Part shown: piece by piece, positions 1-37,134 of the stretch
Layout: each line of letters opens with the position of its first letter
Position numbering within the stretch: position 1 is the stretch's first letter
Source of the DNA: Bacteroidota bacterium
Lineage (GTDB): Bacteria; Bacteroidota; Bacteroidia; B-17B0; Aurantibacillaceae
DNA: 37,134 nt
Assembly (NCBI GenBank): GCA_013816615.1
Contig: JACDED010000030.1
Span: 1 to 37,134, forward strand
Direction: 5' to 3'
Notes under the pieces: generated by a model
Database searches by the model: none
The model's input: only the letters and a program-made list of their open reading frames with translations
Told to the model about the DNA's origin: nothing
Position numbers and translations under genes: made by a program

Positions 1-969
1 GCCGACCTAACGCCCGTAAGGTTAGGTACAAATGGTGTAACTGCATTAATTAGTATTATGCGCGGTTGCGATAATATGTGCAGCTTTTGTGTAGTGCCAT
101 TTACCAGGGGACGAGAAAGAAGCCGCGACCCTGAAAGTATTGTTGCAGAAGCAAAAGATCTTTTTGAAAAAGGCTACAAAGAAGTTACTTTATTAGGACA
201 GAACGTAGACAGCTATTTATACAGCGGCGGTGGCTTAAAAAAAGAGTTGCTTACTGAAGAACAAAAAAAGGCGGCAACAAATTTTGCTCAGCTGTTAGAA
301 AAAGTTGCTTTGGTTAGTCCTGAATTACGCATTCGTTTTTCTACTTCACATCCAAAAGATATGACGGATGAAGTATTGGAAACAATGGCAAAGTACGAGA
401 ACATTTGCAAATACGTTCACCTACCCGTTCAAAGTGGAAACAGTAAAATTTTAGAAGCTATGAACCGTGGTTATACACGCGAATGGTACTTAAACAGAAT
501 TGATGCGATCAATAGAATTCTGCCGGGATGTGGAATCAGTACAGATATCATTACTGGTTTTTGTGGCGAGACAGAAGAAGATCACGCAGATACTTTAAGC
601 TTATTAAAACAAGTACAATACGATTACGGATTTTTATTTATGTATAGCGAACGTCCGAAAACATTAGCTGAACGTAAATACAAAGATGATGTGCCGGAAG
701 AAATTAAAAGCAGGAGACAAAGCGAGATCGTAGCAATACAACGCGAGAACAGTGCTATTAAAACAAAAGCAGGAGTTGGAAAAGTGCACAAGGTTTTGAT
801 CGAAGGCTTTTCAAAAAAATCAAATGAAATGTTTATGGGAAGAAACACACAAAATACTGTGGTTGTTTTCCCGAAAGAGAATTATAAAAAAGGAGACTAT
901 GTAAATGTGCTGGTTACAACGTGTACGGCATCAACTTTGATTGGTGAGGTTGTAAAGAAGCAGGACTAA
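1..969 (+). CDS. miaB: tRNA-2-methylthio-N6-dimethylallyladenosine synthase MiaB (5' end outside window)
   Basis: Radical-SAM methylthiotransferase that adds the 2-methylthio group to N6-isopentenyl-A37 of tRNAs. The reading frame is open from base 1 and encodes the family segment [20 protein letters not shown], so the Met at base 58 is internal and the true start lies upstream. The radical-SAM cluster CxxxCxxC is encoded at about bases 67-90. It is followed by the [16 protein letters not shown] signature, and by a GQNVDSY motif near base 220. The last 60 or so residues form a TRAM RNA-binding domain (MGRNTQN segment). The N-terminal UPF0004 domain with the second iron-sulfur cluster is missing only because the window starts inside the gene. 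It is the first visible gene of the cluster running to secG. Confidence 0.97.
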
Positions 970-977
970 AGGGACAA

Positions 978-990
978 CAAGATACAAGAC
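978..990 (+). repeat. Left inverted 13-mer flanking the four-helix-bundle gene
   Basis: The sequence CAAGATACAAGAC lies in the 29-nt gap between miaB and the four-helix-bundle gene. It matches the reverse complement of GTCTTGACTCTTG (1388-1400) at 11 of 13 positions. It also matches CAAGACACAAGAC at 9190-9202 in direct orientation at 12 of 13 positions. I infer that these are copies of one dispersed repeat. Confidence 0.5.
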
Positions 991-998
991 TACAAAAT

Positions 999-1379
999 AT
1001 GGTAAAACATAATTTTAAAAAATTAATTATTTGGCAAGACGCAATGACATTGTGCGACTTGATCTATAATTATACAGAGTCTCTTCCTGTTAAAGAAAAA
1101 TATAATTTGATAAATCAACTAGAAAAGTGTGGCGTTTCAATCCCGTCAAATATTGCCGATGGATCGGGAAAGCGAACAAGTAATCATTTTTCTGAATTTT
1201 TAACTACTTCTTTAAGTTCCAGTTACGAAGCGGAAACACAACTTTTAATTTGCCAAAAAAGAAAATATGGCAATGAAGAAGAATTAAACAATTTATTATC
1301 ACAGGTTAATGAATTGCAAAAGAAAATATTCAATTTTAGAGAAACGATTATTAACGGAAAACAAACAATGCTGTCTTGA
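999..1379 (+). CDS. Four-helix-bundle protein, S23 / 23S rRNA intervening-sequence protein family
   Basis: The 126-residue product has the family opening FKKLIIWQDAM, where most relatives read 'FxxLxVWqkAm', and a central SIPSNIADGSGKRTSNHFSEFL segment typical of the family. It is predicted all-helical with no signal peptide or membrane segment. Relatives were first found inside intervening sequences of 23S rRNA genes; others resemble the accessory bAvd protein of diversity-generating retroelements. There is no rRNA, reverse transcriptase or variable repeat here, so neither role can be assigned. The gene interrupts an otherwise standard miaB/sigma-54 activator neighbourhood and is bordered by inverted 13-mers. 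Its stop codon lies within one of them, which suggests it arrived as a small mobile unit. Function is unknown; RNA binding is only a guess from the family. Confidence 0.85.
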   Translation: MVKHNFKKLIIWQDAMTLCDLIYNYTESLPVKEKYNLINQLEKCGVSIPSNIADGSGKRTSNHFSEFLTTSLSSSYEAETQLLICQKRKYGNEEELNNLLSQVNELQKKIFNFRETIINGKQTMLS

Positions 1380-1400
1380 CTCCTGTCGTCTTGACTCTTG
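1373..1400 (-). repeat. Right flanking repeat, two tandem 13-mers
   Basis: GTCTTGACTCCTG (1373-1385) and GTCTTGACTCTTG (1388-1400) are near-identical direct copies two bases apart. Both are inverted relative to the copy at 978-990. The first copy contains the TGA stop of the four-helix-bundle gene. The activator gene starts 10 bases after the second. Confidence 0.5.
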
Positions 1401-1410
1401 AATCTATCAC

Positions 1411-2643
1411 ATGAATACCCAGGATCTAAAACAAAAATTCGGAATAATAGGAAGTAACGCATTGCTTGAAAGAGCTGTGGATATTGCGCGCCAGGTGGCA
1501 CCAACTGATCTTAATGTTGTTATTAATGGCGAGAGCGGAACAGGTAAAGAAGTTTTTCCGCAGATCATTCATCAGAACAGTGCAAGAAAACATGGGCCGT
1601 ATATTGCAGTTAACTGCGGTGCTATACCCGAAGGAACAATTGACAGCGAATTATTCGGACATGAAAAAGGTGCTTTTACCGGCGCAACAGAGGTACGTAA
1701 AGGTTATTTTGAAGTAGCCAACGGTGGCACTATTTTTTTAGATGAAGTTGGTGAGTTACCACTGGCAACGCAGGCAAGATTACTTCGTGTATTAGAAAGC
1801 GGAGAATATATTAAAGTTGGAAGCAGCAAAGTTTTAAAAACAGATGTACGTGTTGTAGCAGCAACAAATATTAATTTTTACCAGGCATTAGAAAAAGAAA
1901 AATTTCGTCCGGATCTTTATTACCGTTTAAACACTGTGCCTATTTATCTTCCGCCATTGCGTGAAAGAAAAGAAGACATTCATTTATTATTCAGAAAATT
2001 TACAAATGATTTTGCGGCAAAATACCGCATGCCTGTAATAAAATTAAATGCTGATGCAGAACAGGTATTGGTAAATTATTTTTGGCCGGGCAATGTTCGT
2101 CAGCTTAAAAATATTGCAGAACAAATTTCTATTATTGAAAAAACCCGTGAAATAAATGCTGAAACCATTTTAAAATATTTACCCCAATACAATTCTAATA
2201 ATGTACCAACCGTTTTAAGAAATGATAATTTTTCTTCGGGAGGTTCTTCATTTGAAAACGCAGATAAAGAAATTATTTTTAAAGTTATGCGCGATACCCG
2301 TGCAGAATTGAATGACCTTAAAAAAGTAGTTTACGATCTGGTTACTGCAGCCAGTGGTAAAGTGAATAAAGATGATGTTCAGATCATGAACAGAATTTAT
2401 AATGGCAACGAATTAAGCAACGATAACAATGGCATGAGCTTTACACCGGTAATTCAATCGGGCAATTCAAACCCACATGTTATTGAAGTGGAGGAAACTT
2501 TATCGTTGCAGGATAAAGAAATTGATATGATCAAAAAAGCGTTGCGTAAACACAAAGGCAAACGTAAATATGCCGCAAAAGAATTAGGCATTAGCGAGAG
2601 AACACTTTACAGAAAAATTAACGAGTACAAAATAGAGGAATAA
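1411..2643 (+). CDS. Sigma-54-dependent transcriptional activator (AAA+, no receiver domain)
   Basis: Enhancer-binding ATPase that remodels RNA polymerase-sigma-54 at -24/-12 promoters. The AAA+ module starts almost at the N-terminus. It has Walker A GESGTGKE at about residues 40-47, the sigma-54-contacting GAFTGA loop at 87-92, Walker B GGTIFLDEVGEL at 105-116, and the sensor region RFRPDLYYRLN. A Fis-type helix-turn-helix ends the protein (about 370-405, KYAAKELGISERTLYRKI). There is no phosphoacceptor receiver, GAF or PAS domain before the ATPase, so input must come from elsewhere or activity is constitutive. In many Bacteroidota this gene lies between miaB and lptE, as here. It ends 2 nt before lptE, implying co-transcription. 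Its target promoters cannot be read from the window. Confidence 0.95.
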   Translation: MNTQDLKQKFGIIGSNALLERAVDIARQVAPTDLNVVINGESGTGKEVFPQIIHQNSARKHGPYIAVNCGAIPEGTIDSELFGHEKGAFTGATEVRKGYFEVANGGTIFLDEVGELPLATQARLLRVLESGEYIKVGSSKVLKTDVRVVAATNINFYQALEKEKFRPDLYYRLNTVPIYLPPLRERKEDIHLLFRKFTNDFAAKYRMPVIKLNADAEQVLVNYFWPGNVRQLKNIAEQISIIEKTREINAETILKYLPQYNSNNVPTVLRNDNFSSGGSSFENADKEIIFKVMRDTRAELNDLKKVVYDLVTAASGKVNKDDVQIMNRIYNGNELSNDNNGMSFTPVIQSGNSNPHVIEVEETLSLQDKEIDMIKKALRKHKGKRKYAAKELGISERTLYRKINEYKIEE

Positions 2644-2645
2644 AC

Positions 2646-3146
2646 TTGCGTTATTTAATTACATATATTTTATTTCTTGCAATTGCACTTAGTGCTTGTA
2701 AAACAAAAATTTCGCTAAGCGGTGCAACCATTCCGCCTGAAGCAAAAACAATTAGTGTTGGCTTTTTTACCAATAATACATCTTTAGGTGCTCCCAGCTT
2801 ATCACAACGCTTTACCGAAAAATTACGCGATGTTGTTTCGCAACAAACAGGATTAACTTTGGTAAAACAAAATGGCGATCTGCAATTTGAAGGATACATT
2901 GCCGATTACAACGTGTCGCCAATTGCGATCTCTGCCGACCAGGCAAGCCAAAACAGGATGACCATTTCGGTAAGTGTAAAGTATATTAATAAGTTTGAAG
3001 AGTCCAAAAATTTTGAACAAACCTTTACACGTTTCCAGGATGTGGCAAGTGATAAGAATATTTCGAGCATTGAACCGGAACTGGTAACAGAAATTTACAG
3101 GCAATTAACCGAAGATATTTTTAATAAAGCTTTTAATAATTGGTAA
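2646..3146 (+). CDS. lptE: LptE-family LPS-assembly lipoprotein
   Basis: A 166-residue outer-membrane lipoprotein, the likely plug partner of LptD in LPS export. A short hydrophobic signal ends in the lipobox LSAC, with Cys18 as the lipidated residue. The rest matches Bacteroidota LptE-family proteins (SGATIPPEAKTISVGFF, then a beta-rich region and a C-terminal helix). The start is TTG at 2646; no ATG is available upstream of the lipobox in this frame, so TTG is forced. It follows the sigma-54 activator by 2 nt and precedes the next gene by 1 nt, so it is translated within an operon. Family assignment is confident; the LptD partnership is inferred from the family. Confidence 0.88.
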   Translation: MRYLITYILFLAIALSACKTKISLSGATIPPEAKTISVGFFTNNTSLGAPSLSQRFTEKLRDVVSQQTGLTLVKQNGDLQFEGYIADYNVSPIAISADQASQNRMTISVSVKYINKFEESKNFEQTFTRFQDVASDKNISSIEPELVTEIYRQLTEDIFNKAFNNW

Positions 3147-3147
3147 C

Positions 3148-4074
3148 ATGCAGGCAGCCGAGCTTTTAAAATATATAAAAAATCCAGCGTTGCTTGATAA
3201 GCAGAGCACAACCCAGTTACAAAAACTGGTGAGTGATTTTCCATATTTTCAAACGGCACATTTATTACTGAGCATGTCTTCAAAAAAATGGGATGCTTCG
3301 GTTTACCAGCAAAGCCTGAAGAAAACCGCGATCGTGGCTACCAACCGTGCACACCTGTTTCATCTTATTCATCAATTAGAAAATAATATTGCTATTGAAG
3401 AAGAAAAGAAAACTTTTGTTGAGGAAAAAGTAATAGAAGAAAAAAACACTAAAGAAGATCAAAAACACGAGCTTGATATTTTAAAAGCAACCGAAGTTAT
3501 TTCTGAAACAAAAAAAGAAGAGGTTGTTACTAAAAAAACAGTAGAGCCTGAAGAGGTTTTTGAAAAAGAAATTAAAAAACAGGTTGTAGAATCTCTGGTA
3601 GAAAAAGAAATTTTAAAAACGCAGGAAATTCTTTATCCCGTAAAAACTGTTGAGCAACCCGAAAATTTTAGCGATTGGTTATTATTCTTAAAGAAAAATA
3701 ACGGCCAATCGTACCAAAATATTGAAGAAAAAGTAAACGAGCAAAAAGGAAAAGATCTTGCGGCTAATAATGAAGAAATTAAAAAGGCAATTTCTAAAAA
3801 AGAAAAAAATAAAGCCTTAATTGATAAAATAATCGATACTAATCCCGGACTTATTAGAAACAAAGAAGAGGCTAAATTTTACAGTCCGGATAATAAGGCA
3901 AAAGAAAGCCTTATTGAGAACGAACACCTTGTAACAGAGACTTTAGCCAAGATCTACGCTTTGCAAGGTAGTGTAAATAAGGCAGTTAGGGCTTATGAAA
4001 TATTAAGTTTGAAATTTCCACAAAAAAGTGCTTACTTTGCATCCCTGATTCAAAAATTAAAGAATAACCAATAA
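3148..4074 (+). CDS. Conserved Bacteroidota protein with charged central region and TPR-like C-terminus
   Basis: A 308-residue protein that is regularly found next to secG in this phylum but has no assigned function. Residues 1-75 form an ordered helical region (AELLKYIKNPALL, then DFPYFQTAHLLL). Residues about 85-160 are extremely rich in Glu and Lys and probably form a coiled coil or disordered linker. The C-terminal 50 residues look like a single tetratricopeptide-like hairpin (TLAKIYALQGSVNKAVRAYE). I see no signal peptide or transmembrane helix, so it is probably cytoplasmic. It begins 1 nt after lptE and ends 11 nt before secG. The charged stretch is low-complexity, so database hits to it should be discounted. 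Confidence 0.75.
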   Translation: MQAAELLKYIKNPALLDKQSTTQLQKLVSDFPYFQTAHLLLSMSSKKWDASVYQQSLKKTAIVATNRAHLFHLIHQLENNIAIEEEKKTFVEEKVIEEKNTKEDQKHELDILKATEVISETKKEEVVTKKTVEPEEVFEKEIKKQVVESLVEKEILKTQEILYPVKTVEQPENFSDWLLFLKKNNGQSYQNIEEKVNEQKGKDLAANNEEIKKAISKKEKNKALIDKIIDTNPGLIRNKEEAKFYSPDNKAKESLIENEHLVTETLAKIYALQGSVNKAVRAYEILSLKFPQKSAYFASLIQKLKNNQ

Positions 4075-4085
4075 AAAAATAAAAC

Positions 4086-4424
4086 ATGATCTTTTCAATT
4101 TTAATTATTATAGTGTGTGTATTACTGATACTAGTGGTGTTGGTTCAAAATTCAAAAGGCGGCGGAATTCAAAGTCAATTTGGTGCTGCCACTCAAATTA
4201 TGGGTGTTAAACGTGGTACTGAATTCATTGAAAAAGCAACCTGGGGTTTAGCTATCGTTTTAATTCTATTAAGCATTTTAATGGCACCAAAAAGTAGCAT
4301 GACTCAACCTTCTGATGAAGAAGGTGGCTCGATCGCTAAAAAGAAAGCACAAAGCGCTGTAGCAATACCTCAGCAACAAACTGCACCGGTGCAACAAACA
4401 CCACCTGTTGATCAACCTAAATAA
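4086..4424 (+). CDS. secG: Preprotein translocase subunit SecG
   Basis: Small accessory subunit of the SecYEG channel in the inner membrane. The N-terminal helix (residues 1-22) runs into the family signature VLVQNSKGGG. A cytoplasmic loop with FGAATQIMGVKRG follows, then a second helix at about residues 52-67. The 112-residue length is longer than minimal SecG because of a Gln/Pro-rich C-terminal tail, common in Bacteroidota. It is the last gene of the miaB cluster and is followed 20 nt later by a strong terminator hairpin. Confidence 0.95.
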   Translation: MIFSILIIIVCVLLILVVLVQNSKGGGIQSQFGAATQIMGVKRGTEFIEKATWGLAIVLILLSILMAPKSSMTQPSDEEGGSIAKKKAQSAVAIPQQQTAPVQQTPPVDQPK

Positions 4425-4444
4425 TTAAGCTTAAAACATATTTT

Positions 4445-4477
4445 AAAAGCCATCCAAAAAGGGTGGCTTTTTTGTTT
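4445..4477 (+). terminator. Rho-independent terminator after secG
   Basis: An 11-bp stem AAAAGCCATCC / GGGTGGCTTTT (4445-4455 and 4461-4471, one G-T pair) with an AAAAA loop is followed by T-rich sequence. It ends the miaB-secG transcription unit; because both ends are A/T-rich it could also act in reverse. Confidence 0.9.
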
Positions 4478-4551
4478 TATAAAAGTTGTGATCTTCATCA
4501 TAATTAAATTAATACTTATTAAATTAGTGGCTTATTAATTCTATTACAATT

Positions 4552-5820
4552 ATGCAGGTTTTTAAATTTGGCGGCGCATCGGTAAAAGATGCAGATTCTG
4601 TAAAAAATGTTGCTTCCATTTTAAAAAAACATGCCAGCGGGCCAACCATTGTTGTTATTTCTGCAATGGGAAAAACAACCAATAAACTTGAACAATTAGT
4701 TAACGCTTATTTTTATAAAGAAGGTGAAGTGCAACCTGTTTTAGATGAATTAAAAACCTATCACCTTTCTATTTTAGAGCAGTTAATTCCAGATAAGAAG
4801 AATACTATTTACAATGATATTGAAAATGTTTTTGTGGAATTATTATGGGCTTTGGAAGAAGAACCATCCTCAACCTACAATCACCATTACGATCAAATGG
4901 TTTCGCAGGGTGAAGTACTGGCAACAAAAATTGTTTCAGGTTATTTGAACGAAACAGGAGTGAAAAATAAATGGGTAGATGCCCGTGGCTTTATTCAAAC
5001 AGATAATTCGTACCGTGAAGGAAAAGTGGATTATGAATTAAGTCAAAAATTAGTACAGACCGATCTGTTACCAATATTAAATTCATCCAATATCGTAATT
5101 ACACAAGGTTTTATTGGTGGTACTTCCGAAAACTTTACAACTACATTAGGTCGCGAGGGAAGTGATTACACAGCAGCCCTACTCGCCTATTTTACCGATG
5201 CAAAAAAAGTAATTATCTGGAAAGATGTACCAGGTGTTTTAAATGCGGATCCAAAATATTTTAAGAACACAAAAAAAATTGATGAGCTTACCTATCATGA
5301 TGCTATTGAATTAACTTATTTCGGCGCGTCTGTTATTCATCCAAAAACAATAAAGCCACTTCAAAATAAAAACATTCCTTTATTCGTAAAATCATTTATT
5401 AAACCTGAAGATGCAGGTACCATTATAAAAGAGAGTGATAAACGCAATAACGTTCCGAGTTATATCTTTAAAACAAATCAAATTCTATTATCCATTCAGC
5501 CAAAAGATTTTAGTTTTATTGCCGAAGAAAATCTAAGCAACATATTTAATTTATTCTCAAAACACAACGTACATGTAAATATGATGCAGAATTCCGCCAT
5601 CAGTTTTAGTGTTTGCATGGATGATGATAACCATAAGCTGGAGCCGCTTTTAAACGAGCTGCAAGAGCACTTTAAAGTACTTTACAACAAGAATGTACAG
5701 TTAATGACCATTCGTAATTACGACCAGGAAACGATCGCTAAATTAAGCGCTGATAAGATCATCATTATTGAACAAAGAAGCCGGAATACTCACCAGATGG
5801 TGATGAAAGAGGAGTCATAA
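4552..5820 (+). CDS. lysC: Aspartate kinase
   Basis: Phosphorylates aspartate in the first step of the aspartate-family pathway to lysine, threonine, methionine and diaminopimelate. The N-terminal amino-acid-kinase domain (about 1-280) opens with the nucleotide-binding FKFGGASV motif. It also contains QGFIGGTSENFTTTLGREGSDY and the late FGASVIHPKTI element. The C-terminal 120 residues are ACT-like, the usual site of feedback control. At 422 residues it is a monofunctional enzyme, not a fusion with homoserine dehydrogenase. It stands alone between the secG terminator and a repeat-bearing convergent gap. Which end product inhibits it cannot be read from sequence, so the symbol is a generic choice. 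Confidence 0.93.
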   Translation: MQVFKFGGASVKDADSVKNVASILKKHASGPTIVVISAMGKTTNKLEQLVNAYFYKEGEVQPVLDELKTYHLSILEQLIPDKKNTIYNDIENVFVELLWALEEEPSSTYNHHYDQMVSQGEVLATKIVSGYLNETGVKNKWVDARGFIQTDNSYREGKVDYELSQKLVQTDLLPILNSSNIVITQGFIGGTSENFTTTLGREGSDYTAALLAYFTDAKKVIIWKDVPGVLNADPKYFKNTKKIDELTYHDAIELTYFGASVIHPKTIKPLQNKNIPLFVKSFIKPEDAGTIIKESDKRNNVPSYIFKTNQILLSIQPKDFSFIAEENLSNIFNLFSKHNVHVNMMQNSAISFSVCMDDDNHKLEPLLNELQEHFKVLYNKNVQLMTIRNYDQETIAKLSADKIIIIEQRSRNTHQMVMKEES

Positions 5821-5822
5821 TT

Positions 5823-5926
5823 CGTCTTTGTGATAGCGAAGCAATCTAACACACAGTTTGGTAACAATTTCATGGCTTGAGATTGCTTCTGCCATTTTTC
5901 TTCAACACAAAATCCTCGCAATGACG
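5823..5926. repeat. Degenerate palindromic intergenic repeat (GAAGCAATCT type)
   Basis: In the 234-nt gap between the convergent aspartate kinase and rsmG genes, the left arm CGTCTTTGTGATAGCGAAGC (continuing to 5847) is mirrored by AGATTGCTTCTGCC (5880-5893) and CCTCGCAATGACG (5914-5926). The outer and inner parts of the right arm are separated by an AT-rich insertion. The rest of the gap holds no ORF I would support. Confidence 0.7.
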
Positions 5927-6020
5927 GAACTTTAACATCAGGAGAAAAACAAAAATAAGCCTTCCCGATAAGGACGATATAGATCAACTATTGATATTTA
6001 GCTTATTATTACCTTAAAAG

Positions 6021-6039
6021 AATCTGTGGAGTCTGTGGC
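6021..6039 (+). repeat. Half copy of the CCACAGATT palindromic repeat
   Basis: AATCTGTGGAGTCTGTGGC resembles the right arm of the palindrome at 19444-19511 (ATCTGTGAAATCTGTGGC). No matching left arm is present in this gap, so it looks like a remnant. Confidence 0.5.
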
Positions 6040-6054
6040 AAAACAGTCGGTAAA

Positions 6055-6678
6055 TCACATCTTATAAAAAACAACCTTTTTGGTGTCAAAAAACTCTTCG
6101 GTAAAGTAATTTTTAAGCTCGTAAAATTTTGCATGATCGTAAAACTTTCCGAACTCTTCTTTCAGATCGCCGCCCTTTAAATACAAGATACCATGAGGCA
6201 TATCATTAAAATTTTCCCTTAAAAATTTATTCTTAACCCATGTATAAAATACGGGAAATTCAGTAACGGCACGACTTACAACAAAGTGAAATTTCTTATC
6301 GATATCCTCTGCCCTGCTATGTATACCTGTAACGTTAGTAAGGCCAAGGCCTTTAGCTACTTCATTAACCACTTTTATTTTTTTACCGATACTATCAACC
6401 AATAAAAAACTACTTTCAGGAAACATAATTGCTAAAGGTATTCCTGGAAAACCACCACCCGTGCCAACATCCATAATTTGAGTGCCGGGCTTAAACTGAA
6501 TTACTTTTGCAATGCCTAAAGAATGTAGTACGTGGCGCTCATACAAAAGATCAATATCTTTTCTTGAGATAACATTTATCTGGTTATTCCACTCAACATA
6601 TAATTTATACAATTGCTCAAACTGTGAGATCTGCTTTGGTGTAAGGTCAGGAAAATATTTTGTAATAATGGAAAACAA
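6055..6678 (-). CDS. rsmG: 16S rRNA (guanine-527-N7)-methyltransferase RsmG
   Basis: SAM-dependent methylation of G527 in the 530 loop of 16S rRNA (formerly GidB). The Rossmann methyltransferase core shows the SAM-binding MDVGTGGGFPGIPLAI motif. It continues with LLVDSIGKKIKVVNEV, and FVVSRAVTEF as the catalytic-side strand. The N-terminal helical region contains the family's VEWNNQINVISRKD. At 207 residues it has the normal family length. It is the last gene of a three-gene minus-strand unit, 3 nt downstream of the ECF sigma factor. No terminator hairpin is obvious beyond it, only repeat sequence. Confidence 0.95.
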   Translation of the reverse strand: MFSIITKYFPDLTPKQISQFEQLYKLYVEWNNQINVISRKDIDLLYERHVLHSLGIAKVIQFKPGTQIMDVGTGGGFPGIPLAIMFPESSFLLVDSIGKKIKVVNEVAKGLGLTNVTGIHSRAEDIDKKFHFVVSRAVTEFPVFYTWVKNKFLRENFNDMPHGILYLKGGDLKEEFGKFYDHAKFYELKNYFTEEFFDTKKVVFYKM

Positions 6679-6681
6679 GCG

Positions 6682-7305
6682 CTAGATCTTTTCGTTCCTG
6701 TTCTTTAATGCATTGAATAAAAGATCGCGTGCGCGGAATAGTTGCGCTTTAATAGTACCAATAGGTAAATTTAAACGTTGCGAGATCTCATCATGGCTCA
6801 TTTCCTGGAAGTAAAAAAGCTCTATCATCTCCTTGTATTTTGGTTTTAAATTATCAACCAAAAGACGCACTAATTCTACTTTTTGTTTACGGATAAAATG
6901 TTCTTCAGGATCTAATGTTGCTGATTTAATATTTCCCGCATGATCTGCGCTTTCATCGTTACCTGATTTATTATCTATAGAAATAGAATATTTTTGTTTT
7001 TTTCTTCTTATAAAATCGATGGCATTGTTACTGGCAATTTTAAATAACCAGGTACTGAATGCAAAATCGGGACTATAATGTTCCAGCTTTTTAAAGGCCC
7101 TTCCAAATGCCTCTATAGTTAAATCCTCAGCATCATCTTTATTGCTGCACATCTTTAACATCATAAAATAAACGCTTTCCCTGTACCGCTGCAATAACTC
7201 GGCATATGCTTTTTGATCGCCTTTATCCAAAGCCAAACGCACAAGCCTGTAATCATAAACAGCTTTAGTGGTAAGATGTTGCTCTTTATTTTCTAATTCG
7301 TCCAC
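6682..7305 (-). CDS. ECF-type RNA polymerase sigma factor
   Basis: A 207-residue sigma-70-family factor with regions 2 and 4 only. Region 2 contains DAEDLTIEAFGRAFKKLEHY and FSTWLFKIASNNAIDFIRRK. Region 4 contains the helix-turn-helix MSHDEISQRLNLPIGTIKAQLFRAR. A charged linker of about 35 residues joins them. It overlaps the upstream glycosyltransferase by 13 nt and precedes rsmG by 3 nt, so the three are co-transcribed. No anti-sigma gene (zinc-binding or FecR-like membrane protein) is adjacent, so how its activity is controlled is not visible. The regulon is unknown. Confidence 0.95.
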   Translation of the reverse strand: MDELENKEQHLTTKAVYDYRLVRLALDKGDQKAYAELLQRYRESVYFMMLKMCSNKDDAEDLTIEAFGRAFKKLEHYSPDFAFSTWLFKIASNNAIDFIRRKKQKYSISIDNKSGNDESADHAGNIKSATLDPEEHFIRKQKVELVRLLVDNLKPKYKEMIELFYFQEMSHDEISQRLNLPIGTIKAQLFRARDLLFNALKNRNEKI

Positions 7306-8435
7306 TTATTGGGCTTATTAAAGGTTTTTGCTATGTGAAAGATAGGATAAATAAATAAAAGAATCAACTCATAAATCACGCTTCCGGCTAAAAGATCCTT
7401 TTCATTTAACCTTTTGGTGATCTTATTTAAAAATATCCACTGAAATATCATTTTTAACAACAAAATTATTGGTATTAAAAGCAGCGTTTTAAAAGTAAAT
7501 GCTAATGCAATTAACGAAAAGTAAAAGTAATATTGAGAAAAATAAGAGAAAGCTATCTTAGTTTTGGACGAAGGGCTATATAATGGCGACGTACTTAAAT
7601 GCCTTGCCTTTTGAAGTCGCCAATCTCTAAATGTTTTTTTTGCTAAAGAATAGGTGATCGCATTTTTATCTATCACCACATTCACATTTTCTTTTGTTGC
7701 AGCCTGGTTCACAAAAAGATCATCATCGCCCGAATTAATATGGTAATGATTAGAGAAACCTTTTTCTTTATAGAACAGATCTCGTGTATATGCCAGGTTT
7801 CTACCCACACCCATATATGCTTTGCCTTTAATTGCACCCGATAAATAATTGGTAGCGATCATAAATGTATCAAAGCGAATTAATTTATTTAAAAAACCTT
7901 TTTGTTTATCGTAAGCACCATAACCCAAAATAATTTCTTTTGGTGCTGCAAAACCCATGGCCATTTCTTTTAACCATTGGTTAGATGACGGGTAACAATC
8001 AGCATCTATAAATACCATACGGTTATGCGTTGTGGCTTTTATACCTACAAGGATCGCAAACTTTTTTCCGTGTTTATAATAAGCGTCTTCTTTAATGGAA
8101 ACTTTTTTAAGATTAGGGAAGATCTTTGCAAATTCGTCAATAACATTTTCAGTATTATCCCAGCTACAATCGTTTACCACAATAACTTCAAAATTTGGAT
8201 AGTCCTGCGTTAATACTTTTGGAAGAAATTCCGTTAAATTCTCATCTTCATTCTTTGCACAAATAATAACAGAGATGGGTTCTAAATTCTGGCTGCTTAA
8301 AATGCGCGTGGTTTTTAATAAACCTGCAGGCAAACAGTTTAAAATATAATTGATAATTATCAGGATAAATCCAAGACCGGCAAAAACAGTCAACAACTCT
8401 GGCAAACCAAGTTCTTTAAATTCAGGAAAAAGCAT
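7293..8435 (-). CDS. Membrane-associated family 2 glycosyltransferase
   Basis: A 380-residue GT-A-fold glycosyltransferase anchored in the inner membrane. One helix at about residues 15-35 precedes the catalytic domain. The domain shows PISVIICAKNEDENL, FEVIVVNDCSWDNT, the nucleotide-sugar/metal motif MVFIDADCYP, the acceptor-site GDDDLFVN, and a QKARH segment corresponding to the QxxRW element. Two or three hydrophobic helices end the protein. This layout fits polysaccharide or glycolipid synthesis at the cytoplasmic face, but donor and acceptor cannot be deduced. It is first in a unit with the ECF sigma factor and rsmG, and is divergent from the HAD phosphatase gene with a 72-nt gap. Confidence 0.9.
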   Translation of the reverse strand: MLFPEFKELGLPELLTVFAGLGFILIIINYILNCLPAGLLKTTRILSSQNLEPISVIICAKNEDENLTEFLPKVLTQDYPNFEVIVVNDCSWDNTENVIDEFAKIFPNLKKVSIKEDAYYKHGKKFAILVGIKATTHNRMVFIDADCYPSSNQWLKEMAMGFAAPKEIILGYGAYDKQKGFLNKLIRFDTFMIATNYLSGAIKGKAYMGVGRNLAYTRDLFYKEKGFSNHYHINSGDDDLFVNQAATKENVNVVIDKNAITYSLAKKTFRDWRLQKARHLSTSPLYSPSSKTKIAFSYFSQYYFYFSLIALAFTFKTLLLIPIILLLKMIFQWIFLNKITKRLNEKDLLAGSVIYELILLFIYPIFHIAKTFNKPNKWTN

Positions 8436-8440
8436 AGGTG

Positions 8441-8448
8441 TAAAGTTA
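8441..8448 (-). promoter_or_regulatory. Possible -7 box for the glycosyltransferase/sigma/rsmG unit
   Basis: TAACTTTA (minus strand) differs from TAnnTTTG only in the last base and ends 5 nt before the ATG at 8435. A TTTG lies 16 nt upstream of it. If used, the transcript would start at or next to the start codon. Confidence 0.4.
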
Positions 8449-8454
8449 TTAGCC

Positions 8455-8482
8455 TTGCAAGAGGCAAAATAAGATATCTTTG
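8455..8482 (+). promoter_or_regulatory. Bacteroidota-type promoter for the HAD phosphatase gene
   Basis: TTG (8455-8457), a 17-nt spacer and TATCTTTG (8475-8482) match the phylum's -33/-7 consensus. The -33 element lies within the dyad GCCTTGCAAGAGGC (8452-8465), between the two divergent start sites. Confidence 0.65.
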
Positions 8483-8507
8483 TATTTATTAAACAAAATA
8501 ATTAACA

Positions 8508-9173
8508 ATGCTGGCATTAATAAAAGCTGTAATATTTGACATGGATGGGGTGATCATTGATAGTGAGCCTTTATGGGAAAGAGCCATGGTAAAGGGTTTT
8601 AAGCAATTTGGCATGCCTGTAAGTGCAGAAGATTGCCGTTTAACCATGGGCCGCCGGATAAACGAAGTGGTAGATATGTGGGTAAAACACCATAATGTGA
8701 CCAAATTTACCAGCGCCGAAATTGAGCTGGCCATTATGGATAATTTAATTGAATTTATAGATACCGAAGGTAAAGCTATTGAAGGCGTTTTAGACCTGTT
8801 TGAATTTTGCAAAGAGAAAGATCTTAAAATTGGTTTGGCAACCTCATCTTCTGAAAGATTGATGAATACAGTATTACATAAGCTTCATTTAAAAAATGAT
8901 TTTGATTCAACCGTTTCTGCTGAGCATTTAAAATACGGTAAGCCTCATCCTGAAGTTTTTTTGGTATGCGCTGCAAACATTGGTGTTTTACCGGAAGAAT
9001 GTATGGTCATTGAAGATTCGGTAAATGGTGCCATTGCAGCCAAAGCAGCACGTATGCAATTAACCGTTGTGCCTGATCCGGGAACAAAGAATCCTGAAAA
9101 ATTTGTTATTGCCGATCATACACTTCCAAATATGGCTGCTGTATTAACATTATTTAAATCGCTCCTCAGGTGA
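8508..9173 (+). CDS. HAD-superfamily hydrolase, 2-deoxyglucose-6-phosphatase (HxpB/YniC) type
   Basis: Cytosolic phosphatase of the beta-phosphoglucomutase-like HAD subgroup. Motif I is FDMDGVIID, with nucleophile Asp11 and acid/base Asp13. A helical cap domain follows (SEPLWERAMVKGF). Motif II is the LATSSSE segment, motif III lies near KYGKPHPEVF, and motif IV is VIEDSVNGAIAAKAA. The 221-residue length fits. The closest characterised relatives dephosphorylate hexose phosphates such as 2-deoxyglucose-6-phosphate. The true substrate here is uncertain, and a phosphoglucomutase cannot be excluded without alignment. Confidence 0.88.
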   Translation: MLALIKAVIFDMDGVIIDSEPLWERAMVKGFKQFGMPVSAEDCRLTMGRRINEVVDMWVKHHNVTKFTSAEIELAIMDNLIEFIDTEGKAIEGVLDLFEFCKEKDLKIGLATSSSERLMNTVLHKLHLKNDFDSTVSAEHLKYGKPHPEVFLVCAANIGVLPEECMVIEDSVNGAIAAKAARMQLTVVPDPGTKNPEKFVIADHTLPNMAAVLTLFKSLLR

Positions 9174-9189
9174 CAAATGACGCAGGATG

Positions 9190-9250
9190 CAAGACACAAG
9201 ACTAAAACTTGCGCCTTTTCAACCTTTAAACTTTTAAACTTTCTAACTTA
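9190..9250 (+). repeat. Solo 13-mer CAAGACACAAGAC followed by TTTTAAAC-like tandem repeats
   Basis: CAAGACACAAGAC (9190-9202) matches the 13-mer at 978-990 at 12 of 13 positions, but here there is no accompanying gene. From 9216 to 9247 follow four imperfect 8-nt units (TTTTCAAC, CTTTAAAC, TTTTAAAC, TTTCTAAC). Together they fill most of the gap before tgt. Confidence 0.5.
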
Positions 9251-9255
9251 AATAT

Positions 9256-9263
9256 TATCTTTA
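9256..9263 (+). promoter_or_regulatory. Possible -7 box directly before tgt
   Basis: TATCTTTA, one base off TAnnTTTG, ends 4 nt before the TTG start of tgt. Transcription would begin at about the start codon. Confidence 0.4.
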
Positions 9264-9267
9264 GAAA

Positions 9268-10398
9268 TTGAAATTTACACTCTCACATACTGATAAAAAT
9301 TCTAAAGCCCGTGTTGGTATTTTAGAAACCGATCATGGCCCAATTGAAACGCCAATTTTTATGCCTGTTGGCACAGCCGGAACCGTTAAGGCCGTTCATC
9401 AACGTGAATTGAAAGAAGATATTAAAGCCGAAATTATTTTAGGAAATACCTATCACCTGTATCTTCGTCCGGGATTGAACGTAATTGAAGGTGCAGGCGG
9501 CTTACACAAATTTAATGGCTGGGATAAACCCATTTTAACGGATAGCGGCGGTTACCAGATCTTTTCATTGGCCAACCAACGTAAGCTAACCGAAGAAGGT
9601 GCTACTTTTAAAAGTCATATTGACGGTAGCAAACATTTTTTTTCGCCTGAAAGCGTAATGGATATTCAACGCACCATTGGCGCTGATATTATTATGGCTT
9701 TTGATGAGTGCACACCTTACCCTTGCGATATTAAATATGCCAAAAATTCTTTAGGCTTAACCCACCGTTGGTTAGACCGTTGTATTACACGTTTTAATGA
9801 AACCGAACCAAAGTACGGTTACACACAAGCTTTATTCCCAATTGTGCAAGGCAGTACGTATAAAGACTTAAGAATTGAGTCGGCTGAATTTATTGCTTCT
9901 AAAAATTGTTTTGGAAATGCCATTGGCGGTTTAAGTGTTGGTGAACCAGCTGAAGAAATGTATGCCATGACGGAAGTAGTAACAAACATTTTACCAAAAG
10001 ATAAACCGCGTTATTTAATGGGTGTTGGTACGCCTGTAAATATTTTAGAATGCATTGCTTTAGGTATTGATATGTTTGATTGTGTGTTGCCAACCCGCAA
10101 CGCACGTCACGGTTTATTGTTCACCGAAAAAGGTATCATCAATATTAAAAATGAAAAATGGAAAGCGGATTACTCTGTTTTGGATGAGGATGGAACAACA
10201 TTTGTAGATAAAGCTTATACAAAGGCATACTTAAGGCATTTGGTGCATTGCGAAGAAATGTTAGGAGCACAAATTGCAAGCATACATAATTTGGGTTTTT
10301 ATTTGCGCTTGGTAAAAGAAGCCCGTGCCCGTATTATTGACGGTTCTTTTACGGAATGGAAAAATAAAATGGTTATTCAATTAGCACAACGTTTGTAA
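9268..10398 (+). CDS. tgt: tRNA-guanine transglycosylase (Tgt), Bacteroidota type without zinc cysteines
   Basis: Exchanges G34 for preQ1 in GUN-anticodon tRNAs during queuosine synthesis. The 376-residue TIM-barrel protein has ETPIFMPVGT, TDSGGYQIFS (Asp92), FPIVQG, MGVGTPVNIL and the nucleophile segment MFDCVLPTRNAR (Asp271). The zinc-site cysteines of the E. coli enzyme (C302, C304, C307) align here to Gly309, Thr311 and Asp314; only the histidine (His340, in IHNL) remains. Everything around the site aligns without gaps. The start is TTG at 9268, since the next Met is 31 residues in, inside conserved sequence. The permease gene starts directly after its stop. Confidence 0.95.
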   Translation: MKFTLSHTDKNSKARVGILETDHGPIETPIFMPVGTAGTVKAVHQRELKEDIKAEIILGNTYHLYLRPGLNVIEGAGGLHKFNGWDKPILTDSGGYQIFSLANQRKLTEEGATFKSHIDGSKHFFSPESVMDIQRTIGADIIMAFDECTPYPCDIKYAKNSLGLTHRWLDRCITRFNETEPKYGYTQALFPIVQGSTYKDLRIESAEFIASKNCFGNAIGGLSVGEPAEEMYAMTEVVTNILPKDKPRYLMGVGTPVNILECIALGIDMFDCVLPTRNARHGLLFTEKGIINIKNEKWKADYSVLDEDGTTFVDKAYTKAYLRHLVHCEEMLGAQIASIHNLGFYLRLVKEARARIIDGSFTEWKNKMVIQLAQRL

Positions 10399-11517
10399 AT
10401 GTTAAAGATCCTGGATAGATATATTTTAAGGAAGTTTTTAAGCACTTTCTTTTTTTCCATTACCCTGATCTTATTAATATTTATAGTGTTTGATATCAAA
10501 GAAAAAATTCAAACTTATACCACAAAGGATATTCCTTTAAGCGAGATCATCTTTGATTATTACCTCATGTTCATTCCTTACTACGGTAATTTGTTTAGCC
10601 CGATGTTTACCTTTATTGCCGTAATATTCTTTACTTCAAAAATGGCACATCAAACTGAGTTTGTGGCTATACTAAGCAGTGGTACAAGTTTTAAACGCAT
10701 CATGCGCCCTTACATTATTGGTGCTTTTATTTTATCTTTCTGTTCGCTGATATTAAATCATTTTATTTTGCCCAAGGCTGTAGAAATTAAAATTGGTTTT
10801 GAAGATAAATGGATCAATAACAATTATAATAACGATGAACATAACATCCATAAAAAGATCGGCCCTAACCGCTTGTTGTATATGGAAAGCTATGACAATA
10901 AATTAAAAACAGCTTTTAAAGTAAGTGTAGAAGATATTGTACACAACAAACAAATTTATTTTTTAAGTGCCGATAACATGTCCTGGGATAGCATTAGCGA
11001 ACAATGGAACCTGGTGAATGTGTACGAACGAAAAATCATTGCACAGGATAGATTGGACACATTAAAAACAGGCAAACCAATTTTTAAACAGATCAATAAA
11101 TTTTATGCGACCAAAAAATTAGCGTTGGCCTTTACCCCGGTAGATATGAACCGTTATGAAAGTAAAATTGAGACCATGCCTTATTTTGAATTTAAAGAAT
11201 ATATTATTCGTGAAGAATTAAAAGGCTCCAATAAAATAGATTTTTTTAAGGTTGAATTATATCGCAGAACCTCATTCCCTTTTGCTACTTTTATTTTAAC
11301 CATCATTGGTGTGTGTGTGTCATCGCGTAAAGTGCGTGGCGGTGTTGGCTTGCAAATTGCATTGGGCTTATTACTAAGCTGTGTTTACATTATGCTCATG
11401 TATATCTTTACAACCATAGCTACAACAGGCTTCGCGCCTCCTCTGCTAGCCGTGTGGACACCCAATATCATCTTTTCATTTGTAGCGCTTTATTTTTATA
11501 GAACGGCGCAGAAGTAA
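10399..11517 (+). CDS. LptF/LptG (YjgP/YjgQ) family permease
   Basis: Inner-membrane component of the LPS-extracting LptB2FG ABC transporter. The 372-residue protein has three N-terminal helices with the family's LDRYILRKFLSTF opening. A periplasmic beta-rich domain (about 120-270) follows, then C-terminal helices beginning RRTSFPFATFILTIIGV. A coupling-type segment, ILSSGTSFKRIMRPY, lies between helices 2 and 3. LptF and LptG cannot be told apart without alignment. Bacteroidota frequently place this gene directly after tgt. Here the two abut exactly, implying co-transcription and probably translational coupling. Together with lptE at 2646 it is one of two LPS-transport genes in the window. 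Confidence 0.92.
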   Translation: MLKILDRYILRKFLSTFFFSITLILLIFIVFDIKEKIQTYTTKDIPLSEIIFDYYLMFIPYYGNLFSPMFTFIAVIFFTSKMAHQTEFVAILSSGTSFKRIMRPYIIGAFILSFCSLILNHFILPKAVEIKIGFEDKWINNNYNNDEHNIHKKIGPNRLLYMESYDNKLKTAFKVSVEDIVHNKQIYFLSADNMSWDSISEQWNLVNVYERKIIAQDRLDTLKTGKPIFKQINKFYATKKLALAFTPVDMNRYESKIETMPYFEFKEYIIREELKGSNKIDFFKVELYRRTSFPFATFILTIIGVCVSSRKVRGGVGLQIALGLLLSCVYIMLMYIFTTIATTGFAPPLLAVWTPNIIFSFVALYFYRTAQK

Positions 11518-11529
11518 ATCCATAATAAA

Positions 11530-11781
11530 ATGCTTGAAGCCTTTGGAGAAATATTAGCGGAACTTTTTTTCTATATTTTCGGAGAAATATTTGTGAACCT
11601 TATATTTGAAAAAGGTTTACGGCCTGTTTTTAATTTTTTAGGTTCTTTATTTAAATATCTTTTTTTATTCTGGAAATATAGCTTTACCGAAGTTTCAAAA
11701 AGAAAAGGCAATGAAATTTATGGGGGATTGATCTGCCTTACAATAATTGTGATAGTATTCTGGAAGATTTTTAATAATTAG
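11530..11781 (+). CDS. Small membrane protein of unknown function (83 aa)
   Basis: I do not recognise this family. The first 55 residues are rich in Phe, Leu and Ile and look like one or two amphipathic or membrane segments. A clear helix at about 63-79 (GLICLTIIVIVFWKIF) ends the protein. Residues FGEILAELFF and FGEIFVNLIF form an internal repeat, matched in DNA by two copies of GGAGAAATATT about 39 nt apart. It starts 12 nt after the permease gene and ends 12 nt before the next ORF, so it probably belongs to the tgt operon. The base composition is more AT-rich than in its neighbours. Confidence 0.55.
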   Translation: MLEAFGEILAELFFYIFGEIFVNLIFEKGLRPVFNFLGSLFKYLFLFWKYSFTEVSKRKGNEIYGGLICLTIIVIVFWKIFNN

Positions 11782-11793
11782 TATTTCATATAA

Positions 11794-12195
11794 ATGAACG
11801 AGCCGCTTGACTTTCATACTTTTCTTTGCGCTTCTGAATTTATATTCTTTTTTGTTGTATTTTTTCTATCAAATAAACTTTTGAATATTAGAGAAGGCTT
11901 TATTCTATCCTATATCTATGCTATTGTTTGTTTTAGCTTTTTTATTTATTGTTTTTTTTCTTTTTCAGGCCACGCCGGAAATTTATCGAACTGGTATTTA
12001 GTACTTCCTATATTAAATTTAACTTTATACAAATTAATGGATAACTACATTTTAAGGAAATTTAATAGACATCTTATTTTTTATTATTCGACAGTTGATA
12101 GTAATGGTCAGTCTTGGAGAGAATCTTTGTTTCATGGCGCATTATTAATTGGCACAATATTTACTTTTTTGACAATTCTGCATTATAAAAATTAA
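11794..12195 (+). CDS. Multi-pass membrane protein of unknown function (133 aa)
   Basis: No family recognised. Hydrophobic stretches near residues 10-27, 36-55, 67-82 and 112-130 suggest four transmembrane helices. A basic loop (ILRKFNRHLIF) lies between helices 3 and 4. It has no signal peptide and no obvious catalytic motif. It sits 12 nt after one small membrane protein and 5 nt before the DUF1905 gene. It shares the low GC content of the preceding gene, suggesting the two form an accessory pair appended to the tgt-permease operon. Confidence 0.6.
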   Translation: MNEPLDFHTFLCASEFIFFFVVFFLSNKLLNIREGFILSYIYAIVCFSFFIYCFFSFSGHAGNLSNWYLVLPILNLTLYKLMDNYILRKFNRHLIFYYSTVDSNGQSWRESLFHGALLIGTIFTFLTILHYKN

Positions 12196-12200
12196 TTTAA

Positions 12201-12683
12201 ATGCAAACCTTCAAAGCAAAAATTGAAATCATCGGCATAAATCCCTTTGTGTTTTTACCTGAAACGGTTTTAGAAAGTATTTTTAAACAAGCTAAAAAAG
12301 ATAAAGGACCAATACAAGTTAAAGGTAAAATTGACGGGCATTATTTTAACCAAACATTAGTAAAATACAGTGGTAACTGGCGTCTATATATTAACGGACC
12401 AATGCTTAAAGCCGCAAATAAAAATATTGGCGATACTATCAGTATAAAAATAGAATTTGATCCTGTGGAAAGAAAGATTCCGTTTCATCCCAAATTAAAA
12501 GCTGCTATCGAAAAAAACAAAAAAGCGAAAACTGTTTTTGATAGTTTAGCGCCTTCGATGCAAAAAGAAATAATAAGATACATTAGCCATCTTAAAACGG
12601 AAGCATCTATTGATAAAAATGTAAAGCAGGCTATTGAGTTTCTTTTAGGTAAAACGCGTTGGATCGGCAGGGATAGACCTTAA
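12201..12683 (+). CDS. DUF1905 / YdeI-OmpD-associated domain protein
   Basis: A 160-residue cytosolic protein. The N-terminal 90 residues resemble DUF1905, a small beta-barrel (FKAKIEIIGINPFVFLPE, then GNWRLYINGPMLKAANKNIG). The C-terminal segment (FDSLAPSMQKEIIRYISHLK) matches the helical region of the YdeI/OmpD-associated 'bacteriocin protection' family. The biochemical role of both domains is poorly defined. It is the last gene on this strand before the GC-rich repeat and may be co-transcribed with the two membrane proteins upstream (5-nt gap). No terminator hairpin is clear. Confidence 0.8.
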   Translation: MQTFKAKIEIIGINPFVFLPETVLESIFKQAKKDKGPIQVKGKIDGHYFNQTLVKYSGNWRLYINGPMLKAANKNIGDTISIKIEFDPVERKIPFHPKLKAAIEKNKKAKTVFDSLAPSMQKEIIRYISHLKTEASIDKNVKQAIEFLLGKTRWIGRDRP

Positions 12684-12731
12684 ATTCTAAACCAGAAAGA
12701 ACCATCAATCTACAATAAAAAAATTATCACT

Positions 12732-12941
12732 TTTTGGGCGTTGCCTTCGGCCCGCGCTTTCCATTACAATCTTTTTGCTCGTACCTCTCAAAAAGGATTT
12801 TCATTACAATCGCTAACGCAAAAAGCGTACAAATTTCGTGAACTTGCGCCAGGGATGCGAAGGGTTTAGTTCGGGCGAGTTTTTCACTCGCCCAACCGAG
12901 GCGACAGCCGAGCCAGTAGAAGCCCGTTAAGGCGCCCAAAA
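12732..12941. repeat. GC-rich palindromic intergenic element (~210 bp)
   Basis: The element is bounded by TTTTGGGCGTTGCCTT at the left and by GTTAAGGCGCCCAAAA at the right, whose reverse complement is TTTTGGGCGCCTTAAC. It contains a perfect 8-bp hairpin GGGCGAGT/ACTCGCCC (12873-12880, 12886-12893). It also has a duplicated CATTACAATC, and an inverted AATCTTTTTG / CAAAAAGGATT pair. Its GC content is far above the flanks. It carries no transposase. A 70-codon minus-strand reading frame runs through it but looks incidental. It resembles the high-copy intergenic elements of Bacteroidota genomes. Confidence 0.75.
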
Positions 12942-12968
12942 TATTAAACCAGTCTTAATTTGTAAAAA

Positions 12969-14404
12969 TTATTTACGAACCTCGTACATCTTAAAAGCTG
13001 CATTATTATAAATGCTCTTAAGTCTTGATGTATCAGAATCTGCCAATTGTTTTTTTACTTCCGAAGTTTGCGTATAATGATTGATAACGTAATCTAATTT
13101 TAAGTTGCTTATATCTTTAGCAAAACAACTATCACTTAACGAAGCAAATTTATTATCAGAATATAAAGCCAATGCGCGTGATTTATCAACGCCTATCATT
13201 TTATGCTTAATATTATTTTCATTCATAAAATCAAGCAGCTGGGCAAATTCCATTGTTACCGGTCCATCCACCGGTTTAAAACCATTTTCGTGGATCTCCA
13301 TATTCGGTTTAATATAAGTGCCCATATAAATTAAAGCGCATATTACCACCGCTGTTTTACCTCTCAGCTCCAGCTTCGAAAGTGTTTGTCCGAGCCCGAT
13401 AATAAAGTAATAACAAAACACAAATATCAAAGGTAAGATCAACCTGTAACCGGCATCACCAAAAGGATACACTGCCACAATACTGACAGACAGAACGCAC
13501 AGTATATTTAAAAAAGAAAAGGCTTTACGTTTTAACTCTAAAACAAAACCGAGCAATAAAAAGCTAATAAAAAAGGCTGCAAATATTAAGGGTATAAAAT
13601 AATAATTCTCAACGTGATAGTATCTGAAATATTCGCCAAGGGTGGCAATATTATACGATAATTGAGAAGCGATGTTATCTGCACTAATACGATTGCCGCT
13701 AAAAGGATAATCGCTGTTAACAGGATACAGAATTTTTATTCCAAAAAAGACCACCAGTAAAGTAACAATGTAAATAGTATATTTTTTAAACTCAACAGAA
13801 AGTGTTTTATTTCTAATATCGTTTATAAGCCAATATAAAATAGTACTCAACGCTAAAACAAACCAATTGAACGGATATGAATTGAGAAGCCCGTTAACGC
13901 TGCTATAGCTATAACTCCGGGCAATGACCTGCTCTTTAACACCAAAAGAATAATAATATTTAAGAACATCCAAAAAGAAAGATCGGAGATCACTTCTATT
14001 TTAAAACCCATTAATGATGGATTATAAGCAAGGATCATGGTCATTAAAATACTGGCAGTGCGTGAAAAATAATTTCTTAAAAAAATAAAACCAAGTACCA
14101 GCGTAATAATTAAAAAAACACTTTGCAATAAATTGAGCTTATAATAATCGATTCCGTTTTTTACAAGCGGGGAAATTAATAAAGGATAACCTACCGGATA
14201 ATTAACCGGGCCAAGCATAACATTTGGATTGGTAACATGACGTGTTTCACCAACAGGTTTATGATCTGCAATATTTTTTGCTTCAATTAAATACATGGCA
14301 AAATCATCGCCCCAATCTTGGGTATGCCGGATATTTAAAAAAAGGTGAGGCAGCAGAAATGCCACTACCAGCAATAGTTCAGCTATCTTTTTTGGGAATT
14401 TCAA
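12969..14404 (-). pseudogene. GT39-like membrane glycosyltransferase, interrupted by a -1 frameshift
   Basis: Two overlapping frames together make one multi-pass GT-C glycosyltransferase of about 478 residues. The N-terminal piece (14404 to 13853) has a signal-anchor helix, then DDFAMYLIEAKNI and NYPVGYPLLISPL, typical of the ArnT/PMT-like fold. It ends at TAG directly after IHIRSIGLF. The C-terminal piece continues in the other frame from LALSTILYW and runs to 12969, with several helices and a soluble tail. One missing base in the AAAA run at 13855-13858 (plus strand) explains the break; adding a T on the coding strand gives IGLFLALSTI. This is either a real inactivating deletion or a homopolymer error. 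The start TTG (14404-14402) overlaps the E1 stop by 4 nt. Confidence 0.8.
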
Positions 14405-16491
14405 TACGAAAGAAGTTTCTCAATTGCCGCTTCTACTTTATCAGCATTTGGCAACATGGTTTTTTCTAAAGTTGAATTTAATGGAATAGCAGGTAAGTTT
14501 TCAGCGCCAATAACTTTAACCGGTGCATCTAACGACTGAAAACAATTTTCGCTGATACGTGCAGCAATACTTTGCGCAAAACCATTATGAACAGGCTCTT
14601 CAGTAAGCACCATTACTTTACTGTGTTTACGCGCACTTTCAAAAATACAGTCTTCATCAATCGGTGATATCGTTCTTAGGTCAATAATTTCAACCTTGCC
14701 TTCAAATTTTTTAGAGGCTGCTTTTGCCCAATATACACCCATACCATAAGTAATGATGGTAAGCGATCTTCCTGCTTTAATATTTTCTTCAGATGCTTCA
14801 ATTACTTTACGTGCTTTACCAAACGGGATCACATAATCTTCATCGGGTTCAATTGTTTTTGCATCTTCGGTACCTTTTATTTTACTCCAGTATAAACCTT
14901 TATGCTCTAACATCACAACAGGATTGGGGTCGTAATACGCAGCTTTCATTAAACCTTTAAGATCAGCCCCTGTACTTGGATAAGCAATTTTAATTCCTTT
15001 AATATTTGCTAATACACTTTCAACAGAGCTTGAGTGGTATGGTCCGCCACTACCATAGGCGCCAATTGGCACACGTAAGATCATGCTCACCGGCCATTTG
15101 CCATTGGTTAAATAACAGCTACGGCTAACTTCTGTAAACAATTGGTTTAAGCCCGGCCAGATATAATCAGCAAACTGAACTTCAACAATTGGCTTTAAAC
15201 CAACAGCGCTCATACCTACAGTTGAACCAACAATAAATGCTTCCTGTATTGGTGTATTAAATACGCGATGATCACCAAACTGTTGCGCTAAGGTTGCAGC
15301 TTCTCTGAATACGCCACCCAGTCTTGCTCCAACATCTTGCCCGTATAACAAACACTCAGGATGTTTACTCATTAATTCTCTTATTGCAAATAAGGCGCTA
15401 TCCACCATAACGGTTGGCTGCTTGCCTTTTGGTGCACGCTCGCCTTTTTCTTCGGTTATTGGCGTTGCTGCAAATTCATGAAGGAAAAGATCTTCCGGCC
15501 TTGGATCTTCTTCTAATAAGGCTTTCTGATAATCTGCTTCTACCAGAATTTTAGCATCATCCTCTATCTTTTTAAGCTCCGGTGCATCAATACCGGCAAT
15601 AATTAATTGATTTCTTAAACGTGGTAACGGATCGCGCTTTGCAGCTTCTTCAAGATCATCGCGGTACCATTCTTTACGCACCCCGCTTGTGTGATGATTT
15701 AATAACGGCACTTTTGCATGGATCAGCATTGGCCTTCTTTCTGCACGAATAATATCAAGACACTCTTTAATTGTATTGAAGCTTATAATAAAATCAGACC
15801 CGTCAATAGTTCTTGTTTCTAAACCTTTAAAGCCTTTTGCAAATTCGGTAATATCCTGAGCGCGGAATTCTTTTGCATGTGCGCTAATATCCCACTCATT
15901 ATCCTGTACAAAATATAAAATTGGTAACTGTTTTAAAACCGCCATTTGAAAAGCTTCCGAAACTTCACCTTCAGTACAGCTTGCATCTCCTAAAGAACAA
16001 ACCGAAACAGGATTGTTGCCTTTGTAATCGGGGCTCATACTGTTCTTCTCAATATACTGCATACCCATAGCAATACCGGTAGCCGGAATGGCCTGCATGC
16101 CTGTGGCACTTGATTGATGAGGGATCTTTGGCATATTATCCCTTCTTAAACTTGGATGACAATAATAGGTTCTTCCTCCTGAAAATGGATCATTTCTCTT
16201 GGCCAAAAGCTGTAACATGAGCTCAAATGGCTCCATACCGATGGAAAGTAAAATACTATCATCACGGTAATACGGACTCACAAAATCCTGTGGTAATAGC
16301 TGTAAACCTAAAGCCAGCTGAACAGCCTCGTGGCCACGGCTTGTAGCGTGAACGTATTTTGCAGTAATTTCTTTATTGGCCTCATACAGCTCGGTCATGC
16401 TTTTAGCAGTACACATAAGCGAAAAAGCACGTTTAAGGATATCTAAAGGTATTTTGGTTTTCACGGTTGTTTTCAACGTAAGATCATCCAT
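14401..16491 (-). CDS. 2-oxoacid (branched-chain type) dehydrogenase E1, fused alpha and beta subunits
   Basis: Thiamine-diphosphate-dependent decarboxylase component of a 2-oxoacid dehydrogenase complex. Residues about 1-330 are E1-alpha, with SRGHEAVQLALG and the ThDP/Mg motif starting GDASCTEGEVSEAF and closing near FVQDNEWDIS. Residues about 360-696 are E1-beta, with FNTPIQEAFIVGSTVGMSA, VEVQFADYIWPGLNQL, GAYGSGGPYHSSSVE and VMVLTEEPVHNGFAQ. Fusion in this order is usual in Bacteroidota and fits branched-chain 2-oxoacid dehydrogenase best, though pyruvate cannot be excluded. The E2 and E3 genes are not in the window. It is divergent from the NlpC/P60 gene, and its stop overlaps the start of the glycosyltransferase downstream. 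Confidence 0.93.
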   Translation of the reverse strand: MDDLTLKTTVKTKIPLDILKRAFSLMCTAKSMTELYEANKEITAKYVHATSRGHEAVQLALGLQLLPQDFVSPYYRDDSILLSIGMEPFELMLQLLAKRNDPFSGGRTYYCHPSLRRDNMPKIPHQSSATGMQAIPATGIAMGMQYIEKNSMSPDYKGNNPVSVCSLGDASCTEGEVSEAFQMAVLKQLPILYFVQDNEWDISAHAKEFRAQDITEFAKGFKGLETRTIDGSDFIISFNTIKECLDIIRAERRPMLIHAKVPLLNHHTSGVRKEWYRDDLEEAAKRDPLPRLRNQLIIAGIDAPELKKIEDDAKILVEADYQKALLEEDPRPEDLFLHEFAATPITEEKGERAPKGKQPTVMVDSALFAIRELMSKHPECLLYGQDVGARLGGVFREAATLAQQFGDHRVFNTPIQEAFIVGSTVGMSAVGLKPIVEVQFADYIWPGLNQLFTEVSRSCYLTNGKWPVSMILRVPIGAYGSGGPYHSSSVESVLANIKGIKIAYPSTGADLKGLMKAAYYDPNPVVMLEHKGLYWSKIKGTEDAKTIEPDEDYVIPFGKARKVIEASEENIKAGRSLTIITYGMGVYWAKAASKKFEGKVEIIDLRTISPIDEDCIFESARKHSKVMVLTEEPVHNGFAQSIAARISENCFQSLDAPVKVIGAENLPAIPLNSTLEKTMLPNADKVEAAIEKLLSY

Positions 16492-16647
16492 TTTTAACAG
16501 GGTTAGAAGTTTTAAAAATAGGGAAAATTAACAGTAAATCATAGTTAAAACAACGGTTTTTTAACATTGGGTAATTAACATTCCTATGTCTAAAATTGCC
16601 TGCTGCTCGTCGTTAAAGGTTTGCAGTATTCATGTATTTTTATAGTA

Positions 16648-17187
16648 ATGCGTTTTTCCGGCATAAAAATTATCCCCGTTTTTTGTATTCTTTTAATAGG
16701 ATATGGCTGTAGACATAAGAAAGACTCGGTAAAAACGGTCACAAAACAGAAGGTTGAAGTTAAAAGCGGATCTGCTGCCTTTAAAGAAAAAATGGGTGTT
16801 AGCAATAAAGAAATAAAAGATAATAAATTATATTCTTTTATTAATGAGTGGTACGGAACGCCGTACAAATATGGCGGTTGCGAAAAGTCAGGAGTAGATT
16901 GCAGTTGTTTTACCATTAATTTATTTGATAAAGTATATGGTAAAAAAATGCCACGCACGGCCGGTGAGATCTATAAGGAATGTGAAAAATTAAGCATTGA
17001 TAGTGTTAAAGAAGGCGATCTTATTTTTTTTAAAATAAACAGTAATTCTATTACCCATGTAGGTGTTTACCTGCGTGATAAAAAATTTGTACACGCCAGC
17101 ACTACCCGTGGTGTATTGGTTAACAGCTTATCTGAAACATATTACTCAAAATATTTTTACTCGGCAGGTAAGTTAAAACATAAATGA
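16648..17187 (+). CDS. NlpC/P60 family cell-wall hydrolase
   Basis: Papain-like endopeptidase that cleaves peptidoglycan stem peptides, probably in the periplasm. The protein has an N-terminal hydrophobic export signal ending near a Cys (LLIGYGC; a weak lipobox, so lipidation is uncertain). The catalytic domain shows YGTPYKYGG, nucleophile Cys85 in VDCSCF (most relatives have DCSGF), His137 in THVGVYL, and a third polar residue His149 in FVHAS. I prefer ATG 16648 over the TTG 27 nt upstream because it begins directly at the signal sequence. Its stop overlaps the next gene by 4 nt (ATGA), so the membrane protein downstream is translationally coupled and may work with it. Confidence 0.92.
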   Translation: MRFSGIKIIPVFCILLIGYGCRHKKDSVKTVTKQKVEVKSGSAAFKEKMGVSNKEIKDNKLYSFINEWYGTPYKYGGCEKSGVDCSCFTINLFDKVYGKKMPRTAGEIYKECEKLSIDSVKEGDLIFFKINSNSITHVGVYLRDKKFVHASTTRGVLVNSLSETYYSKYFYSAGKLKHK

Positions 17188-18335
17188 TAGAAGGACTTTC
17201 GATACCCATTCCACAGCGTTTATTATTGATCAGGGTTACAGTGTGCGTATCACTTATTATATCAGTACTGCTTACATTTAATTTATGGGGAGGCGAGCGT
17301 ATTTTTCCTTACACGCCCGCTTTTGATATACGCTATATAAAAGCGCCTTACGATTATTTATTTATTGTTTTTTTTATACTATTTATTGTTGGTTCTTTAT
17401 TTTTAAAAAAACACCGCTTGTTGCTTTTTGTGGCATTATTACTGGCAACCGCCATGGTAATATTTGATATGAACCGGTTACAACCGTGGTTTTATATTTA
17501 CTGCGCGTTTTTATTTGTACTAATGTTTTATAACGGTCGTATTGATGATGCCAATAAATTTACTTCCTTCTTTATTGTTCTTCAACTGATCTTTTGTTCC
17601 ATTTATATTTTTAACGGCATCAGCCAGTTAAATTCTGCCTTTATTGAAACCGATTTTCATGATCTTATTTCTCCTTTACAAAATATGATGAGTGAGCGGC
17701 AATTTTTATTCGTTAAAAAAATAGGCGTATTTACTCCTTACGCACTTATAATAATTGGTGTGGGCTTATTAATAAGGGTTGTAAGATATTTAGCTATTAC
17801 TTTTGCCCTGATATTTCACATCTTACTTATCATCTTTTTATTTCCAACGCAGGTTAATCAAAACTATGCTATGTGGTTTTGCAACATTACTTTTATACCC
17901 TTATTATTCTTACTTTTTTCAGGAAAAACAAAACAACGCTACTATAGCCCTACACTTTTATTCCAATTCCCTTTATTTTACCTGGTAATAATTTTGTTTT
18001 GGATAATGCCATTTTTTAACCAAAAGAACCTTTGGCCGGACAATCTTTCGTCGAATTTTAAAAGTGGCAACACCAATTCAGTAGATTTCAAATTCTCAAA
18101 AAACGTTTTAGATCAGCTTCCCCCCTACGTTCAGCATTTTTGTAAGCCACGTGCAGACTCACTTTTTCTTTTAGACTACAATAGCTGGTGCCGGAACGAA
18201 TTAAATACAAATTGTTATAGAGAAAATATAACATTTAATAACATTTATTATTATCTTCAAGCCCGAAGCAAAGCAAGTGTTAATGATTTACAAATGGTAG
18301 TTAAACCAAAACACGAACTATTGTTTAAACCATAA
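17184..18335 (+). CDS. Multi-pass membrane protein, possibly HTTM-related
   Basis: A 383-residue protein with about eight or nine hydrophobic helices across residues 10-285. A soluble C-terminal tail follows, carrying four cysteines (HFC, WCR, NCY and nearby). Between helices lie conserved-looking polar motifs, MNRLQPWFYIY, NGISQLNSAF, and a histidine in FALIFHILLI followed by QVNQNYAMWF. The helix layout and these residues are reminiscent of HTTM (vitamin-K-dependent gamma-carboxylase-like) membrane domains, but I am not sure of the match. It overlaps the NlpC/P60 gene by 4 nt, which argues for a shared envelope role. Function is not known. Confidence 0.6.
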   Translation: MIEGLSIPIPQRLLLIRVTVCVSLIISVLLTFNLWGGERIFPYTPAFDIRYIKAPYDYLFIVFFILFIVGSLFLKKHRLLLFVALLLATAMVIFDMNRLQPWFYIYCAFLFVLMFYNGRIDDANKFTSFFIVLQLIFCSIYIFNGISQLNSAFIETDFHDLISPLQNMMSERQFLFVKKIGVFTPYALIIIGVGLLIRVVRYLAITFALIFHILLIIFLFPTQVNQNYAMWFCNITFIPLLFLLFSGKTKQRYYSPTLLFQFPLFYLVIILFWIMPFFNQKNLWPDNLSSNFKSGNTNSVDFKFSKNVLDQLPPYVQHFCKPRADSLFLLDYNSWCRNELNTNCYRENITFNNIYYYLQARSKASVNDLQMVVKPKHELLFKP

Positions 18336-18351
18336 GGTAACTTTATATTTG
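18321..18351 (+). promoter_or_regulatory. Bacteroidota-type promoter for the OmpH-like gene
   Basis: TTG (18321-18323), a 20-nt spacer and a perfect TATATTTG (18344-18351) end 18 nt before the ATG. It lies over the 3' end of the preceding gene, so the OmpH-like gene can be transcribed independently. Confidence 0.7.
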
Positions 18352-18369
18352 TATTAAAATTAAATTTAA

Positions 18370-19023
18370 ATGAACAAGATTATTATTGGAGTTAATGTTG
18401 TGTTGGTAGCCGCTGTAGGATTTTTATTTTACAAGGTAAACGATATAAGTAGCTCTGTGCCGGAGAAAACTGAAATTACAGAAGAAAATAAGATCGATCA
18501 AAAAACTGTTGAAACAAAAACAACTGCACCTGTTGGAAATATACCAACCGGCAAAATAGCCTTTGTAAATATTGATATTTTAAATGATAAAAGTTTAGAG
18601 GTTATTGACCTTATTGCCGAATCAAAAAGAAAAAAATCGAGTATTGAAGCCAGTGTAGAAAACCTGAGCATGCAATATCAAAAAAAGGTTGAAGAATTTC
18701 AAATGTCACAAAAAGCCGGCATTGCGCCACAAAGCGAGTTAGAAGCAAAAGCAAGAGAAATACAGGCTATTGAAAAAGAAGCACAAAATAAGCAGATACA
18801 AATGGATAATTTATCGATTGATATTGGCGAAAAAAATGCATCCTTCCAAAAAAATGTAAAAGATTTTTTAATAAAATGGAACAACGGAAAATATGATTAT
18901 ATTTTATCATATAGCGACGCTGTACCAACCATGCTTTTAGGAAATGCGACTTTGGATATTACCGACCAGATCGTTACACAGTTTAACGATGAATACAAAG
19001 AACGTAAGGGCAAGAAAAAATAA
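18370..19023 (+). CDS. OmpH/Skp-like periplasmic chaperone
   Basis: A 217-residue protein with an uncleaved-looking N-terminal hydrophobic segment (about residues 3-22) and a polar linker. The Skp-type core follows, GKIAFVNIDILNDKSLEV. A long coiled coil (about 80-145) forms the tentacle part, and the C-terminal strand region (GKYDYILSYSDAVPTMLLGN) closes it. Family members bind unfolded outer-membrane proteins in the periplasm. The N-terminal segment may tether this one to the inner membrane. It has its own consensus promoter and is followed 5 nt later by the MazG-like gene, which is probably co-transcribed. Confidence 0.87.
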   Translation: MNKIIIGVNVVLVAAVGFLFYKVNDISSSVPEKTEITEENKIDQKTVETKTTAPVGNIPTGKIAFVNIDILNDKSLEVIDLIAESKRKKSSIEASVENLSMQYQKKVEEFQMSQKAGIAPQSELEAKAREIQAIEKEAQNKQIQMDNLSIDIGEKNASFQKNVKDFLIKWNNGKYDYILSYSDAVPTMLLGNATLDITDQIVTQFNDEYKERKGKKK

Positions 19024-19028
19024 TTGAC

Positions 19029-19421
19029 ATGAGTAAGTTATACGAAAAAATAAGATCAGTAGAAGAATTTCACAACATTTTTAAAATTGGAAATGCTGAT
19101 GAAATGAAGTTGATAGATGAGAAAGATTATACTTTACGTTATAACTTAATTAAAGAAGAGAACGAAGAATACCTTGAAGCCTGTAAAAATGGTGATATGA
19201 CCGAAATTGCAGATGCCTTGGGAGATCAGTTATACATTATATTCGGTACTATTTTAAAACACGGCCTGCAACATAAGATCGAAGAAGTTTACGACGAAAT
19301 TCATCGCAGCAATATGAGCAAACTCGACGAAAAGGGACTACCTATTTTTAGAGAAGACGGTAAGATCTTAAAATCAAATTTGTATTTTAAGCCTGAGATC
19401 AAAAAAATCCTGGATAAATAG
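19029..19421 (+). CDS. MazG-like nucleoside triphosphate pyrophosphohydrolase
   Basis: A 130-residue all-alpha NTP-PPase, cytosolic. The metal-binding pattern is EENEEYLEA, followed about 15 residues later by EIADALGDQLYIIFG, which supplies the EExxE and ExxD carboxylates. Members of this group hydrolyse NTPs or dNTPs to NMP and PPi, often as house-cleaning enzymes. The C-terminal sequence SNMSKLDEKGLPIFREDGKI is characteristic of the phosphoribosyl-ATP-pyrophosphohydrolase-like branch. There are no other histidine-biosynthesis genes nearby, so a HisE role is unlikely. It lies 5 nt after the OmpH-like gene and ends at a palindromic repeat in a convergent gap. Confidence 0.87.
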   Translation: MSKLYEKIRSVEEFHNIFKIGNADEMKLIDEKDYTLRYNLIKEENEEYLEACKNGDMTEIADALGDQLYIIFGTILKHGLQHKIEEVYDEIHRSNMSKLDEKGLPIFREDGKILKSNLYFKPEIKKILDK

Positions 19422-19443
19422 CCAACAACTTTATCAAAAATAA

Positions 19444-19511
19444 GCCACAGATTGCGCTGATTCACACAGATGATCAATAAAAAAATCTGCTGGATCTGTG
19501 AAATCTGTGGC
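19444..19511. repeat. Palindromic intergenic repeat (GCCACAGATT type)
   Basis: Left arm GCCACAGATTGCGCTGATTC (continuing to 19471) pairs imperfectly with a right arm at 19485-19511 ending CTGTGAAATCTGTGGC. The ten terminal bases GCCACAGATT/AATCTGTGGC match exactly. It fills most of the 103-nt gap between two convergent genes and may serve as a bidirectional terminator. A half copy is at 6021-6039. Confidence 0.75.
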
Positions 19512-19524
19512 GAAAAAATACTGA

Positions 19525-19881
19525 TTACTTCGGTTTTTTCTTCTCCTCAATTTGTGCCGCAGTTAAAGGCACAACATTAATAGTAAGATTATTTGAGCGG
19601 GATTCTTCAACAATTACATCTGTTACAATTGCATCAGCATACTCATCACTTTGAAGCTTCACTTTATACGTTCCTTTTTCTAAAGAAACCCTTCCTAATA
19701 AACCATCGTTAGTGGAAGTTAAATTCAACTTCATAGTATCATTAATGGTAATTTCAAATTCCCTTCTTTCAATAGGAATTTCTACTTCTTTAATTTTTTG
19801 GGCAACATAAATACGTATGCACTGCGCGTTAGTTGTAAATACAGCAAGCGCAAAAAATGCAATAAAAAATAGTTGTTTCAT
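19525..19881 (-). CDS. Small secreted protein, unknown function
   Basis: A 118-residue protein with a clear Sec signal peptide (MKQLFFIAFFALAVFTTNAQ, cleaved about residue 19). The rest is beta-rich: LLGRVSLEKGTYKVKLQSDE and NLTINVVPLT resemble a single Ig-like or PEGA-like fold that binds or presents at the cell surface. The mature part has one Cys, just after the cleavage site, but no lipobox. It ends in a basic tail (EEKKKPK). I cannot name a family. It follows the rhomboid gene on the same strand with a 74-nt gap containing its own promoter-like sequence. Confidence 0.7.
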   Translation of the reverse strand: MKQLFFIAFFALAVFTTNAQCIRIYVAQKIKEVEIPIERREFEITINDTMKLNLTSTNDGLLGRVSLEKGTYKVKLQSDEYADAIVTDVIVEESRSNNLTINVVPLTAAQIEEKKKPK

Positions 19882-19895
19882 GTTTTATAGGGTAC

Positions 19896-19926
19896 ACTAA
19901 GTTAATAATAAATTAAAACCCACCAA
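19896..19926 (-). promoter_or_regulatory. Promoter-like sequence for the small secreted protein
   Basis: On the minus strand TTG (19926-19924), a 20-nt spacer and TAACTTAG (19903-19896) lie 14 nt before the ATG. TAACTTAG deviates from TAnnTTTG at one position. The same octamer occurs at 20617-20610 upstream of the rhomboid gene. Confidence 0.45.
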
Positions 19927-19955
19927 CATTTGCTGCGATTTTTTTTGAAATATAA

Positions 19956-20594
19956 CTAAAAAGAATTCTTGATCTGGTTAATAAACCTTGCTAATACATC
20001 GTGCTTTAAGATCAATATAAACACAATACCGAAAATAGCGCCCCAGAAATGTGACTCATGACTGATGTTATCACTGTAATCAGTTGTTTTTTTACGGCGT
20101 ATCAAATAATAACTCACACCTAATAATAATATCCCGGCTATCCATCCCTTCATAGGAAAAAAGAAAAGCGAGATATCACTCAGCGGACTGATCATTATAT
20201 AACAAAACATAATGGACGAAATAGCACCACTCGCTCCAAGTGATGAGTAATCAGGGTTATTTTTATTTCTGAAATATTCTGTAAAGGAGGCTGCGTAAAT
20301 ACCACCTGTAAATAAAATAATGTAATATATTTTTCCCAGTCGCGGATCTTTAAATACCGCTGGATTGCCAAAATAACCCTCTTCTAAAGCCAGGCCAAAA
20401 CTATATAATGCAAGACAATTAAAAGCCAGGTGCATAAAATCACCATGAATAAAAGCATGCGTTAAAAAACGATAGTGCTCTTTATTGTGATGAATAGAAT
20501 AAGGATGGAATAAATATTTGCTCATCACGTTTCTATTACTAAAACAGTAAACCGAAAAACCAATTATGATAGCTAAAAATGTGTACGTGATCAT
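19956..20594 (-). CDS. Rhomboid family intramembrane serine protease
   Basis: Six-helix rhomboid fold of about 212 residues in the inner membrane, cleaving within or near transmembrane segments of substrates. The catalytic Ser122 is in LGASGAISS and His182 in SHFWGAIFG. The loop-1 region reads HYRFLTHAFIHGDFMHLAFN, also typical. The ATG at 20594 (MITYTFLAII) is preferred over the TTG four codons upstream, because it starts just before the first helix. It is the third gene of a minus-strand series starting with crcB. Substrates are unknown. Confidence 0.93.
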   Translation of the reverse strand: MITYTFLAIIIGFSVYCFSNRNVMSKYLFHPYSIHHNKEHYRFLTHAFIHGDFMHLAFNCLALYSFGLALEEGYFGNPAVFKDPRLGKIYYIILFTGGIYAASFTEYFRNKNNPDYSSLGASGAISSIMFCYIMISPLSDISLFFFPMKGWIAGILLLGVSYYLIRRKKTTDYSDNISHESHFWGAIFGIVFILILKHDVLARFINQIKNSF

Positions 20595-20663
20595 CTTAAA
20601 ATGCAAGGCCTAAGTTAAACTTTATTCCCATATCAGATTCGGCTAAATTAAATAAGCGACTTT

Positions 20664-21332
20664 TTAGTTGTCAGTATAGTCATCGTCGCGTTTTAAATAC
20701 TTATTAATAAGAAAATGTCCAAGATATATAAAAGGTATCAGGCAAATAGCAATTAGTAATTTAAAAGAATAACCCCAGGTAGCATTGTGAATAAACTCGT
20801 TCATCGTCCATTTTCCCGGCAATACAAAAGCAACGTACTGTACAATGAATGTATCCACTAACTGGCTAACAACCGTACTACCAGTAGCGCGCAGCCAGAT
20901 CATACTTTTACCTGTTTTATTTCTGAACAACCAAAAAACATACACATCCACTAATTGCGAAACAAAAAACGCAATAATGCTTCCAACAATTATCCATTGG
21001 CTCTGGCCAAAAACGGTGTTAAATGTTTCGTCATTTACAGGACTAAATGCAACCGCTTTAATATTTAAACCAATTGAAATTAAAATAAAAGTGTAAGCAA
21101 TTAAGCCAACGGTTATGTACGTAAGTTTGCGAACACCTTGTTTACCATAATGCTCATTAATAAGATCGGTTAAAATAAAAACCACAGGCCATAAAATAAT
21201 ACCAATGCTTTGCGTGAACAGGCCAAAGAATTGAATAAGCTTACCGCCAATTAATTCGGCAACTATTGCATTTGTAATAAAAAATCCTGCCAGGATTATA
21301 AAGACAAGATCTTTACGTTTATTAAAATCCAT
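20664..21332 (-). CDS. Queuosine precursor transporter (YhhQ/VUT family)
   Basis: A six-helix inner-membrane protein of 222 residues. Family motifs are NAIVAELIGGKLIQ near helix 1, FILTDLINEHYGKQGVRK between helices 2 and 3, and SQLVDVYVFWLFRNKT plus STVVSQLVDTFIVQ in the second half. YhhQ-type proteins import preQ0/preQ1 for queuosine synthesis. That matches the presence of tgt elsewhere in this window; no preQ1 biosynthesis genes are visible here. It starts 7 nt after crcB ends, so the two are co-transcribed. No preQ1 riboswitch is possible in that 7-nt gap. Confidence 0.9.
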   Translation of the reverse strand: MDFNKRKDLVFIILAGFFITNAIVAELIGGKLIQFFGLFTQSIGIILWPVVFILTDLINEHYGKQGVRKLTYITVGLIAYTFILISIGLNIKAVAFSPVNDETFNTVFGQSQWIIVGSIIAFFVSQLVDVYVFWLFRNKTGKSMIWLRATGSTVVSQLVDTFIVQYVAFVLPGKWTMNEFIHNATWGYSFKLLIAICLIPFIYLGHFLINKYLKRDDDYTDN

Positions 21333-21339
21333 ATGATCT

Positions 21340-21723
21340 TTAAGCTGCTTGCCTGTTAAACATGTAAAAAATAAAAAGACAGATCAATGTGCTGAAAATG
21401 ATATTTAAAAAAGCATACAAGAACAATCCCTGTTTTATCATTAAAAAAGTTTCGTAACCAAAGGTTGAAAAAGTACTTAATCCACCACAAAATCCGGTTA
21501 AAATTAACAGTTTTAAAGTAGTTGTCGAACCACTCCCACCTTCGTTTAAAACAATTTTATTGTTAATTACCCACATAGTAACTGCAAATACAAGGCAGGC
21601 GGTAATATTTGAAATAAAAGTTGCAATTGGTAAAGAAGAAGCTATCCTTAAAAAGCCTAAACCTATTATGTACCTAAGTACACAACCTACTCCACCTCCA
21701 ATAAAAATCAATAAAATATTCAT
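21340..21723 (-). CDS. crcB: Fluoride ion exporter CrcB/Fluc
   Basis: A small four-helix membrane protein (127 residues) that assembles as an antiparallel dimer and exports fluoride. It shows GGGVGCVLRYIIGLGF in helix 1, a polar SNITACLVFAV segment in helix 2, and the phenylalanine-rich GFCGGLSTFSTFGYETF motif in helix 3, which lines the pore. A single copy implies a homodimer. A perfect -7 box lies upstream, leaving only about 15 nt of leader. This is too short for a fluoride riboswitch, and none is seen. Confidence 0.93.
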   Translation of the reverse strand: MNILLIFIGGGVGCVLRYIIGLGFLRIASSLPIATFISNITACLVFAVTMWVINNKIVLNEGGSGSTTTLKLLILTGFCGGLSTFSTFGYETFLMIKQGLFLYAFLNIIFSTLICLFIFYMFNRQAA

Positions 21724-21745
21724 CCTTAAAGATCGTATAAAACCT

Positions 21746-21753
21746 CAAATTTA
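21746..21753 (-). promoter_or_regulatory. -7 promoter box for crcB
   Basis: TAAATTTG on the minus strand is a perfect TAnnTTTG, 22 nt before the crcB ATG. A convincing -33 TTG at normal spacing is not seen. Confidence 0.5.
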
Positions 21754-21801
21754 TACATTTTAACTAAAAATATGCCTAAATCCAATTTAGATAGTGCTTA
21801 T

Positions 21802-21831
21802 TTGATTTAAATCTTTGATTTTGTATATTCG
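21802..21831 (+). promoter_or_regulatory. Promoter for the M17 aminopeptidase gene
   Basis: TTG (21802-21804, within TTTG), a 19-nt spacer and TATATTCG (21824-21831) lie 19 nt before ATG 21851. Because the upstream TTG at 21815 falls between the two boxes, it cannot be the start codon of this transcript. Confidence 0.6.
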
Positions 21832-21850
21832 TACACAACCAAAACGTATT

Positions 21851-23281
21851 ATGACCCAGGTAAATTTAAAAAGTAAGCTAACTACTAGTTCTAATTTATT
21901 TATTGTTACTGATAAATTCATCAACTCAAACGATTTTTCGTTTCCAAAAGAAGTAAGCGACTATATTTTATCCGAATTAAAAAAAGAAGATAAAAAAAGT
22001 ATCTCATTAAATCACTTAGGAAGATTTATTTCTGTTTTGGTAATTAATTCTAAAAGTGAAATTAACTCATTAAAAGAAAAAATACGTAAACATGGAGCAA
22101 CTGTTACCGATTCGCTTAACGCATTAAAAGAAAAAGAAGTTTTTGTTTACAATCAAACAAAACTGTCTACACTTTCTATTGCAGCAGCGGAAGGTCTTGC
22201 TCTTGCCAACTACCAATTTAACCGTCATTTAACCGGTAAAAAGAAAATAGTAAATAGTTTTCAAACCATTACTTTGGTTGGCGCTGTTAAGCAGGCAGAC
22301 GTTGATAATTTAAATGTTATTGTTGATGCTACTTCAAAAGCGAGAGATCTTGTGAATGAACCGGTAAACATTTTAAACGCAACTGATCTTGCAAACGCGT
22401 TTAAAGACATGGGTAAAAAAGCAGGCTTTAGTGTAGAGGTTTTAAATAAAGCAAAGATCACTCAATTAAAAATGGGTGGCTTATTAGCGGTTAATGCCGG
22501 AAGTGTAGACGAACCTACCTTTAGCATTATGGAATATAAACCTAAAAATGCAAAAAATAAAAATCCATATGTTTTAGTTGGTAAAGGTGTTGTTTATGAT
22601 ACCGGCGGCTTAAGTTTAAAGCCTACAGCAAACAGTATGGATCTTATGAAATGTGATATGGCGGGCGCCGCGGCTGTGGGTTGCGCCATGTATGCGATCG
22701 CGAAAGCAAAATTAAATATTCACGTAATTAGCCTTGTACCTGCAACAGATAACCGTCCCGGCTTTAACGCATTTGCACCCGGAGATATTATTACCATGAT
22801 GGATGGTACAACAGTTGAAATGTTGAACTCAGATGCTGAGGGACGCATGATATTAGCAGATGCTTTACATTATGCAAAACGTTACAAGCCAGAATTAACA
22901 ATAGACCTTGCTACACTAACCGGTGCGGCCGTGGCTGCTATTGGATCATTTGGTATTGTTGGCATGGGTAACGCAAAACAAAGACAAAAAGAAAGATTAT
23001 ACAACAGTGGCTTTAACGTTCACGAACGTATTGCTGAGTTTCCTTTTTGGGAAGAATATGATGAACTTATAAAAAGTGATATTGCAGATCAAAAAAATCT
23101 TGGAGGCCCATATGGTGGAGCTATAACTGCCGGGAAATTTTTAGTGAAGTATACTGATTATCCTTATTACCATTTGGATATCGCAGGCCCTGCATTTCTT
23201 ACCGGTAAAGACAGCTATCGTGGAAAAGGTGGAACAGGTTACGGGGTAAGATTATTATTTGATTTTTTTAAAAATTTATAA
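21851..23281 (+). CDS. Leucyl aminopeptidase, peptidase family M17
   Basis: Cytosolic two-metal aminopeptidase that removes N-terminal residues from peptides, normally a hexamer. The N-terminal domain (about 1-160) is variable. The catalytic domain has the metal/substrate motif VGKGVVYDTGGLSLKP, then MKCDMAGAAAVG and the family signature NSDAEGRMILADAL, with GAAVAAIGSFGIVGMGN after it. The usual total length of about 475 residues fits the ATG at 21851. The longer TTG-initiated frame would start inside the promoter. The next gene follows with one base between stop and ATG, so the two are transcribed together. Confidence 0.94.
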   Translation: MTQVNLKSKLTTSSNLFIVTDKFINSNDFSFPKEVSDYILSELKKEDKKSISLNHLGRFISVLVINSKSEINSLKEKIRKHGATVTDSLNALKEKEVFVYNQTKLSTLSIAAAEGLALANYQFNRHLTGKKKIVNSFQTITLVGAVKQADVDNLNVIVDATSKARDLVNEPVNILNATDLANAFKDMGKKAGFSVEVLNKAKITQLKMGGLLAVNAGSVDEPTFSIMEYKPKNAKNKNPYVLVGKGVVYDTGGLSLKPTANSMDLMKCDMAGAAAVGCAMYAIAKAKLNIHVISLVPATDNRPGFNAFAPGDIITMMDGTTVEMLNSDAEGRMILADALHYAKRYKPELTIDLATLTGAAVAAIGSFGIVGMGNAKQRQKERLYNSGFNVHERIAEFPFWEEYDELIKSDIADQKNLGGPYGGAITAGKFLVKYTDYPYYHLDIAGPAFLTGKDSYRGKGGTGYGVRLLFDFFKNL

Positions 23282-23282
23282 A

Positions 23283-24392
23283 ATGAAAAAAATTGTTACG
23301 CTTATTTTATTTTTTTTAGCAAGCAGCGTATTACTTGCTCAGGAAGTAAAGCAGGGATTGGTAGTTGTGCATGTTGATCCTACCGGAAAAGCAGAGTTCA
23401 AACAAAAAATAATGGTATATCATTTTTTGAATGGACATTATACCGGGCGCACTGAGCTGTTAACTGTTACTGGGAAAAAAGATGGAAAGGATAATATTCG
23501 TACTGATCTTGGAATTAATACATTGTACAACAACCGTTATTTAATTACTGGCATTGGAAATATTATTGATCTTAAAGAGAAAAAAGTATTATGGGATGGC
23601 CGCGCGAGTTTACTTCGTTGCAGTAACGATAGCGCTATTTTTTACACCAACGATATTTTTAAAGGAAAATATTATTCGGTTTACAATTTTAAAACCAATG
23701 TATACGGCGAAGTAAAAAATTTAATGTTCAAACCAAAAGTTGGGCAAGATGTTGAGTTTGATAAAACAACAGCTCCATTTAAAATAAATTTTTACCCGCA
23801 AAGCAAACCAAAAATTTTATTGGTTGCAGATGCAGGTTACGGCCAGTCAGGCACTAAGGATGGCCGCGTGCCCGATCCACCAATGTATTGGCTTGATAAT
23901 TCAAACTTTGTTTACTCTAACTTCAATAAGGACAATACAGAGATCTCATTCTTTAAAGTAAATATAGATTCAAAAACAAATTCACTGATTGGTAAAATTG
24001 CCATTAAACCGGACGCACAAAATGCGCAAATACAAAAAGTAAGCAATACACAAGCCCTTTTCTTTTTTGGAAGCAAACAAATTTTAGTGGATGTAGCAGC
24101 AAACACTGTTACAGATCTTCAATTCACAAAACCAATAGATGGCTTTAGTTACGAATGCAAAACAAATAGTTATGGCCACCTTGTAAAATTAAACGATAAA
24201 GATGTTGGCAAATATCATTTTCAACCAAAGAATTTTAAAACCGAAAATAATATTGCTTCATTGGTAAAAGAATTAGTTGTTGGCCCCGAAAGTTACCAGC
24301 AGGGTATGGCCGTTTGGAACGCGAACAAACAAGGCTGGGAAAATGTTGACTCAGAAGATGTATTAACATTAGTGGGCTGGATAAAAGAATAA
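23283..24392 (+). CDS. Secreted protein of unknown function (369 aa)
   Basis: Exported protein with a classic signal peptide (MKKIVTLILFFLASSVLLAQ), which is why ATG 23283 is chosen over the TTG 24 nt earlier inside the aminopeptidase gene. The mature protein of about 350 residues is beta-rich, with repeating short strands and turns such as NNRYLITGIGNIIDLKEKK and WLDNSNFVYSNFNKDNTEIS. This suggests a beta-propeller-like fold. I recognise no catalytic motif and no T9SS or lipobox signal, so it is probably periplasmic. It follows the aminopeptidase gene by 1 nt and precedes the CWC gene by 5 nt, in a run of four tightly spaced genes. Confidence 0.75.
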   Translation: MKKIVTLILFFLASSVLLAQEVKQGLVVVHVDPTGKAEFKQKIMVYHFLNGHYTGRTELLTVTGKKDGKDNIRTDLGINTLYNNRYLITGIGNIIDLKEKKVLWDGRASLLRCSNDSAIFYTNDIFKGKYYSVYNFKTNVYGEVKNLMFKPKVGQDVEFDKTTAPFKINFYPQSKPKILLVADAGYGQSGTKDGRVPDPPMYWLDNSNFVYSNFNKDNTEISFFKVNIDSKTNSLIGKIAIKPDAQNAQIQKVSNTQALFFFGSKQILVDVAANTVTDLQFTKPIDGFSYECKTNSYGHLVKLNDKDVGKYHFQPKNFKTENNIASLVKELVVGPESYQQGMAVWNANKQGWENVDSEDVLTLVGWIKE

Positions 24393-24397
24393 TTTTT

Positions 24398-24625
24398 ATG
24401 GAATATTTTAGCACAAAACATACTTCCGAAAACTGCAGCCGTTGCGGAACAGAATTTACCTGCAAACCGCTTGACATTAGCCAATGTGACTGTATGCAGG
24501 TGCGCATCTCTCCGGAAGAACAAAATTACATTAGTGAAACAGGTTCAACCTGTGTTTGTAATAAATGTTTAAAAGAGTTAAAGCAGGAATATTATCTTCA
24601 ATACCAGAAAAAAAATCACAACTAA
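24398..24625 (+). CDS. Cysteine-rich CWC family protein
   Basis: A 75-residue protein with eight cysteines in the CWC pattern: Cys13, 16, 22, 30, 32, 52, 54 and 57, arranged CxxC...C...CxC...CxCxxC. The segment LKEL after the last Cys is also typical. The fold probably binds zinc; no function is established for the family. It has no signal peptide, so it is likely cytosolic although its neighbours are exported. The T9SS protein gene starts 1 nt after its stop, so the pair is surely co-transcribed. Confidence 0.87.
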   Translation: MEYFSTKHTSENCSRCGTEFTCKPLDISQCDCMQVRISPEEQNYISETGSTCVCNKCLKELKQEYYLQYQKKNHN

Positions 24626-24626
24626 A

Positions 24627-25604
24627 ATGTTTAGATCAGTTATTGCCCTCCTGTTTTTTGCTTTCATTTCATTTACTTTAAAATCTCAAACCTACGCTCC
24701 GCCAGTTGGCCAACCCGGCACAACAGCTATACATAAAGATAGTTCTGCATTTATAAACTGGGCAAACGGCTGCAAAATAACAAGGGGTTACCAGGATATT
24801 TCAAATACATCTTTAGGTTATGCCAATGTTGGTGATAGCTCTATGGCTTTTGGCCAGGCTTTATCAAACGGTATTGTAAGTCTTGGTGATGGCGGTGTTG
24901 CAATTTGCACCTTTCAATATCCAATAAAAAATGGCACAGGTGCTGATTTTGCAATTTTTGAAAATAGTTTTGACGATACATTTTTAGAACTGGCATTGGT
25001 TGAAGTGAGCAGTGATGGTATAAATTTTGTAAAGTTTGCTTCGCATTCACTAACAGATACAGTAACACAAACAGGTAGCTTCGGACCAACAGACGCCACA
25101 AAAATAAATAATCTTGCTGGTAAATACCGGGGTGGTTATGGCACTCCTTTCGATCTGCAGGAACTTGCAGCCGATCCAAACATAAATGTAAATTCAGTAA
25201 CGCATATCAAAATAATTGATGTTGTAGGATCTGTAAATAAGGCTTATGCAAAAAGAGATAGTTACAATAATATGATCAATGATCCATGGCCTACAGGTTT
25301 TGGCAGTGGTGGCTTTGATCTTGATGCCGTTGGTGTTATCCATCAAAATACAAGCGTTGGTATAAAAGAAAATAATTTTGAAACTAATTTCTCCGTTTAT
25401 CCCAATCCTGTAAATAAAGGCGATAAATTAATTTTTTATTCTTCAGAAGAAATTAATTTGATAGAGCTTTATAATTTTTCGGGGCAAAAAATAATAACAT
25501 TGACTGCAAATTTTTTAAACACTTCAAATCTTGATAAAGGCATTTATTTTGTTCAGATCAGCTCTGATAAAGGCTTGGTGAGCAAAAAAGTGATCGTGCA
25601 ATAA
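24627..25604 (+). CDS. T9SS-exported cell-surface protein
   Basis: A 325-residue protein with an N-terminal signal peptide (about 1-20) and a type IX secretion C-terminal domain over the last 75 residues. This domain starts at FSVYPNPVNKGDKLIFYSS and ends GIYFVQISSDKGLVSKKVIV. Between them is a single domain of about 220 residues, with WANGCKITRGYQDIS, VSLGDGGVAICTF, GADFAIFENSFDD and GSGGFDLDAVGVI. This is a recurrent surface-domain family in Bacteroidota that I cannot assign a ligand to. The T9SS tail predicts passage across the outer membrane and attachment to the surface, or release. The CWC protein gene is directly upstream (1-nt gap). Confidence 0.87.
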   Translation: MFRSVIALLFFAFISFTLKSQTYAPPVGQPGTTAIHKDSSAFINWANGCKITRGYQDISNTSLGYANVGDSSMAFGQALSNGIVSLGDGGVAICTFQYPIKNGTGADFAIFENSFDDTFLELALVEVSSDGINFVKFASHSLTDTVTQTGSFGPTDATKINNLAGKYRGGYGTPFDLQELAADPNINVNSVTHIKIIDVVGSVNKAYAKRDSYNNMINDPWPTGFGSGGFDLDAVGVIHQNTSVGIKENNFETNFSVYPNPVNKGDKLIFYSSEEINLIELYNFSGQKIITLTANFLNTSNLDKGIYFVQISSDKGLVSKKVIVQ

Positions 25605-25628
25605 GCCCTGTTATTCCATAATTAAATT

Positions 25629-25636
25629 TATCTTTG
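25629..25636 (+). promoter_or_regulatory. -7 promoter box for the caspase-family gene
   Basis: TATCTTTG is a perfect TAnnTTTG, ending 9 nt before ATG 25646. A degenerate CTG (25608-25610) sits 18 nt upstream in place of -33 TTG. The predicted 5' leader is only a few bases. Confidence 0.55.
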
Positions 25637-25645
25637 ATAAGCATT

Positions 25646-28600
25646 ATGAGAAAATTTAAAATTACGATCCTGTTTCTTTTTTTTAGCATTTTAAGTTTTT
25701 CACAACTTAAGGATATTAAGATCATCATTCCTAAAGAAACCGGTTTTAGCTATTATGATTTTGTGCAATTTTTCCCGAATGAGAAATTCTTTGCCGTATG
25801 TGGTAACGCACTTTCTATCATCAATACCGAAACATCTGAAGTAATAGATGAATTCGATCTTACTTATGGTGCCAAAAACTTATCCATCAATAAAGATGGT
25901 ACTTCACTATTGCTAACTGTTAACAGCGACCTGTATGTTTTTTCATTTATCAATCAAAAATTAAACCTGGTTCAAAAAATAACTACTGCTGAATTAATAA
26001 ACGGCCTTCCAAACAGTCAATATTACGCATCCTTACCAATAGGCGGCTGTTTTTTTACCGGCAATCCCGGCGAGGTCTATGCCAGTATTGGCTCTTTTAC
26101 AATTAAATACGATCTTGAAAAAAAAGTGGCAATAAGTTCCCACGCATTTCCTTTAACGAATTATGTTATTCATTCTTGTTTGTTTGGCAAAAAAAATGAA
26201 GTGATCCTTGCAAAAACTTCGGGTACCGTTTCAGCACTGGTTAAACAATCTCTTGATGATCTCTCTAAAACAAGCGAAATGATCGTTGACGGTTCCACCT
26301 TCACAAAAATAAAAGTGCGCGATTCTTTAGCGTTTTGTTTTACTTCTAACAAGTATTTTATTTTAAACCTTGAAACAGAAAAGATAGTGCATGAAGTGCG
26401 GATGCCTAAATATGAAAGTTATGGCTTATACGATAAAAAATTATTGTTTGATATTAATAAGCGCCCGTCTATTACAAAACCAGACACGCTTAACTTTTCA
26501 AAGGATGAATATGTTTATGATATGGATTATTTATCAAGGTCTGGCCTGGCGGTATATGCAACTTTAAAAGGCATTAAATTTATTGATCTTAAAACAAAAA
26601 AACTGGTACGCCAAAGCAAAGGCATTGCCTTAAGTATTAAACTTTCTTTAGCCGGAAACAGAATGGTTGCAAATAGTTATTCTCCCTACAGAGCGCTTCG
26701 TGTATATGATCCCGCTGATCTTAAAATGATCTCTGAGCGCCCGGCAATGGGAAACTCCATTTATTCAGCGCATATCAGTCCTAATAAACGCTGGCTTTAT
26801 ACTAACGGAACTTCATCCGGATTTTTTTGGGATCTCACCAACTTTACAAAATATGCTGAGTTAAAAGATATTTCAGGAAGTGATTCAGCTTATATCAGTA
26901 ACGTTTTTTTTCTCAATGATTCGGAAGTTGTTGTTAATTCAGGAAGATCATTCGATAAATTAAATCTTACCATTTACAATATAAATAAAAAGAAATACGG
27001 TAAAACAATTAAGAAAAATGTTTACTCCACTACTTCCGGCTTTATGAACGGAGAATTTTATTATGCAGATTATACAAGCCTGCATATCTTAAATTTAAAA
27101 ACCATGCAGGAAGAAAAATATGAAGGGCTTTATTCCCTTGCTGCTTCACCAATCTACAAGATCATCAACTTTACAAAAAACCTTGTATTTGTACCCGAAA
27201 GCGGTAAGTACAAGATCATAAACCGTAAAACAAAAAAAGTAGAATACGAAAGTACCAATTGGTCGGTTACTGCTAAAGTGGAAATTAGTCCGGATGAAAG
27301 ATCAGTTTATACTTCAGGACAAATAACCAAAAAGAAAAATTTTAGTGGTACCGAAGTAGACATGCCTACTACAGCGATCGTTAAAATTGATATGCAGAAA
27401 AAAGAGATCGTGCATGATTATGCCGAAACCTTTTACCCATACGATTTTAGAATAAAAAATGAAGGTAAGCTAATTGGTATCTGGTACGTGAAGTATGCAA
27501 CGGGAGAAGAAGCTACAAAGGGCTATGAGACCATGTACACTGAATACGAAACAGAAACAGGAAAAGAAACCTTCTCAAAAACACTTATAAAAACAAAAGA
27601 TATTATCTCGTTTCATGAAACAAGCGAGAACGGAAAATATTTTGTTTTGAACGGACCTTTTGGTGATTTTTTTAAAGTGTTTAATGCAAAAGGTGATTCT
27701 ATAATTGATCTTAAAGAGCTTAAGATCTCAATGCCAAATTGCTTTTTTATAGAAAGTCTTGACCGTTTAATTGTTACAAGCTCAATTAATTCGTTGGCAA
27801 CCTTTATTGATCTTCGTAAAAAAGAGATCATTGGCCAATTGGCAAATGCAAAAGACGATAATTTTTTTCTGGTTACTTCCGATCTTCATTATTTAGGCTC
27901 AAAAGAATTTATAAAAAGTATTCGTTTTAAATACCAGTCAGAGATCTTTAGCTTTGAACAATTTGACGCTTACTTAAATCAACCCCATAAAGTTTTACGA
28001 GCCTTTAGTTGTTCTGACAGTGCATTGATACAAGCATACGAAACAGCTTATTTAAAACGGATGCGTATTTTAGGATTTAAGCCGGATACCAAAATTAATT
28101 TTTCCGCATTACCCTCTTTTCAAACTATTAAGATGCAGGAAGAAAAACCCGGCCTTGTAAAGTTTTCGTTGAGTGCAAATAAAGGACAGAATAAGCTGGC
28201 AAAACTGGAAGTACATAATAATGGTACAAAAATATTTAGTGAGGAAATACCGACTGAGCAAAGCTCTCGCTTTGATAAAAATATTTCTTTCGAGACTTCA
28301 TCGGGCATCAACCGTTTTGAATTTATTTTAAAAGATGAATTAGGCGTTGAAAGTCCACGTTTAACAAGGTATTACAATAATACGTCAGATACAAAATCAG
28401 ATCTTTATCTTGTTGTTATAGCCAGTGAGAAATTTAAGAATGATAAATTCGATCTTGCTTATGCGGTAAAAGATGCAACAGATATGGCTAACAACATGTC
28501 AACCTCTAAATCATTTAACAGCGTTAAAATAAAAAAATTATTCAATCAATCATTTAGTACCGATTCTATTAAAAGTCTGAACAACTTTTTTGCAAAAGCC

Positions 28601-29203
28601 GGTGTAAATGATGTAGTAATGGTTTTTTATGCAGGGCATGGTTATCTTGATAGTGATATGAGTTATTATTTCCCTACCTATTATACAGATTTTACAGATC
28701 CGAAAATAAATTCGGTGGCCTATAAAAGCTTTGAGAATATATTCAGAGAAATGAAGCCATTAAAAAAGCTAATGTTTATTGATGCCTGTTTTAGTGGAGA
28801 AGTTGACGAAGAATTATTGGTGGAACCTGAAAATAAAACCAAAACAAAAAAAGACAGCTCACGTGCTGTACGTTTAGCGGGAAGCACTTTTGCACAAAGC
28901 ACTGCATTAGAAATGTCGAAAGCCGTATTTTCTGATCTTCGTCAGAATTCAGGTGCAACTATCATTTCTTCGGCTGGCGGAACTGAAGCCGCATTTGAAG
29001 GTGAAAAATGGAACAATGGGTTATTTACACATTGTTTATTAAATGGGATGAAAAATTACAAAGCCGATAGTAATGGGGATAAAAAAATAACGTTGAGTGA
29101 ATTACAAAAATTTGTTTCAGAAGAAGTGTATCGTCTTTCGGAAGGAAAGCAATCACCAACTTACAGAATGGAAAATACAGTTTTGGATTATGAACTTTGG
29201 TAA
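25646..29203 (+). CDS. Large secreted caspase-family (C14) protein with propeller-like N-terminus
   Basis: A 1185-residue exported protein. The signal peptide is MRKFKITILFLFFSILSFSQ, which selects ATG 25646 over the TTG 12 nt upstream. Residues about 25-760 contain many short beta-rich repeats with WD40/quinoprotein-like character. An example is YSAHISPNKRWLYTNGTSSG; I infer one or two beta-propellers. A beta-rich linker leads to the caspase-like domain (about 920-1185), with catalytic His998 in YAGHGY and Cys1048 in IDACFSG. An EF-hand-like loop DSNGDKKITLSE lies at 1141-1152. Both catalytic residues are present, so activity is plausible, presumably after Arg/Lys or another P1 residue. No T9SS tail is seen. 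The 3' end is tail-to-tail with the M1 peptidase gene. Confidence 0.88.
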   Translation: MRKFKITILFLFFSILSFSQLKDIKIIIPKETGFSYYDFVQFFPNEKFFAVCGNALSIINTETSEVIDEFDLTYGAKNLSINKDGTSLLLTVNSDLYVFSFINQKLNLVQKITTAELINGLPNSQYYASLPIGGCFFTGNPGEVYASIGSFTIKYDLEKKVAISSHAFPLTNYVIHSCLFGKKNEVILAKTSGTVSALVKQSLDDLSKTSEMIVDGSTFTKIKVRDSLAFCFTSNKYFILNLETEKIVHEVRMPKYESYGLYDKKLLFDINKRPSITKPDTLNFSKDEYVYDMDYLSRSGLAVYATLKGIKFIDLKTKKLVRQSKGIALSIKLSLAGNRMVANSYSPYRALRVYDPADLKMISERPAMGNSIYSAHISPNKRWLYTNGTSSGFFWDLTNFTKYAELKDISGSDSAYISNVFFLNDSEVVVNSGRSFDKLNLTIYNINKKKYGKTIKKNVYSTTSGFMNGEFYYADYTSLHILNLKTMQEEKYEGLYSLAASPIYKIINFTKNLVFVPESGKYKIINRKTKKVEYESTNWSVTAKVEISPDERSVYTSGQITKKKNFSGTEVDMPTTAIVKIDMQKKEIVHDYAETFYPYDFRIKNEGKLIGIWYVKYATGEEATKGYETMYTEYETETGKETFSKTLIKTKDIISFHETSENGKYFVLNGPFGDFFKVFNAKGDSIIDLKELKISMPNCFFIESLDRLIVTSSINSLATFIDLRKKEIIGQLANAKDDNFFLVTSDLHYLGSKEFIKSIRFKYQSEIFSFEQFDAYLNQPHKVLRAFSCSDSALIQAYETAYLKRMRILGFKPDTKINFSALPSFQTIKMQEEKPGLVKFSLSANKGQNKLAKLEVHNNGTKIFSEEIPTEQSSRFDKNISFETSSGINRFEFILKDELGVESPRLTRYYNNTSDTKSDLYLVVIASEKFKNDKFDLAYAVKDATDMANNMSTSKSFNSVKIKKLFNQSFSTDSIKSLNNFFAKAGVNDVVMVFYAGHGYLDSDMSYYFPTYYTDFTDPKINSVAYKSFENIFREMKPLKKLMFIDACFSGEVDEELLVEPENKTKTKKDSSRAVRLAGSTFAQSTALEMSKAVFSDLRQNSGATIISSAGGTEAAFEGEKWNNGLFTHCLLNGMKNYKADSNGDKKITLSELQKFVSEEVYRLSEGKQSPTYRMENTVLDYELW

Positions 29204-29204
29204 T

Positions 29205-30884
29205 TTATTTTTTCAAACTTTTTAATTGTTCCTTACCGATATAAAAATTCGGATCTATATCCAACTCCGATCTTTTATAATTTATTTCCTGCCATGTTTC
29301 GGTTGGATTAAGCCAGATAATTTTGTCGCCCTCTTTTATTTTTAAAGACATATTAAATCCTTTCACACAATTTTTCCATCGATAATTCAATTTTCCATTC
29401 TTTAAATGATACGCTAAAATAGGAACTTGCGTTGTACGTAAATACTGATCGAATATTTTTTGAAGATCTTTTCTTGAATAACGTATCATCATGTCTTCAA
29501 CCTGTTTTGTTGTAACCGTTTGATGCCAGAATGTTCTATTTAAGTTTTGCAAAAGCACTTTCCACAAACTATCGTTATTTATTATTGTGCGAATGCTGTG
29601 TAACATGTTAGAAGCCTTATAATACATATCACCTGAGCCATCACGATTAACATTGTAATCGGCAATGATAGGCTCATCGTTTAAAATTGCCTTGCGCGTT
29701 CCGATAACATATTCTGCCCCTGCTTTTTTTCCATATAACGATTCTGTAAATAAATTTTCAGAATAAGCAGTAAAGCCTTCATGCACCCAATTATCTGCCA
29801 CATCTTTAACGGTAATATTATTTCCAAACCATTCATGGCCCGATTCATGAATAATTATAAAATCCCATTTCATTCCCCAGCCTGTACCTGAAAGATCGCG
29901 GCCCATATAACCATTCACATATTTATTGCCATAGGCTACGGCACTTTGATGCTCCATTCCTAAAAAAGGCGCTTCTACTAATTTGTATCCATCTTCATAA
30001 AAAGGATATTTTCCAAACCAATTTTCAAAACAACGCAGCATTGGTTTTACCTGTTCAAATTGTTTTTTTGCTTTCTCTAAATTTTCTTCCAATACCCAAT
30101 AATTAAGATCAAGCACTCCGCCTTTGCCGTTAAACGTGTCTTTAAAATTTACATATTTTCCAATGTAAGGAATGATGTTATAGTTATTTATTGGATTTAC
30201 AACTACCCAATTATAAGTGGCCGTTCCATCTTTATTTATTTTTTTTGAGCGCAATCGACCGTTAGAAACTGAAACTAATTCTTTTGGGGCCGTAATATGT
30301 AAAGAAGAACTATCGGGCTCATCCGATTGATGATCTTTACAAGGATACCAAACGCTCCCGGCCATTCCCTGGCAGGCAATTGATATCCACGGATTTTCTT
30401 TTGGATCTTTTGACCAGATCACTCCCCCATCCCACGGCGCATTTTTTGCAAGGTGTGGTTTACCATGGTAATAAATGGTGATCTCTCTTTTTTCGTTGAC
30501 ACTCTGCGGTTCCTGTAAATTTATCAAATAAACATTTCCTGGTTTAATTGAATTACCCGTATGCATCCATGTACACTGTTTTGAATCCTGTAAAATACTA
30601 TCAATATCTAAAGGAGCGATAAGATCTATTTGCATTACAGTAATTGGTTGGGCGAGTGATTCGTAATCATATTTTGTAAGCACCTTATATGTAATTTTAT
30701 TAAAACCTCTTACACTACTATCCTGGTAATTAAACGCAACGTGCAGATCGTAATGTAAAACATCCCACCAGGAGCGTTGTTTGGTGATAGAGCCTTTGAG
30801 GGTATCTTCAAATGTATATTTTGCATTTTGTGCCGAAGCAAAACCCGCAAGGAAAATAAAAATGTAAAAAAAACGAGAGATCAT
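29205..30884 (-). CDS. Secreted M1-family zinc metallopeptidase
   Basis: A gluzincin aminopeptidase of about 559 residues, exported through the signal peptide MISRFFYIFIFLAGFASAQ. ATG 30884 is chosen because the longer frame adds 24 residues ahead of this signal. The zinc site is HESGHEW (His346, Glu347, His350), with the third ligand Glu369 in NWVHEGFTAYSE. The exopeptidase motif reads GMEHQ (309-313) in place of the classic GAMEN. The N-terminal beta-domain and C-terminal helical region are of normal M1 type, without the extra ARM-repeat domain. It is probably periplasmic and degrades oligopeptides. Confidence 0.93.
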   Translation of the reverse strand: MISRFFYIFIFLAGFASAQNAKYTFEDTLKGSITKQRSWWDVLHYDLHVAFNYQDSSVRGFNKITYKVLTKYDYESLAQPITVMQIDLIAPLDIDSILQDSKQCTWMHTGNSIKPGNVYLINLQEPQSVNEKREITIYYHGKPHLAKNAPWDGGVIWSKDPKENPWISIACQGMAGSVWYPCKDHQSDEPDSSSLHITAPKELVSVSNGRLRSKKINKDGTATYNWVVVNPINNYNIIPYIGKYVNFKDTFNGKGGVLDLNYWVLEENLEKAKKQFEQVKPMLRCFENWFGKYPFYEDGYKLVEAPFLGMEHQSAVAYGNKYVNGYMGRDLSGTGWGMKWDFIIIHESGHEWFGNNITVKDVADNWVHEGFTAYSENLFTESLYGKKAGAEYVIGTRKAILNDEPIIADYNVNRDGSGDMYYKASNMLHSIRTIINNDSLWKVLLQNLNRTFWHQTVTTKQVEDMMIRYSRKDLQKIFDQYLRTTQVPILAYHLKNGKLNYRWKNCVKGFNMSLKIKEGDKIIWLNPTETWQEINYKRSELDIDPNFYIGKEQLKSLKK

Positions 30885-30902
30885 GCTGTTTTTATATAAG
30901 AT

Positions 30903-30932
30903 TAAAAGTACGGCGTTTTTTTGTAAAACCAA
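30903..30932 (-). promoter_or_regulatory. Promoter-like sequence for the M1 peptidase gene
   Basis: On the minus strand TTG (30932-30930), a 19-nt spacer and TACTTTTA (30910-30903) precede ATG 30884 by 18 nt. The -7 box differs from TAnnTTTG in the last base. Confidence 0.45.
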
Positions 30933-31040
30933 GGCTGATCTAAACAGATAAAACACCTCTCATCATCTATAAAAAACAGCCAAACTTCTATTTTACTTTA
31001 CAAAAACCCTTTGTTTATTCTAATTTTAAACCAATGTTCA

Positions 31041-31113
31041 TAATACCGGAAAAGAGCGGTCTTTATATACTTATGGGTAGTATATTTTCATAGCGTTTCT
31101 TTTCCGGCTATTA
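31041..31113. promoter_or_regulatory. Nested inverted repeat upstream of the LytS/LytTR genes
   Basis: A perfect 10-bp dyad CCGGAAAAGA (31046-31055) / TCTTTTCCGG (31098-31107) encloses a second perfect 7-bp dyad ATATACT / AGTATAT (31065-31071, 31079-31085). The outer arms extend imperfectly into TAATA/TATTA. It lies in the 310-nt divergent region between the M1 peptidase and the sensor kinase. The rest of that region is AT-rich, with no ORF or RNA gene that I can see. It is a candidate operator or cruciform; the 42-nt interval is too long for a terminator. Confidence 0.55.
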
Positions 31114-31194
31114 TTCCCAAAAATCCCGTCTATAAATAAAGCATAAACTTCGATTGTATTGCTTAAATACATTTCTTTTTACGAATTTTGAGGT

Positions 31195-32244
31195 ATGTTG
31201 GCAAACCGCAGAAATAAGACCTCTTTTCAAATAACCATTCATGCCCTTATCTGGTTACTCTTATTACTATTTCCTTATTTTCTTTCAAGTAATGATATTT
31301 TGGATCTTATAAGAACATTAAAGTTTACCTGGATACCCATGTTTTTTTATGCGGTGATCTTTTATTTAAATTACTTTGTACTTATTGATAAAGCATTATT
31401 CAAGCAAAAAATATTTTTTTTCATCGCCGTTAACCTGATTTTTATCCTCGTATTTACCTGGATACATGTAGAAGTAAAAGACTTTTTAAATTCAATTTAC
31501 GAGGTTAAAAGTGTAGATGGTTTGAAGCGTAATCCGCAACCAACGCGGTTATTTGTATATAAGGATATTATTGCGATGATGATTCCAATAATTATTTCTT
31601 TTGCTGTTAAAACAACCGAAAAATGGTCGAAGGCAGAAAAAGAGAAAAAAGAAAACGAAAAAGAAATTTTAAAATCGGAATTACAGCATTTAAAATACCA
31701 GCTTCAACCCCATTTCTTTTTTAATTCGCTAAACACTATTTACGCTTTAATAGAGCGCTCACCTACATTAGCGCAACAAACAGTGCATGATCTTTCAAAG
31801 CTTATGCGTTATTTGTTGTATGATACCGAAGTTGGAAAAGCAAAACTGAGCGATGAAATAGAGTTTATGAAGCAATATATCAATTTAATGAAATTAAGAA
31901 CTTCTGATAAAACTATTGTAAAAGCCAATTTTCCGGTAGTGTCTGATCAATATTTTATTACACCTCTTTTATTTATCTCTCTTATCGAAAATGCTTTTAA
32001 ACATGGCATTTCTTCAACACAAAATTCTGAAATAATGTTTAACCTTGTTGTGGAAGGAAAAAAAGTAAGTTTTTTTGCAGAAAATAAAAATTTTCCAAAA
32101 AACGACAATGATAAAAGTGGTTCAGGAATTGGTATGAATAATTTAAAAAAACAATTAGATATTTCTTATCCCAACAAACACACATTTAAAACAAATGTAG
32201 AGGATGGTTTGTTTAAAGTTATACTTGAGGTTTACATTGATTAA
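31195..32244 (+). CDS. LytS-type sensor histidine kinase
   Basis: A 349-residue membrane kinase of the His_kinase (PF06580) family. Four hydrophobic helices (about residues 12-145) form the sensor without a recognisable extracytoplasmic domain. A short coiled coil (EKEKKENEKEIL) leads to the phosphoacceptor His173 in LQPHFFFNSLNTIYALIE. The ATP-binding part has the N-box SLIENAFKHG and G-box SGSGIGMNNLKKQL. It is followed 20 nt later by its LytTR partner. The ligand is unknown. In Bacteroidota such pairs often sit next to outer-membrane transporters, as here. Confidence 0.93.
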   Translation: MLANRRNKTSFQITIHALIWLLLLLFPYFLSSNDILDLIRTLKFTWIPMFFYAVIFYLNYFVLIDKALFKQKIFFFIAVNLIFILVFTWIHVEVKDFLNSIYEVKSVDGLKRNPQPTRLFVYKDIIAMMIPIIISFAVKTTEKWSKAEKEKKENEKEILKSELQHLKYQLQPHFFFNSLNTIYALIERSPTLAQQTVHDLSKLMRYLLYDTEVGKAKLSDEIEFMKQYINLMKLRTSDKTIVKANFPVVSDQYFITPLLFISLIENAFKHGISSTQNSEIMFNLVVEGKKVSFFAENKNFPKNDNDKSGSGIGMNNLKKQLDISYPNKHTFKTNVEDGLFKVILEVYID

Positions 32245-32264
32245 TTGTAAATTAGAAAAAAACA

Positions 32265-32984
32265 ATGCGAAAAATAAATTGCATAATCATTGATGATGAA
32301 CCTTTAGCACTCGACCTTGTTGAAGGTTATGTGAATAAAACCCCGTTTCTTGAGCTTAAGGGTAAGTGTTTAAGCGCCTTAGAAGCATTGCAGATAATGA
32401 ATACCGAAAAAATAGACCTTGTATTTTCAGATATACAAATGCCCGATCTTAATGGCATAGATTTTAGCAAAACGCTTTCGGCAGATACAAAAGTTATTTT
32501 CACAACTGCATTTAAAGAATATGCTTTTGATGGCTTTAAAGTAGACGCAGTTGATTATCTTTTAAAGCCCTTTAATTACCAGGAGTTTTTAAAAGCTGCT
32601 AATAAGGCCCAGGAACGCATTAACAAACCCGAAGAAAAAAGATCAGGTATTGCAGCTGACGATTTTATTTTTGTTAAATCAGAATACAAACAGGTAAAGA
32701 TCAATTTAAATGAAGTGTATTATTTTGAAGGATTAAAGGATTATATCAAGATCTGGATAAGTTCGCAGCCAAAACCCATATTAACGTTGATGAGCTTAAA
32801 AACACTTGAGCAGGAGTTGCCGGAAGAAAAATTTATGCGCGTTCACCGTTCTTTTATCATTGCTTTAGGTAAAATAGAATCGGTTGAAAGAAGCCAGGTT
32901 GTTATAAATAAAGAAAGAATAACCATTGCAGAACAATACAAAAACAAGTTTCAGGAATTTGTAGAAAATAAATCTTTCAACTGA
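32265..32984 (+). CDS. LytTR-family response regulator
   Basis: A 239-residue two-domain regulator. The receiver domain (1-120) has the acidic pair in IIDDEPLAL, phosphoacceptor Asp56 in VFSDIQMPDLNG, and the Thr/Lys switch residues (FTTAF, then LLKPF). The LytTR DNA-binding domain (about 135-235) carries FVKSEYKQVKINLNEVYYFE and FMRVHRSFIIAL. It pairs with the kinase gene directly upstream. The outer-membrane barrel gene 102 nt downstream is a plausible target, but no paired LytTR sites are certain there. Confidence 0.94.
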   Translation: MRKINCIIIDDEPLALDLVEGYVNKTPFLELKGKCLSALEALQIMNTEKIDLVFSDIQMPDLNGIDFSKTLSADTKVIFTTAFKEYAFDGFKVDAVDYLLKPFNYQEFLKAANKAQERINKPEEKRSGIAADDFIFVKSEYKQVKINLNEVYYFEGLKDYIKIWISSQPKPILTLMSLKTLEQELPEEKFMRVHRSFIIALGKIESVERSQVVINKERITIAEQYKNKFQEFVENKSFN

Positions 32985-32995
32985 CCATCTATAAG

Positions 32996-33024
32996 ATGAC
33001 CGAATTCCTATATTGATCGGTCAT
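32996..33024. terminator. Inverted repeat between the LytTR regulator and barrel gene (weak terminator or operator)
   Basis: A perfect 8-bp dyad ATGACCGA (32996-33003) / TCGGTCAT (33017-33024) with a 13-nt loop is followed by a T-rich but broken run (TTAATCTCTTTT). It may end the regulator transcript or be a binding site for the downstream gene. Confidence 0.4.
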
Positions 33025-33086
33025 TTAATCTCTTTTATTCTTATTAATCAATATACCAAGCTAATTTAGATCTCACAAATAATTAA

Positions 33087-35948
33087 ATGCTTTTCAAAAC
33101 AAAATATTATATACCTGTTGTTTTTCTGCTTCTCTTCACCACGTTTTCTTTTTCGCAAACATCCGTATCCGGGATTGTTAGCGATAAGACTGGCGAGTCG
33201 ATTCCGGGCGTAATTATAAAGGTTATTACACTTGACTCTGCATTTGTAACAGGTGGCTCAAGCGATATTGAAGGCAATTTTACTTTATCATTACCCACCG
33301 AAAAAAAATACATTTTAAGATTCACTTATCTTGGTTATGCCGATCTTTTTAAAACAATTACAACAAGCAATGAACCATTGGATCTTGGAAAACTGATCTT
33401 AAAAGAAACCGCTAAAACACTTGCAGAAGTTGAAGTAAAAACAACACAGATACGTGGTGAGCAAAAAGGAGACACCACACAATTTAATGCCGATAGTTTT
33501 AAAACCAATCCCGATGCAAACGCAGAAGACCTTATTAAAAAAATGCCCGGTATCACATCAGATAATAACGGTATTAAAGTAAATGGAGAAACAGTTTCAA
33601 AAGTATTGGTAGATGGAAAACCTTTTTTTGGTGATGATGCCAATGCGGCATTAAAAAATTTACCGGCTGATATCATTGATAAAGTAGAAGTTTTTGATAA
33701 GATGAGTGATCAATCGGCATTTACAGGTTTTAGTGATGGCAACGAACAGAAAACAATAAACCTTGTTACTAAAAAAGGAAAGAACGTTGGTACTTTCGGA
33801 AAAGTATATGGCGGTTATTGTACTGACGAAAGATATAACGGCGGTACCACTATTAACAATTTTAATAACAAGCGAAGGATCTCTTTATTATTACTTTCAA
33901 ATAATATCAATCAACAAAATTTTAGTACCGCCGATATTACCGGAGCCATGAGCAATAGTGGTAGCAGTGGCGGCCGAGGCGGCGGACGAGGTGGTAACTC
34001 TTCCGAATCGGCATTAATGACCTCGCCACAAAATGGTAATACTGCTACACAAGCCGCAGGATTAAATTATAGTGATGCATGGGGTAAAAAGGTAACCGTT
34101 TCTGGAAGTTACTTTTTTAATTATACTGATAATAAAAACCATTCAGACATTACACGAAATTATTTTACAGACAATAAGCTTGTCTACAAACAAATTAACG
34201 ATGACCGTGTAATAAATCAAAATCACCGCGCCAATTTCAGGTTTGAATATAATATTGATTCAGCTAACAAAATAATTCTATCCCCCAGCCTCAGTTTTCA
34301 AAATAATGCCACATCCAGTAATTTATATGCCAGCAATATTATTTTCGATAATCAATCGTTAAGTAATACTAATACACGTTCAACAATTAATAACGTTGGT
34401 TACGATTTTTCTAACTTTTTATTATACCAGCACAAATTCTCGAAAAGAGGAAGAAGCATTTCTTTAAGCATAAATACCCAACTCACTGAAAAAAATAATG
34501 ATGGTACTTATGTATCACATAATAATTATGGTGATACTCTTGCTTCAGGCCTTGATCAAACTTTTGTAACCTACAGCAACAGCAAAAAAGTATCGGGAAA
34601 TCTTTCTTACACCGAACCATTAAATAAAAACGCACAATTACAGATGAGCTATAATCCTTCATATACAGAAGGTTTATCCAATAAAAGCACAAATGATTAT
34701 GATTCGCTTGCTTCTGATTATTCAGATTTTAATAGCGCGCTTTCAAATAAATACAATACTATTTATCAAACACAAAAAGGCGGTTTAAGCTACAAGTATC
34801 AAAAAGAAAAACTTAATCTAAGCTTTGGTGTAGATGCCCAGCAGTCAACACTTTCAGGTCAGCAAACATTTCCTTTTGAATTTAAAGTGAACAGGGATTT
34901 TCAAAATATTTTACCCAGCGCACGAATAAATTACAAATTCAGCAAGACAAAAAATTTAAGGATCAATTACAGAACATCTACAAATATTCCTTCAATTTCC
35001 CAATTACAAAATGTAGTAGATGTATCTAATCCATTATTAGTAAAAACAGGTAACCCTTATCTTAATCAAACTTTCGAAAACAGCTTAAATATTCGTTATG
35101 GCGGTTTTAATGCAAAAACTTCGCGCAATGCTATGTTATTTGTTAATGGAAGTTATACCGATAATTATATTAGTAACGCTACTTATATTTTACAATCTGA
35201 TTCTGTTATCCAGGGCTACTTAATTAAAGCAGGAAGTCAGCTTACAAAACCGCTAAACTTAAATGGTTACTACAGCGCAAGAACATTTTTTGTTTATGGT
35301 TTTCCTGTTTCAAAGATCAAAAGTAACTTAAATGTTAATGGTGGTGTAACATACAACCACACGCCTTCACTCATATACAACCAATTAAATATTTCTGATA
35401 ATTACGCTTTAAACGGTGGTGTTTACGTTGGAAGTAACGTAAGTAAGAACCTTGATTTCTCTATCGGTTATAATGGCACCTATAATATTGTAAAGAATTC
35501 CGTTCAAAAACAATCTGATAATAATTACATAACGCAGGCAACAACTTTTAAACTGAACTGGATATTTTTAGATGGCTTTGTTATTAATACAGATGTAGTG
35601 TATACAATGTACAGTGGCTTGAGCCAAAGTTATAACCAGGAATATTTTTTATGGAATGCTTATGCGGGTTATAAATTTTTTAAAGACAGATCTTTAGAAG
35701 CAAAGCTTTCGGTATTTGATCTTTTGAACCAGAACAGGAGTATTGGAAGAACTGTTACAGGAAATTATACTGAAGATTATAATACTACTGTATTGAAACG
35801 TTATTTTATGTTTACACTTACATATACATTTAAGAAATTTAAAAGTGGCACGCAACCTAAATCTGAAGGGGAAGATAATCCGATGAAAAATATTCCGGGA
35901 ATGCCACAAAGACCTCCTGGAAATGGTCCTCCGGGCGGTGGATTCTAA
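33087..35948 (+). CDS. Outer-membrane beta-barrel protein with carboxypeptidase-regulatory-like and plug-like domains
   Basis: A 953-residue TonB-receptor-like protein of the OMP_b-brl_3 type. After a signal peptide (about 1-23) comes a carboxypeptidase-D regulatory-like beta-sandwich (25-110, VSGIVSDKTGESIPGVIIKV). A plug-like domain follows (about 125-230, DLIKKMPGITSDNNGIKVNG, LVDGKPFFGDD). The remaining 700 residues are alternating barrel strands. A Gly/Ser/Arg-rich low-complexity insert lies at about 289-305, and the C-terminus is a Pro/Gly-rich tail (PGMPQRPPGNGPPGGGF). That tail means it does not end in the usual aromatic residue of the last strand, although Phe is the final residue. 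No TonB box is certain. Substrate unknown; likely controlled by the LytS/LytTR pair upstream. Confidence 0.9.
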   Translation: MLFKTKYYIPVVFLLLFTTFSFSQTSVSGIVSDKTGESIPGVIIKVITLDSAFVTGGSSDIEGNFTLSLPTEKKYILRFTYLGYADLFKTITTSNEPLDLGKLILKETAKTLAEVEVKTTQIRGEQKGDTTQFNADSFKTNPDANAEDLIKKMPGITSDNNGIKVNGETVSKVLVDGKPFFGDDANAALKNLPADIIDKVEVFDKMSDQSAFTGFSDGNEQKTINLVTKKGKNVGTFGKVYGGYCTDERYNGGTTINNFNNKRRISLLLLSNNINQQNFSTADITGAMSNSGSSGGRGGGRGGNSSESALMTSPQNGNTATQAAGLNYSDAWGKKVTVSGSYFFNYTDNKNHSDITRNYFTDNKLVYKQINDDRVINQNHRANFRFEYNIDSANKIILSPSLSFQNNATSSNLYASNIIFDNQSLSNTNTRSTINNVGYDFSNFLLYQHKFSKRGRSISLSINTQLTEKNNDGTYVSHNNYGDTLASGLDQTFVTYSNSKKVSGNLSYTEPLNKNAQLQMSYNPSYTEGLSNKSTNDYDSLASDYSDFNSALSNKYNTIYQTQKGGLSYKYQKEKLNLSFGVDAQQSTLSGQQTFPFEFKVNRDFQNILPSARINYKFSKTKNLRINYRTSTNIPSISQLQNVVDVSNPLLVKTGNPYLNQTFENSLNIRYGGFNAKTSRNAMLFVNGSYTDNYISNATYILQSDSVIQGYLIKAGSQLTKPLNLNGYYSARTFFVYGFPVSKIKSNLNVNGGVTYNHTPSLIYNQLNISDNYALNGGVYVGSNVSKNLDFSIGYNGTYNIVKNSVQKQSDNNYITQATTFKLNWIFLDGFVINTDVVYTMYSGLSQSYNQEYFLWNAYAGYKFFKDRSLEAKLSVFDLLNQNRSIGRTVTGNYTEDYNTTVLKRYFMFTLTYTFKKFKSGTQPKSEGEDNPMKNIPGMPQRPPGNGPPGGGF

Positions 35949-35959
35949 TGTCGTTAATT

Positions 35960-36220
35960 TTATTTATGCAGTAATTTTACGATCTCATCAAGATTGAGAT
36001 CTTTTACATACTCATAAAGTATCTGATCGCTTTCCTGGATGTCAATACCGACTATTTCATTTAAGATACGGTTATAAAAGACCTCAACATAAAAACCGTC
36101 TAACAAAAAGAGGGTAATATTACATTCATAATACACTTTCTCGGACACGATCTCAGCATACTTCCAAAGAAATTCTGTTTTATCTTCAAAGGTTAGTTTT
36201 ATGAATTCTTCTTTAGTCAT
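35960..36220 (-). CDS. Small conserved protein of unknown function (86 aa)
   Basis: An acidic cytosolic protein with no signal peptide. It has a helical start (MTKEEFIKLTFEDKTEFLWK), a central beta-hairpin (NITLFLLDGFYVEVFYNRIL) and a helical end. Short proteins of this general look are scattered through Bacteroidota, but I know of no function. Its stop lies 11 nt from the stop of the barrel gene on the other strand, leaving no room for a separate terminator. Confidence 0.7.
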   Translation of the reverse strand: MTKEEFIKLTFEDKTEFLWKYAEIVSEKVYYECNITLFLLDGFYVEVFYNRILNEIVGIDIQESDQILYEYVKDLNLDEIVKLLHK

Positions 36221-36285
36221 TTAATAATTCAAAGGTACTGCATTCTATATATTTTAATTGCTATGATTTATAGTATGTGAAAAAT

Positions 36286-36320
36286 AAAAAAAACCTCTAC
36301 TAAAACCAGTAGAGGTTTTT
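36286..36320 (-). terminator. Rho-independent terminator after the S74/T9SS gene
   Basis: A perfect 12-bp stem AAAACCTCTACT / AGTAGAGGTTTT (36290-36301, 36308-36319) has an AAAACC loop. On the minus strand it is followed by a long T run (complement of the A tract at 36286-36290 and beyond), 21 nt after the stop codon at 36341. It insulates the small 86-aa gene downstream. Confidence 0.9.
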
Positions 36321-36340
36321 AATTGTTCTGCGTTTAAAAA

Positions 36341-37075
36341 TTATTTATTTTTTATCATACGTTTTGTTTCAATGATCTTACCATCAACAACTAAAGTATA
36401 AGAATAGATGCCATTACTTAAATCGTTTGCGAAAACATTTAGTTGCCCTTTACCAGCAGTTATTTTAAGATCTGATGAATTTATTAATTTACCTTCTGAA
36501 TTATAAAATAATATCTGTGCTTTTTGAACACCACCATTTAAAGTATAAGCAATAGACGTTTGTTCAGCAAAAGGATTTGGAACATTTTGCTCTAAAATAA
36601 TAGATGGAGCATCACTTAATTCAACATTACCAATAACTCTTGCACTTTCATTTGTCGAATTTCCTGCACCTTTTACAAGTGCATTTAATTCTTCTATTTG
36701 TTGTTGCTGTTCTTTAATAGCTTGTAATAAAACAGGGATCATACCCTGGTAATTAACACCAAGATATCCTTTTGAATCTTCACTTACCAATTGCGGAAAA
36801 ACCTCTTTCACTTCCTGTGCTATTAAGCCTATCTGATCTGCTGAAGTAAAATTCTTTCCTTCAAATTCATCAGTCCTAAAATGATAAGTGTAACCATTTA
36901 ATTTTTTTAGTTTATCATTTACTTTTTCAATCTTCACAATATCTTTTTTAAATCGTTTATCTGAAGTTACCCAAAGGGAACTAGCCAAATAAAGGTTTGC
37001 CGTAAAATTTGAGTCCGCTGCAAGCAATGAACAGTGGGATTTCAACACTATATTGTCTGAAACTATTGATATCAT
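36341..37075 (-). CDS. Tail-fibre chaperone (peptidase S74) plus T9SS domain protein, N-terminally short
   Basis: A 244-residue protein in two recognisable parts. Residues about 35-130 form an intramolecular-chaperone S74 domain, with SDKRFKKDIVKIEKVNDKL, IGLIAQEVKEVFPQLV and YQGMIPVLLQAIKEQQQQI, ending in a coiled coil. Residues about 160-244 form a T9SS sorting domain (VPNPFAEQTSIAYTLNGG to VVDGKIIETKRMI). Despite the T9SS tail there is no signal peptide. The 34 residues before the S74 domain are not hydrophobic enough, and an in-frame stop lies 9 nt upstream of the ATG. The usual long N-terminal surface region is missing, so this looks like a 5'-truncated remnant or a gene with an undetected frameshift. 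The S74 domain alone does not mean phage. Confidence 0.82.
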   Translation of the reverse strand: MISIVSDNIVLKSHCSLLAADSNFTANLYLASSLWVTSDKRFKKDIVKIEKVNDKLKKLNGYTYHFRTDEFEGKNFTSADQIGLIAQEVKEVFPQLVSEDSKGYLGVNYQGMIPVLLQAIKEQQQQIEELNALVKGAGNSTNESARVIGNVELSDAPSIILEQNVPNPFAEQTSIAYTLNGGVQKAQILFYNSEGKLINSSDLKITAGKGQLNVFANDLSNGIYSYTLVVDGKIIETKRMIKNK

Positions 37076-37101
37076 TGGTTTTTATTATGTGAGTTGCTTT
37101 G

Positions 37102-37109
37102 TATCTTTG
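37102..37109 (+). promoter_or_regulatory. -7 promoter box at the right edge
   Basis: TATCTTTG is a perfect TAnnTTTG, 3 nt before an ATG at 37113. No -33 TTG at standard spacing is seen; the nearest (37075-37077) is 24 nt away. Confidence 0.45.
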
Positions 37110-37112
37110 ACT

Positions 37113-37134
37113 ATGATTAAGAAAAGCAATCTCC
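37113..37134 (+). CDS. Possible start of a gene running off the window
   Basis: ATG 37113 opens the frame MIKKSNL, which continues past the window end. The support is a perfect -7 box immediately upstream and the lysine-rich start typical of exported or cytosolic proteins. Only seven residues are visible, so nothing can be said of function. It would be divergent from the S74/T9SS gene. Confidence 0.35.

Follow-up and report, generated by a model that had tools for sequence, protein, structure and literature searches.

S23-family genes flanked by inverted heptamer arms whose words differ from locus to locus

Short forms of the rRNA intervening sequence (IVS) exist that lack an open reading frame (ORF). 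Other IVSs carry an ORF of the S23 protein family, for which PMC4990558 gives no known function; in the Coxiella 23S rRNA IVS, as described there, the ends are complementary, RNase III excises the element, and tandem heptamers of GACAGAT precede the S23 ORF (PMC4990558). Here we describe an S23 gene in a window of 37,134 nucleotides, the whole stretch of Bacteroidota DNA that was analysed. This gene sits in an operon, outside rRNA, between an upstream gene that we take to be miaB, in agreement with the first-pass annotation, and a downstream gene that is presumably a sigma-54-type activator. The features of the locus are as follows:

1..969, + strand: miaB (tRNA methylthiotransferase; presumed), 3' part, upstream operon neighbour (ORF)
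976..998, + strand: left arm, a degenerate 7-nt array CAAGATA CAAGACT ACAAAAT, abutting the S23 start codon (Tandem Repeats Finder period 7; pairing with the right arm)
999..1379, + strand: S23 / 23S rRNA-intervening-sequence-protein family gene, four-helix bundle, 126 aa (PF05635, TIGR02436, 2gsc)
1372..1405, + strand: right arm, an inverted degenerate 7-nt array GTCTTGA CTCCTGT CGTCTTGA CTCTTGA, starting within the gene's last codons (Tandem Repeats Finder period 7; reverse complement matches the left arm)
1411..2643, + strand: sigma-54-type transcription activator (presumed), downstream operon neighbour (ORF, GESGTGK motif)

Profile searches place the window protein in the S23 / 23S_rRNA_IVP family above both curated cut-offs (PF05635, 109.9 bits against 33.8; TIGR02436, 98.6 bits against 24), which bears out the earlier call of a four-helix-bundle S23 gene between miaB and the activator. 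At E 0.001 the PDB contains a single sequence relative, 2gsc (XCC0516; E 1e-17). The gene is separated from miaB by 29 nt and from the activator by 31 nt, and no Rfam family matches positions 900-1500 at E <= 1. Five motifs of 23S rRNA were found at none of 119 S23 loci by exact matching, a crude search of flanks of about 1-2 kb. Between the arms S23 is the only ORF of at least 60 aa; an antisense frame at 1223-1504 overlaps it and lay outside the profile search, and within this scope no transposase gene belonging to the element was seen. A minimal unit of a protein gene with inverted terminal repeats and no visible transposase, as the first-pass annotation had proposed, is therefore what we find in the window, and it recurs at most of the S23 genes examined.

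The arms are built from inverted, degenerate 7-nt words, CAAGANN on the left and NNTCTTG on the right of the gene. The inverted 13-mers noted earlier are all present and flank the gene, each occurring once in the window (CAAGATACAAGAC at 978, GTCTTGACTCCTG at 1373 and GTCTTGACTCTTG at 1388), and the stop codon TGA (1377-1379) falls within the first right-hand copy, as had been observed; however, the right-hand copies are only near-inverted, matching at 10/13 and 11/13 positions. All three prove to be stretches of longer period-7 arrays. With the threshold of Tandem Repeats Finder lowered to 30, barely below the arm scores, the window yields 22 rows, three of them with period 7; the left flank is called at 977-999 (unit ACAAGAT, score 30) and the right at 1374-1405 (unit TCTTGAC, score 34). 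The window thus shows, at low scores on both flanks, the tandem 7-nt units of the STRR type of repeat. Hand-chosen arm segments form a duplex of -15.9 kcal/mol, which is equalled by one of 2000 single-base shuffles. In the predicted RNA fold positions 978-990 pair with 1388-1400 and close the ORF (z -2.6), and the DNA fold contains identical pairs (z -1.5). Complementary ends around an ORF, as in an IVS, are accordingly seen in the window through the duplex and the folds, and statistically across many loci. Most members at the miaB site in related genomes have CAAGANN-like words, and in both G000 and G031 the left arm there also contains AAAGGGAC; the exception is L030, which has AAGGGAC / GTCCCTT on its two sides.

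Five S23 genes are present in this genome, the window's and four more. By eye, all five are sense-oriented in operons, at sites that we take to be sdhA/sdhB, paaB/paaC, miaB/activator, upstream of parE, and nuoD/nuoE, and each lies between inverted words of its own; the gene before parE, for example, has GTTTCTT-type words before it and AAGAAAC-type words after it. The words differ at all five copies and none of the four other genes carries the window's 13-mers, so that the idea of these 13-mers as a shared terminal repeat falls. Nor are words from different S23 sites within one genome more alike (10.57) than words from different genomes (10.48; 1217 of 2000 permutations as high), and hence no shared sequence-specific recognition of the ends is visible. 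Terminal repeats common to a genome's copies, the mark of a MITE or transposon, are absent from these five copies. In a test of 34 genus loci the gene's own right arm ranked first for three of the five (L001, L004 and L005). For the window's left arm (L003) three of the 33 other genus right arms match better than its own, and for the paaB/paaC gene (L002) nine foreign arms do. No S23 gene was found in 14 named control genomes.

We studied 94 of 115 S23 places in the genus, together with a multi-phylum sample made up of the best 80 of 574 related stretches and 5 of 33 plasmid records. For the arm tests 78 of these 85 loci were kept; the seven left out had a short called CDS or a short flank, and include the sole archaeal contig (L111), whose arms were observed by eye only. 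The same layout is found in Bacteroidota, Acidobacteria, Planctomycetes, Cyanobacteria, Clostridia, candidate phyla and more. Own-arm matching scored 531 in the 34 genus loci and 1472 in the 78 multi-phylum loci, against maxima of 414 and 870 over 100,000 permutations each, and the own right arm ranked first at 43 of the 78. When the own pair of each locus was set against as many as 60 random partners, p<=0.05 was reached by inverted arms at 64 of 94 genus loci, which are related to each other and give non-independent counts, and at 55 of 78 multi-phylum loci; the corresponding figure for ordinary small genes of one genus genome was 12 of 104, with about five expected. About a third of S23 loci are without significant inverted arms. 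Direct arms alone were significant at 2 of 94 and 5 of 78 loci, respectively, and at five multi-phylum loci (L066, L074, L045, L077 and L106) the same-word arms are direct instead of inverted.

Self-match peaks at lags 7, 14 and 21 over many S23 loci, and at lag 7 it is 0.37-0.43 near S23 compared with 0.26 some 600-800 nt away. By set, the lag-7 value is 0.366 and 0.377 for S23, 0.299 for GxxExxY genes, 0.282 for DUF559 genes and 0.301 for small control genes, which show no lag-7 signal (0.295 at lag 5). The left arm exceeds the right in purine content at 69 of 81 multi-phylum loci and at 65 of the 94 genus loci, a richness that may serve translation initiation. Of the 94 genus copies, 90 are sense within co-directional gene pairs, compared with 50 of the 94 small control genes that have near neighbours; the phyla sample has 53 sense and 10 antisense copies (four short loci left out, and eight without near neighbours set apart), against a one-genome background of 283 and 55. 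Although the genus copies exceed their controls, the phyla sample is no stronger than background, and we rejected sense orientation as proof of co-transcription. The inverted-heptamer layout with locus-specific words recurs over many phyla, and it is perhaps a widespread, unrecognised kind of genetic element; a literature search of titles and abstract openings, with subscription papers and preprints outside its scope, returned no description of operon-borne S23 genes enclosed by inverted heptamer arms among the matches listed.

Two other gene families of the genus were used for comparison: GxxExxY (PF13366; 27 of 30 fetched loci tested) and stand-alone DUF559 (PF04480; 13 of 30, most other DUF559 matches lying in long ORFs or being partial). 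By eye both have inverted arms of other word styles, with no 7-nt signal. Inverted arms reached p<=0.05 in 15/27 GxxExxY loci and in 3/13 DUF559 loci, the latter test being weak because words common to the loci raise the cross-locus background. Many of the GxxExxY loci (L150-L179) have inverted arms of the recurring words ACGCTGATGACGC, CCACTAAGGCACTAAG, AACCACATAG and CGCAGAGACGC. Several of the DUF559 genes (L189-L197 and L204-L207) lie between a CCCCCTTTGAAAAAGGGGGTTAGGGGGATT-type arm and its inverse, each arm being hairpin-like in itself.

Heptamer arrays also occur where there is no S23 gene. At 9180-9249 of the window a CAAGACACAAGACT array and a CCTTTAAACTTTTAAACTTTCTAACTT array, of the same word as the window's S23 arms, stand with no gene between them in the gap between a presumably HAD-like gene (8508-9173) and a presumably tgt-like gene at 9361; this looks like a gene-less or eroded S23-type element. 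In G001 (675-679 kb; L300-L339) arrays without S23 are found in several spacers of an apparent nuo operon, and over 800 kb of that genome the windows above the lag threshold number 18 at lag 7, 14 at lag 6, 4 at lag 8 and 20 at lag 9. On cyanobacterial plasmids we observed one S23 gene with heptamer arms inside a type I-D cas operon, sense, between cas6 and cas4 (L115), and another, antisense, between the genes for the beta and alpha subunits of ribonucleotide reductase (L117).

The occupancy of individual junctions was followed in relatives of the window's genome. MiaB was matched in 39 of 40 genus genomes and the activator was located through its GESGTGK motif; 30 of the 39 miaB gaps were read by script and by eye. 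An intact S23 gene with arms is present in just 10 of these, which confirms that the gene is missing at this junction in close relatives, the empty-site check that the first-pass annotation had put forward. One gap holds a broken S23 gene, two an apparent gene 3' end with the right arm only, one both arms without a gene, and three gene-less hairpins made of other words. Nine gaps are 43 nt or shorter (the 0 nt of G022 being a possible script boundary error) and one is 53 nt. The remainder are one pair with an array, one other gene and one unclear case; the pair, in G026 (L149), is one that we take from its sequence to be PIN-domain toxin-antitoxin-like, with a CTTGCTTCGTCAAGTCTTG array behind it. 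Of 30 sdhA/sdhB gaps read among the 40 genomes, five hold S23, three clearly and two possibly hold gene-less heptamer hairpins, 12 are 13 nt or shorter, and eight are other short spacers. Junctions that are filled in some relatives are thus, in others, cleanly empty, reduced to remnants or marked by a gene-less hairpin, and the element acts as a removable spacer insert.

A tree of 94 genus S23 genes from 33 sites (32 groups once L030 was placed by hand) requires 31 site changes for 32 groups, the minimum possible, which indicates that S23 genes mostly stay in place; the tree was a quick one built on few columns, and 37 of its 91 forks are unresolved. On this ground we rejected recent and frequent transposition within the genus. 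There are departures from simple inheritance, in that the S23 genes at sdhAB, siteG and siteH are not single clades and one gene of the miaB clade (L262) is located at another site. The reading of the first-pass annotation is supported in its layout and in the absence of the gene from this junction in close relatives, whereas recent mobility of S23 genes is weakly supported. Over 111 same-site pairs, many with saturated dS, the median dN/dS is 0.21 and the highest 0.77; in the nine nearest pairs it is 0.02-0.09. The S23 protein is under purifying selection and is inherited mostly in place.

If words are not shared, the question is how the two arms of a locus stay matched. Across 68 loci, own arms match better than arms from the same site in other species (0 of 100,000 permutations as good). 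The excess persists in 57 loci, a set from which several-clade sites and rows were removed and L252, L265, siteG and siteH were excluded (926, where 100,000 permutations averaged 818 and peaked at 911). The signal comes chiefly from two sites, siteA (1 of 100,000 permutations) and parE (1189), and was non-significant at sdhAB (48,936), siteE (27,920), siteF (84,561) and the window's own miaB site (38,887). Among loci with an arm score of at least 13 (66 genus and 53 multi-phylum), cross-arm identity over about 32 nt is 0.80 and 0.83, whereas adjacent words of the same arm reach 0.68 and 0.75; the cross-arm value is the higher of the two in 58/66 and 40/53 loci. Such an excess is what block copying predicts, although the choice of the best diagonal somewhat favours it. 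The match of an arm to its own partner extends through several words in order and is closer than the likeness of adjacent words.

Selection on an RNA stem would leave a different trace, since G-U mismatches on the transcribed strand should then exceed A-C mismatches. In loci with an arm score of at least 13 (74 genus and 60 multi-phylum) sense and antisense counts were 100 and 108 in the genus and 73 and 81 in the phyla, or 173 and 189 in total. In mismatched cross-pairs the counts were 406 v 342 and 216 v 203, and no wobble bias was seen in the arms of GxxExxY (30 v 32) or DUF559 (5 v 11). By contrast, the acceptor stems of 45 tRNAs, our positive control, gave 28 v 2 among 315 pairs. An RNA stem kept by selection was rejected on this comparison. 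Taken together, the unshared words, the better match to the own partner than to orthologous arms, and the lack of G-U bias argue against both trans-acting transposition and a selected RNA stem.

We favour, at somewhat less than even confidence, a reading in which the two arms of an S23 element serve as templates for each other's rewriting, in cis and as DNA, around a selected S23 gene. Arms that are single-stranded at replication would fold back on one another, and the polymerase could switch template between them and carry a block of words across; slippage of 7-nt units would alter the word count. The word of a locus could in this way turn over on both sides yet remain matched. The S23 protein would be the selected part and might, at a guess, bind the foldback or the transcript and make the arrangement tolerable or useful. 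Template switching is described in other systems as homogenising inverted-repeat arms and creating hairpins (PMC7202029, PMC8604942, PMC8794818). The cis rewriting of S23 arms has its difficulties: the roughly 400 nt between the arms are, we take it, far for a template switch, template switching alone gives no account of why S23 genes in particular occupy such arms, and coupling is non-significant at the miaB site.

The element might instead be the operon counterpart of the 23S rRNA IVS, its arms pairing in the polycistronic mRNA, RNase III cutting the stem and the S23 message being released or degraded, with selection on the RNA stem keeping the arms complementary. The shared protein family, the Coxiella IVS with its terminal complementarity, RNase III excision and heptamers before the S23 ORF (PMC4990558), the arm-to-arm RNA fold of the window and the sense orientation of nearly all genus copies speak for this account. 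We consider it unlikely all the same, given the missing G-U excess on the sense strand that tRNA stems display so clearly, the direct arms at some loci, and the antisense position, within co-directional pairs, of 10 among the 73 multi-phylum copies whose neighbours were called.

A non-autonomous transposon or relative of MITEs, in which the arms are terminal repeats for a trans-acting transposase and S23 is cargo, would explain why a junction can be cleanly empty in one relative and hold a gene-less pair of arms in another, as well as the displaced miaB-clade gene, and the scattered clades at sdhAB, siteG and siteH may reflect repeated entry. Against it, arm sequences are not common to a genome's S23 sites, site changes on the quick tree are at their minimum, and comparison of empty with filled sdhA/sdhB sites by eye reveals no obvious target duplication, the spacers being too diverged; we hold it to be quite improbable. 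The most ordinary account, which we disfavour and rate the least probable, is that slippage commonly leaves heptamer arrays behind as debris in operon spacers, with S23 a host gene among them and arm matching a product of base composition or terminator-like hairpins. It can point to S23-free arrays such as the 18 lag-7 windows in 800 kb of one genus genome, and in most prokaryote genomes, as PMC4679880 states, no long simple repeats are more common than heptamers. Ordinary small genes, though, have no lag-7 signal and few of them have inverted arms, and the arm matching is locus-specific, beyond what composition gives.

On the reading of arms rewritten in cis, a wider and more doubtful proposal can be made. 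S23 elements would be a bacteria-wide, perhaps also archaeal, class without fixed end sequence, in which heptamer arms are mutually rewritten in cis and what the S23 protein recognises is the structure of the foldback, not a sequence; the rRNA IVS would be the special case within rRNA, solo heptamer arrays (STRRs and others) the gene-less remains, and GxxExxY and DUF559 parallel classes with other word styles. The layout rule at most operon copies examined gives a concrete handle on S23 function and on the origin of the rRNA IVS. It would moreover provide a gene for scattered heptamer families, such as the STRRs of cyanobacteria and the heptamers of Coxiella, and be a natural case of inverted-repeat arms that stay matched although their sequence is not conserved.

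Among known systems, the ORF-less rRNA IVS forms resemble the gene-less hairpins at S23 junctions. The 23S rRNA IVSs with an S23 ORF (Leptospira, Coxiella) described in PMC4990558 share with the window element the protein family and complementary ends around the ORF, and the Coxiella heptamers before the ORF resemble the window arms. The window element differs in lying in an operon spacer and not in rRNA, the location that defines an IVS; the arm mismatches here are without strand bias, and the genus ORFs are under purifying selection, whereas PMC4990558 describes reductive evolution for the IVS. A more distant relative is Avd of diversity-generating retroelements, whose model is matched by an sdhAB-site S23 protein (L009) at 34 bits, below the cut-off of 80; the window protein does not reach E 0.001 with it. 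The repeat unit of cyanobacterial STRRs is 7 nt, and the cyanobacterial S23 copies L115-L117 have heptamer arms. Like the arms here, STRRs are short tandem spacer words able to form hairpins, and PMC2670836 describes them as standing alone, without inverted arrays around an S23 gene. The TAACTGA heptamers of Beggiatoaceae likewise form 7-nt intergenic arrays before start codons; as presented in PMC4679880 they are a single fixed word, nearly all direct, with S23 unmentioned. Finally, MITEs and foldback elements have inverted ends and gene-less copies, as do the S23 elements, whose arm ends, in contrast, vary in sequence from locus to locus.
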